41,093 nucleotides of DNA, taken from positions 1 to 41,093 of the forward strand of contig JAFGIX010000088.1 of NCBI GenBank assembly GCA_016929395.1, read 5' to 3'. Positions 1 to 41,093 of this stretch are shown here, piece by piece. The notes below the pieces were generated by a model that did not search any database, was not told where the DNA came from, and worked only from the letters and a program-made list of their open reading frames with translations. Position 1 is the first letter of the stretch; the number at the start of each line of letters is the position of its first letter. The position numbers and the translations under genes were made by a program. This DNA is from Candidatus Zymogenus saltonus (GTDB taxonomy: Bacteria; Desulfobacterota; Zymogenia; Zymogenales; Zymogenaceae).

Positions 1-31
1 ATTGCGGGGGGTTGGATGTTTTGATTTCTCA

Positions 32-77
32 TTTCGTAATCATCAGGTCGGGGGTTCAACTCCCCCCTCCGGCTCCA
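32..77 (+). other. 3' half of tRNA-Thr(CGU), probable attachment site
   Basis: From the anticodon loop onward this is a good tRNA. The loop is TTCGTAA (33-39) with anticodon CGT at 35-37, and the variable region AGGTC is at 45-49. The T stem is GGGGG/CCCCC (50-54 with 62-66) around the loop TTCAACT. The 3' acceptor strand is CTCCGGC (67-73), followed by discriminator T and an encoded CCA. The bases to the left do not complete it: 28-32 (CTCAT) cannot pair with 40-44 (TCATC), and there is no GCCGGAG acceptor strand near position 2. Tyrosine-recombinase elements that insert in tRNA genes leave such a duplicated 3' half at one end, so an element probably lies to the left. It could instead be an old tRNA fossil. 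Confidence 0.7.
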
Positions 78-625
78 GTGATTTCAATAACTTACATGTT
101 TTAGCTTTCCCGAAAATTTCATTGATACAAAAACGATGCCAAACAGGGCGTAAAAAAAAACGCTAAAAAATCTCCTTTTTCAGTCATCTGGTCAATTCCC
201 TTTTCACCCTTCCCGAAAGGGATTACATCACCCTCTTCTTCCCCGGTTCGAGCGGTAAATTAAATTTGGTAACTATCCCCTTAAAGTAACTATGCATAAG
301 TTGAATATAGCATGTGAGGGGAGTCTGTAAAAAAGTCCTTGACTTATTACTATTTTTTGAAAGGAAATTATACGTCGACTTTGAGTTGAAATGTAATATG
401 TTCTCCCATTACTTTCAGATTATCAGCATATTGGAGTCTCTTTTGACTCGTCGGTTATCCCGCTTTAAAGAAATACAGTCTCGGGAGCCGGGAGGACTAT
501 TGCCGTAAAACTGGGTGTTACAAATAGGGTTTGGAGTAAGATATTAAATTGTCACTTCTTACTGAAGTAACAACTTTCTACACAATTCGTAACTTTTTCA
601 AATTACGGATTTAAACAGTTGTCTC
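78..625. other. AT-rich stretch without convincing genes
   Basis: No reading frame here has both a ribosome site and a plausible protein; an open frame at 314-508 has neither. In the frame covering roughly 482-562 the peptide contains IAVKLGVTNRVWSKIL, which resembles the recognition-helix region of an XRE-type helix-turn-helix but has no start or flanking domain. The stretch is probably decayed DNA next to the attachment site. Confidence 0.4.
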
Positions 626-712
626 CTTACAATCGGGGACTTCGAGAATATCGCAAAGGCTCTTAGAGTCCCTGTAAGTACATTTTTCAAAGACGAAGAA
701 TTAAAGACAAAG
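626..712 (+). pseudogene. Remnant of an XRE-family helix-turn-helix regulator
   Basis: The frame starting at 626 encodes LTIGDFENIAKALRVPVSTF followed by FKDEELKTKD. This matches the end of the fourth and the fifth helix of phage-repressor-like XRE domains, where the usual pattern is LETLEKIAKALGVPVSEFF. There is no start codon, ribosome site or N-terminal HTH in the same frame. A second HTH-like piece lies about 65 bases upstream in another frame. The parts probably come from one broken regulator. Its position beside the tRNA attachment site fits a mobile-element origin, but that is inference from a short match. Confidence 0.4.
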
Positions 713-770
713 GACCCCGAATCCTATCTGTATAAGGGAACGCTTCCAATCCTACACTCCCGATCCATGC

Positions 771-992
771 TCAATGGACGGCGCCGTCGTGCTCCTGGTT
801 TTCGCTGCCGGAGGTTTCAGAGTCGTCCTGACTGTATACATTGAGGGCCTTCTCCTCCTCCGTGGATACCGGCTTTTCGAAGTTAGCGCCAGGCTCGGTA
901 AAATCACCCTCTTCTGCGGCAAGGGATAACGGCATCGAAGATAAGGATATGAAAACGATAAAAAAGAGGAGCAGATTTAAAGTCCTTTTCAT
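771..992 (-). CDS. Small secreted protein of unknown function
   Basis: This 73-residue protein starts MKRTLNLLLFFIVFISLSS and has a clear Sec signal peptide, with likely cleavage after SLA at about residue 25. The mature part is only about 48 residues, acidic, and rich in Glu, Ser and Asp, with no Cys. The ribosome site GGGAG lies 6 bases before the ATG, which supports a real gene. It is transcribed away from the outer-membrane protein gene to its right. I do not recognise a family. A short periplasmic or surface peptide is all the sequence supports. Confidence 0.6.
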   Translation of the reverse strand: MKRTLNLLLFFIVFISLSSMPLSLAAEEGDFTEPGANFEKPVSTEEEKALNVYSQDDSETSGSENQEHDGAVH

Positions 993-1144
993 TTGATTCT
1001 CCCAATTAATCTTATTATGACTGATAAAATAGAGAAAAAAGTCTGATATGTCAAGATTATTCAGCGAGAAGTTTTTTTCTTGACTTTTTTTGTATATAAA
1101 GTAATGTGCTGCTGTATATTATCGTCATTATAAGGAGGAGTGTA

Positions 1145-2620
1145 ATGATTAGAAAAGGAATCGTCTTTTCGATACTATTTATACTCGCAAGTATTCCCGC
1201 GTTTGCCATCGACTGGGAGACCAATCCGGTTTTTCTAAGGGGGGTTGATGAAGACTCGATCTTTGCGTCATATAGGGCCACCTTCGGCTCCGGAAGATTG
1301 CATAATATCTCCAATTCGATCACGGGAAATTACACGACCTACCTCGCGGCCGAAAAGGACATTGTAAATCACGGCCTTTACATCGGTTACGTCCAAATAC
1401 TTTCGCCGGAGAGCAACTTCGGGGCGTTCGCAAGCTATGACCTCGGGCTCGAATACACCGATGGTTTTTTTCATCAGAGCTATCCGTCCAGCGGGACCTA
1501 CTACATCGACGAGTACGGGAAATATTCCCGCACAAACGGCGAGTCCCTCGATCTCCTCTATGCGAGGAGGCTTTCCAACAAGATAGCCCTCGGCGTCTCC
1601 CTGAACCTCGACTTTAGCCAGGCGAGGGACGAGACCCTGTACAGTACCGTCAAGACAAACCGGAGCGGAAGATACGCCCAGTACATCGAAACGAAGGAGA
1701 AGTATTACATCGGCGCGACATTTGGAATGGGGTGGCTTCCCTTAAAGGATCTGGAGCTCGACTTCGCCCTCGAGGCGGCGGGCCTTTTCGGAAATCTTAG
1801 ATACGAGGAGGATATTGTTAACTACCCGATGAACAGAACCTATTACGACTTCAGGGACAACGGAAGCATAGACGGGTGGAAGATCAGGACGGAGATCGAC
1901 GGCATCTGGAAGCCCTCGAAATACTTCAGGGTCCCGTTCTCGCTGTCGTATGCATTCAACAACGAGCTTGAAGAATATTCCGGATTCGGGGTCTACGACA
2001 GAGACACCCTTCCACAAAGCTATCTCTATTTCAAGGACTATGAAAATGATTTAAGGGCCCATTTAATGGATCTCGGTCTCGGTCTGAAATATTACCCAAC
2101 CGGCAAGACGGATGAGCTGGGACTCTATTTGTGGTGCTATTATAAATATTACAACGGTACTTCGAGGACGGTCTTATTCATAGACGAATCGAAGGGAGGG
2201 CTCCCCAGCTCGCTGAACAACAGCAACGTGGTTTACAACAACAACACCATCGGTTTTTCGGCCGGGGGAAATCTGCCGCTGACGCAACAGCTCTGGCTCT
2301 CTATGGGCGTAAACTATTACTACACCTTCATCTCCATGAACAAGAGGCAGAGGAACTACGCTGACGGGGACGTTACCTCCATCTACAACTACTACGGGAA
2401 CGGCCACAGCCAGTATCTTGGATTGAAGCTCGGTCTCGGCTACACCCTGCCAAAAAGCGGACTCACGATAAACCTGACAACTCATATTCCCATACTCCAC
2501 GAATCCGACTACGTACTGGACGGCGCAAACAACGTCAACCTCTTTTTGCCGGACCCGATAAGGTCCGATTCCATGAGGAGAGACTACAGCGTCATCCTGG
2601 GCATCTCATACTCCTTTTAA
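1145..2620 (+). CDS. Outer-membrane beta-barrel protein, unknown substrate
   Basis: The start at 1145 has a strong site (AAGGAGGAGTGTA) and gives a 491-residue protein; an open frame 39 bases longer has no ribosome site. Residues 1-21 (MIRKGIVFSILFILASIPAF and one Ala) form a Sec signal peptide. The rest is built of many short alternating Tyr- and aromatic-rich strands separated by Gly/Asn/Asp turns (for example LGLKYYPTG and GLKLGLGYTLP). It ends in YSVILGISYSF, the C-terminal Phe signature recognised by the BAM machinery. No Cys, plug or TonB box is seen. It resembles DUF-type outer-membrane barrels; the transported molecule cannot be named. The lipoprotein gene 133 bases downstream on the same strand may be co-expressed. 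Confidence 0.75.
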   Translation: MIRKGIVFSILFILASIPAFAIDWETNPVFLRGVDEDSIFASYRATFGSGRLHNISNSITGNYTTYLAAEKDIVNHGLYIGYVQILSPESNFGAFASYDLGLEYTDGFFHQSYPSSGTYYIDEYGKYSRTNGESLDLLYARRLSNKIALGVSLNLDFSQARDETLYSTVKTNRSGRYAQYIETKEKYYIGATFGMGWLPLKDLELDFALEAAGLFGNLRYEEDIVNYPMNRTYYDFRDNGSIDGWKIRTEIDGIWKPSKYFRVPFSLSYAFNNELEEYSGFGVYDRDTLPQSYLYFKDYENDLRAHLMDLGLGLKYYPTGKTDELGLYLWCYYKYYNGTSRTVLFIDESKGGLPSSLNNSNVVYNNNTIGFSAGGNLPLTQQLWLSMGVNYYYTFISMNKRQRNYADGDVTSIYNYYGNGHSQYLGLKLGLGYTLPKSGLTINLTTHIPILHESDYVLDGANNVNLFLPDPIRSDSMRRDYSVILGISYSF

Positions 2621-2753
2621 CCGGGACGACGCGGGACTATTCATACAACCCTGCGGCGCGGCCTAATGTGCCGGGCGGAAGATTATGTTAGATGAATGCG
2701 GATTGAGCCGCATTGAATCCGCCCAGGAAAATTTTATATATAGGGGTAAAATT

Positions 2754-4307
2754 ATGAAAAGGATAAGCCTAATACTCGTGGGTGTCATGATACTGGCCAT
2801 GTCTGGGTGCCTCTTTCTTTTTCACGACACGAATAAAAGCCTGTTGATATTCTTCAACAAGGACGGAAGCATTGATTACGTGATACACGAAGACGGAACC
2901 GTTACCAAATTTTATCCGGACGGGAGCAAGAGGCACTACGACGCGGGACAATACGGCCCCTCGGCGGACGGCGGATGGGATTACAAATATGGCGCCCCCG
3001 GAGAGAAGCAGGGGTACGAGGGGAGGACTATCTGGGTCGATCACGGGGACGGAAGGGTGACCTACTACACCGCAAAGGGGGAGAAGCTGTATACAAGGGA
3101 CAGCCAGGGCAATAAGGTATGGTACGACAGGGACGGCAGGGAGTCGTTCAGGGAGGACGCGGACGGGACGATCACCCACCTCATCTGGGAGAAGGATAGG
3201 GTCGAGGGGGTGGAGGAGATAAAGAACAAAATGCCTCCTCCGGCCGCATATGCGCCCGGCGGGGAGGACAATAAATCGGGGTCGGGCGGAACGGACGTGG
3301 GGATGGGCTACGAGGACGACTTATTCAACAAGCCGCTCCCGCCCTATGACGAGAAGGGCGAGCCGGGATCGATAGGGACCCCCGATCCGGCGGGGGGTGA
3401 CAAAAAACCCAAGCCATACCCCCTCTACACAGTCAAGAAGCCGGACGGATCATCGATCACGGTTTTCAGCGACGGCTCGGAGGTGGCGTACTACCCGGAC
3501 GGGAGCATACGCTTTAAGATTGGTCCCGGCTATCAGCCGAACATTACCTACTACAAGGATGGGAAGGTGTGGTATGTGGAGGACCACGAGGGAAACGTGA
3601 TATATCACTCCGGCGGAACGATCCCGGACGACATGAAGAAGGGGAATAGAGAGGAAGTGGACAGGATGGTCCAAAGCCTGGACAAGTCCGCCCCGGCGTC
3701 GAAAAAGCTGGAGGGGAACACGGGCCCCGAATACGGCTACGAGGGGGAAAAGGGGAATGTAAAGGAAGAGAAGGTTAATATGGCCCAGAGCCCGGAGACG
3801 GAGACCATCGGCACCCCCACGCCCGGAACGGGAGATAACAAGGAGACAGACTCCTTCGACACGGGGACTCCCACTCCAAATACGGGAGGAGATAAAGAGA
3901 CCGGCTCTTTTGACGTCGCCACGCCAACACCCGGAACGGGGGACAAAAAGGAGACCGGCTCCTTTAACGTAGGCACCCCTACGCCCAAGTCCCTCAAGGA
4001 TGAATTTGAAAGAGACTCGGATGGGAACGTAACCTACTTCTACACGGACGGGAAGAAGGCTTACACCGTTCACCCTGACGGCTCGGTGACCTATTACGAT
4101 GAGAATGAAAATAGATGGTACACCAAGCACAAAGACGGGACGGTTACCTATTATAAAAAGGAGGACAAAAAAGAGGGGAATTCGACCGAGGAGCTTTCCA
4201 ATTTTCTGGAGGAGACCGATACCGGCAATGACTTCATCGAAGGTGGAGGCAACACAGGCCCCGGCGGAGGCATGGATCCCAGCGGCGGTCACGGCAGTTA
4301 CGAGTAG
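2754..4307 (+). CDS. Repeat-rich surface lipoprotein
   Basis: The start at 2754 (site AGGGG) gives 517 residues beginning MKRISLILVGVMILAMSGC, a lipoprotein signal whose Cys19 would be lipidated. The mature protein repeats a DG-x-x-x-x-Y/F unit: HEDGTVTKFYPDGSK and HGDGRVTYY near the N-terminus, SDGSEVAYYPDGSIRF in the middle, and HPDGSVTYYDENENRWY and HKDGTVTYYKKE near the end. This looks like the solvent-exposed beta-sheet repeats of MORN, YwqK or Tcp10/G-box type; which one is unsure. Between residues about 353 and 413 there are three 18-residue repeats of GTPTPGTGDNKETDSFDT type plus a partial fourth, a likely flexible linker. The end is Gly-rich. It probably acts as a cell-surface or periplasmic scaffold; no enzyme motif is visible. 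Confidence 0.7.
   Translation: MKRISLILVGVMILAMSGCLFLFHDTNKSLLIFFNKDGSIDYVIHEDGTVTKFYPDGSKRHYDAGQYGPSADGGWDYKYGAPGEKQGYEGRTIWVDHGDGRVTYYTAKGEKLYTRDSQGNKVWYDRDGRESFREDADGTITHLIWEKDRVEGVEEIKNKMPPPAAYAPGGEDNKSGSGGTDVGMGYEDDLFNKPLPPYDEKGEPGSIGTPDPAGGDKKPKPYPLYTVKKPDGSSITVFSDGSEVAYYPDGSIRFKIGPGYQPNITYYKDGKVWYVEDHEGNVIYHSGGTIPDDMKKGNREEVDRMVQSLDKSAPASKKLEGNTGPEYGYEGEKGNVKEEKVNMAQSPETETIGTPTPGTGDNKETDSFDTGTPTPNTGGDKETGSFDVATPTPGTGDKKETGSFNVGTPTPKSLKDEFERDSDGNVTYFYTDGKKAYTVHPDGSVTYYDENENRWYTKHKDGTVTYYKKEDKKEGNSTEELSNFLEETDTGNDFIEGGGNTGPGGGMDPSGGHGSYE
3810..3992 (+). repeat. 54-bp tandem repeat inside the lipoprotein gene
   Basis: Three in-frame 54-bp units (3810-3863, 3864-3917, 3918-3971) encode 18-residue repeats GTPTPGTGDNKETDSFDT, GTPTPNTGGDKETGSFDV and ATPTPGTGDKKETGSFNV. 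A partial fourth unit (GTPTPKS) ends at 3992. The third bases differ between units, so the array is old rather than newly amplified. Confidence 0.85.
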
Positions 4308-5015
4308 GAGAGTTCCCCGCCCGCGTATAATGAAAAAAATAAAGCCTCACCCCCCTCTTCATGGAATCGAGGGATATTCGAATGCTGTGGTGAAAAGAAA
4401 GCCCGGGACGTCAGGGCCGGATGGGGAGACCGGTCTATTCACAAAACCTGATAAAAAACCAAGAAAGTGTCTTTATTATAAGTCGCCTCTCTAAATGTTC
4501 TTCAATTTGTCCATTGAGCTGAAGAGTGAGATCGGAAGTTGATATTTGCCTTGATGAGTCTTTCTAATGAATCACTAATGAACTCATTGTTTTTTTACTG
4601 AATCGAAAACCGCTTGGCAAGAAATAGAAACGGCGAAATTTATTTCTTCCGTCCAAAGAGACGGGGCTTTTGACTCCCGATCCTGTTATGAATTGACAAC
4701 ATCGGTATTTTGGCCTTCGGCTCCAATTATTCCAAAAAGGCTGCCGGGGTCTTTTTCAACTCCTCTTAACTCTTTGTGACCACATATTTCCCAACTTCCA
4801 CCGATAAAATACAAACATTCATTTTTGAAATATTTTCTTGTTTGCTTCTGATATTCATTTGTGGTAAATTAACTCCGTTTGGGAAAAGGGAAAGGGCTTA
4901 AATTTCAAATTGGTTTTTTAAGGGGAATCGCGGTTGACGCAAGGCTCCGATGAGATGATTAAGTTGATTACGATAAATTTTGATTTATTCTATCTAAAGA
5001 CAGAAGGAGGAAATT
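4308..5015. other. Intergenic stretch, nothing identified
   Basis: About 700 bases become steadily more AT-rich away from the lipoprotein gene. Frames that run into it lack a ribosome site. I see no tRNA, no convincing hairpin terminator and no clear promoter. A TTGACG at 4934-4939 has no good -10 box at the right distance. The only firm element is the ribosome site of the acyl-CoA synthetase at about 5004-5010. Confidence 0.4.
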
Positions 5016-6692
5016 ATGGCGGAAAAAGTATGGCATAAGTTTTACCCACCTAACGTGCCGAAGAATATCGATTACGATAAGCACACCATTTCTCAGGCGC
5101 TGAAGAGATCGGCGGAGAAGTACCCTAACCAGTCGGCCATCAACTACATGGGCAGAAAGATCACCTATAAGGAGCTCGATGGTTTGGTCAACAGCTTTGC
5201 CCGGGCGCTCATTGACATGGGTGTCAAAAAGGGGGACAACGTGGCGGTATGCCTTCCGAACATCCCTCAGGTGGTTATCGCCGATCTCGCCATCATGCGC
5301 ATCGGGGCCGTTATAGCGCAGAACAATCCCCTTTATACCGAGCGGGAGCTGGAGTATCAGCTGAACGACTCCGGCTCGGAGTATATCATCACTCTTTCGC
5401 TACTGGTGCCCCGGATGCAGGGATTGATGCCCAAGACGAAGATAAAGAAGATAATCGCCTGCCATATTCATTCATACCTCTCATTTCCAAAGAAGCAGCT
5501 CTTCCCCTATGTGAAGAAGGCAATGCACAGAGATATCGAAGAGACCGATGACGTAAAGGTTTTCATCAACCTGATAAAAAAATACTCAAAGGAGCCGATC
5601 GAAGACAAGAGCAAGTGGGACGATCTAGCGACCCTGATCTACACCGGCGGAACCACGGGGGTCAGCAAGGGGGTCATGCTCTCCCACAAGAACCTCTCCG
5701 TCAACGTGCAGCAGATACAGAGATGGTTTCCCGATCTTACTTTCGGGGACGATTCGATCGTCGGCACCTACCCCTTGTTTCACTCGGCGGGAAACATCAT
5801 AAGCTGTTTTGCCGTCTGGATGGGGTGGACGCAGATACTGATACCCCGCCCCGAGCCGAAGGGAATCGTTGAAATCTTGAAGAAGACCAAGCCGGGATGG
5901 CTCCCGGGCGTTCCGACAATCTTCGTAGGGCTTTTGAACGAGCCGAGCTTCCGCAGTCTCGATCTCACCTTTATAAAGGGGTTTTTCTCCGCCGCGGCCC
6001 CCCTCGCACCGGAAACGCTGAGGGACCTGAAAGACCTCACCGGGGCCACGATGTCGGAGATCTACGGGATGACCGAGGTCTCCCCCGCGGCGACCATCAC
6101 CCCGAGCAGCGGAACCATAAAGCCGGGGACGGTGGGCATCCCGATCGCAGACACGGACGTCAAGGTGATGGATTCGGACAAGGGGACGAAGGAGCTCAAG
6201 CCTCACGAGACGGGGGAGATAATCATCACGGGTCCGCAGCTCATGATGGGCTACTACAACAAGCCGAAGGAGACGAAAGAGGCGGTGAGAAACGGGTGGT
6301 TCTACTCGGGCGACCTCGGATTCTTCGACGAGGACGGCTACCTAACCATCGTGGACAGGAAGAAGGATATGGTCATTGCGGGGGGATACAATATCTATCC
6401 AGTGGAGATAGACAACGTCCTTTACGAGCACCCGAAGATCCTCGAGGCGTGCGCCGCCGGGGTGCCGGACAAGTACAGGGGCGAGACGATAAAGGCGTTT
6501 GTCGTCGTCAAACCGGGCGAAAAGCTGACGGAAGAGGAAGTCATCGCCTACTGCAAGAAGAACCTCGCCGCCTACAAGGTGCCGAAGGTGGTGGAGTTCA
6601 TGAACGAGCTGCCGAAGAGCACCGTGGGAAAGGTATTGAGGAGAGAGCTCAGGGATATGGAGATGAAGAAGGCAAAGGAAGCTGGCAAGTAG
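5016..6692 (+). CDS. Long-chain acyl-CoA synthetase (AMP-forming)
   Basis: This 558-residue ANL-superfamily enzyme activates a carboxylic acid with ATP and CoA through an acyl-adenylate, in the cytoplasm. The P-loop-like motif YTGGTTGVSKG begins at residue 209. The adenine/carboxylate motif IYGMTEVSP, the hinge region YSGDLGFFDEDGYLTIVDRK with Asp and Arg, the GGYNIYP motif and the C-terminal catalytic lysine in PKSTVGKVLRREL are all present. Length and order match FadD-type fatty acyl-CoA ligases. The ribosome site AGGAGG lies just before the ATG. It stands alone, with a hairpin terminator after it. Chain length and possible aromatic substrates cannot be told from the sequence. Confidence 0.9.
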   Translation: MAEKVWHKFYPPNVPKNIDYDKHTISQALKRSAEKYPNQSAINYMGRKITYKELDGLVNSFARALIDMGVKKGDNVAVCLPNIPQVVIADLAIMRIGAVIAQNNPLYTERELEYQLNDSGSEYIITLSLLVPRMQGLMPKTKIKKIIACHIHSYLSFPKKQLFPYVKKAMHRDIEETDDVKVFINLIKKYSKEPIEDKSKWDDLATLIYTGGTTGVSKGVMLSHKNLSVNVQQIQRWFPDLTFGDDSIVGTYPLFHSAGNIISCFAVWMGWTQILIPRPEPKGIVEILKKTKPGWLPGVPTIFVGLLNEPSFRSLDLTFIKGFFSAAAPLAPETLRDLKDLTGATMSEIYGMTEVSPAATITPSSGTIKPGTVGIPIADTDVKVMDSDKGTKELKPHETGEIIITGPQLMMGYYNKPKETKEAVRNGWFYSGDLGFFDEDGYLTIVDRKKDMVIAGGYNIYPVEIDNVLYEHPKILEACAAGVPDKYRGETIKAFVVVKPGEKLTEEEVIAYCKKNLAAYKVPKVVEFMNELPKSTVGKVLRRELRDMEMKKAKEAGK

Positions 6693-6746
6693 AGGTGGGG
6701 ATATAATATAGTTTTATCCTCGAAAACAAACCGATATTGTGTATAT

Positions 6747-6784
6747 AAAAGGGGGGCGGGTTGTAATGACCCGTCCCCCCTTTG
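6747..6784 (+). terminator. Hairpin terminator after the acyl-CoA synthetase
   Basis: AAAAGGGGGGCGGGT pairs with ACCCGTCCCCCC across a loop of about 6 bases (one G-U pair) and is followed by TTT. The A run on the left also lets it work for leftward transcripts. Confidence 0.75.
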
Positions 6785-6880
6785 ATTTGGCCGACGGTTT
6801 TGGGCCGGGGGGAGGTGACGCCCCGCTATGCTCCGCCGGCCCCTGTTGGCTGTCAGCGGCCCGACTTCGGCCGCCCGAGA

Positions 6881-7276
6881 TCAGCGGGACCAATTATAAT
6901 ATCCCCGATTATACCTGTCGTATCCATCTCGGTGAGTCCTGTCGTTACGACCCCTCGCCCCGTCGAGTCTCCGCTCTTTATACCAATTCCGGTTTTCGTT
7001 GTAATATTGTTCCCGACTATCATATTGATTCCTTTTGATCATGAACCGGAGAAAACCGCCGGGCATGGTGCCCGCCGGATTGTTCCTCCAGGCGTAATTA
7101 CAGTAGCTCCCCGAACCGGGATTTATGCACGATCCGTATCCCGTTTTAGACGATGTTCCTGTATTGTTATTTCGTACGTTCCTGTATAAATCCTGTCCTG
7201 AGACAGATCCGGCGAAGAGAAGGACAATCGCCGCAAATACAAGAACCACGCCCGTCTTATTCTTTATTCTATCCAT
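6881..7276 (-). CDS. Small secreted Tyr/Arg/Asn-rich protein
   Basis: The start at 7276 has a strong AAGGAGG site and gives 131 residues; a frame 30 bases longer has no such site. Residues 1-27 (MDRIKNKTGVVLVFAAIVLL onward, ending AGSVSGQ) form a signal peptide. The mature part has two Cys (in YGSCINPGSGSYCNY) that could form a disulfide. Its tail is highly polar and rich in Arg, Asn, Tyr and Asp (for example RYNRGYYNWSR). I do not recognise a family. The composition suggests a disordered exported protein. Confidence 0.65.
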   Translation of the reverse strand: MDRIKNKTGVVLVFAAIVLLFAGSVSGQDLYRNVRNNNTGTSSKTGYGSCINPGSGSYCNYAWRNNPAGTMPGGFLRFMIKRNQYDSREQYYNENRNWYKERRLDGARGRNDRTHRDGYDRYNRGYYNWSR

Positions 7277-7611
7277 GACTATGCCTCCTTGACTTTGAAT
7301 TTGCATAATTTCTTAATGGTATAAACAATGTGGGTGTTGAAATCCTTCGGATTGCATAAATAGAAATGGGGGGCAAGGTCAATAACAGTTCGAATGTTGA
7401 TATGTTGAAGCATTGAAATTAGTGAAGCATTGATATTAGATAGGTCAATCTTTAAGATACTTTTGGTAAATACTTCCTTTTATTTAATATTCATGGCGAT
7501 TTTAGACGATTTGATGTCCATATCGATCGTTCTATAATGAAAAATACAGGCATTTTATCCTTACTTATCTACAAAATATGTCTTTTCTTGTCTTCATAAC
7601 GCACATTTTTC

Positions 7612-7640
7612 TTGACATATGAAAAAATTTGTTGTATTGT
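7612..7640 (+). promoter_or_regulatory. Sigma-70-like promoter of the RRM gene
   Basis: TTGACA at 7612-7617 and TATTGT at 7635-7640 are separated by 17 bases. Transcription would start near 7647, leaving an untranslated leader of about 200 nt. The leader opens with a perfect 6-bp hairpin, ATCAGG/CCTGAT (7649-7654 with 7664-7669). Confidence 0.65.
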
Positions 7641-7845
7641 TAATCACGATCAGGGCGCGGGGTCCTGATTATGGATACTGCTAAAGAGAGAGTCGAGGCG
7701 TATCATCAAGGTGTCCGATAATTTCAATAGCAGTTTTTTATGTTTTATTCTCGAGTTTAATAATGTGTTTTGAGAGAGGTATTGTTGTTTTCTTGTTTTC
7801 GCCTCCTGAAGTGACCGTTGTTAAATAGAGAAAAAGGAGTCAAGA

Positions 7846-8115
7846 ATGCAAGGAAGCAAACTTTTTGTGGGAAACCTCAGCTATTCGGTGACCGCTGAAG
7901 AGCTCGAAAACCTCTTTTCGGAATATGGAGAGGTTGTAGAGGCCAAGGTCATCGAGAGAAAAGGCTTTGGATTTGTCGAAATGTCGACCCAGGCCGAAGC
8001 CGAAGAGGCGAAAGAGGCATTACACGGAAAGGATTTATCCGGACGAACACTGAACGTCGACGAGGCAAAGCCTCCTCGGAGCAGGAATCAGAGGGATAAC
8101 CATCGTAGGTATTAA
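7846..8115 (+). CDS. Small RRM-type RNA-binding protein
   Basis: This 89-residue protein is a single RNA-recognition motif. RNP2 is LFVGNLSYSV (residues 5-14) and RNP1 is KGFGFVEM (about residues 44-51), where Met replaces the last aromatic residue. The usual loop between the second and third strands (DRETGRS in bacterial relatives) is missing, so the sequence runs directly from AKVIER to KGFGF. A short basic tail (RSRNQRDNHRRY) follows. Such proteins in bacteria bind RNA and are often cold- or stress-induced. Here the long leader and dedicated promoter fit post-transcriptional control. The ribosome site AAAAAGGAG is near the ATG and a terminator follows. Confidence 0.9.
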   Translation: MQGSKLFVGNLSYSVTAEELENLFSEYGEVVEAKVIERKGFGFVEMSTQAEAEEAKEALHGKDLSGRTLNVDEAKPPRSRNQRDNHRRY

Positions 8116-8141
8116 CCCACGAGTTAAATTCCGAACAAGAG

Positions 8142-8167
8142 AGGGGGGACTATTCCCCCCTTTTTTA
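8142..8167 (+). terminator. Terminator after the RRM gene
   Basis: AGGGGGG (8142-8148) pairs with CCCCCC (8155-8160) around a short loop, followed by six T. Confidence 0.85.
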
Positions 8168-8334
8168 TTGTCTTTAAGAAGCTGAGCATCGAGGGTTAAT
8201 ATTAACTTACTATAATAATGATACAAGTGTCGTGAAAGTTGAGCTTTTAATTAACTCCAAAAAATGCTTGCTATTCTTAAGCATTTATGATAGCTTCAAC
8301 GAAGTATGTTTTTAATCCTTTAGAGGAGGCTTAA

Positions 8335-8706
8335 ATGGATCCTTCGCTGTTTATCATGCAGTACGCAGAAGAGGCCGGTGGGGGTGGTTTTGGCTCAATA
8401 CTTATTGCTGTTTTGGGTTACGTTTTCTTCGCCCTCGCCCTCATGGGTATTGCAAAAAAGACCAATACGAAAAACGCCTGGTTTGCCTGGATTCCCATTC
8501 TCAATATTGTCCTGCTACTTAACATTGCCAAGAGGCCCGTCTGGTGGCTTATCCTGCTCCTGATACCCCTTGTGAATATTATCATTGGGATAATTGTTGG
8601 TATAGACATCTTAAAGGCAAGGGGCAAGCCAGCATGGTGGATCATTCTTCTTCTCATCCCCATCGTCAATGTCATTGTGCTTTGTATACTCGCCTGGGGC
8701 AAGTAA
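8335..8706 (+). CDS. DUF5684-like small membrane protein
   Basis: This 123-residue protein has four hydrophobic segments. After a Gly-rich start there is a first helix (SILIAVLGYVFFALALMGIA), then two related halves, KRPVWWLILLLIPLVNIIIG and GKPAWWIILLLIPIVNVIVL. The repeated xPxWWxILLLIPxVNxI motif is typical of the DUF5684 family, whose role is not known. The ribosome site GAGGAGG precedes the ATG. It converges on the HD-domain gene, with one shared terminator between them. Confidence 0.75.
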   Translation: MDPSLFIMQYAEEAGGGGFGSILIAVLGYVFFALALMGIAKKTNTKNAWFAWIPILNIVLLLNIAKRPVWWLILLLIPLVNIIIGIIVGIDILKARGKPAWWIILLLIPIVNVIVLCILAWGK

Positions 8707-8740
8707 AAAAAAGAGAAGGTTTCATCTACAGTTTTGCTAG

Positions 8741-8766
8741 AAAAGGGCGCTTCGGGCGCCCTTTTT
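8741..8766. terminator. Bidirectional terminator
   Basis: AAAAGGGCGC pairs with GCGCCCTTTT around TTCGG (10 bp), with a T run on the right and an A run on the left. It lies between two convergent genes and can serve both. Confidence 0.85.
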
Positions 8767-8770
8767 GTCG

Positions 8771-9799
8771 TCATCTTCCCCTCTCGATCAATTCCAGGCC
8801 GAAGCGGATCACGGAAGTCTTTGCCGTTTCGTAATATCTCTTCACGGTCAGATAGTCCCTTATGGAACAAAACGTGTCCAGCGATGAGACGACGAGCGAC
8901 TCCAAGTAAATGGGCGGAATCACGGTAAGGGGCCACATATGTTTTTTGATGATGTCCTCCTCCTTTCTGGAGAGGCTTGTTATCTCACGAGCGTTCTTGA
9001 GGGAGATGTTCGGGTGCCTGAAGCCGTGGAGTCTCGGCCCTTCCCGCAGCCAGTCGTAGTAGAAAAGGTCGTGCAGCAGTGCCCCCCGGACGATAGCATC
9101 ACAGTCGAGGGAAAGCTTCTTCCCCGCTATAAGGCCAAGATACGCCACCTCCTTTACATGGTCCAACCTTGACTTGCCGTTGTGGTGGTTACATTCAGAT
9201 AGGATCGCCACCCTCTGGTCTTCAAGAAGGGGCCTCGTCACGCTTGTGTATTGCCTGTTAAGAATTTCTCTCTCTTCCGGCGTAAGCCTGAAGAAGGTTT
9301 CCACCGATAGGGTCAGGAAATCGACAAGCATTATGGAGGAGAGGGCTATCGCAAAAAATATTACAGAGGAGGGCGGAAAACCGAAGAGGGCATTCTTGTA
9401 TGCCGGAAATATAAGATATTCAAAGACAAACGCCGCAAACGTCCAGTAAATCGAGAACTTTAGACAGATGTAGCCCTTGTAATTGAGATGCTGGTCGGAA
9501 TAGTCCCAGAGGCGGGTGTTGAAAAGGCGCTTGGCGATGACTCCCGAGGCAAATTCAAGCCCGGTTATGATTATGATATAGACCAGCGCCTTTATCGCCG
9601 GGCCCGATTCCCGCAGCAGAGATATGGCCACGATAAGGATCAGGGCGCTCGTGCCGTAAAGTATGAGATAGGGCCCCTTCAAAAGACCGGGGTTGACGAA
9701 CCTCCCGGCGTTGTAAGAGCGGTAAGAGACCTCGAGGATCCATCCCAGGATAGAAAAGACAGAGAAGGTAAAAAGCACCTCTACAATTTCTGAAATCAT
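8771..9799 (-). CDS. CmpB-type membrane domain fused to an HD domain
   Basis: This 342-residue protein has two parts. Residues 1-170 carry four or five membrane helices and the signatures GWILEVSYR, FVNPGLLKGPYLILYG, LEFASGVIAKRLF and LWDYSDQHLNYKGYICL of the ABC_trans_CmpB family (PF06541), whose function is unproven. Residues 205-335 form an HD phosphohydrolase: His214, His243-Asp244 (LLHD), His258/His262, His287 and Asp308 are spaced as in metal-binding HD domains. The soluble domain may act on a nucleotide or phosphoester at the membrane. Its TetR gene lies 41 bases upstream on the same strand, probably in one transcript. The ribosome site is weak. Confidence 0.75.
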   Translation of the reverse strand: MISEIVEVLFTFSVFSILGWILEVSYRSYNAGRFVNPGLLKGPYLILYGTSALILIVAISLLRESGPAIKALVYIIIITGLEFASGVIAKRLFNTRLWDYSDQHLNYKGYICLKFSIYWTFAAFVFEYLIFPAYKNALFGFPPSSVIFFAIALSSIMLVDFLTLSVETFFRLTPEEREILNRQYTSVTRPLLEDQRVAILSECNHHNGKSRLDHVKEVAYLGLIAGKKLSLDCDAIVRGALLHDLFYYDWLREGPRLHGFRHPNISLKNAREITSLSRKEEDIIKKHMWPLTVIPPIYLESLVVSSLDTFCSIRDYLTVKRYYETAKTSVIRFGLELIERGR

Positions 9800-9840
9800 C
9801 TTTCACACCATTATTGAAGTGTTTTACAGAGGGGCGGCTT

Positions 9841-10437
9841 TCAGGCCGTGTCTTTAACCCCCTTTTCAGACATAATTCCGAAGAAAAGGAGCTTCAGCAA
9901 TTCGTCGAGATAATGCTCTATGAGCTCCTCGCTTTCCTGCACCAGCCAGTTGAGCTCAAAGCCCTTCAGCGCATAGCCGATCGCCCTTGCGGTAAGGAGT
10001 ATGTCGTTGGTCTTGAAGGTCCCCTTTTCGATCCCCTCTTTCAGAATGGATACGATGATGTTGTTCTCCCGATTGAAAAAATCGTCTCGAATCTTCTCGG
10101 CGCTCGGCAGGAGATTTTCTATCCCCTCTTTGTCAAGATTTAGGATATTTACGGCCCTGTGCATATACTTGAACTTTGCGCGGACAAAGGAAACTAACTT
10201 TTTGTCGGGGGAGGTCTCTCTTTCGACGGACGACAGGACGCTTTCCAGAATCTCGTCCGCCTCCCGGTTGAGGACCTCCATATAGACCCTGTCCTTGCTC
10301 CCGAAGTAGTTGTAGATGGTCCCCTTGGCGACCCGCGCAAGCCGGGCGATCTCATCGAGGTTTGTCTTCTTGAGGCCGTAGCGGGCGAAGAGCTTCCTGG
10401 CCGTTTTTAGTATTTCATCCAGCTTTTCCTGCTTCAT
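9841..10437 (-). CDS. TetR/AcrR-family transcriptional regulator
   Basis: This 198-residue repressor has an N-terminal TetR DNA-binding domain (residues 5-52), with LFARYGLKKTNLDEIARLA followed by the recognition helix AKGTIYNYFGSK. The C-terminal helical domain (about 60-190) would bind a ligand and dimerise; the ligand is unknown. A good promoter and a candidate operator lie directly upstream, so self-repression is likely. The CmpB-HD gene follows on the same strand and is the obvious target. Confidence 0.88.
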   Translation of the reverse strand: MKQEKLDEILKTARKLFARYGLKKTNLDEIARLARVAKGTIYNYFGSKDRVYMEVLNREADEILESVLSSVERETSPDKKLVSFVRAKFKYMHRAVNILNLDKEGIENLLPSAEKIRDDFFNRENNIIVSILKEGIEKGTFKTNDILLTARAIGYALKGFELNWLVQESEELIEHYLDELLKLLFFGIMSEKGVKDTA

Positions 10438-10464
10438 TAATTTGTCCTAAAAATCATTTTGTAC

Positions 10465-10480
10465 CTATATCGTTTTATAG
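10465..10480. promoter_or_regulatory. Candidate TetR operator
   Basis: CTATA-6 nt-TATAG is an inverted repeat lying just downstream of the -10 box, over the expected transcription start. That placement suits a self-repressing TetR protein, but the arms are only 5 bp. Confidence 0.35.
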
Positions 10481-10484
10481 TTCA

Positions 10485-10512
10485 AATATAGCACAAAAAA
10501 AGCGTGTGTCAA
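10485..10512 (-). promoter_or_regulatory. Promoter of the tetR-HD operon
   Basis: On the minus strand, TTGACA (10512-10507) and TATATT (10490-10485) are 16 bases apart. Confidence 0.7.
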
Positions 10513-10580
10513 GGGATTTTTTTGTTTTTTTTCGGATGATTGAAAAAAACCGAGACGGCAGAGGTGTTTGAAGATGGAAG

Positions 10581-10606
10581 AAAAAAGGGCGCCTGGGGAC
10601 GCCCTT
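10581..10606 (-). terminator. Leftward terminator
   Basis: On the minus strand, AAGGGCG pairs with CGCCCTT around 8 bases and is followed by a T run. It lies about 170 bases downstream of the methyltransferase-like gene. The other bases between 10513 and 10772 show no gene; ATCGGATCCGAT (10653-10664) followed by T7 is a short palindrome of unclear role. Confidence 0.65.
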
Positions 10607-10772
10607 CCTTATCTAAACTGGTTTTCAATGCCGGATATTGAAGTCAGTTAATATCGGATCCGATTTTTTTAGGCAGATTAATCAATTGATCATTCCCCTA
10701 CTTCTCTCATTCTTGTCTTGACCCGATCCGTTTCTTGCCTAAAATGGCCCGTCCGTCAATTTGTCCCCCCAC

Positions 10773-11432
10773 TCACCACAGGGCCGGAAAGAGGCGCCTT
10801 CTCTCCCTTGCGAACTCCGGGTAGCCATCCATCTTGAAAAGGGTCTTCTCCTCCCCCAGGATTCTCAGCGCTATCGCCGGTATAAAGAGAAAGAGGTAAA
10901 TAATCAAGGTCGGGAGATTGAAGAAGTAGATTATGACGCCGAGGTTTGCCGCGATCATCCCGGAGTAGGCCGGGTGGCGGATGTACCTGTAGGGCCCCGA
11001 GTCTATGATCCTGTGGCCGTCGACCTCCCTGACTATGTGCGAGTAGTACCTCCCCAGCGTCCTGATCGCCCAGAGCCTTAAGGAGACGCCGATGAGAAAT
11101 ATCGAAAATCCGAGGAGGTGAAAGGGGCCGGGGGACTGCCAGACCGATTTAAACCAGAGGGCGGAGAGGAATACCGCCGCCTGGCCTATCGCGTAGAGCT
11201 CGCACGTCCCGAAGTCGCGGGTCTTGTCCCCCTTGTCCAGCTCGCTCTTCGAAACCTTCGATTCCAAGATAATCCAAAAGAGGTATGCGCATACAAAGAC
11301 GATGTCCATGTTGAATATCCACCCGTCCCATATACCCCCGCCCTTGAGCCTCAAAAACGTCAGGACCAGGATCAGTATAAAGAGGATGGGCGACATTATC
11401 ATCGGGATTAGATTTTTAATATTAACGCTCAT
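10773..11432 (-). CDS. ICMT/PEMT-family membrane methyltransferase
   Basis: The start at 11432 (site GGAGAAAGG) gives 219 residues; a frame 81 bases longer has no ribosome site. There are about five membrane helices. The C-terminal half carries the isoprenylcysteine carboxyl methyltransferase-like signature: RTLGRYYSHIVREVDGHRII, then DSGPYRYIRHPAYSG, the SAM-binding RHPxYxG motif, and GEEKTLFKMDGYPEFA. Bacteria mostly lack prenylated proteins, so the substrate is probably a lipid or other hydrophobic molecule. The gene stands between the SDR gene and a terminator on the minus strand. Confidence 0.82.
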   Translation of the reverse strand: MSVNIKNLIPMIMSPILFILILVLTFLRLKGGGIWDGWIFNMDIVFVCAYLFWIILESKVSKSELDKGDKTRDFGTCELYAIGQAAVFLSALWFKSVWQSPGPFHLLGFSIFLIGVSLRLWAIRTLGRYYSHIVREVDGHRIIDSGPYRYIRHPAYSGMIAANLGVIIYFFNLPTLIIYLFLFIPAIALRILGEEKTLFKMDGYPEFARERRRLFPALW

Positions 11433-11587
11433 ACCTTTCTCCCCGATTACCCAATTACAGGAGATGCTCCAAATGAGTCCTTTTGTCTCAATCCGCCCAT
11501 CATGCTTGAACACAGCTCAAAAGGCGAGCCGAGTCAAGTATAGAGAGATTTTGAATCTATAAACTCCCGCCTGAATCGCCAACCTCT

Positions 11588-12382
11588 CTATTTCCTGAGA
11601 GACGAGACGATTATCTTATACATCAATCTCTCAGGCATAAAGCGGACCATGAGATGGGTTATCCGGTTGTTCAGCCCGGGGATACAGATCGGCCTGTCTC
11701 TCTTTAGACAGTCGAGAGATATTTTGACGACTTCATCGGGGCTCATCGCCTTGCTCATCCCCTTGGTTTCATAGATCTCGGAAGGTTTAAGCCCCATCTT
11801 CTCGTGGAAATCCGTTACGGTCATACCGGGGCACAGAGCCTGTACCCTAACGCCGGTCCCCTTGAGTTCGAGATGGATGCTCTCGGTGAAGAACTTCACG
11901 AAGGCCTTGGTCGCCGAGTAGATTGAGTTTCCGGGGAAGGGCAAAAGCCCGCCGATGGATGACAGGTTGATAATATACCCCCTGCCGTTCTTCACCATTT
12001 TCGGAAGCGCCGCGTACGTCAGCTCCATGGTGGCGACCGAGTGCACCGCCAGCATCTCCCTTTGCGGCCCGATATCCGATTCGTGGAAGCTCCCGCTCAC
12101 CGCAAAGCCGGCGTTGTTGACGAGGATTTCGAGGTTGTCCGTCGATCTTACCCTCTCTATCAGCTTATCCAGCTCCTTTTTGTCAGAAAGCTCACAAATG
12201 ATCACCTCGACCTTTACCTTATGCTCCTTTTTGATCGAATCTGCAACGGACTCGATCTTTTCCCGGCGTCTGCCGGTGATAACGAGATCGTACCCCTTTT
12301 TCGCGAAGGCCGTGGCGAAGGCCTTCCCTATCCCGCTGGTTCCGCCGGTGATGAGGGCGGTTCCTTTTGTTTTTTCTTGCAT
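11588..12382 (-). CDS. Short-chain dehydrogenase/reductase
   Basis: This 264-residue classical SDR has the NAD(P)-binding motif TGGTSGIG (residues 12-19) and NNAG (89-92). Its catalytic Ser142, Tyr155 and Lys159 are in the order SSIG and YSATK. The GRRR after the second strand (residues 37-40) favours NADP(H). The closest general type is DltE/YqjQ-like oxidoreductases; the substrate is unknown. It has its own promoter and a weak ribosome site. The ICMT-like gene follows 155 bases downstream. Confidence 0.88.
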   Translation of the reverse strand: MQEKTKGTALITGGTSGIGKAFATAFAKKGYDLVITGRRREKIESVADSIKKEHKVKVEVIICELSDKKELDKLIERVRSTDNLEILVNNAGFAVSGSFHESDIGPQREMLAVHSVATMELTYAALPKMVKNGRGYIINLSSIGGLLPFPGNSIYSATKAFVKFFTESIHLELKGTGVRVQALCPGMTVTDFHEKMGLKPSEIYETKGMSKAMSPDEVVKISLDCLKRDRPICIPGLNNRITHLMVRFMPERLMYKIIVSSLRK

Positions 12383-12422
12383 ATTCTAATCTCAATTGCT
12401 AAATTAGTGTTTCAAGGGGTAT

Positions 12423-12450
12423 ATTATATAACTACTTTCGGTGAGGTCAA
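12423..12450 (-). promoter_or_regulatory. Promoter of the SDR gene
   Basis: On the minus strand, TTGACC (12450-12445) and a perfect TATAAT (12428-12423) are 16 bases apart. Confidence 0.7.
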
Positions 12451-12714
12451 TTGAAATATGTAAAATATTTTTGTCCATTTCTATTCCAGTTTTTGTTCAA
12501 CACCTTCATTAGATAGAATACAATTTCATTACAGCCCAACGCTCTCGTTAAGAGTTTGTGCATCGAATGAATCCTCCACTTCACTTCCCCAAACGAAAAA
12601 TTGAAAAAGCTCTTATTACAAACGGTTTTTAGTAACTCTCACACGGATTTTTTTGTTAAAGATTCAAAAATCAATATCAAAACAACTTGATTTAGTTGCA
12701 TATTAAAAAACAAC
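12451..12714. other. AT-rich intergenic stretch between divergent promoters
   Basis: No gene is seen. A near-exact direct repeat, AAACAACTTGA, occurs at about 12680-12690 and 12709-12719; the second copy supplies the -35 box of perR. Confidence 0.4.
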
Positions 12715-12743
12715 TTGACAAAGGCATCTAATTAGGGTAAATT
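12715..12743 (+). promoter_or_regulatory. Promoter of perR-katA
   Basis: TTGACA (12715-12720) and TAAATT (12738-12743) are 17 bases apart. Confidence 0.65.
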
Positions 12744-12756
12744 CTTAAATAGGAAT

Positions 12757-12770
12757 GATAATTAATAAAG
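12757..12770 (+). promoter_or_regulatory. Candidate PerR/Fur box
   Basis: GATAATTAATAAAG matches the central 14 bases of the known Per-box (TTATAATNATTATAA) at 10 positions. It lies just downstream of the -10 box, where PerR binding would block its own operon. A similar site overlaps the -10 box of the peroxiredoxin gene at 14840-14853. Confidence 0.4.
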
Positions 12771-12779
12771 TTTCAGGAA

Positions 12780-13262
12780 ATGGAAGACAGCTCAGAGAAA
12801 ATATCTCAGAAACTGGATGACTTTAAAAAAACCATAACACAGGCGGGATTCAAGCTTACCCCACAGAGAATTGAAATATTTAAAGAGGTTATTAAATCCA
12901 AAGATCACCCTGACGCAATGACGGTATATAAGAAAGTAAGCGTCAAAATGCCTAATATATCATTAGACTCGGTTTACAGGTCACTGTGGCTTTTTATAGA
13001 CCTGGGGTTGATTACAACTTTCGGCAATTCATGCGATAGGTTGCGATTCGATCGGAACATGGATCCCCATCATCATTTTATTTGTAGAAACTGTGGGACA
13101 ATACTTGATTTTGACAATGATGATTTCAGCCATTTAGAAATTCCCGAAAATGTTGAGAGTATGGGAAGTGTTGAAAATATTCATGTTGAAATGAGGGGTG
13201 TGTGTTCACTTTGTTTGCAAAAAAGGCAAAGCGAAAAAAACAAAAATAAGAAAGGAGGGTAA
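12780..13262 (+). CDS. perR: PerR-type peroxide-sensing Fur-family repressor
   Basis: This 160-residue Fur-family protein has a winged-helix domain (residues 15-90; [22 protein letters not shown]...[10 protein letters not shown]). The dimerisation domain has a structural zinc site made by two CxxC pairs, Cys102/Cys105 (CRNC) and Cys142/Cys145 (CSLC). Candidate regulatory metal ligands are His43, Asp86 and the His97-99 cluster. In PerR these hold Fe(II) or Mn(II), and iron-catalysed His oxidation by peroxide releases DNA. It lies 4 bases before katA, a standard PerR target and the best reason to prefer PerR over Fur. The ribosome site at the ATG is weak. The basic tail ([14 protein letters not shown]-like) is unusual. 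Confidence 0.85.
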
Positions 13263-13266
13263 AGAA

Positions 13267-14778
13267 ATGAAAAACAAAAAAAGAATTCTCACAACCGGTT
13301 TCGGAATGCCGGTGGATAATGATTTGAACTCGATGACGGCGGGATTGAAGGGGCCCGTTTTAATACAGGACGTTCATCTCACCGAGAAGCTGGCGCATTT
13401 TGACAGGGAGAGAATCCCCGAGCGTGTCGTGCACGCCAAGGGAGCTGGGGCCCACGGCTATTTTGAAGTAACACACGATGTGACGAAGTATACCTGCGCC
13501 GATTTTCTATCGAAAGTGGGGAAAAAGACCGATGTATTCGCCAGGTTTTCCACAGTCGGCGGCGAGAAGGGGTCCGCAGATTCTGAAAGGGATCCCAGGG
13601 GATTTGCCCTGAAATTCTACACGGAAGAGGGCAACTATGATATGGTGGGGAACAACACACCCGTATTTTTTATTCGCGATCCCCTTAAGTTTCCAGATTT
13701 CATTCATACCCAGAAGCGAAACCCCGCGAATAACCTTAAGGACGCGGATATGTTCTGGGATTTTCTATCCCTTACGCCGGAGTCGATTCATCAGGTTACA
13801 ATTCTGTTTTCAGATCGCGGCACTCCCAGGACGTTCCGAAATATGAACGGGTACAGCAGCCACACTTATATGTGGTATAACAAGAAAGGTGAGTACTTTT
13901 GGGTGCAGCTGCACTTCAAGACGGAACAGGGGATTGACAACTTTACCGGGGAAGAGGCGGCAAAAATGAGGGGCATTGACCCGGACTGCGTGACGCGGGA
14001 CCTCCATGAATCGATAGGACGCGGCGATTTTCCCTCGTGGCGTTTGGAAGTGCAGATAATGACGCCGGAGCAGGCAAAAGATTATCGGTTCGATCCGTTT
14101 GATATTACAAAGGTCTGGCCCCACGGCGACTTTCCACCCATGGACGTCGGCCGTTTGGTCCTGAATAGAAATCCGAATAACTATTTTGCGGAAGTCGAGC
14201 AGGCGGCCTTTTCTCCTGGAAATTTCGTCCAGGGCATAGGACCTTCCCCGGACAAGATGCTTCAGGGGAGACTGTTCAGTTACCACGATACCCATCGCCA
14301 CAGACTCGGCCCCAACTATCACCTGTTGCCGATTAACGCCCCGAGGGCGTGCAAGATGGACAGCTATCAGCGAGACGGCTATATGCGCTTCGACGATAAC
14401 GGCGGCGGGGGACCTAACTACTGGCCGAACAGCTTTGGCGGGTCGAGTCCCGATCCAGACATAGTTTTCCCGAAGCTCGATATTTCCGGGATGGCCGCGA
14501 GACACACCTATGAGCTTGGAGATGTTGATTTTGTTCAGCCCGGCGATCTTTACAACAAGGTCATGAAAGATAAGGATCGTGAAAATCTCGTGAGCAATAT
14601 CGTAGGGCATCTTAAGAACGCACAAAAAAGGATAGAGCTCAGGCAGACGGCTCTCTTCTATAAGGTTGACGGCGATTACGGCGAGCGTGTGGCAAAGGGA
14701 CTCGGGCTGAACGTGAGTGATATAAAGAAGCTCGCGGCAATGTCACAGGAGGAGCGCGTCAAGGCGACTGCAAAATAA
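13267..14778 (+). CDS. katA: Monofunctional haem catalase
   Basis: The start at 13267 (site AAAGGAGGG) gives 503 residues, normal for small-subunit clade 3 catalases; an open frame 69 bases longer overlaps perR. The distal His56 lies in [12 protein letters not shown], Asn129 in [13 protein letters not shown], and the proximal haem Tyr339 in [17 protein letters not shown]. All catalytic residues are present. It converts hydrogen peroxide to water and oxygen in the cytoplasm. It is translated directly after perR in the same transcript and so should be induced by peroxide. A weak hairpin, TGGTG(G)TTAAA/TTTAACACCA, follows at about 14801-14826. Confidence 0.95.
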
Positions 14779-14839
14779 TGCAGAGTTGTCTTTGGCGTTT
14801 TGGTGGTTAAAAATGCTTTAACACCATTAATTTATTGTA

Positions 14840-14853
14840 TATAATTAATGGAT
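14840..14853 (+). promoter_or_regulatory. -10 box and candidate PerR box of the peroxiredoxin gene
   Basis: TATAAT (14840-14845) is a perfect -10 box with only a weak -35 (TTTAAC at 14817-14822, 17 bases away). The sequence TATAATTAATGGAT here shares ATAATTAAT with the candidate PerR box before perR. Joint control of both units is therefore plausible. Confidence 0.35.
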
Positions 14854-14893
14854 AACAAGAGAGGAAAATTTAATCTATTAGAGGAGGGGCAAA

Positions 14894-15601
14894 ATGGCGG
14901 AGCCAAAAGACAAATGTGTAAAGCCGGCGGGCGGGCCGCTGCTTGAGGCCGCGGAAAAGCCGGAGGAACAAAGGGCGTTTCAAACAGGAGGACGCGTAAT
15001 GATCGCAAAGGTAGGTAAGCCGGCCCCGGATTTCGAAGCCAGCGCTTTTTACAAGGGGGGATTTGAAAACATCAAGCTCTCCAAGTACAGGGGGAAATGG
15101 GTACTTCTTTGCTTCTATCCGGGAGACTTTACGTTTGTTTGACCTACTGAGCTTACGGCAGTTGCCGTAAAGTATGATGAATTCAAGAAGCTGGACACGG
15201 AGATTCTGGCCATGAGCGTCGACAGCAGGTTTTCCCACAAGATATGGCAGGAGGAGGAGCTCTCCAAGATGGTCAAGGGGGGACTTCCCTACCCGATGCT
15301 AACCGACGCCGGCGGCCGAATCGGGACCGTATACGGGGTGTATGACGAGGAGGCGGGAGTCAATGTGCGCGGCCGCTTCATAATCGACCCGGACGGGATC
15401 GTCCAGGCGATAGAGATATTGACTCCTTCTGTGGGGAGGAACGTCTCGGAGGCGTTGAGGCAGCTCAAGGCATTCCAGCACGTCAGGAAGACGGGCGAAG
15501 CGACACCGTCGGGGTGGCAGCCGGGGAAGAAGACCCTGAGTCCAACCCCCAGTCTTTCGGGCAAGGTCTGGGAGATATGGAAGCCGGAGATGGCCTTCTG
15601 A
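14894..15601 (+). CDS. Selenocysteine-containing peroxiredoxin (AhpC/Prx type)
   Basis: An in-frame TGA at 15140-15142 falls exactly where the peroxidatic Cys belongs: PGDFTFV-TGA-PTE against the family motif PGDFTFVCPTE. Reading it as selenocysteine gives one 235-residue protein with Sec83. Homology continues without frame change on both sides. Conserved Pro76, Thr80 and the later GRFIIDPDG and [15 protein letters not shown] are present. A SECIS-like hairpin starts 10 bases after the TGA. The resolving Cys motif (VCPAxWKPG) is replaced by ATPSGWQPG, so this looks like a one-Sec enzyme that needs an outside thiol. Two starts are possible: 14894 (AGAGGAGGGG) or 14999 (AGGAGG); the latter would make it Sec48. 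It reduces peroxides in the cytoplasm. Confidence 0.88.
15143..15175 (+). promoter_or_regulatory. Bacterial SECIS-like hairpin
   Basis: TTACGGC (15153-15159) pairs perfectly with GCCGTAA (15164-15170) around the loop AGTT (15160-15163). The loop starts 17 nt after the UGA and has G as its second base. Known bacterial SECIS elements have the apical loop 16-37 nt after the UGA with a G among its first two bases. The hairpin would recruit SelB with Sec-tRNA. Confidence 0.8.
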
Positions 15602-15679
15602 TATGCTTTCTGATAAAAAATATTGGATTAGGATATAGATGCATGGAATTGTTTAACCTTAGAGGAAAGGAGTTTGGAT

Positions 15680-15967
15680 ATGCTTTCACAGATACCGATT
15701 GATATTAGCAAGATCAAAAAGGACGACCTCGACCGGGAAATCATAAGGGCCGGGATCATCGCGGAGCTCGACGCGATCAACCTCTACGAGCAGATGGCGG
15801 CGCTGGCGAGCGACAATGATCTTAAGAAGGTCTTGCTCGACATCGCCAAGGAGGAGAAGGAGCACGTCGGGGAGTTCATGGCCTTGCTTCTGAGATCGGA
15901 CAAGGAGCAGGTGGAGGAGCTGGAAGAGGGGAGGGAGGAGGTCGAGGAGCTGATCGGCAAGAAGTAG
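15680..15967 (+). CDS. Encapsulin-type mini-ferritin (rubrerythrin family)
   Basis: The ATG at 15680 has a good site (AAAGGAG, 8 bases); a TTG six bases earlier is too close to it. The 95 residues form a two-helix half-ferritin. Helix one has ELDAINLYEQMA with Glu29, Tyr36 and Glu37; helix two has EEKEHVGEF with Glu59 and His62, as in encapsulated ferritins (EncFtn), which form iron-oxidising centres at a dimer interface. A Glu-rich tail follows. It would oxidise Fe(II) and limit Fenton chemistry. No encapsulin shell gene is in the window, so whether it is packaged is open. It lies 78 bases after the selenoprotein, probably in the same transcript, and a terminator follows. Confidence 0.75.
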   Translation: MLSQIPIDISKIKKDDLDREIIRAGIIAELDAINLYEQMAALASDNDLKKVLLDIAKEEKEHVGEFMALLLRSDKEQVEELEEGREEVEELIGKK

Positions 15968-16023
15968 CAGCGGTTTATCAAAAGTCTTATAACGTCATCA
16001 AACATCCTGAAAATCTACAGAGT

Positions 16024-16056
16024 AAAAAGGGGGGGCTTAAAGCTCCCCCTTTTTTT
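16024..16056 (+). terminator. Terminator after the mini-ferritin
   Basis: AAAAAGGGGGGGC pairs with GCTCCCCCTTTTT around TTAAA, followed by more T. It closes the peroxiredoxin-ferritin unit. Confidence 0.85.
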
Positions 16057-16098
16057 GCGGGAAGATAGATTTGACGCTTTATCTTATTGCCGAATAAT

Positions 16099-16128
16099 GA
16101 AGCCCGGCATACGAACCGGGCTTTTTTA
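16099..16128 (+). terminator. Second hairpin terminator
   Basis: AGCCCGG (16101-16107) pairs with CCGGGCT (16116-16122) and is followed by TTTTT. It lies only 45 bases after the previous terminator. It could be a back-up, or could end a short transcript from between the two. Confidence 0.75.
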
Positions 16129-16152
16129 TCTAGGGATTGAATTTCAACACTG

Positions 16153-16181
16153 TTGACTGCGGGCACATCATGTGCTATCTT
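16153..16181 (+). promoter_or_regulatory. Promoter of the secreted protein gene
   Basis: TTGACT (16153-16158) and TATCTT (16176-16181) are 17 bases apart. GCACATCATGTGC within the spacer (16163-16175) is a near-perfect inverted repeat, a possible operator. Confidence 0.5.
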
Positions 16182-16245
16182 CAGGGGAGGTTGAAGGAGT
16201 AAATTCGTGAGATTTTATAATATATACTATTTTCAGGAGGCTGAA

Positions 16246-16617
16246 ATGAAGAAAAGAATCGTTTTAGTTCTGATGTTGTCGATAGTCTTATCCTTTTCAA
16301 TTCCCCTATTTGCCGTCGAGATAGAAGATGCCTGCATGAAGGGGGAGCCGTTCACCAAAGGGATTCTTCTTCAGGACGATAGGGACTATATGATCGTAAC
16401 CGATCTCGGAATGGATTTGAAGGTCGATATCATACAGCAGCTGGAAGGGCAGACCACAGAAGGCAAGGTCGTCTGGACGACTACGGATAGCGGCAGTTTC
16501 ACGTTCAGGCCGCCCCTCACATCATACCACATCATCAAGGTGACAAACTCATCGGACAACGTGAGGACGTTCAACATCAGAATTGAAGAGAAGCCGGCAG
16601 ATAAATATCTCAGGTGA
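16246..16617 (+). CDS. Small secreted protein of unknown function
   Basis: The start at 16246 (site CAGGAGG) gives 123 residues; a frame 39 bases longer has no ribosome site. Residues 1-24 (MKKRIVLVLMLSIVLSFSIP then LFAV) are a signal peptide. The mature part of about 100 residues alternates beta-type strands (YMIVTDLGMDLKVDIIQQLE, KVVWTTTDSGSFTFRPPLTS, YHIIKVTNSSDNVRTFNIRI) and looks like a small beta-sandwich. There is one Cys near its start. No family is recognised. It lies 44 bases before the flavodiiron gene, so both may share the promoter. Confidence 0.65.
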   Translation: MKKRIVLVLMLSIVLSFSIPLFAVEIEDACMKGEPFTKGILLQDDRDYMIVTDLGMDLKVDIIQQLEGQTTEGKVVWTTTDSGSFTFRPPLTSYHIIKVTNSSDNVRTFNIRIEEKPADKYLR

Positions 16618-16661
16618 TACCTCATTCATTTTTAGAGTGTTAATTTTAGTGGAGTTTTTCC

Positions 16662-17852
16662 ATGTCAGTAATTGAGATCGTACCGAATATCTACTGGATC
16701 GGCGTAAACGACAGGACAACAGACCTCTTCGAGGGGATCTGGCCCATAACCGATGTGGGTATAGTAAACAACGCCTACTTCATCGACGACGAGAAGAAGG
16801 CGATCGTAGAGTCATCAAAGGCGTTCCAGACGGAAGACCTGCTAAACAAGATTGCGGAGATAGCAAGTCCCCCGGAGATAGACTATGTGATAATAAACCA
16901 CATGGAGCCGGATCACACCGGGGCCTTGGCCAGGCTGGCGGATGCCGCCCCGAAGGCGGTCTTCGTCGGGACCGAGCGCACGAAGGGCCTCCTTGAGGCG
17001 TTTTACGGAATCACCGAAAGGGTGGTGACCGTAGCGGACGGCGAGGAGCTGTCTCTTGGATCGCGCACGCTGAAGTTCTTCCACACGCCTATGGTCCACT
17101 GGCCCGAGACTATGATGACCCTGGAGACAAAAGACGGCGTCCTTTTTTCCTGTGACGGGTTCGGCGGGTACGGGGCGATCGAGGATAACATCTTCGACGA
17201 GACCTGCTCCGATATCGACTACTACGAAAAGGAGTCGCTTCGCTATTACACCAACATCGTGACCAAGTTCAGCGGTATGGTTACGAAGGCGATCGACAAG
17301 CTGTCGTCCGTCCCCGTCAAGATCATCGCGCCCTCCCACGGCCTGATCTGGAAGAAGGAGCCGGGACGGATCATAGACCTATATAAGAAGTGGGCGTCGT
17401 ACGGGGTAGGAGAGGGGGAGAGGGGAATAACCGTGATTCACGGGTCGATGTACGGCAACACCGACATGATGCTCGACGTCGTGATCGAGGCGTTGAAAAA
17501 GTCCGGGATCCCCTTCGAGGCCTTTGACGCCTCCCGGACCCATGTCAGCTACGTGCTTCCCTCCCTCCTGACGAGGTCGGGCGTCGTTATCGGCGCCCCG
17601 ACCTATGAGGCGGGGCTTTTCGTGCCGGTGGCCCATATCCTCGACATGGCGGCCAGGAAGGGGATTAAGAACAAGAAACTCTTTCGGTTCGGCAGCTACG
17701 GCTGGTCCGGCGGGGCCGAGCGGGAGCTGAAAAAGTTCATCGACGACCTGAAGTGGGAGCTTACAGACAGCTTCGAGTTCAACGGCAGGCCCACCGAAGA
17801 AGACCTGAAAAAAGGGGCTGATCTGGCGAAGATGTTCGCTGAGGGCCTCTAA
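16662..17852 (+). CDS. Flavodiiron protein (oxygen/NO reductase, FprA type)
   Basis: This 396-residue two-domain protein reduces oxygen to water or NO to N2O in the cytoplasm of anaerobes. Residues 1-250 form a metallo-beta-lactamase-type diiron domain with all ligands: His80, Glu82, Asp84 (HMEPDH), His146, Asp165 and His226. Residues 255-396 form a flavodoxin domain whose FMN loop is HGSMYGNTDMM. There is no rubredoxin tail, so electrons come from a separate rubredoxin or similar carrier, not seen here. The ribosome site is weak. A decayed copy of its last 70 codons lies at 20422-20643. Confidence 0.92.
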   Translation: MSVIEIVPNIYWIGVNDRTTDLFEGIWPITDVGIVNNAYFIDDEKKAIVESSKAFQTEDLLNKIAEIASPPEIDYVIINHMEPDHTGALARLADAAPKAVFVGTERTKGLLEAFYGITERVVTVADGEELSLGSRTLKFFHTPMVHWPETMMTLETKDGVLFSCDGFGGYGAIEDNIFDETCSDIDYYEKESLRYYTNIVTKFSGMVTKAIDKLSSVPVKIIAPSHGLIWKKEPGRIIDLYKKWASYGVGEGERGITVIHGSMYGNTDMMLDVVIEALKKSGIPFEAFDASRTHVSYVLPSLLTRSGVVIGAPTYEAGLFVPVAHILDMAARKGIKNKKLFRFGSYGWSGGAERELKKFIDDLKWELTDSFEFNGRPTEEDLKKGADLAKMFAEGL

Positions 17853-17928
17853 GAAGAGCGGACATTGCTTGAGCTGTGCTCGTTGTTTGATGTTATATCA
17901 TATCCATAGCGAGAGAGGAGGTTGAAAG

Positions 17929-19284
17929 ATGGGCGATACCTATCACGAGAGCTCGCGGGAGATTCCCGTTTTCGATTCGGTCGACGTAATCGTTTGCGGA
18001 GGGGGCACCTCCGGTATATTCGCCGCCCTTGCCGCCGCAAGGGGGGGAGCTGAGACGTTTCTCATAGAAAAAGAGGGATTTCTCGGCGGGACGGCGACCT
18101 CGTATCTGGTCAACCCGCTCCCGGAGATGATGGGAAAGGGGGGCCTCATAGGGGAGTTCATGGACAGGATGGCGGAGTTGGGCGGGTACGTGAAACACGA
18201 CCCGGCGGACGTCGTGTACGATTTTTCCTTGGCAAACACCTACGACGTAGAGCTTTTCAAGGACGTGGCGCTTGAGATGCTCAACGATGCGGGGGTCAAG
18301 ATACTCCTTCACACGATGGCCGTGAGATCGATTTTGGAAGAGGGTACTATCAAAGGGATCATAGTTGAAAACAAGTCGGGGAGGCAGGCGGTGATGGGAA
18401 AGAGGGCCATCGACTGCACCGGCGACGGGGACGTCTCCGCGTTTTCCGGCGCACCCTTCGAGAAGGGGAGAAAGAAGGACGGGTTGATGCCCTCGGTGTC
18501 GCTTCTCTTTCACCTCCAGAATGAGGGGAAGCTTAAGGACAACCCTGCAATCCCGGTGGGGGGGATATTTCTCCTGGCGCCGGTTCTGATGGGGCTCGCC
18601 AGGGAGAAGGGGATAGACTATGAGATCCCCTACGATGCGAGCTTCCTCGTCCCGATGCCGGTGAGCCGCGGGAGGCTCCTTGTCAACCTGGCCCACGTGA
18701 AAAACGTCGACGGCACGAAGGCGGAAGACCTGACAAGGGCGCACATCGCCTTAAGAAAGCAGATCAGGGAGGCGGTGGATTTATTGAAGAACCACCCCTA
18801 CTTCCAGGACGCGTACGTTGCCACAACAGCGACCAACATCTATGTGAGGGAGACGAGGCGGATCACGGGCGAGTACGTCATAACCGAGGAGGACGCACTG
18901 TCCGGGAGGAGCTTTGAAGACGCGGTCGCATCGTGCCGCTATATGATAGATGTCCACCCAATAGACGACACTGAGGTAGGGAGATACGACAACCACCCCC
19001 CCTTCGACATCCCGTACAGGAGCCTCGTCCCGCTGAAGGTGGAAAACCTCCTGATGGCCGGAAGGTGCGTATCGAGCGACAGGGTTGCCCAGTCCGCCCT
19101 GAGGATAAGCGGCACCTGCATGAGCACCGGCGAGGCGGCGGGGACGGCGGCGGCCCTCTCCGTGGTGGAGGGCCTCTCCCCGAGGGAGCTGGACGGCAAG
19201 CTCGTTAAAACCCTCCTCGAGAAGAACGGGGTAAACATAAGGCCGGACGAGAGCCGGATGCCGAAGAAGTGCATGCTCGATTGA
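17929..19284 (+). CDS. FAD-dependent oxidoreductase (FAD_oxidored family)
   Basis: This 451-residue protein opens with an FAD-binding Rossmann motif, VIVCGGGTSGIFAALAAARGG, and the following IEKEGFLGGTAT, which is typical of the PF12831 family. A second nucleotide-contact segment near the C-terminus is VENLLMAGRCVSSDRVAQSA, followed by GEAAGTAAALSV. No Cys cluster for Fe-S centres or membrane segment is seen, so it is a soluble flavoenzyme with unknown substrate. The ribosome site GAGAGGAGG is strong. It lies 76 bases after the flavodiiron protein and may be co-transcribed. A role as electron donor to it is possible but unsupported. Confidence 0.82.
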   Translation: MGDTYHESSREIPVFDSVDVIVCGGGTSGIFAALAAARGGAETFLIEKEGFLGGTATSYLVNPLPEMMGKGGLIGEFMDRMAELGGYVKHDPADVVYDFSLANTYDVELFKDVALEMLNDAGVKILLHTMAVRSILEEGTIKGIIVENKSGRQAVMGKRAIDCTGDGDVSAFSGAPFEKGRKKDGLMPSVSLLFHLQNEGKLKDNPAIPVGGIFLLAPVLMGLAREKGIDYEIPYDASFLVPMPVSRGRLLVNLAHVKNVDGTKAEDLTRAHIALRKQIREAVDLLKNHPYFQDAYVATTATNIYVRETRRITGEYVITEEDALSGRSFEDAVASCRYMIDVHPIDDTEVGRYDNHPPFDIPYRSLVPLKVENLLMAGRCVSSDRVAQSALRISGTCMSTGEAAGTAAALSVVEGLSPRELDGKLVKTLLEKNGVNIRPDESRMPKKCMLD

Positions 19285-19364
19285 GGATTCGAGATTAATT
19301 CCTCTCCTGTTGTTGAACCGGTTTGTGGGGTTGTCCGAACAGTTGAGGGGGGTAAGCAATATTT

Positions 19365-19387
19365 TAATTAAGGGCGCGCCCAGCCCT
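19365..19387. other. Hairpin before the radical SAM gene
   Basis: TAAGGGC pairs with GCCCTTA around GCGCCCA. No T run follows, so it is either a weak terminator or an operator. Confidence 0.35.
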
Positions 19388-19429
19388 TAGACACATTCTA
19401 ATACTTAAACAGAGGAGATACCTTATACC

Positions 19430-20353
19430 ATGAGTTACATCTTCGGCCCCGTCCCATCCCGACGTCTCGGACGTTCCCTCGGGATTGACCTCGTCCCGTT
19501 CAAGACCTGCACGTACGACTGCATCTACTGCCAGCTCGGGGCGACCACCAACCGCACGATGGAGAGGGGGGAGTGGTTTCCCTTAGACAAGATAGTATCG
19601 GAGTTGAAGGAGAAGCTTGATACAAGGCCCGACTACATCACCCTCAGCGGGTCGGGGGAGCCGACGCTTTACTCGAGAATCGGCGATCTCATAGAGGCGA
19701 TTCGTTTGATGACCGATGTCCCGGTCGCCGTCCTGACGAACGGCTCGCTTCTGTGGCAAAAGGAGGTTCGCCGGGGGCTGATCGATGCGAATCTCGTGAT
19801 CCCGTCGTTGGACGCCGGCGACGCCTCGACCTTCGAGGCGGTCAACAGGCCGGTTGACGGCATTGACTTTGAGGAGATGGTGGAAGGCCTTGTCACCTTC
19901 AGGTCGGAGCACAAAGGTGACCTCTGGCTGGAGGTGTTTTTGCTGGACGGCTACAACGCGGCCGTGGACGACGTTAAAAAGATCGCCGCCCACGCCCTGA
20001 AGATCGGGCCGGACCGCGTTCAGCTCAATACCGTGACACGGCCCCCGTCCGAGGAATATGCCCTGGCCGTTAATCAAAATCGAATGAAGGAGCTCGCGAA
20101 GCTGTTTGAGCCTCAGGCCGAGGTTATCGCGGACTTCCGGTCGATTCATAAGGAGGCGGATTTTGCCTCAACCCGGGAAGATATTGTAAAGATGCTTCAG
20201 AGGCGCCCGTGCACGACGGCCGACATTGCGGACGGGCTGGGGATCCACAGAAACGAGGTGGTTAAATATATCGAAGAGCTCTTCGAGAGGGGGCTGCTGG
20301 AGCAAAAGAGGGTGGGGGAAAAGGTCTACTATTTCGCCGATACAAATTCTTGA
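19430..20353 (+). CDS. Radical SAM protein (COG0731 type) with winged-helix tail
   Basis: This 307-residue enzyme has the radical SAM cluster motif CTYDCIYC (Cys27, Cys31, Cys34) after the family signature FGPVPSRRLGRSLGIDLVPF. The SAM-binding GSGEPT lies in the second strand. These are features of COG0731, a group related to the tRNA wyosine enzyme TYW1, although its bacterial members have no proven role. Residues about 245-305 form a winged helix (LQRRPCTTADIADGLGIHRNEVVKYIEELFERGLLE), suggesting nucleic-acid contact. A ribosome site GAGGAG lies about 13 bases before the ATG. Its neighbours are redox genes. Confidence 0.85.
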   Translation: MSYIFGPVPSRRLGRSLGIDLVPFKTCTYDCIYCQLGATTNRTMERGEWFPLDKIVSELKEKLDTRPDYITLSGSGEPTLYSRIGDLIEAIRLMTDVPVAVLTNGSLLWQKEVRRGLIDANLVIPSLDAGDASTFEAVNRPVDGIDFEEMVEGLVTFRSEHKGDLWLEVFLLDGYNAAVDDVKKIAAHALKIGPDRVQLNTVTRPPSEEYALAVNQNRMKELAKLFEPQAEVIADFRSIHKEADFASTREDIVKMLQRRPCTTADIADGLGIHRNEVVKYIEELFERGLLEQKRVGEKVYYFADTNS

Positions 20354-20421
20354 TCCGGCGGGCCGTTCAAGGAGCGCCGGGGCGTCCAATAATGGGACTT
20401 CTTTAAGATTCCAGGACTTTC

Positions 20422-20643
20422 GCTCATTTCCTCAATGATGCGGGTAAAAAAGGGATAAGAAATAAGAAAAATTTTCGGTCCGAAAGCTACGGCTTGTCCA
20501 GCAAGTCCGAGCGGGAGATCAAGAGATTCATCGATTATTTGAAGTGAAAGCTGATATTACGTTTTGCATTCAACAAAGGACTTACAGATGAAGATTTGAA
20601 AAGAGGAACAAATCTGGTTAAAAAATTTGCTGAAGGTATCTAA
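20422..20643 (+). pseudogene. Decayed C-terminal copy of the flavodiiron protein
   Basis: The frame encodes AHFLNDAGKKGIRNKKNFRS, then ESYGLSSKSEREIKRFIDYLK, a TGA, and KLILRFAFNKGLTDEDLKRG followed by TNLVKKFAEGI and a stop. This aligns end to end with the last part of the flavodiiron protein at 16662-17852 (VAHILDMAARKGIKNKK to LAKMFAEGL). The internal TGA sits where the intact protein has Trp (KWEL), so it is a nonsense mutation, not a selenocysteine site. There is no start and nothing upstream matches. It is a remnant of a second flavodiiron gene, more AT-rich than the intact one. Confidence 0.8.
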
Positions 20644-20672
20644 AAAGACGCTTTTAAGAAGGAGGGATAAAT

Positions 20673-21209
20673 ATGAAACCAATAGGGCCTCTAATGCACG
20701 AACATCGTCTTATTGAGCGAATGATCGCAATTATTGGAAGGGAAAAAGAACGTATCACGGCGACTAACACTCTAAACGCCGTCTTAATCGATACAGTGGT
20801 CGATTTTATAAGAATATACGCAGACAAAACACATCATGGGAAAGAGGAGGATATTCTTTTTCGTGATCTGCTGAAGAAGAAAATGACGCCGGATCACGAG
20901 AAAATAATGCAGGAGTTGATTGATGAACACAAGTTCGCCCGTAAGGTAACGGGGGATCTGGTTCAGGCAAAAGAGAACTATTTAAAGGATGGCAAAGAGC
21001 ATGATTTAGATGTAATTGTTGGGCACTTAAACACGCTAATCGAATTCTATCCCGAGCATATAAGGAAGGAGGATAAAGATTTCTTCTTCCCAATTTTGGA
21101 TTACTTTACAAAGGAAGAGCAGGATGCCATGCTCAAAGAGTTCGATGAATTCGATAGAAATATGATCCACATGAAATATAAGTCAGTAGTTGAAACTTAT
21201 GAAAAATAG
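20673..21209 (+). CDS. Hemerythrin-domain protein
   Basis: This 178-residue four-helix protein has the ligand pattern of a diiron hemerythrin-like domain. The candidates are His9/His11 (MHEHR), His54-His55 with Glu58-59 (THHGKEED), His75, His86 (IDEHKFAR) and His129 with Glu133/Asp134 (PEHIRKEDKDFFFP). It lacks a partner domain. Such proteins bind or sense oxygen, or protect and repair iron centres. The ribosome site AAGGAGG is strong. Its place after the flavodiiron remnant and at the end of the oxygen-defence island fits a role in oxygen handling. Confidence 0.85.
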   Translation: MKPIGPLMHEHRLIERMIAIIGREKERITATNTLNAVLIDTVVDFIRIYADKTHHGKEEDILFRDLLKKKMTPDHEKIMQELIDEHKFARKVTGDLVQAKENYLKDGKEHDLDVIVGHLNTLIEFYPEHIRKEDKDFFFPILDYFTKEEQDAMLKEFDEFDRNMIHMKYKSVVETYEK

Positions 21210-21558
21210 TTTTCAACGGTCAGGAGTTGTATTGACAATAGGTTTCCCCGATTTTCAATAATGCCAAATTTTATTTTTCGGATTCAATTCGTTAATAGAA
21301 CAGCTCGATTGAAGACTGTTCTGTTGTTGTCCTGTAATAGAGCGGTTATCAAAGACTGTCGTTTTGTTTCTATATAAATGAATAGCCATCCCCATTCTCG
21401 TGCAAACCGATTTTTGATTCTCACGGACGCTTCTTTGCCTTGGCAGCGAGAAGAGGCATAATCCAATCATAAAAATCCACCTTTTTATTGTTCATAAAGT
21501 GGCGCTTGTAAGTCCAGTTTATCGACCTTAAAAAAATCAAAGTACCGCCATTTTTTTC
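21210..21558. other. Intergenic stretch, one hairpin
   Basis: No good gene is seen. AGAACAG (21297-21303) and CTGTTCT (21316-21322) form a 7-bp hairpin with a 12-nt loop and no T run. Minus-strand frames here lack ribosome sites. One contains FAREWGW, which faintly recalls an integron-integrase motif. Confidence 0.35.
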
Positions 21559-21587
21559 TTGACATATTTTATATAGTGAAGTAGTAT
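21559..21587 (+). promoter_or_regulatory. Promoter of the marR gene
   Basis: TTGACA (21559-21564) and TAGTAT (21582-21587) are 17 bases apart. The start of transcription, near 21594, falls inside the palindrome that follows. Confidence 0.7.
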
Positions 21588-21606
21588 TTTAGTTAGACTA
21601 ACTAAA
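21588..21606. promoter_or_regulatory. MarR operator, copy 1
   Basis: TTAGTTAGACTAACTAA (21589-21605) is a perfect palindrome around a central A, extended by one more pair on each side. It directly follows the -10 box. The same 17 bases recur at 22087-22103. Confidence 0.8.
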
Positions 21607-21609
21607 TAT

Positions 21610-22068
21610 ATGGTCGCAACGATGGAATTTATACAGCTCCTTATAAGGATAAACGAGATCGTCCACGCCTCAATGAGGCGGTTCAAGGAGGAGATCATCG
21701 GGGGGGGCGACTACCCGGAAGTCACGGTAAACCAGCTTATATACCTCGAGGCGATATTCCAGCTGGGGAGCCCCACGGTGAGCGAGCTGGCCGATCACCT
21801 GAAGGTGTCGAAGGCGTCGGCCAGCGTGGGGATCGGAAAGCTGATCAAGAGCGGGCTGGCAGATAAGACGATATCGCTTCAAGACCGGAGGATTCACCAT
21901 ATAAGCCTCTCCGGCGATGGGAAGAGGCTTATCGAGGCGGAGGTGAGGGCGCTCACCGAATTCTCGGAGAGGGTCAGGGGGGCGCTCTCGGACGATGAGG
22001 CGAAGGTGCTGATCGAGATATTCAAAAAGATACTCTCTAACTACAATGGTTCTAATAATAAGGACTGA
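21610..22068 (+). CDS. MarR-family transcriptional regulator
   Basis: This protein of up to 152 residues has the MarR winged helix-turn-helix. The helix-turn-helix is SPTVSELADHLKVSKASASVGIGKLIKSGL and the wing is TISLQDRRIHHISLSGDGKRL, with the conserved Asp-Arg. Terminal helices would dimerise. The ATG at 21610 lies about 16 nt from the predicted transcript start and has no clear ribosome site; the ATG at 21622 is an alternative. Identical palindromes before this gene and before the next one strongly suggest that it represses both. The inducer is unknown. Confidence 0.88.
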   Translation: MVATMEFIQLLIRINEIVHASMRRFKEEIIGGGDYPEVTVNQLIYLEAIFQLGSPTVSELADHLKVSKASASVGIGKLIKSGLADKTISLQDRRIHHISLSGDGKRLIEAEVRALTEFSERVRGALSDDEAKVLIEIFKKILSNYNGSNNKD

Positions 22069-22086
22069 TTTTTTTTAAGGCAAATG

Positions 22087-22103
22087 TTAGTTAGACTAAC
22101 TAA
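22087..22103. promoter_or_regulatory. MarR operator, copy 2
   Basis: The second exact copy of TTAGTTAGACTAACTAA lies 4 bases before the AGGAGG-type site of the membrane protein gene and 14 bases before its ATG. Confidence 0.8.
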
Positions 22104-22117
22104 AAAGGAGGCAAAAT

Positions 22118-22558
22118 ATGGAAAAAGTGGAAAAAGTGGAAAATGTGGACAGAAGAATCTTGTGGCTGAGGATAAGCTACTGGGTCGGGGCGATCCTCGA
22201 CGGGCTATGGGTGGTTCCCATGTATTTTCCGAGACTGGGGGCGAGAATCTACGGGATCGAGGACTTAACCTTCGGGGGCGACTTCAGGTATGCGCTGGCT
22301 ATTGGCGCGGCGCTCATGCTCGGCTGGACGTTTCTCCTCATATGGGCGGACAGGAAACCGGTGCAGAGGCGGGGGGTCCTGCTCCTCACGATATTTCCGG
22401 TAAAGGTCGGGTTGGACCTGGCGAACATATATCTTTTCGTCTACGGTTACGCCACCGTTAAGGGTATGCTCCCCTCATGGATATTGTCGTTTCTCCTCTA
22501 TGTCCTGTTTATATACAGCTACGTTAATTCGAGGAGTCTGGTTGAAAAGAAGGGCTGA
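22118..22558 (+). CDS. Four-helix membrane protein controlled with marR
   Basis: This 146-residue protein has four membrane segments: SYWVGAILDGLWVVPMYFP, YALAIGAALMLGWTFLLIW, VLLLTIFPVKVGLDLANIYL and GMLPSWILSFLLYVLFIYSY. A short charged start (MEKVEKVENVDRRIL) precedes them. The name of its family is not clear to me; small proteins of this layout occur beside MarR or TetR regulators in many bacteria. The ribosome site AAAAAGGAGG is strong. The operator immediately upstream points to MarR control. A terminator hairpin overlaps the stop codon. Confidence 0.7.
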   Translation: MEKVEKVENVDRRILWLRISYWVGAILDGLWVVPMYFPRLGARIYGIEDLTFGGDFRYALAIGAALMLGWTFLLIWADRKPVQRRGVLLLTIFPVKVGLDLANIYLFVYGYATVKGMLPSWILSFLLYVLFIYSYVNSRSLVEKKG

Positions 22559-22577
22559 TTGGTGATTCAGCCTTTTT
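22551..22577 (+). terminator. Terminator overlapping the stop codon
   Basis: GGCTGA (22552-22557) pairs with TCAGCC (22567-22572) and is followed by TTTTT. The stop codon TGA is inside the left arm. Confidence 0.75.
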
Positions 22578-22687
22578 ACTGGATATGGATTAGGCCCCCC
22601 GTTGGAGCAGACAGACTAATTAAATTCGAGCATCACCTTAAAAGCTGGTTATACTGATAGGACATCCTTGAGTAAAAGACTTTTTTA

Positions 22688-22760
22688 GGGCAAACTGTTT
22701 CGGATTTTCGCGAGCGTTCCTTTTCAATGATAAAAAACGCGGATCCCAAACAGTTTGCCC
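22688..22760. repeat. Long inverted repeat between convergent genes
   Basis: GGGCAAACTGTTT (22688-22700) is perfectly repeated in inverted form at 22748-22760, followed by CTTTTTG. Inside, GCGTT and AACGC can pair as a second stem. It may be a bidirectional terminator or part of a small RNA. Confidence 0.7.
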
Positions 22761-22846
22761 CTTTTTGTGATTCCTAAAAACTGCACAAATATGTTGACTT
22801 TAGCTTTCCGTTTAAGCTGCTTATACCCGTAATCAAAAGTCTCAAC

Positions 22847-23431
22847 CTAATCCATTTGCTGCTGCTCTTCTTCCTTGGCGCCGTCGCCGTTTCCGGTGTC
22901 GCCGTCATCGCCGCCCGTATCGACGTTGTTTACGTTCATCACGGCCGTGACCGGGCTTGACTTCAGCTTGTCTATCTCGGCAAGGGGTATCCATTTGCCC
23001 GTCGGCAGTGTGTGTACCTTACCATTCTTGAAGACCACTAACTTGTCGAACCTGACTGAGCCCTTGTTCAACGTCCCGTTGACCGGGTCCTTGTAGTAGA
23101 TGTCATCCATCATGAGGATATTGACCATATCCCCCTTTACCTTCGCCTTCCCGACAAACCTCGTGTCCACGCCCCCGATCTTTAGCTCTTCGGACTTTGC
23201 GTTTCCCTCCCTAAGGAGTCCCCTCCAGGCGTTTGACGCCTCATCGCCCGAAAGCGTCCCGGCGTTGACCTCATCCACGAACTTGGTTACGGAATCCGAG
23301 TCGACAAGGTAGCACCTGATCTCCAGCGAGTAGAGACTCACCACCTTCGACCCGGCGCCCAGGGCGCTTCCGACCAGGGCAATGGAGAGCGCCATCGCCG
23401 TAATAACAAAACTTAATATTAATCTCTTCAT
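22847..23431 (-). CDS. Secreted protein of unknown function
   Basis: This 194-residue protein starts MKRLILSFVITAMALSIALV and has a Sec signal peptide, with likely cleavage after ALG or GAG near residue 25. The mature part has one Cys and a predicted mix of beta strands, including VDTRFVGKAKVKGDMVNILM and GSVRFDKLVVFKNGKVHTLP. The C-terminus (residues about 168-194) is a disordered run of Gly, Asp, Glu and Gln. The ribosome site GGGGG precedes the ATG and a promoter lies upstream. No family is recognised. Confidence 0.65.
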   Translation of the reverse strand: MKRLILSFVITAMALSIALVGSALGAGSKVVSLYSLEIRCYLVDSDSVTKFVDEVNAGTLSGDEASNAWRGLLREGNAKSEELKIGGVDTRFVGKAKVKGDMVNILMMDDIYYKDPVNGTLNKGSVRFDKLVVFKNGKVHTLPTGKWIPLAEIDKLKSSPVTAVMNVNNVDTGGDDGDTGNGDGAKEEEQQQMD

Positions 23432-23470
23432 TTTTTAACCCCCAAATAATTGATAACACGACTTAATTTC

Positions 23471-23499
23471 AGAATACTACGAAAATGGTCAGAAGTCAA
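23471..23499 (-). promoter_or_regulatory. Promoter of the secreted protein gene
   Basis: On the minus strand, TTGACT (23499-23494) and TATTCT (23476-23471) are 17 bases apart. Confidence 0.6.
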
Positions 23500-23641
23500 T
23501 AGGAGGCAATTAAAACCGCGAGATAAATCTTGGTTAAGGATGGGTTGATATTTTTGTCTATAAAGCCAGGAAGGATATAAGCGGAGAAATTATCTTAAAG
23601 TGGTGGATTGTTGTACTGAAGAAAAGAGATTCTTTATCCAA

Positions 23642-24172
23642 TCACCGACCCTTGAAAACCTTGTCTCGAAACCTGCCGCCGGGGCATATATGTTTGATGG
23701 CGCAGACCTCGCAAATCTTTAATAGGAAAACCAGATAATATACTAAATGTATCAAAAAATAGCCTATAGCATATACTATACCGAGTTTGGCTAACCAGTA
23801 GAGTGGGAAGAACGGCATACCCAGAAAGGCGAGGAAGGCGGTCGAGGCGTTTATATCAAACATCCACTTTGACTTTACGATCTTTCTATTTCCGCAGATT
23901 AGCTTCGCTAATATGCTCGCCGGCATCAGGCCCGCCGCGCCCGGGCAGAATCCGCCGACATAGGGGCAGTCCTGATAGACGCAGCAGTACGCCATGAAAA
24001 AACACATTATTAGGTAAAGCGACAGAAATATCAGGGAGAGGATAAAGTTGATAGACCAGAGGTAGATGAATACGAGGATGTAAATTAGCAGGAGGGGGAC
24101 TGTCATTAAAAGATATAGCTTCTTCCTGCGATAGGGAAAATAGGACATATCGGGCTTCATTCCTTCGGGCAT
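23642..24172 (-). CDS. Cys-rich integral membrane protein
   Basis: This 176-residue protein has about four membrane segments: YLLMTVPLLLIYILVFIYLW, FILSLIFLSLYLIMCFFMAY, a segment near AFLAFLGMPFFPLYWLAKLG and FLIHLVYYLVFLLKIC. It has two Cys clusters, CCVYQDCPYVGGFCPG (about residues 63-78) and CEVCAIKHICPGG near the C-terminus. The repeated CPxG and CxxC pattern suggests a metal, Fe-S or disulfide site at the membrane face. I do not recognise the family by name. The ribosome site is GGAG and a promoter lies upstream. Confidence 0.7.
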   Translation of the reverse strand: MPEGMKPDMSYFPYRRKKLYLLMTVPLLLIYILVFIYLWSINFILSLIFLSLYLIMCFFMAYCCVYQDCPYVGGFCPGAAGLMPASILAKLICGNRKIVKSKWMFDINASTAFLAFLGMPFFPLYWLAKLGIVYAIGYFLIHLVYYLVFLLKICEVCAIKHICPGGRFRDKVFKGR

Positions 24173-24207
24173 CTTGATACTCCATTACCCAAGCTTCATC
24201 TTAACTG

Positions 24208-24237
24208 AAAATACTTTAGAACAAGAGGGATTGTCAA
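24208..24237 (-). promoter_or_regulatory. Promoter of the Cys-rich membrane protein gene
   Basis: On the minus strand, TTGACA (24237-24232) and TATTTT (24213-24208) are 18 bases apart. Confidence 0.5.
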
Positions 24238-24298
24238 CGTTTTTATTGGTTGTGAGGCAGAAAAAAACAAGAGCCGAAGCCCTTTAGTCAAGTTTTTG

Positions 24299-24327
24299 TT
24301 GATACGATCCGGGAAAAATGATATAAG
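24299..24327 (+). promoter_or_regulatory. Promoter upstream of zupT
   Basis: TTGATA (24299-24304) and TATAAG (24322-24327) are 17 bases apart. The leader to the zupT start would be about 150 nt, with no clear riboswitch fold seen. Confidence 0.5.
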
Positions 24328-24487
24328 GGAAAACTACTCGAACTGACCGATAGATACCTTTAAACAACACAACAAATTCAATACCGGATTTCTGATTTGA
24401 TGAGCGGATAAACATGGGTGAGATATTAAATATTGCGCCCCTTAAGTGATTTCGTGATCTTGACCTGAATCGAATTATGGCGGAAAT

Positions 24488-25246
24488 ATGAACGACGAAA
24501 ATATCTGGATACCGATCCTGATCACCACCCTCGCCGGGTTGTCCACCGGCATAGGGAGCGTTGCGTCCCTCTTTATCAAGGAGTTCAAACACTCCTTCCT
24601 CTCCGTGACCCTCGGATTTTCAGCGGGCGTGATGGTCTACGTCTCTTTTGTGGAGCTTTTGAGAAACGCCATCGACGGGGTGGGATTCGTTTACGCAAAC
24701 CTCGGCTTTTTCGGCGGAATTATCTTTATGTTCCTCATAGACCGGATCGTGCCCCACAACTATTTCGAGGAGCAGGTGGAAGGCGCCCCGGAAAACAAAA
24801 AGCTGATGGCGACGGGAACCTTCACCGCCCTGGGGATTGCGATTCACAACTTCCCCGAGGGGATGGGGGTTCTCTTCTCATCGATAAGCGACCTCTCCCT
24901 CGGAATCCCCCTGGCAGTGGCGATCGCCGTTCACAACATCCCCGAGGGAATCGCCGTATCGATGCCGATCTACTACGCCACCAAGAGCAGAAAGACCGCC
25001 TTTCTCTACTCCTTTTTTTCCGGCGTGGCGGAGCCGTTGGGCGCGATCATCGGGTTTTTCATCCTCCGGCCGTTTCTCAACGACTTCGTCCTGTCAATGA
25101 CGCTGGCGGCGGTGGGGGGGATCATGGTCTTCATATCCTTCGACGAGCTTTTGCCCCTCTCCTTCGAGACGGGTGAGGAGCACGTTGCAATAATCGGCGC
25201 GATCTTTGGGATGGTGGTAATGGCCGTCTCTTTGTCACTACTATAG
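24488..25246 (+). CDS. zupT: ZIP-family zinc/divalent-metal transporter
   Basis: This 252-residue inner-membrane protein has eight helices. The two metal-binding helices carry HNFPEGM (His120, Asn121, Glu124) and HNIPEGIAVS (His149, Asn150, Glu153), the hallmark of ZIP/ZupT permeases. It imports zinc and possibly iron, manganese or cobalt without ATP. The long loop between helices three and four (EEQVEGAPENKK) lacks the His run seen in many ZIPs. The methyltransferase gene starts 19 bases after its stop, so the two are probably co-transcribed. Confidence 0.92.
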   Translation: MNDENIWIPILITTLAGLSTGIGSVASLFIKEFKHSFLSVTLGFSAGVMVYVSFVELLRNAIDGVGFVYANLGFFGGIIFMFLIDRIVPHNYFEEQVEGAPENKKLMATGTFTALGIAIHNFPEGMGVLFSSISDLSLGIPLAVAIAVHNIPEGIAVSMPIYYATKSRKTAFLYSFFSGVAEPLGAIIGFFILRPFLNDFVLSMTLAAVGGIMVFISFDELLPLSFETGEEHVAIIGAIFGMVVMAVSLSLL

Positions 25247-25265
25247 AAGAAGAGGATTGCGGTAA

Positions 25266-25907
25266 ATGGAAGATGGAAAACGAGCAAATAAGGAGAGACG
25301 GTTCTGGAGGAGGTTCGCTCCCCGTTACGACCGTTTTGTGGAAAAACAGGTTAAGATCAGCTATCAAATCCTGATTGGGAAGATATTGGACGAGATAGAA
25401 AAGGGCAATTCGGTTCTTGAGGTCGCCGCGGGAACGGGCCTGATCGCCCTCGAGGTCGCCGGAAAGGCGGGAGAGGTAAAAGCTGTCGACATAACGCCGG
25501 AGATGGTTCGCTTCGCCGAGAAAAAGGCAAAAGAGCGAAGTATAAAAAACACCCGGTTTTCCGTGGGAGACGCCTACGCCCTCCCCTTCGACGACGGCTC
25601 GTTCGACGCGGCAGTCTGCTCCAACGCCCTTCACAATATGATGGAGCCTAAGAGGGCCTTAACTGAGATGAGGCGGGTCTTGAAAAAAGGGGGGAAGCTG
25701 ATCACCCCGACCTATTGCCACGGCGAGGGGTTGAAGTCACGGATGTTATCGAGGCTGATGTCCCTCTCCGGATTTCCCGGCTATCACAGATTTACAATAG
25801 AGTCATTGTCCGGGCTTATATCGGACTCGGGCTTTGAGATAGAGAAGATCGAGATCATCGAGGATCGAATCCCCCTGGCCTTTATTGTGGGCAGGCCAAA
25901 AAAATAG
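25266..25907 (+). CDS. Class I SAM-dependent methyltransferase
   Basis: This 213-residue protein has the Rossmann-type methyltransferase motifs. Motif I is SVLEVAAGTGLIALEVA (residues about 43-59), the acidic ribose contact is VDITPEM, motif II is GDAYALPFDDGSFDAAVCSN, and motif III is LKKGGKLITPTY. It fits the Methyltransf_11/UbiE-like group. The C-terminal part (LSGFPGYHRFTIESLSGLIS) resembles small-molecule methyltransferases. The substrate is not known. It follows zupT by 19 bases; no functional link to metal uptake is evident. Confidence 0.87.
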   Translation: MEDGKRANKERRFWRRFAPRYDRFVEKQVKISYQILIGKILDEIEKGNSVLEVAAGTGLIALEVAGKAGEVKAVDITPEMVRFAEKKAKERSIKNTRFSVGDAYALPFDDGSFDAAVCSNALHNMMEPKRALTEMRRVLKKGGKLITPTYCHGEGLKSRMLSRLMSLSGFPGYHRFTIESLSGLISDSGFEIEKIEIIEDRIPLAFIVGRPKK

Positions 25908-26007
25908 AAAGTCTTTAAAGAGGTCAAGATTCCTCATACCTTTATATATATTTTGTCCTGTCTCTGGGTCACTCAATTTGTATGTAATATAAAGCCTAAA
26001 GGAAGAT

Positions 26008-26940
26008 ATGATGCATCAGGGAGACGACTTTTGGAAGAACTACATGGAGAGGTGGTTCGGAGAGGGGCTGATCGCCGACTGGGAAAAGAACGTTAAGCTC
26101 GACTCGATCGCCTCGAACGGCCGGAGGATCAACCTCGAGGTGTACGATACCGGCAACGCAAGGGCGAAGACGATCGTCTTCGCCCACGGCATAGCCGGAT
26201 ACGCGAGGCTCCTTTTGCCCCTCACAATCCCCCTCTTCAAGAGGGGCCACAACCTCGTCGTCCCGGATCTCCAGGGATACGGATACAACGAGGGGCTGAA
26301 GGGGGACTTCGAGTGGAACGCCCACGTCCAAAACCTGATGGATGCTGTGGACTACGCCGGGGAGAGATTCAATGGGAAACCCTTCCTCGGCGGCGCGAGC
26401 ATGGGGGGCCCTCTCGCCTATGCGGCAGCGTCGAAGATCACAGACAGGGTCGACGGGCTGATATGCTGGTGCCTGTGGGATTTTAGCGACAAGGAGTTCA
26501 TGGTAAAGGAGACGAACACGGGATACTTCACGTATCCCCTGATGCCCCTGTTTTGGCTCGCCTCGAAGCTCTTCGGGAGGCTGCGCCTGAAGACCTACAG
26601 CCTGATCTCGTATGACACCCTGACCGACTCAAAGGAGATGAACGACCTTGTCAAGCTCGATCCGCAGGCGGGGACGCACATCACGCTCAGGGGCGCGGCA
26701 AGCCTGATTCTACAGAGCAAACCCGAGCTGAGACACGAGGACTTTCGCCTGCCTGTCCTGATAGTCCAGCCGGGGGCCGACAGGATGACGCCGAAGGTCT
26801 ATTCGGAGAGGGTGTATGAGAAACTGGGGTCGAAGATAAAGGAATACGTCGAGCTCGAGGGCGCGGCCCACTTCCCCACGGAGAGAAGATATTATGAGTT
26901 GTGGGAATCCGCCGTCAATGCCTTTCTGAAGAGGGTCTGA
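26008..26940 (+). CDS. Alpha/beta-hydrolase
   Basis: This 310-residue protein has the alpha/beta-hydrolase order: oxyanion region FAHGIAGYARLLLPL (residues 58-72), nucleophile elbow GGASMGG with Ser131, acid Asp258 in VQPGADRMTP, and His288 in GAAHFPTER. It probably acts as a lipase, esterase or lysophospholipase; the nearest general type is the monoglyceride lipase-like Hydrolase_4 group. No signal peptide is present. The ribosome site AAGGAAG precedes two possible ATGs. It stands alone, with 248 bases of AT-rich DNA before the regulator gene. Confidence 0.85.
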   Translation: MMHQGDDFWKNYMERWFGEGLIADWEKNVKLDSIASNGRRINLEVYDTGNARAKTIVFAHGIAGYARLLLPLTIPLFKRGHNLVVPDLQGYGYNEGLKGDFEWNAHVQNLMDAVDYAGERFNGKPFLGGASMGGPLAYAAASKITDRVDGLICWCLWDFSDKEFMVKETNTGYFTYPLMPLFWLASKLFGRLRLKTYSLISYDTLTDSKEMNDLVKLDPQAGTHITLRGAASLILQSKPELRHEDFRLPVLIVQPGADRMTPKVYSERVYEKLGSKIKEYVELEGAAHFPTERRYYELWESAVNAFLKRV

Positions 26941-27117
26941 GATCGGAAGCGATAATCTTCATCGTCATATCCCTCTTTTCCCTCAGAAAGTCGCGTCTGT
27001 TGCATAATCAACTCATTATAGAGCGCATTTAGGCTCAAACCATCCAACCATCCTAATGATTACTCACTAAAAGCCTCCTTAATATAGTTTTTTCTTGAAA
27101 AAACCCTTAAAAAACGC

Positions 27118-27146
27118 TTGACACAATCAATCGGTTTTGGTAAGAT
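27118..27146 (+). promoter_or_regulatory. Promoter of the FadR-type regulator gene
   Basis: TTGACA (27118-27123) and TAAGAT (27141-27146) are 17 bases apart. Confidence 0.65.
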
Positions 27147-27150
27147 TAGG

Positions 27151-27163
27151 TCAGATGGTCTGA
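27151..27163. promoter_or_regulatory. Candidate GntR/FadR-type operator
   Basis: TCAGA-TGG-TCTGA is a perfect inverted repeat over the expected transcription start (about 27153). Its size and position fit self-repression by the GntR protein encoded next. No second copy was seen before the aldolase gene. Confidence 0.55.
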
Positions 27164-27188
27164 TGTTATGTATATTATGTAGGAGAAA

Positions 27189-27881
27189 ATGGAGCCGATA
27201 AACAGAGTCAACATATCCGAGTCGATCGTACGCCAGATGATCGACCTTATCAGCAAGGGGGTCTACCCCCCCGGCAAGAAGCTGCCCCCGGAGCGGGAGC
27301 TGATGCTGCAGCTGAACGTGGGGCGGTCGTCAGTCAGGGAGGCCTTTCAGGCCCTGGCCATAATGGGGCTGGTCGATATCCGCCCGGGTCTGGGGACGTT
27401 TGTCAGGGAGGTGACCAATGATGTCGCGGTCCCCGCAAGCATCTTCGCCCCCCTCGTGAGACCCGAGGACGCCGAAGACCTCCTCGAGGCCAGGCTCTTG
27501 GTAGAGCCGTCGATAGCCGCCATGGCGGCCCGGCGTCACACGGAGGAGGAGATCGAAGAAATCGAGCGGTTGCTCGAGAGGTGCAGGGACGCCTCCAGAT
27601 CGGGGGAGGTGGTCTATCCGCTGGCGGCGAGGTTTCACGTGGAGATTGCCAGGGCGACGCACAACATAGTATTCACCCGTTTCATAGAGACGATCGCCGG
27701 CCTCTTTGCGGTCCGCGGAGCGCTGATGGAGAGGCACGAGGACTACCTCGACTGGGAGTACTCCTCTCATCATGCGATTTTCGACGCCGTACGCTCCCGC
27801 AACCCGAACGAGGCGCACAGCCAGATGGAAAAGCACATCAGAGAGGTGACGCGCATTTACGTGGAGAGGGAGGGGAGCTGA
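27189..27881 (+). CDS. GntR-family regulator, FadR subfamily (FCD domain)
   Basis: This 230-residue protein has an N-terminal winged helix (residues 8-75: YPPGKKLPPERELMLQLNVG then RSSVREAFQALAIMGLVDIR). The C-terminal helical FCD domain (about 95-225) contains a possible metal site in RFHVEIARATHN and SSHHAIFDAV. FCD regulators commonly sense sugar acids or other organic acids (for example UxuR, ExuR, GntR-like). It heads the sugar-acid cluster and should respond to one of its intermediates. A palindrome at its promoter suggests self-control. Confidence 0.92.
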   Translation: MEPINRVNISESIVRQMIDLISKGVYPPGKKLPPERELMLQLNVGRSSVREAFQALAIMGLVDIRPGLGTFVREVTNDVAVPASIFAPLVRPEDAEDLLEARLLVEPSIAAMAARRHTEEEIEEIERLLERCRDASRSGEVVYPLAARFHVEIARATHNIVFTRFIETIAGLFAVRGALMERHEDYLDWEYSSHHAIFDAVRSRNPNEAHSQMEKHIREVTRIYVEREGS

Positions 27882-28037
27882 ATATTGCTCTGGCGTTTTC
27901 CCGTATCCCAAAGGATGAGGGAATCCCGCCGCCTCGGCCGTCGATAGTCTATTTTAGTGGCTTTAAAAAAAGCAAGAGGTTGTCAAACCTGCGGGTAGAT
28001 TTTTCCTTTAAATATAGAAAAAAAGGAGGGAGCGGTC

Positions 28038-28745
28038 ATGTCGACAACACAACTCTCCCACGATGAGGTCATAACCCTCTGCGGGCGCCTCGAAAAGACC
28101 TACACCCCCGCCGTCGCCGACACGCTGGACGGTATGGGCTTTTTTAACCAGGCGATGCACATCGGCTTCGTCCCGATATTCTCAGATAGCGTGGTGGCCG
28201 GGCCCGCCTTTACGATGGACGAGGCCAAGACCAAGAAGAGCACGAGGCTCGCAGAATACGATCCCGAATTCGTGGCCCAGGCGCTGACGGCCATATTCGG
28301 CAACATGGAGAAGGGCCAGGTGATCGCCGTCAACACCAACGGCTTTTTCGGGGCGGGCGCCTTCGGAGAGCTTATGGCCACCACCAGCAAGTACTACGGC
28401 GGGGTGAAGGGCGCCGTGGTGGACGGCCCGATCAGGGACATCAACAGGATAAGGGAGATCGAATTTCCGGTCTGGGCGAAGGGGAACATCCCCACCGACT
28501 CCATCGGCCGGGTCGATCTGGTGGGGGTCAACGGTCCGATCTTCTGCGGCGGGGTAAGGGTCAACCCGGGCGATATAATCTTCGCCGACTGCGACGGCGT
28601 GGTGGTGATTCCCATGAACGACGTGGACCTGAAAGCGGTCGTGAAGGAGGCGGAGGAGGTGGTCGCGGCGGAGAGGAGGTCGAGGCAGGAGATCAGGGGG
28701 GGGAAGTCTCTGCTTGACGTCTACAAGAAGTACGGCAAGCTTTAA
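28038..28745 (+). CDS. RraA-like aldolase (HMG/CHA aldolase family)
   Basis: This 235-residue protein has the RraA/4-hydroxy-4-methyl-2-oxoglutarate aldolase signature. It shows FGELMATTSKYYGGVKGAVVDG, PIRDINRIREIEFPVWAKG with the Arg and Asp that bind substrate and Mg(II), and CGGVRVNPGDIIFADCDGVVVIP. Family enzymes cleave pyruvate-yielding aldols or decarboxylate oxaloacetate. In this cluster the likely job is to split a 2-keto-3-deoxy sugar acid into pyruvate and an aldehyde. The ribosome site AAAGGAGG is strong. It is 34 bases ahead of the LarA-like gene. Confidence 0.88.
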   Translation: MSTTQLSHDEVITLCGRLEKTYTPAVADTLDGMGFFNQAMHIGFVPIFSDSVVAGPAFTMDEAKTKKSTRLAEYDPEFVAQALTAIFGNMEKGQVIAVNTNGFFGAGAFGELMATTSKYYGGVKGAVVDGPIRDINRIREIEFPVWAKGNIPTDSIGRVDLVGVNGPIFCGGVRVNPGDIIFADCDGVVVIPMNDVDLKAVVKEAEEVVAAERRSRQEIRGGKSLLDVYKKYGKL

Positions 28746-28779
28746 TTCTAATCTGGTAATCTGGTAATCGGGCAACGAA

Positions 28780-30027
28780 ATGGGCCTCTTTGAGTTTCAA
28801 TACTTCGACGAGCGCGTGGCAGTCGAGATTCCCGGCGAGCTTCTGATCGACAAGATCGAGCCGGAGGTCGTGACTGCGCTTTACGACGTGTGCTCGGCGA
28901 CGGAGGAGGCGCTGTCAAATCCCGTCGGGGCGCCGACCATTGAGGACTCGATATCGAAAAATAGTAAAGTCCTCGTCGTCGTCCCGGATAAGAGCCGTCA
29001 CACCAACCTTCGGGAGGTCGTGAGGGTCCTCCTCTCCCGTATCGATAGCGCCGGTGCCAAGAGGGAAGACATAACGATCCTGATAGCCACAGGCACGCAC
29101 CGTCCCATGACGGAGGCGGAGATCGCCCAAAAATACTCCGATGTTTTGGAGGGGTATAGCGTAGTCAACCACGTATACGACGACGAGTCCACCCTCGTCG
29201 ATCTCGGAACTACGAAGGACGGCCTCCCCGTCCAGTTCAACCGCCTCATTCTAGAGCATGACTTCATCGTCTCGGTAGGGAACATCGGCCCCCACCCGGT
29301 GGGGGGCTACTCCGGCGGGGCGAAGGGGCTGCTCCCAGGGATCGCCGGAAAGCGTTCCACCGACTACTTTCACTGGGAGGCCACCAACCACCCTCTCTTC
29401 GACGTCTTCGGCAACGCCGACAATCCGATCCGCCGCGAGATGGAGGAGATCGTGGCCGAGACGGGGCTGTCGTTTATCGTCAACACGACCGAGAACGCCG
29501 ACCGTGAAATATCGGGCGTGTTTGCCGGTCACTACGTAGAGGCGCACCGTAAAGGCGTCGAGTTTCTCAAAAAGACATCCCCCATCGCCTATCCGGTGAG
29601 CCTCCCGGACATCCTCGTGGTCGGCTTAGGTTTAGACCGCCCCGACCTCTGGGGGGGCGCGGCGGGGATATACCTTGCGGCGGCGCTGTTGAAGGCAGGG
29701 GGCATTCTTGTCCTCTTTGCAAAATGCCCAGAGGGGGTGGCGAACAACCACCCCGTGGTCTTGGAGCACGGCTACAGAGACTGGCGCCGGGTGAGGGAAA
29801 TGGTGATGGACGGGAAGATCGCCGACAGGACCGGCGCATCTCACATCGTTACGGTCGGAAAGATATTGGAGGAGAAGGATATGAAGGTGATATTGGTGTC
29901 CGGCTCCATTTCTAAAGAGGACGCCGAACGCCTCGGATTTATCGGCGCAGACAGGCCCCAGGAGGCGGTCGATATGGCGCTTTCCACTGCGGAAAATCCG
30001 GGCGTTCTGATCTACTGGAGGATATAG
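28780..30027 (+). CDS. LarA-family nickel-dependent hydroxyacid racemase/epimerase
   Basis: This 415-residue protein belongs to the LarA (DUF2088) superfamily, which inverts the alpha-hydroxy carbon of 2-hydroxy acids with the nickel pincer (NPN) cofactor. The key residues are present: Arg73 (DKSR), His107 (GTHRPMT), His172 (GPHPVGGYSGGAKG), Lys182 of the pincer linkage, and His198 (STDYFH). These match Arg75, His108, His174, Lys184 and His200 of lactate racemase. Superfamily members epimerise gluconate as well as lactate or malate. Its place next to a dehydratase and an aldolase suggests C2 epimerisation of an aldonate. The larB, larC and larE cofactor genes are not in the window. No strong ribosome site is seen, so coupling is possible. 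Confidence 0.87.
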   Translation: MGLFEFQYFDERVAVEIPGELLIDKIEPEVVTALYDVCSATEEALSNPVGAPTIEDSISKNSKVLVVVPDKSRHTNLREVVRVLLSRIDSAGAKREDITILIATGTHRPMTEAEIAQKYSDVLEGYSVVNHVYDDESTLVDLGTTKDGLPVQFNRLILEHDFIVSVGNIGPHPVGGYSGGAKGLLPGIAGKRSTDYFHWEATNHPLFDVFGNADNPIRREMEEIVAETGLSFIVNTTENADREISGVFAGHYVEAHRKGVEFLKKTSPIAYPVSLPDILVVGLGLDRPDLWGGAAGIYLAAALLKAGGILVLFAKCPEGVANNHPVVLEHGYRDWRRVREMVMDGKIADRTGASHIVTVGKILEEKDMKVILVSGSISKEDAERLGFIGADRPQEAVDMALSTAENPGVLIYWRI

Positions 30028-30029
30028 CG

Positions 30030-31673
30030 ATGGCAATGGGAATGGCGAAAAAACCTAAGAGCGGCGCCCTGACCAAAGACGCCGACAGGCTGGCTACCGC
30101 CCTCATCCGGGTGGAGCTCCTGAAGGCATGCGGCATAAGGCGGGAGGAGATCGAGAACAAGCCTTTGATCGGGATCGTCAACTCGTGGAACGACCTTTTG
30201 CCCGGGCACCTCCATTTGAGAGAACTCGCCAGGTCGGTCAGGGACGGGGTGCTGGCGGCGGGGGGAGTCCCCCTCGAGTTCAACACGATCGCCCCCTGCG
30301 ACGGCTACTCCAACGGGCTTCCCGGCATGAGGTACGTCCTTCCGATGCGGGAGATCATCGCCGACGCCGTGGAATCTATGGTTTCGGCCCACGGATTCGA
30401 CGGGCTGGTCTTCCTCTCCGGGTGCGACAAGATCGTCCCCGCCCAGCTCATGGCGGCGGCCCGCCTCGACCTCCCCTCGATCTTCGTGACCGGGGGGCCG
30501 ATGCTCCCCTTCAACGCCTTCGCCCCGAAGGGAACGCCGCCGATCCTCTCGATGGTCTCCTGCCCGGGGCCGGGGGCGTGCAGCGGCATGGGAACGGCGG
30601 TGTCGATGCAGTGTCTGGTCGAGGCGATGGGGATGTCGCTGCCCGGCTCCGCCGCCACCCACGCCGTCCACAGCGAGAAATTCCTGATGGGCCAAAAAAG
30701 CGGAATGCGGGTGGTCGAGATGGTGGAGGAAGAGCTCTCCTGCAGAAAGATATTGACCGAGGGGGCGCTGAGAAACGGCCTCGTCACGACTGCGGCGGCG
30801 GGCTGCTCCACCAACGTGGTTATCCACCTCCTGGCGCTGGCGGAGGAGCTGGGCCTGAAGCTTTCGATAGACGACTTCGACAACGTGGGGCGGGAAGTCC
30901 CCCACATCCTCGGCGTATATCCTTCAGGGCCGTACTTTCTCCTCGACGTATATAGAGCCGGGGGGATACCGGTTATGCTCAAAAAGGTTGTGAAATTTCT
31001 AAAGATCGACGCCCTCACCGTCACCGGGCGCACCATAGGCGAAGAGGTTGAGCCGTTTTCCTGCACCGACGACGACGTTATCCGCGATCTCGAAAACCCC
31101 TATCACCCGGACGGAGGGATCGCAATCCTCAGGGGGAGCCTTGCGCCCGACGGCGCGGTGGTGAAGACCGGAAGCATCCCGGAGTCGATGCTCAAGTTCA
31201 CCGGGCCCGCCCACGTCTACGAAAGCGAGGCCGCCGCCATCGAGGGGGGGACGAAGGGCGAGTTCGGCGTCGGGGAGGTGATCATCATCAGGAACGAAGG
31301 GCCGGTAGGGGGGCCGGGGATGCCGGAGCTCCTCACCGTGACGGAGCTTTTATTCCAATTGGAGATAGCCGACAAGAGCGCGCTGATCACCGACGGGCGG
31401 TTTTCCGGCTTCTCCCGGGGGCCGTGCGTGGGCCACGTCTCCCCGGAGGCGTTCGTCGGGGGGCCGCTGTCGCTGATCGAGGACGGGGACATCATTACAA
31501 TCGACATACCTAACCGGGACATCTCGTTTAACGTAAGCGAGGAGATTCTCAAGAAACGGGCCGAAAAGAGGAAGCCCGAAAAGCGGTCTCTCACGGGGGC
31601 CTTGTCTAAATACGCCGCCCTCGTCTCCCAGGCGTACAGGGGGTGCGTAACCAAAGTGGAGGATGGAAAATGA
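30030..31673 (+). CDS. IlvD/Edd-family dehydratase, probably sugar-acid
   Basis: This 547-residue Fe-S enzyme has the three cluster cysteines Cys90 (APCDG), Cys132 (SGCDK) and Cys184 (GACSGMGTA). Its catalytic region is ITDGRFSGFSRGPCVGHVSPEA with the base Ser. Family members dehydrate dihydroxy acids: IlvD in branched-chain amino-acid synthesis, others aldonates to 2-keto-3-deoxyaldonates. The company of a lactonase, epimerase and aldolase favours the sugar-acid role. It starts 2 bases after the LarA-like stop, and the next gene overlaps its stop by 4 bases (ATGA), which shows tight translational coupling. Confidence 0.9.
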   Translation: MAMGMAKKPKSGALTKDADRLATALIRVELLKACGIRREEIENKPLIGIVNSWNDLLPGHLHLRELARSVRDGVLAAGGVPLEFNTIAPCDGYSNGLPGMRYVLPMREIIADAVESMVSAHGFDGLVFLSGCDKIVPAQLMAAARLDLPSIFVTGGPMLPFNAFAPKGTPPILSMVSCPGPGACSGMGTAVSMQCLVEAMGMSLPGSAATHAVHSEKFLMGQKSGMRVVEMVEEELSCRKILTEGALRNGLVTTAAAGCSTNVVIHLLALAEELGLKLSIDDFDNVGREVPHILGVYPSGPYFLLDVYRAGGIPVMLKKVVKFLKIDALTVTGRTIGEEVEPFSCTDDDVIRDLENPYHPDGGIAILRGSLAPDGAVVKTGSIPESMLKFTGPAHVYESEAAAIEGGTKGEFGVGEVIIIRNEGPVGGPGMPELLTVTELLFQLEIADKSALITDGRFSGFSRGPCVGHVSPEAFVGGPLSLIEDGDIITIDIPNRDISFNVSEEILKKRAEKRKPEKRSLTGALSKYAALVSQAYRGCVTKVEDGK

Positions 31674-32638
31674 AGATAGCGATAACGGGAAGCTCCGGGT
31701 ATCTGGGGAGGTGCGTGACCGCCGCCGCCCTGAGTCGCGGTCACGAGGTGGTCGGGATCGACATCAAGCCTTCCGGGATAAGGGACGGGCGGTTTTCTGA
31801 GCATCTCATAGACATCGCCGACGGGGAGGCGGTAAACAGGGCGGTTAAAGGCGTCGACGCCGTCTTCCACCTTGCGGCGGCGCTGGCCCAGTTCGTGAGA
31901 GACGAGAAAAGGATGCAAAAGACAAACGTGGACGGGACGGCAAACATCCTTAAAGCGGCAAAGGTAAATAAAATCAAGAAGTTGGTCTACACCTCCTCGG
32001 TGGAGGTCTACGGGATCGACGTCCCGACCCCCTGTCCGGAGGACGCCCCGATGAACCCGATCTGTCAGTACGGCAGGGAGAAGGTGGAGTGCGAGAAGAT
32101 GTGCCGGGACTACGGGAGGGAGGGGCTCGACATTACGATCTTCCGTCCGCCGACAATAAACGGGCCGGGACAGAACGAGCCGTTTCTGGTCTCCCAGATG
32201 GAGGCGGTATACCGGGGAAAGGCGACGCTCCTTCCGGGCGGGGGTAGGTCGAGGCTCCAGATGGTGGACGTGGCCGACGTGGCCGACGCCCTCTTTCTGG
32301 CCCTGGAGCACCCGAAGGCGGTGGGCGCCGTGATGAACCTGGGGAGCGACAACGTCCCCACCCTTCGCGGGATGGCCCAGGCCCTCTACGAGCATATAGG
32401 GAGGCGCCCCAAATTCATCTCGATTCCGGCCCTGCCGGCGAGGATTGTCGTCAGGGGGCTATCCGCTATGGGGCTCTCCCCCATCGAGCCGCAGCATTTG
32501 GAGATCGCCCTTAAGGACTACGTCTTCGACAACAGCCGCGCCAAGGAACTCATCGGCTGGCGGCCGAAGAAGGACGACATCGAGTCGGCGAAGGCCGCCT
32601 TCGACGACCATATCAAGAGGATGGAGGTGGGAGGCTGA
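31670..32638 (+). CDS. NAD-dependent epimerase/dehydratase-family oxidoreductase
   Basis: The start at 31670 (site GGAGG) overlaps the previous stop by 4 bases and gives 322 residues. The extended-SDR motifs are TGSSGYLGR (residues 6-14), the catalytic Ser109-110 (TSSVEVYG) and Tyr134-Lys138 (YGREK). Asp31 after the second strand suggests NAD rather than NADP. The family includes sugar-nucleotide epimerases but also uronate and hexose dehydrogenases. Here a free-sugar dehydrogenase that makes a lactone would fit the neighbouring lactonase; this is inference. Confidence 0.83.
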   Translation: MKIAITGSSGYLGRCVTAAALSRGHEVVGIDIKPSGIRDGRFSEHLIDIADGEAVNRAVKGVDAVFHLAAALAQFVRDEKRMQKTNVDGTANILKAAKVNKIKKLVYTSSVEVYGIDVPTPCPEDAPMNPICQYGREKVECEKMCRDYGREGLDITIFRPPTINGPGQNEPFLVSQMEAVYRGKATLLPGGGRSRLQMVDVADVADALFLALEHPKAVGAVMNLGSDNVPTLRGMAQALYEHIGRRPKFISIPALPARIVVRGLSAMGLSPIEPQHLEIALKDYVFDNSRAKELIGWRPKKDDIESAKAAFDDHIKRMEVGG

Positions 32639-32716
32639 AAGTGGGAATTTTTTGCCTATAATGGAAGAAGGGGATCATCGTCCCGTAAACCCCCGTAACC
32701 ATAAGTGGAGGAGACT

Positions 32717-33409
32717 ATGGAGATTACGCTGATAGGGCAGAGCACCCTTATGATAAAGACCTCGGGCGTCTCGATCATGACAGACCCGTGGTGGGGGTCG
32801 TTCGAGTTTCTCAGGGGCGTCCCCCTGACTGTCGACCCGGAGAAGATCGACCCGATCGACCTTATGCTCGTCTCCCACAACCACGTGGATCACTGGTGCT
32901 CCAGGGCGGTTGAGCTCGCCGCAGATCGGGAGATCCCTGTTATCGGCTCCGTAAAGGCCGCAAGGCGCGCCAGGCGGGGGGGTGTGAAAAACGTGACCTC
33001 CCTGAAGCCGGGCGACTCGTGCAAGTTTCGGGGCCTTGTTGTCCACGCGACCCCCGCCACACACCCCTTTGCGAGGGACGCCGTGGGATTTGTGGTTGAG
33101 GGCGAAGAGTGCTTCTACTTTTCGGGGGATACCCGCTACGACGGGGAGATCGTGAAGTTCCTCGAAGGGTTCGACCTCGACTGCGTCTTTCTGCAGAGCG
33201 CCGCATCGACCTATCCCCTCGTGGGGAAGGACGGAATGGAGCTCGAAGACGCGGCCCGCCTCGTCAAGGAGGTTGGGCCGAAGGTTACTGTCCCTATCCA
33301 CTTTCAGGTGAAGGGGAAGACCGTGGACACCGAGACGTTAAGTAAATGGAAAGTTACATCGCGCCTCGTGGTGCCGGAGCACGGGAAGACGGTGGAAATC
33401 TTCTTTTAA
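32717..33409 (+). CDS. UlaG-like metallo-beta-lactamase-fold lactonase
   Basis: The start at 32717 (site GGAGG) gives 230 residues. The metal-binding HxHxDH motif is His54, His56, Asp58, His59 (SHNHVDH), with Asp138 (FSGDTRYD) and His195 (VPIHF) completing a two-metal site. This is the UlaG-like branch (L-ascorbate-6-phosphate lactonase and relatives). Hydrolysis of an aldonolactone is the likely role, linking the dehydrogenase to the dehydratase. Other hydrolase roles cannot be excluded. Confidence 0.82.
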   Translation: MEITLIGQSTLMIKTSGVSIMTDPWWGSFEFLRGVPLTVDPEKIDPIDLMLVSHNHVDHWCSRAVELAADREIPVIGSVKAARRARRGGVKNVTSLKPGDSCKFRGLVVHATPATHPFARDAVGFVVEGEECFYFSGDTRYDGEIVKFLEGFDLDCVFLQSAASTYPLVGKDGMELEDAARLVKEVGPKVTVPIHFQVKGKTVDTETLSKWKVTSRLVVPEHGKTVEIFF

Positions 33410-33503
33410 AACAACTTTTGGGATAATTATTAGAACAACTAGGATGCCCCGGTTAAGGCCGATGATCTCATCACATACCACCGGGGCCAATGGAGGACAC
33501 TAT

Positions 33504-34775
33504 ATGGAAGGACGCTCACAAGATCAAAGGGGGATGGCGGCTCCGCCGGCGCAGGGGCGGATATCGCTATCCCGCATGTTCACCTACAGCTCGGCGAGCC
33601 TCGGGATGGGCCTCTTCTACGCCTTCAACAACTTTACGCTGCCGCTGTTTTTGAGGAGCTACACGTCTAACGACGCCCTGATCGGGATCCTCTCCAGCAC
33701 GCGGTCGTTCGAGGGGGCGATGGTGCAGCCGGTCATAGGCGCCTGGAGTGACCGGATATGGACGCCGATAGGGAGACGCACACCCTTCTTCATCCTGGGG
33801 ATGCCGATTGTCGTTGCCCTTCTCGTCTACTGCTCCTTTCGGCCGACATTTATCCTCCTCATCGCCGCGATACTCTTTTTCACCCTTATATTTAACATCG
33901 GGGTCGACCCGTACATCGCCCTCCAGTCCGATATCGCGCCACCGGGGCAGCGAAGCACGTTAAACAGCATTTCCACCCTCTTCATCGCCTTTGGACAGCT
34001 CTCCTTTGCGTTGATAAGCGGACTGATCCTGTGGAATATCAATCCCGCGTATTGCTTCTACTTCGTGGGCGGGGGGATGTTTTTGACCTACCTCATAACG
34101 TCCTTCGGGATAAAGGAGCGGCGGGAGAACGTAGAGATTCGACAGCCGATGAAGCTGAAGGAGCACCTGAAGTCTCTCCCAGACTACCCGGAGGCCCTGA
34201 AGTTTTTTGTCTCCCAGCTGCTGCTCTGGTTCGGAATAAACGCCGCCACCCCCTTCCTGACCCTCTTCGCCAGCCGGGAGGTGCCGGGGGTGAGCGCGGG
34301 GGTCGCCCAGATTCTGGCGGCGCTCCTTCTGGGTTTGACTGCGCTCTGTGCCGTGCCGGTGGGCGTCTTGGGGGACAGGATAAGCAGGAAGAGGCTTCTG
34401 CAGTTTGGCCTTGCGCTGTTCGGCGTCGCCGCTCTCGTGGTTGCCTTTTTCGTTAGGTCGCTTCCCATCCTTGCCCTTCTCATCGTGGCCATCGGAATCG
34501 GAAACACGTTTCACACGGTGCTCTCCTATCCGCTCCTCACGGAGCTCGCGCCCCACGAGAGGATAGGCGAGTTCTGGGGGATAAACACGTTTTTCTCCTC
34601 CTCCGGCGCAATCTTCTCCGCCGCGTTGGCGGGGTGGCTCGCCGACATCTTCGGGACGTATCGGGCGGTCTTCGTCCTGACGGGGATCTGTATGCTGGCG
34701 GCGCTGATCGTCCTTCAGTTCGTTCACCCCGAAAAGGTTGCCGGTGGGGAAGGCCCGACATCGGGAGATGTCTGA
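33504..34775 (+). CDS. MFS/GPH-type sugar transporter
   Basis: The start at 33504 (site TGGAGG) gives 423 residues; a frame 60 bases longer has no ribosome site. There are 12 predicted membrane helices. The loop motif SDRIWTPIGRRTPFF (after helix two) and LGDRISRKRLL in the second half are typical of the major facilitator superfamily and close to the sucrose/GPH-like branch. It probably imports a sugar or glycoside with a cation. Its stop overlaps the start of the GH38-like gene by one base (TGATG), so the two are translationally coupled and likely serve the same substrate. Confidence 0.88.
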   Translation: MEGRSQDQRGMAAPPAQGRISLSRMFTYSSASLGMGLFYAFNNFTLPLFLRSYTSNDALIGILSSTRSFEGAMVQPVIGAWSDRIWTPIGRRTPFFILGMPIVVALLVYCSFRPTFILLIAAILFFTLIFNIGVDPYIALQSDIAPPGQRSTLNSISTLFIAFGQLSFALISGLILWNINPAYCFYFVGGGMFLTYLITSFGIKERRENVEIRQPMKLKEHLKSLPDYPEALKFFVSQLLLWFGINAATPFLTLFASREVPGVSAGVAQILAALLLGLTALCAVPVGVLGDRISRKRLLQFGLALFGVAALVVAFFVRSLPILALLIVAIGIGNTFHTVLSYPLLTELAPHERIGEFWGINTFFSSSGAIFSAALAGWLADIFGTYRAVFVLTGICMLAALIVLQFVHPEKVAGGEGPTSGDV

Positions 34776-37423
34776 TGAGCCTCTTCGAGCGCGCAAGGGA
34801 GATTCTCACGAGCGAGCGGATGCCACCCCTTGTGCTCCGGGCCGTTGCGCGCGCGGCCGTCGGGGTAATCGGACTCAAGATGCGCCTTAGTGACCGCAGG
34901 GAGGCGCGCCGGGAGCCGGGGGCGAAGCCGCCCAAGGGGAGGCTATATCTGGTGGACGGCTACCACGGGGGTGTGGTTTTCTGGGACTGGCTTGGGATTC
35001 GGGGAGGGGGACTTTGGAGCGTTTACAACTGGCCCCTCTGCCTCAGGCCCCCCATCGAGAGGGCGATTTGCGACGATCGCTTTAAGGTCGTTCTTGACCT
35101 CGATGCCTACACCTACGAGTGGATGGGAAGGGAATATCCCAAGGGGGCAGGGCTGATCCGGCGGGGGATAGGGACGGGGCGGGTCGAGCTTGTAAACGGC
35201 ACCTACGCCCAGCCCTTCGCCGCCGCCGAGAGCGGGGAGTCGTTCCTGCGCCAGATCGAGCTCGGAACCGGGGAGATTCGATCCGCCCTTGGCTGTGACG
35301 TCACGACCTTCTACTCCCAGGAGCCCTCCTGCTTCCCCCAGCTTCCGCAGATATTAACCGCCTTCGGATACAAGAGGGCCGTCTTTCGCACCCAGTGGGC
35401 GTCCTTCGGGACAGATCCGGGCCACGACGCTGAGATGGTCTCGTGGCTGTCTCCGGACGGGAGCGGGATACCGACGATCCCCAGGTACAAGTTCCAAAAT
35501 TACGAGCGTCAGCTGAAGGACCACCCCGGCTTGGCCGCCGGCTCCCTCTCGATGGGGGATGACATCCCGGACTGGGCGCCCGAGAGCCTGGCGCCGTTTG
35601 AGAAGGAGGCAAGGAGGCGCGGGATCATCAGCCCGCTCGTGGCTGACCTCAAGGACGTAAACATCCCGGAGGCCCCGCTTCCGAGGGGGGTTGAGATGGC
35701 CAAGATGGAAAACGTCAGCTTCACGACCGTATCCGAATACGCCCGTTCGGCCGACCCCCCGGCCGAGTCTATCTTTCACGATCTGGACGACATCCCCTGC
35801 ACCCTCCCCTGGGGGCTCGAGGCGGAGGGCGTTCCCAGGGCCGCGGCCGCGGCCGAGAGTGCGCTGATCGTCGGGGAGCGGCTGGACGCGGCGGCGCGTT
35901 TCTTCGGTTACTCAAGTCAGGAGGCGCGACTCATCGACGCGTGGAAGTCGTTTTGCCTCGCTCAACACCACGATCTCTACGTCTGCGGGCCGTGGCACTC
36001 CAGGGCGCACGGGACCTCGATGTCCACTGTGGCAATCGACTACGCGAAATCCGCCAGGGACACGGCAGAGGCGGTCGCAAGAGAGGCCCTGTCGAGGCTC
36101 TCGTCAAGGCCGGGCGGAGACGTGATCGTCTTCAATCCGGCGGGAAACAAGAGGTTCGATTACGTGGAGGTGTCGGTGCCGCGGAAAGCCTTGCCGTCGA
36201 CCCCAAACTCCGTCGCCCTGACGGACGGTCTTTTGGAATATCCATGCCAGCCATGCCAGGTGGCGGCCGAGGATGGGGAGAGTGTCAGGCTGGGCGCCCT
36301 AGTTCATGCGCCGTCTCTCGGAATTGTGCACCTGAAGCTGATACCGGCGAGCGATTCCAAAGGCAAAGATAGATTCCGTGAGGCGAATGGGAAGATCGGG
36401 CTGAAGCTTGACGTCTCGCCGGAGGGGCGCGTCTCTCTAATTAACGGGAATGGCGGGGTAGTTATCGAGGGGCCGTTTCTCACCTGCGGACGGGACGGGA
36501 GGGCGCACGATTCGAGAGATTCGGCCTCAAATGTAAAATGGGTCGCCGACGGCCCGGTCTTCAGCCGCATAGAGGTTGAGGGGAGCGTTGCCGGACTTTC
36601 ATTCATCCAGACGCTCACCGAGTACCGGGGGACGGGGAGGATCGCCGGGAGGGTGGGGATCGACTTCGGAGAAGAGGGCGCATACCTCGGCCCGCAGATC
36701 GAGGACGATGAGCCGGGGCGTGCCTGCTCCGTCCAGGACGAAAGGAAACTCTGCCTCGCGCTCAAATCGTCCAAAAAGCGGATGTGGTGCGCATCCCCCT
36801 TCTGGATCGGCGAGATTAAGGGGGAGCGGGCCGCCAGCGCATCCTGGGTCGGGATCGAAGACGGTGACGGCCGCGGCCTTGCGCTGATCAACAGGGGGAC
36901 GAGGGGCTATTACCTCGACCGCAATACCGGTGTCTTCAGGAACGTCCTCGCCTGGGGGCCGAAGGAGTGGATCTATGCCAGCGACGACTCGATCACGAGA
37001 GGGCGCTCGAAATACACGATGCTCAGAGGCAAAGAGACCTTCAGATACGCGATCGCGCCCTACGCATCGCGGGAGGAAGCAGAGATCGCGGCGGCGGAGG
37101 TCAGGCTGCCCCTCCTGGCGATATTTAGGGGAGGGGGGCAAGATGAAGAGCGGGGAGAGCTACCACCTCCTTTCAGCGCGCTTTCGGTTTCGCCGAAGTC
37201 GGTTATTATCACGGCGTTTCTGGTTCGCGGCGGTGAAATCTACGCCAGGCTCTGGAACGGTTCGGACGGTAAGGTTGAGGCCGAGATCGTCACGGCCGAG
37301 GGAGGCCCCGTATACTCCGCTCCCCTGGGGCTGGGCGTGGGGGGGGAGGAGCTGACGGGTTCCAGGCTTACGATTCCACCCTGGGGGATACGCGCCGTCA
37401 GGATCGGGGAGGAGACTAAATGA
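34775..37423 (+). CDS. Divergent GH38-like alpha-mannosidase-family protein
   Basis: The start at 34775 overlaps the MFS stop by one base (site GGGAG) and gives 882 residues. The fold resembles glycoside hydrolase family 38. It has an N-terminal domain (residues 55-330) with GRVELVNGTYAQPF and ESFLRQIELG, a helical linker with AWKSFCLAQHHD (His398, His399, Asp400) as in the family QHHD zinc motif, and a C-terminal beta domain. Known GH38 enzymes use HxD plus a nucleophile Asp. Here the first motif is YHGG (His64, Gly66) and the nucleophile region is YSQEPSCFPQ with no Asp. It may act with a different residue (Glu183) or not cleave mannosides at all. No signal peptide is seen. Confidence 0.75.
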   Translation: MSLFERAREILTSERMPPLVLRAVARAAVGVIGLKMRLSDRREARREPGAKPPKGRLYLVDGYHGGVVFWDWLGIRGGGLWSVYNWPLCLRPPIERAICDDRFKVVLDLDAYTYEWMGREYPKGAGLIRRGIGTGRVELVNGTYAQPFAAAESGESFLRQIELGTGEIRSALGCDVTTFYSQEPSCFPQLPQILTAFGYKRAVFRTQWASFGTDPGHDAEMVSWLSPDGSGIPTIPRYKFQNYERQLKDHPGLAAGSLSMGDDIPDWAPESLAPFEKEARRRGIISPLVADLKDVNIPEAPLPRGVEMAKMENVSFTTVSEYARSADPPAESIFHDLDDIPCTLPWGLEAEGVPRAAAAAESALIVGERLDAAARFFGYSSQEARLIDAWKSFCLAQHHDLYVCGPWHSRAHGTSMSTVAIDYAKSARDTAEAVAREALSRLSSRPGGDVIVFNPAGNKRFDYVEVSVPRKALPSTPNSVALTDGLLEYPCQPCQVAAEDGESVRLGALVHAPSLGIVHLKLIPASDSKGKDRFREANGKIGLKLDVSPEGRVSLINGNGGVVIEGPFLTCGRDGRAHDSRDSASNVKWVADGPVFSRIEVEGSVAGLSFIQTLTEYRGTGRIAGRVGIDFGEEGAYLGPQIEDDEPGRACSVQDERKLCLALKSSKKRMWCASPFWIGEIKGERAASASWVGIEDGDGRGLALINRGTRGYYLDRNTGVFRNVLAWGPKEWIYASDDSITRGRSKYTMLRGKETFRYAIAPYASREEAEIAAAEVRLPLLAIFRGGGQDEERGELPPPFSALSVSPKSVIITAFLVRGGEIYARLWNGSDGKVEAEIVTAEGGPVYSAPLGLGVGGEELTGSRLTIPPWGIRAVRIGEETK

Positions 37424-37470
37424 GAAGTAAATTACTTTTTCAAACCTTGATACATTAAAGGGGGAGAAAA

Positions 37471-38832
37471 ATGTCGAAGGATATGAATAAACCAACGGAA
37501 AAGGCAAAGACCGAGTCGATCTCCCGACCCCCAATCGGGCCGCGCAGACTTTTGATCTTGGGGCCGGGGCTTGTCTGGGCGGCAAGCTCCGTGGGCGTGG
37601 CGGAGCTCGTCTTTGCAACGAGGGCCGGGGCGATCTTCGGGTTTCTCCTGATCTGGGTGCCTGTCGTCTCCCTCTTTTTCAAGTACTTCATAACGGAGCT
37701 CGTGGGGCGATACACCATAGTCACCGGCGAGGACGTCATCGCCGCCTTCGGGAGGATCGAGACGAGGATAGGCCCCGTGACCCTGCCGAAGGGGTGGATA
37801 CTCTGGCTCTTCTGGGCGTTCTTCGTGGCCAGCGTGGCGGGTATGAGCGGCATCGCCCTTACCGTCGGGAGCGCCCTTTTTGCAATATACTCAGGCGTCC
37901 CCTACGTCGTCTGGTCGATGATTGCTCTGATCCTCGTCGGGATAATCCTCTTTCTCGGGAGCTATCGGGGACTGGAGTACGCATCGAGGCTCTTGATGAT
38001 CGTAATCGTATGCTTCATCTTCTACGCCGTCCTTCGCCGCTTCCCGCCCCTTTCTGAGATGGCCGCGGGACTTGTCCCGAACGTCCCGGAGGAGTCCCTC
38101 AGGGAGCTGATCCCGCTCCTCGGCTGGTCGGGGGCGGGGGCGATGGGCACTATCTGGTTTTCCCTCTGGACGAAGGCGAGCGGCCGCGGCGCATCGGCGA
38201 TGATCGACCGCCCCTCGACCGAGGAGGTCAAGGCGATAAAAAGCTGGATCTCGATAAACCGGACCGATCTCTTGGTAAACATGATCCTGACCGCCGTGTT
38301 GACGGTGGGATTTATCATAGCCGGGGCGATTATCCTCAACCCCCTCGGCATAGTGCCGGAGGGGGAGGGACTGGGGATTTCGCTGGCAAAAATCGCTGGG
38401 GAGTTCTACGGCCCCGGGGCCGTGATGATCTTTCTTGTCGGCGTAGTCGGTACCCTCTACAGCACGCTCCTTGCGGACACCGACGGATTGTGTCGCGTGG
38501 CGGGCGGGGCGGTCAAGGCCCAGTCGAAGACAAAGAGGCCGGAGCACTTCTTCTATATGACGTTTTTGATCGTCTACGTGATTTTCGCCAGCCTCTTCAC
38601 CACCGTCATACAGGCGCCGGTTCTGCTCCTTCAGGTAACCGCGGTCATCGACACGATTCTTCTCCCCATAGTCGGCGTCATGGCAATCCATATCTGCACG
38701 AAGACGCTTCCGGCGGACTTCAGGCCCAGGCGGGCGACGATTATTATGTCGTATCTGTCGGTCCTGTTTTTCATCTTCTTTATTGTCCTTCTCGTAATGG
38801 CCGTAGTAAAGGGGGTAGACTTCTCGATGTAA
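37471..38832 (+). CDS. Nramp-like transporter lacking the metal motif
   Basis: This 453-residue protein has about 11 membrane helices and the overall Nramp (SLC11) pattern. The first helix, LGPGLVWAASSVGVAELVFA, replaces the metal-binding DPGN with SSVG. The sixth helix region (WSGAGAMGTIWFSLWTKASG) has no MPH motif. It therefore probably does not move divalent metals in the usual way. Such divergent Nramp-like proteins are common next to carbohydrate genes. The ribosome site AAAGGGGGAG is good. It follows the GH38-like gene by 47 bases and looks like the last gene of the cluster. Confidence 0.8.
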   Translation: MSKDMNKPTEKAKTESISRPPIGPRRLLILGPGLVWAASSVGVAELVFATRAGAIFGFLLIWVPVVSLFFKYFITELVGRYTIVTGEDVIAAFGRIETRIGPVTLPKGWILWLFWAFFVASVAGMSGIALTVGSALFAIYSGVPYVVWSMIALILVGIILFLGSYRGLEYASRLLMIVIVCFIFYAVLRRFPPLSEMAAGLVPNVPEESLRELIPLLGWSGAGAMGTIWFSLWTKASGRGASAMIDRPSTEEVKAIKSWISINRTDLLVNMILTAVLTVGFIIAGAIILNPLGIVPEGEGLGISLAKIAGEFYGPGAVMIFLVGVVGTLYSTLLADTDGLCRVAGGAVKAQSKTKRPEHFFYMTFLIVYVIFASLFTTVIQAPVLLLQVTAVIDTILLPIVGVMAIHICTKTLPADFRPRRATIIMSYLSVLFFIFFIVLLVMAVVKGVDFSM

Positions 38833-38987
38833 CTTAAGAGTATCGTCATAACTCAAAGATCCGCTAAATGACAAACGGTATTTCCAGCTCCCCTCCGTCT
38901 TCAATAGTCTGTGCGGCCTTAACGGGTTCGGCCCAGTTCTCTCGCGCTGTTTAGAATTTGTTTCAAGGCTGTCCAAGAAAATGTCTA

Positions 38988-39016
38988 TTGACTTTAACCG
39001 AACAGGTCTATAAGAT
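38988..39016 (+). promoter_or_regulatory. Promoter of the flippase-like gene
   Basis: TTGACT (38988-38993) and TAAGAT (39011-39016) are 17 bases apart. The -10 box is identical to that of the GntR gene. Confidence 0.6.
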
Positions 39017-39101
39017 AGTGCTTTAATTTTTAAGCAAAAGAATGAACCCTGAACCAAAGAGCGGAACGCTCGACATAGACTATGCGTAAAAAAGGAGTGA
39101 C

Positions 39102-40058
39102 TTGAAAAAAACTATAAAGACAATCCTGAAGTTCACGATAGGTCTTCTCCTTTTTTTCGTAGTAGTGGCGCTCTTCAGCGGCTTCAAGGATATCGACCGG
39201 CTTTTTAAGATCAACTGGCTTATGGCGTGGCCGGTTGTCATCCTGACTTTTATAGTTAACTTTATGGATGCCTGGAAGCTCCACGTAATCATAAACCACT
39301 TCTCAAAAAAAGGGGATCTCATAACTCTCCTCAGATACATTATCATGGGGAGATTTGTCGGTCACTCCACAAGCCAGATGTTCGGCGATATGGGAAGCCG
39401 CTTTCTCTATACTAAATCGATCGGCATAGACTTAAAAAGGGGCACGTTTGCAATAATACTCGATAAGCTCCTTATAGGGATACTCCTCGGATGCATAATA
39501 GTGACGATTCCGGTGGTGGTGGCGTTCGAGGAATTTGAACGTTATACGTCGATTGTGCCTCTCGTTTCGGCGGTCCTCTTTGCAATAAGCATATCCCTTA
39601 TGCCGGCGGTCATATCCATCTTCATAAGGTTTTTCCCAAAACGGGATATTTTAAAACAATTAAGAACCATGGTATCGGGAAGACTGCGCTGGCTCCTCTT
39701 TTTCCTCACGATCGGGAAATTTTTACTGTCAGCGATCAGGTTTCTATTCATAATGAGGCTCTGCCAGATAGACCTCGCTTTCGCGAAGGTCTTTATGGGG
39801 ACGGCCATCGTGCAGGGGAGCATGATCGTGGGAATTACTCCGGGCGGGCTGGGTCTCGTGGAGGCGGGATGGGCGGGGGTGCTCTATTTTTATAAAGTTC
39901 CGTCCCTAAACAGCGCGAGTTTTCTGGTCAATCAGAGGCTCCTTATCTTTGGATCCATCCTCCTGTTGTCACTCCTTTTCGTAATCCATAATGGGCTGAA
40001 GAAAAGATTTTCGACACCAAAGGAAAAACCGCCCACCTCCGACTCTCAACCGAAATAG
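39102..40058 (+). CDS. Flippase-like/LPG-synthase transmembrane-region protein
   Basis: The start is TTG at 39102, chosen because AAAGGAGTGAC lies directly before it. The 318-residue protein has about eight membrane helices and the UPF0104/lysylphosphatidylglycerol-synthase TM-region pattern, including GRFVGHSTSQMFGDMGSRFLYT and ITPGGLGLVEAGWAGVL. Relatives are thought to move or modify lipid-linked molecules. No catalytic aminoacyl-transferase domain follows, so it is a membrane module only. A Pro/Lys/Ser-rich tail ends it. It has its own promoter. Confidence 0.83.
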   Translation: MKKTIKTILKFTIGLLLFFVVVALFSGFKDIDRLFKINWLMAWPVVILTFIVNFMDAWKLHVIINHFSKKGDLITLLRYIIMGRFVGHSTSQMFGDMGSRFLYTKSIGIDLKRGTFAIILDKLLIGILLGCIIVTIPVVVAFEEFERYTSIVPLVSAVLFAISISLMPAVISIFIRFFPKRDILKQLRTMVSGRLRWLLFFLTIGKFLLSAIRFLFIMRLCQIDLAFAKVFMGTAIVQGSMIVGITPGGLGLVEAGWAGVLYFYKVPSLNSASFLVNQRLLIFGSILLLSLLFVIHNGLKKRFSTPKEKPPTSDSQPK

Positions 40059-40562
40059 TCAATCTATCCCCTCCGTGGAAAAGGGGCCACTTTAGGCGAT
40101 GCCGCTCCCTTACAAAACGGATATACTCATATGGAAATTGAGCCTTTTAAGGTGGCGACAAGTCGGCCCATATCCTTCATTCCAATATCATTAGGTTTGA
40201 TTTTATCTGCGATAACCTCTGCACTGCATGCAGTGTGTTATATGTCGGATTCTTTGGAAAAGGGATTCTAAAAGGATAGGACCTTCTTTTGTTTCTATTC
40301 ATAGGGCAGAAATTTTATGAATTTTATAATATATTGATGATATAAATGGGTTTATATTGAATATAATTTCTTAATCATGACAATTTTCTTGACAATATAA
40401 TTAATATCATGATAAATGTTCTTTGTAAAAACAATTATTTTTAATAGTAGCGTTTGGTATAAGGCGTTTTTGTTTGAACTTTTTTCTCGGCATCACGCGG
40501 TAAAGTGAAGTAAATATTCGCCAGAAAATCATTAAAATAAATGATTATATAATGAGGCGGTC
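40059..40562. other. AT-rich intergenic stretch
   Basis: No gene is seen in about 500 bases. CACTGCATGCAGTG (40222-40235) is a perfect 14-bp palindrome. TTGACA at 40389-40394 is a possible -35 box, with ATAAAT-like -10 sequences about 17 bases on. The abrupt drop in GC starts about here. Confidence 0.4.
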
Positions 40563-41021
40563 ATGTCCAGAATAGATCAAGCGAAAATAGACAGATTTAG
40601 AAGCATCTTAAACGATTTAAATTTTGTATTGGATCAAACTGATCCAGAATTAGATGAAAACAGAAGATGTTGGATGGCGTATCATTTGCTGTATATGATT
40701 TGGCATGAGAGTGACACCGGAACTGCGACAGCGCAATATCATGGCGGTCCTGCAAGGGGGATAATCCAGATTCAGCCGAATAGGGCCTATGATGTGGTAA
40801 AGTATATTCTTAAAAAGGGAAGTACGGATAACATAAATGAATTTGCCAAATCATCTAATATAGATGAAAAGGATATACCATTCTTTAAGAAGGTGTTTCA
40901 AGATTACTTAGATAATTGTATTGATGAAACTAATGGACAAAGAATATATAAATGGCCAAGAAAAGGTGATTCTTTTCACTTAGAAAGGTGTCTAAGGGAA
41001 TATAATATATGGGAATTATAA
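40563..41021 (+). CDS. Phage-like protein of unknown function
   Basis: This 152-residue protein is AT-rich, unlike the GC-rich genes before it. The central segment MIWHESDTGTATAQYHGGPA followed by RGIIQIQPNRAYDVV resembles the E-S ... GGPARGxxQ(I/F)xP motif found in small phage and mobile-element proteins, some with a lysozyme-like fold. The Glu in WHES could then be catalytic. The upstream part (DQTDPELDENRRCWMAYHLL) is helical. The ribosome site is weak (GAGGCGGTC). No neighbour is visible on the right because the window ends. Confidence 0.55.
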   Translation: MSRIDQAKIDRFRSILNDLNFVLDQTDPELDENRRCWMAYHLLYMIWHESDTGTATAQYHGGPARGIIQIQPNRAYDVVKYILKKGSTDNINEFAKSSNIDEKDIPFFKKVFQDYLDNCIDETNGQRIYKWPRKGDSFHLERCLREYNIWEL

Positions 41022-41093
41022 ACGATTTTCCACCAAATTAGTTAGATAAGAAACTACAATTTCGAATATATCATCATTATAACGGTTATTATA

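Follow-up and report, generated by a model that had tools for sequence, protein, structure and literature searches.

The window analysed here, a stretch of 41,093 nucleotides, is contig 88 of the genome of Candidatus Zymogenus saltonus (3.76 Mb, 99.6% complete). Between positions 27189 and 38832 it carries nine ORFs, all on the plus strand, and the ORF list together with Pfam and NCBIfam searches placed them in the families named in the original prediction (Table 1). The spacing given there was also confirmed: LarA and IlvD are separated by 2 bases, the SDR gene (ATG at 31670) shares 4 bases with the end of the IlvD gene, and the GH38-like gene (ATG at 34775) shares 1 base with the end of the MFS gene. 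For the SDR, family searches gave no specific family match. The palindrome before the regulator occurs once in the window versus 0.05 copies expected, and it may possibly act as the operator of the FadR-type regulator. The GC content of the cluster is 0.61 versus about 0.50 in the left flank. Recent acquisition is not shown by composition, because the GC3 of the cluster, although near the upper limit, falls within the host range.

Table 1. Features of the cluster, in window coordinates, with the matches on which the assignments are based.
Feature	Position	Strand	Evidence or context
Promoter-like TTGACA-17-TAAGAT	27118-27146	+	Upstream of regulator
Palindrome TCAGATGGTCTGA, 13 bases	27151-27163	+	Before regulator
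GntR/FadR-type (FCD) regulator	27189-27881	+	Pfam FCD 1.9e-23, GntR 4.1e-18
RraA-like protein	28038-28745	+	Pfam RraA-like 2.5e-29
LarA homologue	28780-30027	+	Pfam/NCBIfam Lar_N
IlvD/Edd-family dehydratase, predicted aldonate dehydratase	30030-31673	+	Pfam/NCBIfam ILVD_EDD
Extended SDR (NAD-dependent epimerase/dehydratase family), possible sugar dehydrogenase	31670-32638	+	Pfam Epimerase 1e-41
Metallo-beta-lactamase-fold hydrolase (UPF0173/UlaG-like), possible lactonase	32717-33409	+	Lactamase_B_2/UPF0173; HNHVDH motif
MFS transporter	33444-34775	+	Pfam MFS_1 8.1e-37, MFS_2 9.7e-18
Divergent GH38-like protein	34775-37423	+	GH38N 2.4e-9; weak GH38N/GH57
Nramp-superfamily transporter	37471-38832	+	Pfam Nramp 2.6e-20

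A scan of the LarA alignment against 84,980 species genomes returned 252 relatives, of which the best 80 were kept. Among these 80, the quartet RraA–LarA–IlvD–SDR was found in just one other genome, that of Candidatus Solincola daggyaiensis (Actinomycetota, Geothermincolia), in the same order and with identities of 74, 61, 70 and 60%, respectively; the next best LarA in this set is 41% identical. The first Solincola contig stops within the SDR gene. A second contig, reached via the UlaG-like protein, has 31 bases of the SDR gene in common with the first. It continues with the remainder of this gene and then encodes a Zn-alcohol dehydrogenase, a UlaG-like protein 57% identical to that of the host, and a KDPG/KHG (Eda-type) aldolase. 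From this overlap, and from two halves that complete one SDR, we infer that the contigs join. Read in gene orientation, the second contig begins with 371 bases (L157, 3234-3604) that do not fit the SDR and look like an assembly chimera. No MFS, GH38-like or Nramp gene was seen in Solincola, whose contig stops before that point.

The gene order is absent from the congener, two family members and the other relatives examined. LarA matches in a 395-genome phylum sample are all at or below 40% identity, a 396-genome Actinomycetota sample gave a LarA match in Solincola only, and no close LarA was found on plasmids. Searching the Actinomycetota sample with RraA gave two further loci. The search for the same gene order thus found the core quartet kept in a second phylum, and because these four genes keep their order in an unrelated bacterium, the gene set is, on gene-order grounds, real and beyond chance.

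The proposed pathway also depended on genes for the NPN cofactor. LarB and LarC are encoded adjacently on contig C52 of the host genome and LarE on C27, all above curated cut-offs, so that absence of larBCE is excluded; LarC is also present in Solincola. Neighbourhoods of related larA genes point in a similar direction. Within about 10 kb, an IlvD gene is present at 8 of the 80 loci (the best 80 of 252 relatives), a KDPG aldolase gene likewise at 8 and a KDG-type kinase gene at 7, whereas by our estimate about one IlvD and well below one aldolase would be expected by chance, with the caveat that the loci are not fully independent; the expectation is low because the 80 loci sum to 1.29 Mb, about one-third of a genome. 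In Natroniella sulfidigena, for example, a TRAP transporter, LarA, a hydroxyacid dehydrogenase, a PfkB kinase and a KDPG aldolase lie together, with IlvD about 2.5 kb beyond. Judged from these counts and this locus, LarA beside 2-keto-3-deoxy-sugar-acid genes is a recurring theme.

Other larA neighbourhoods are of different kinds. A second LarA homologue of the host lies between a glycosyltransferase and a cytidylyltransferase-NeuB-type fusion (L040 on contig C77, 5622-9935), and this three-gene set looks alike in another Zymogenus and a deltaproteobacterial MAG (L038, 1-4157; L042, 4630-8977). If true, a nickel-pincer enzyme in synthesis of nonulosonate-type surface sugars would be new. At another locus (L041, 6373-9990), LarA was seen by eye to adjoin a PdxA-like gene, a DUF1537 kinase-like gene and TRAP genes, a composition that suggests threonate or erythronate epimerisation.

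There is good support for a route that degrades a sugar acid by way of a 2-keto-3-deoxy acid: the core is conserved in two phyla, larBCE is present, and genes for KDG kinase, KDPG aldolase and IlvD lie at related larA loci. This part of the original prediction, with LarA beside IlvD/Edd, stood; its RraA aldolase, its non-phosphorylating character, its ordinary epimerase and its mannose idea are unsupported or doubtful. We consider it probable that a FadR-regulated operon degrades a sugar, or a sugar released from a glycoside, via its acid, with LarA epimerisation, IlvD/Edd dehydration and aldol cleavage. The MFS transporter would serve in uptake, and the GH38-like protein might release the sugar from a glycoside. 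The sugar would then be oxidised by the SDR in the host, and by the SDR and/or Zn-alcohol dehydrogenase in Solincola, the lactone opened by the UPF0173/UlaG-like protein, the aldonate epimerised at C2 by the nickel-pincer LarA variant, and one epimer dehydrated by IlvD/Edd to a 2-keto-3-deoxy acid. Cleavage to pyruvate and an aldehyde or aldehyde phosphate would probably fall to a KDPG/KHG-type aldolase, which is encoded in the cluster in Solincola and beside a KDG kinase on host contig C36; RraA may contribute a second cleavage or some related reaction. The sequence itself shows the gene families, the conserved core, the NPN-synthesis genes and the active-site residues, whereas each reaction, its place in the route and the substrate are inferred. 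Against this explanation, the candidates for sugar dehydrogenase, lactonase and glycosidase in the cluster have no close relative backed by assay; the deviating LarA described below and the finding of the quartet in just one other genome also weigh against it.

Several assignments at the periphery of the operon had to be adjusted. The protein called UlaG-like scores well below the cut-off for UlaG (44.6 bits versus 306 for PRK11709) and is closer to UPF0173 (69 bits); we regard it as a putative lactonase. No description of IolN-type ring opening by an alcohol dehydrogenase with UPF0173 was found in the open-access literature. The GH38-like protein has weak PDB matches to alpha-mannosidases; it retains QHHD, whereas DGYHGG stands in place of the HxD zinc site and a Glu, in YSQEP, in place of the Asp nucleophile. 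A clade with DGYHGG and this Glu is common to Zymogenus and Bacteroidales (the window gene; L178, 8001-9923; a Parabacteroides homologue among them), and it may be an undescribed glycosidase type. The sole pointer to mannose, which had been offered as a possible substrate, is this divergent gene, and mannose is a guess because the active site is changed. The Nramp-like protein belongs to the Nramp superfamily (NCBIfam Nramp_1, 90.7 versus a cut-off of 50), but the canonical DPGN, which metal-transporting Nramps have in TM1, is absent. Since SVGVAE replaces it in the translation, as seen by eye, the protein may not be a metal transporter.

The enzyme that cleaves the 2-keto-3-deoxy acid is the point at which the strongest alternative departs. 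The operon may make only the 2-keto-3-deoxy acid, with the kinase and KDPG aldolase of contig C36 finishing a semi-phosphorylative route and RraA catalysing another step, for example, dehydration/decarboxylation of a 2-keto-3-deoxy acid. We hold this to be a serious possibility, somewhat short of an even chance. Contig C36 (L163, 8745-14597) encodes a KDG-kinase-like PfkB protein, a GPH transporter and a 688-aa protein that matches nothing in Pfam or NCBIfam and, divergent from these genes, an Eda-type KDPG aldolase. Moreover, Eda and a KDG-type kinase accompany an RraA homologue in one genome (G160), an Eda-type ORF adjoins one in another (G321), and KdgK and Eda are found with LarA relatives; the RraA family is also known to include a 2-keto-3-deoxy-glucarate dehydratase/decarboxylase (PMC8563752). 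However, the C36 genes lie on another contig with the GPH transporter and may serve a different sugar, and Solincola has the aldolase but no KDG kinase homologue was found there.

A fully non-phosphorylating route, as originally proposed, in which RraA, as a class II pyruvate aldolase, would cleave the product of IlvD, appears rather unlikely. RraA is the sole aldolase-like gene within the window, and in an alignment to 3noj its R133-D134 corresponds to catalytic Arg123 and metal-ligand Asp124 of HMG/CHA aldolase (PMC5065237). Its score reaches no cut-off among the named NCBIfam families. The aldolase role is doubtful because a separate KDPG/KHG aldolase accompanies close RraA homologues (74–78%) in three Actinomycetota genomes, in one also with a kinase, and this dedicated enzyme probably makes RraA dispensable for the same cleavage. 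These genomes are Solincola and two others, in which RraA is 77–78% identical, an Eda-type aldolase adjoins it and LarA is absent from the stretch read. For the host, the term non-phosphorylating is unproven because of the kinase–aldolase pair on C36; Solincola is the better candidate for such a route, because the kinase homologue was not found there.

The LarA protein itself deviates from what had been described. It was correctly credited with the pincer lysine and both catalytic histidines, but the absence of a further catalytic residue had been missed. In alignments, D70, R73, H107, H172, K182 and H198 correspond to D72, R75, H108, H174, K184 and H200 of lactate racemase, so that the catalytic Asp and both His, the NPN-binding Arg, the pincer Lys and the Ni-ligand His are all present. 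Lys298, which completes the set of four catalytic residues in characterised LarA enzymes (PMC7583248), is replaced by Ala295 in an alignment of about 80 relatives, nearly all of which have Lys. Ala occurs otherwise only in the two nearest relatives (L070 and L071), which form one branch with the window LarA in a quick tree (support 98 and 100; long stem branch of 1.21). Among the six LarA-family genes of the host, two paralogues have a gap at this column, and a divergent one on contig C60 has Ser, in a doubtful alignment. The window LarA reaches the cut-off of no NCBIfam LarA family, the best being LarAH6/malate racemase (255 versus 500 bits). An ordinary C2 epimerase is not supported, because the Lys298 equivalent is absent.

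That this branch performs another hydride-transfer isomerisation on an intermediate, rather than C2 epimerisation of a free aldonate, is in our judgement unlikely. The Ala is common to all three branch members, and LarA homologues without H174 or K298 may catalyse another hydride-mediated reaction (PMC7583248); however, every other catalytic, pincer and nickel-binding residue is retained, and the adjoining IlvD suits a 2-hydroxy acid. Active-site variants of other kinds were also seen. In one clade (L095, L096, L109, L111, L143 and L145), Ile or Leu replaces the second catalytic His174, for which the described variant is Asn. In four homologues from Syntrophaceae and a relative (L079, L082, L085 and L039), Asn replaces the NPN-tethering Lys184; these genes lie near KDG kinase and/or KDPG aldolase genes, and their products may lack covalent NPN binding.

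The dehydratase has the residues of the IlvD/Edd family, namely Cys90-Asp-Gly, Cys132-Asp-Lys, a second Cys ligand (Cys184) and the catalytic Ser459 in DGRxSG. Cys-Asp-Gly occurs in 6-phosphogluconate dehydratase, for which a different cluster type was suggested, and the role of the Ser was likewise described (PMC5770437). GTA, in MGTAVSM, stands where dihydroxy-acid dehydratases have [FY]TAN, and is also found in an arabinonate-type paralogue and several LarA-linked IlvDs. It is very improbable that this enzyme is a dihydroxy-acid dehydratase, with LarA acting on 2,3-dihydroxy-3-methyl acids in side reactions of branched-chain amino acid metabolism: its score against TIGR00110 (610.3 bits) is barely under the cut-off of 618.15, with the Solincola copy at the line (618.6), and a LarA homologue racemises 2,3-dihydroxyisovalerate (PMC11770544), but a genuine ilvD lies on host contig C57 (804 bits), the neighbouring genes are of sugar type, and the protein diverges around Cys-Asp-Gly and at the otherwise conserved GIAMxHxGM.

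LarA as an aldonate 2-epimerase is not new, since the GntE enzymes (LarAH19/20; Thermotoga maritima GntE2 is one) are already known to epimerise gluconate and mannonate. GntE shares with our protein the LarA family, the NPN-binding residues, both His and a place in sugar-acid catabolism. However, GntE keeps Lys298 and has Glu-Ser, a form of the Glu-Val/Ser motif, in the loop after His174 (PMC7583248), whereas the window LarA has Ala295 and Pro173-Val174, and T. maritima GntE (PDB 4NAR) is its weakest PDB match. The T. maritima enzyme was proposed as a link from mannonate to the pentose phosphate pathway, which gluconate is thought to enter, whereas our LarA neighbours a dehydratase. The best sequence match is malate racemase Mar2 (PDB 6d6z, E 2.6e-36), but our protein lacks Lys298 and has His/Ser in place of Mar2 Lys351, thought to bind the second carboxylate of malate. 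The missing lysine argues against a C4 dicarboxylate; an aldonate is not thereby proven. Oxidative Entner–Doudoroff-type pathways (Dahms/Weimberg and branched forms) share the dehydrogenase, lactonase, IlvD-type dehydratase, 2-keto-3-deoxy acid and aldolase, whereas the proposed route would insert a C2 epimerase ahead of the dehydratase. The LarA–KdgK–Eda–IlvD loci of Natroniella, Syntrophaceae and Halanaerobiales, also with LarA next to 2-keto-3-deoxy-sugar-acid genes, differ in TRAP uptake of acids, an in-cluster kinase, a LarA with Lys298, and neither RraA nor the quartet order. No description of the gene set was found in the open-access literature.

The novel part of the gene set is the LarA branch without Lys298. 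Very tentatively, this branch, which keeps both His and the nickel-pincer residues, might carry out an undescribed hydride-transfer isomerisation, or interact with its substrate in another way, as part of a new sugar-acid pathway common to Zymogenia and Geothermincolia. The IlvD of the cluster, with its score at the dihydroxy-acid dehydratase cut-off, is likely to be misannotated as an enzyme of branched-chain amino acids. Substrates have been proven for just a handful of LarA groups, and an operon conserved across phyla, in which LarA goes together with a dehydratase, narrows the candidate substrates to a short list. Moreover, a natural LarA without Lys298 directly poses the question of whether nickel-pincer catalysis needs that residue.
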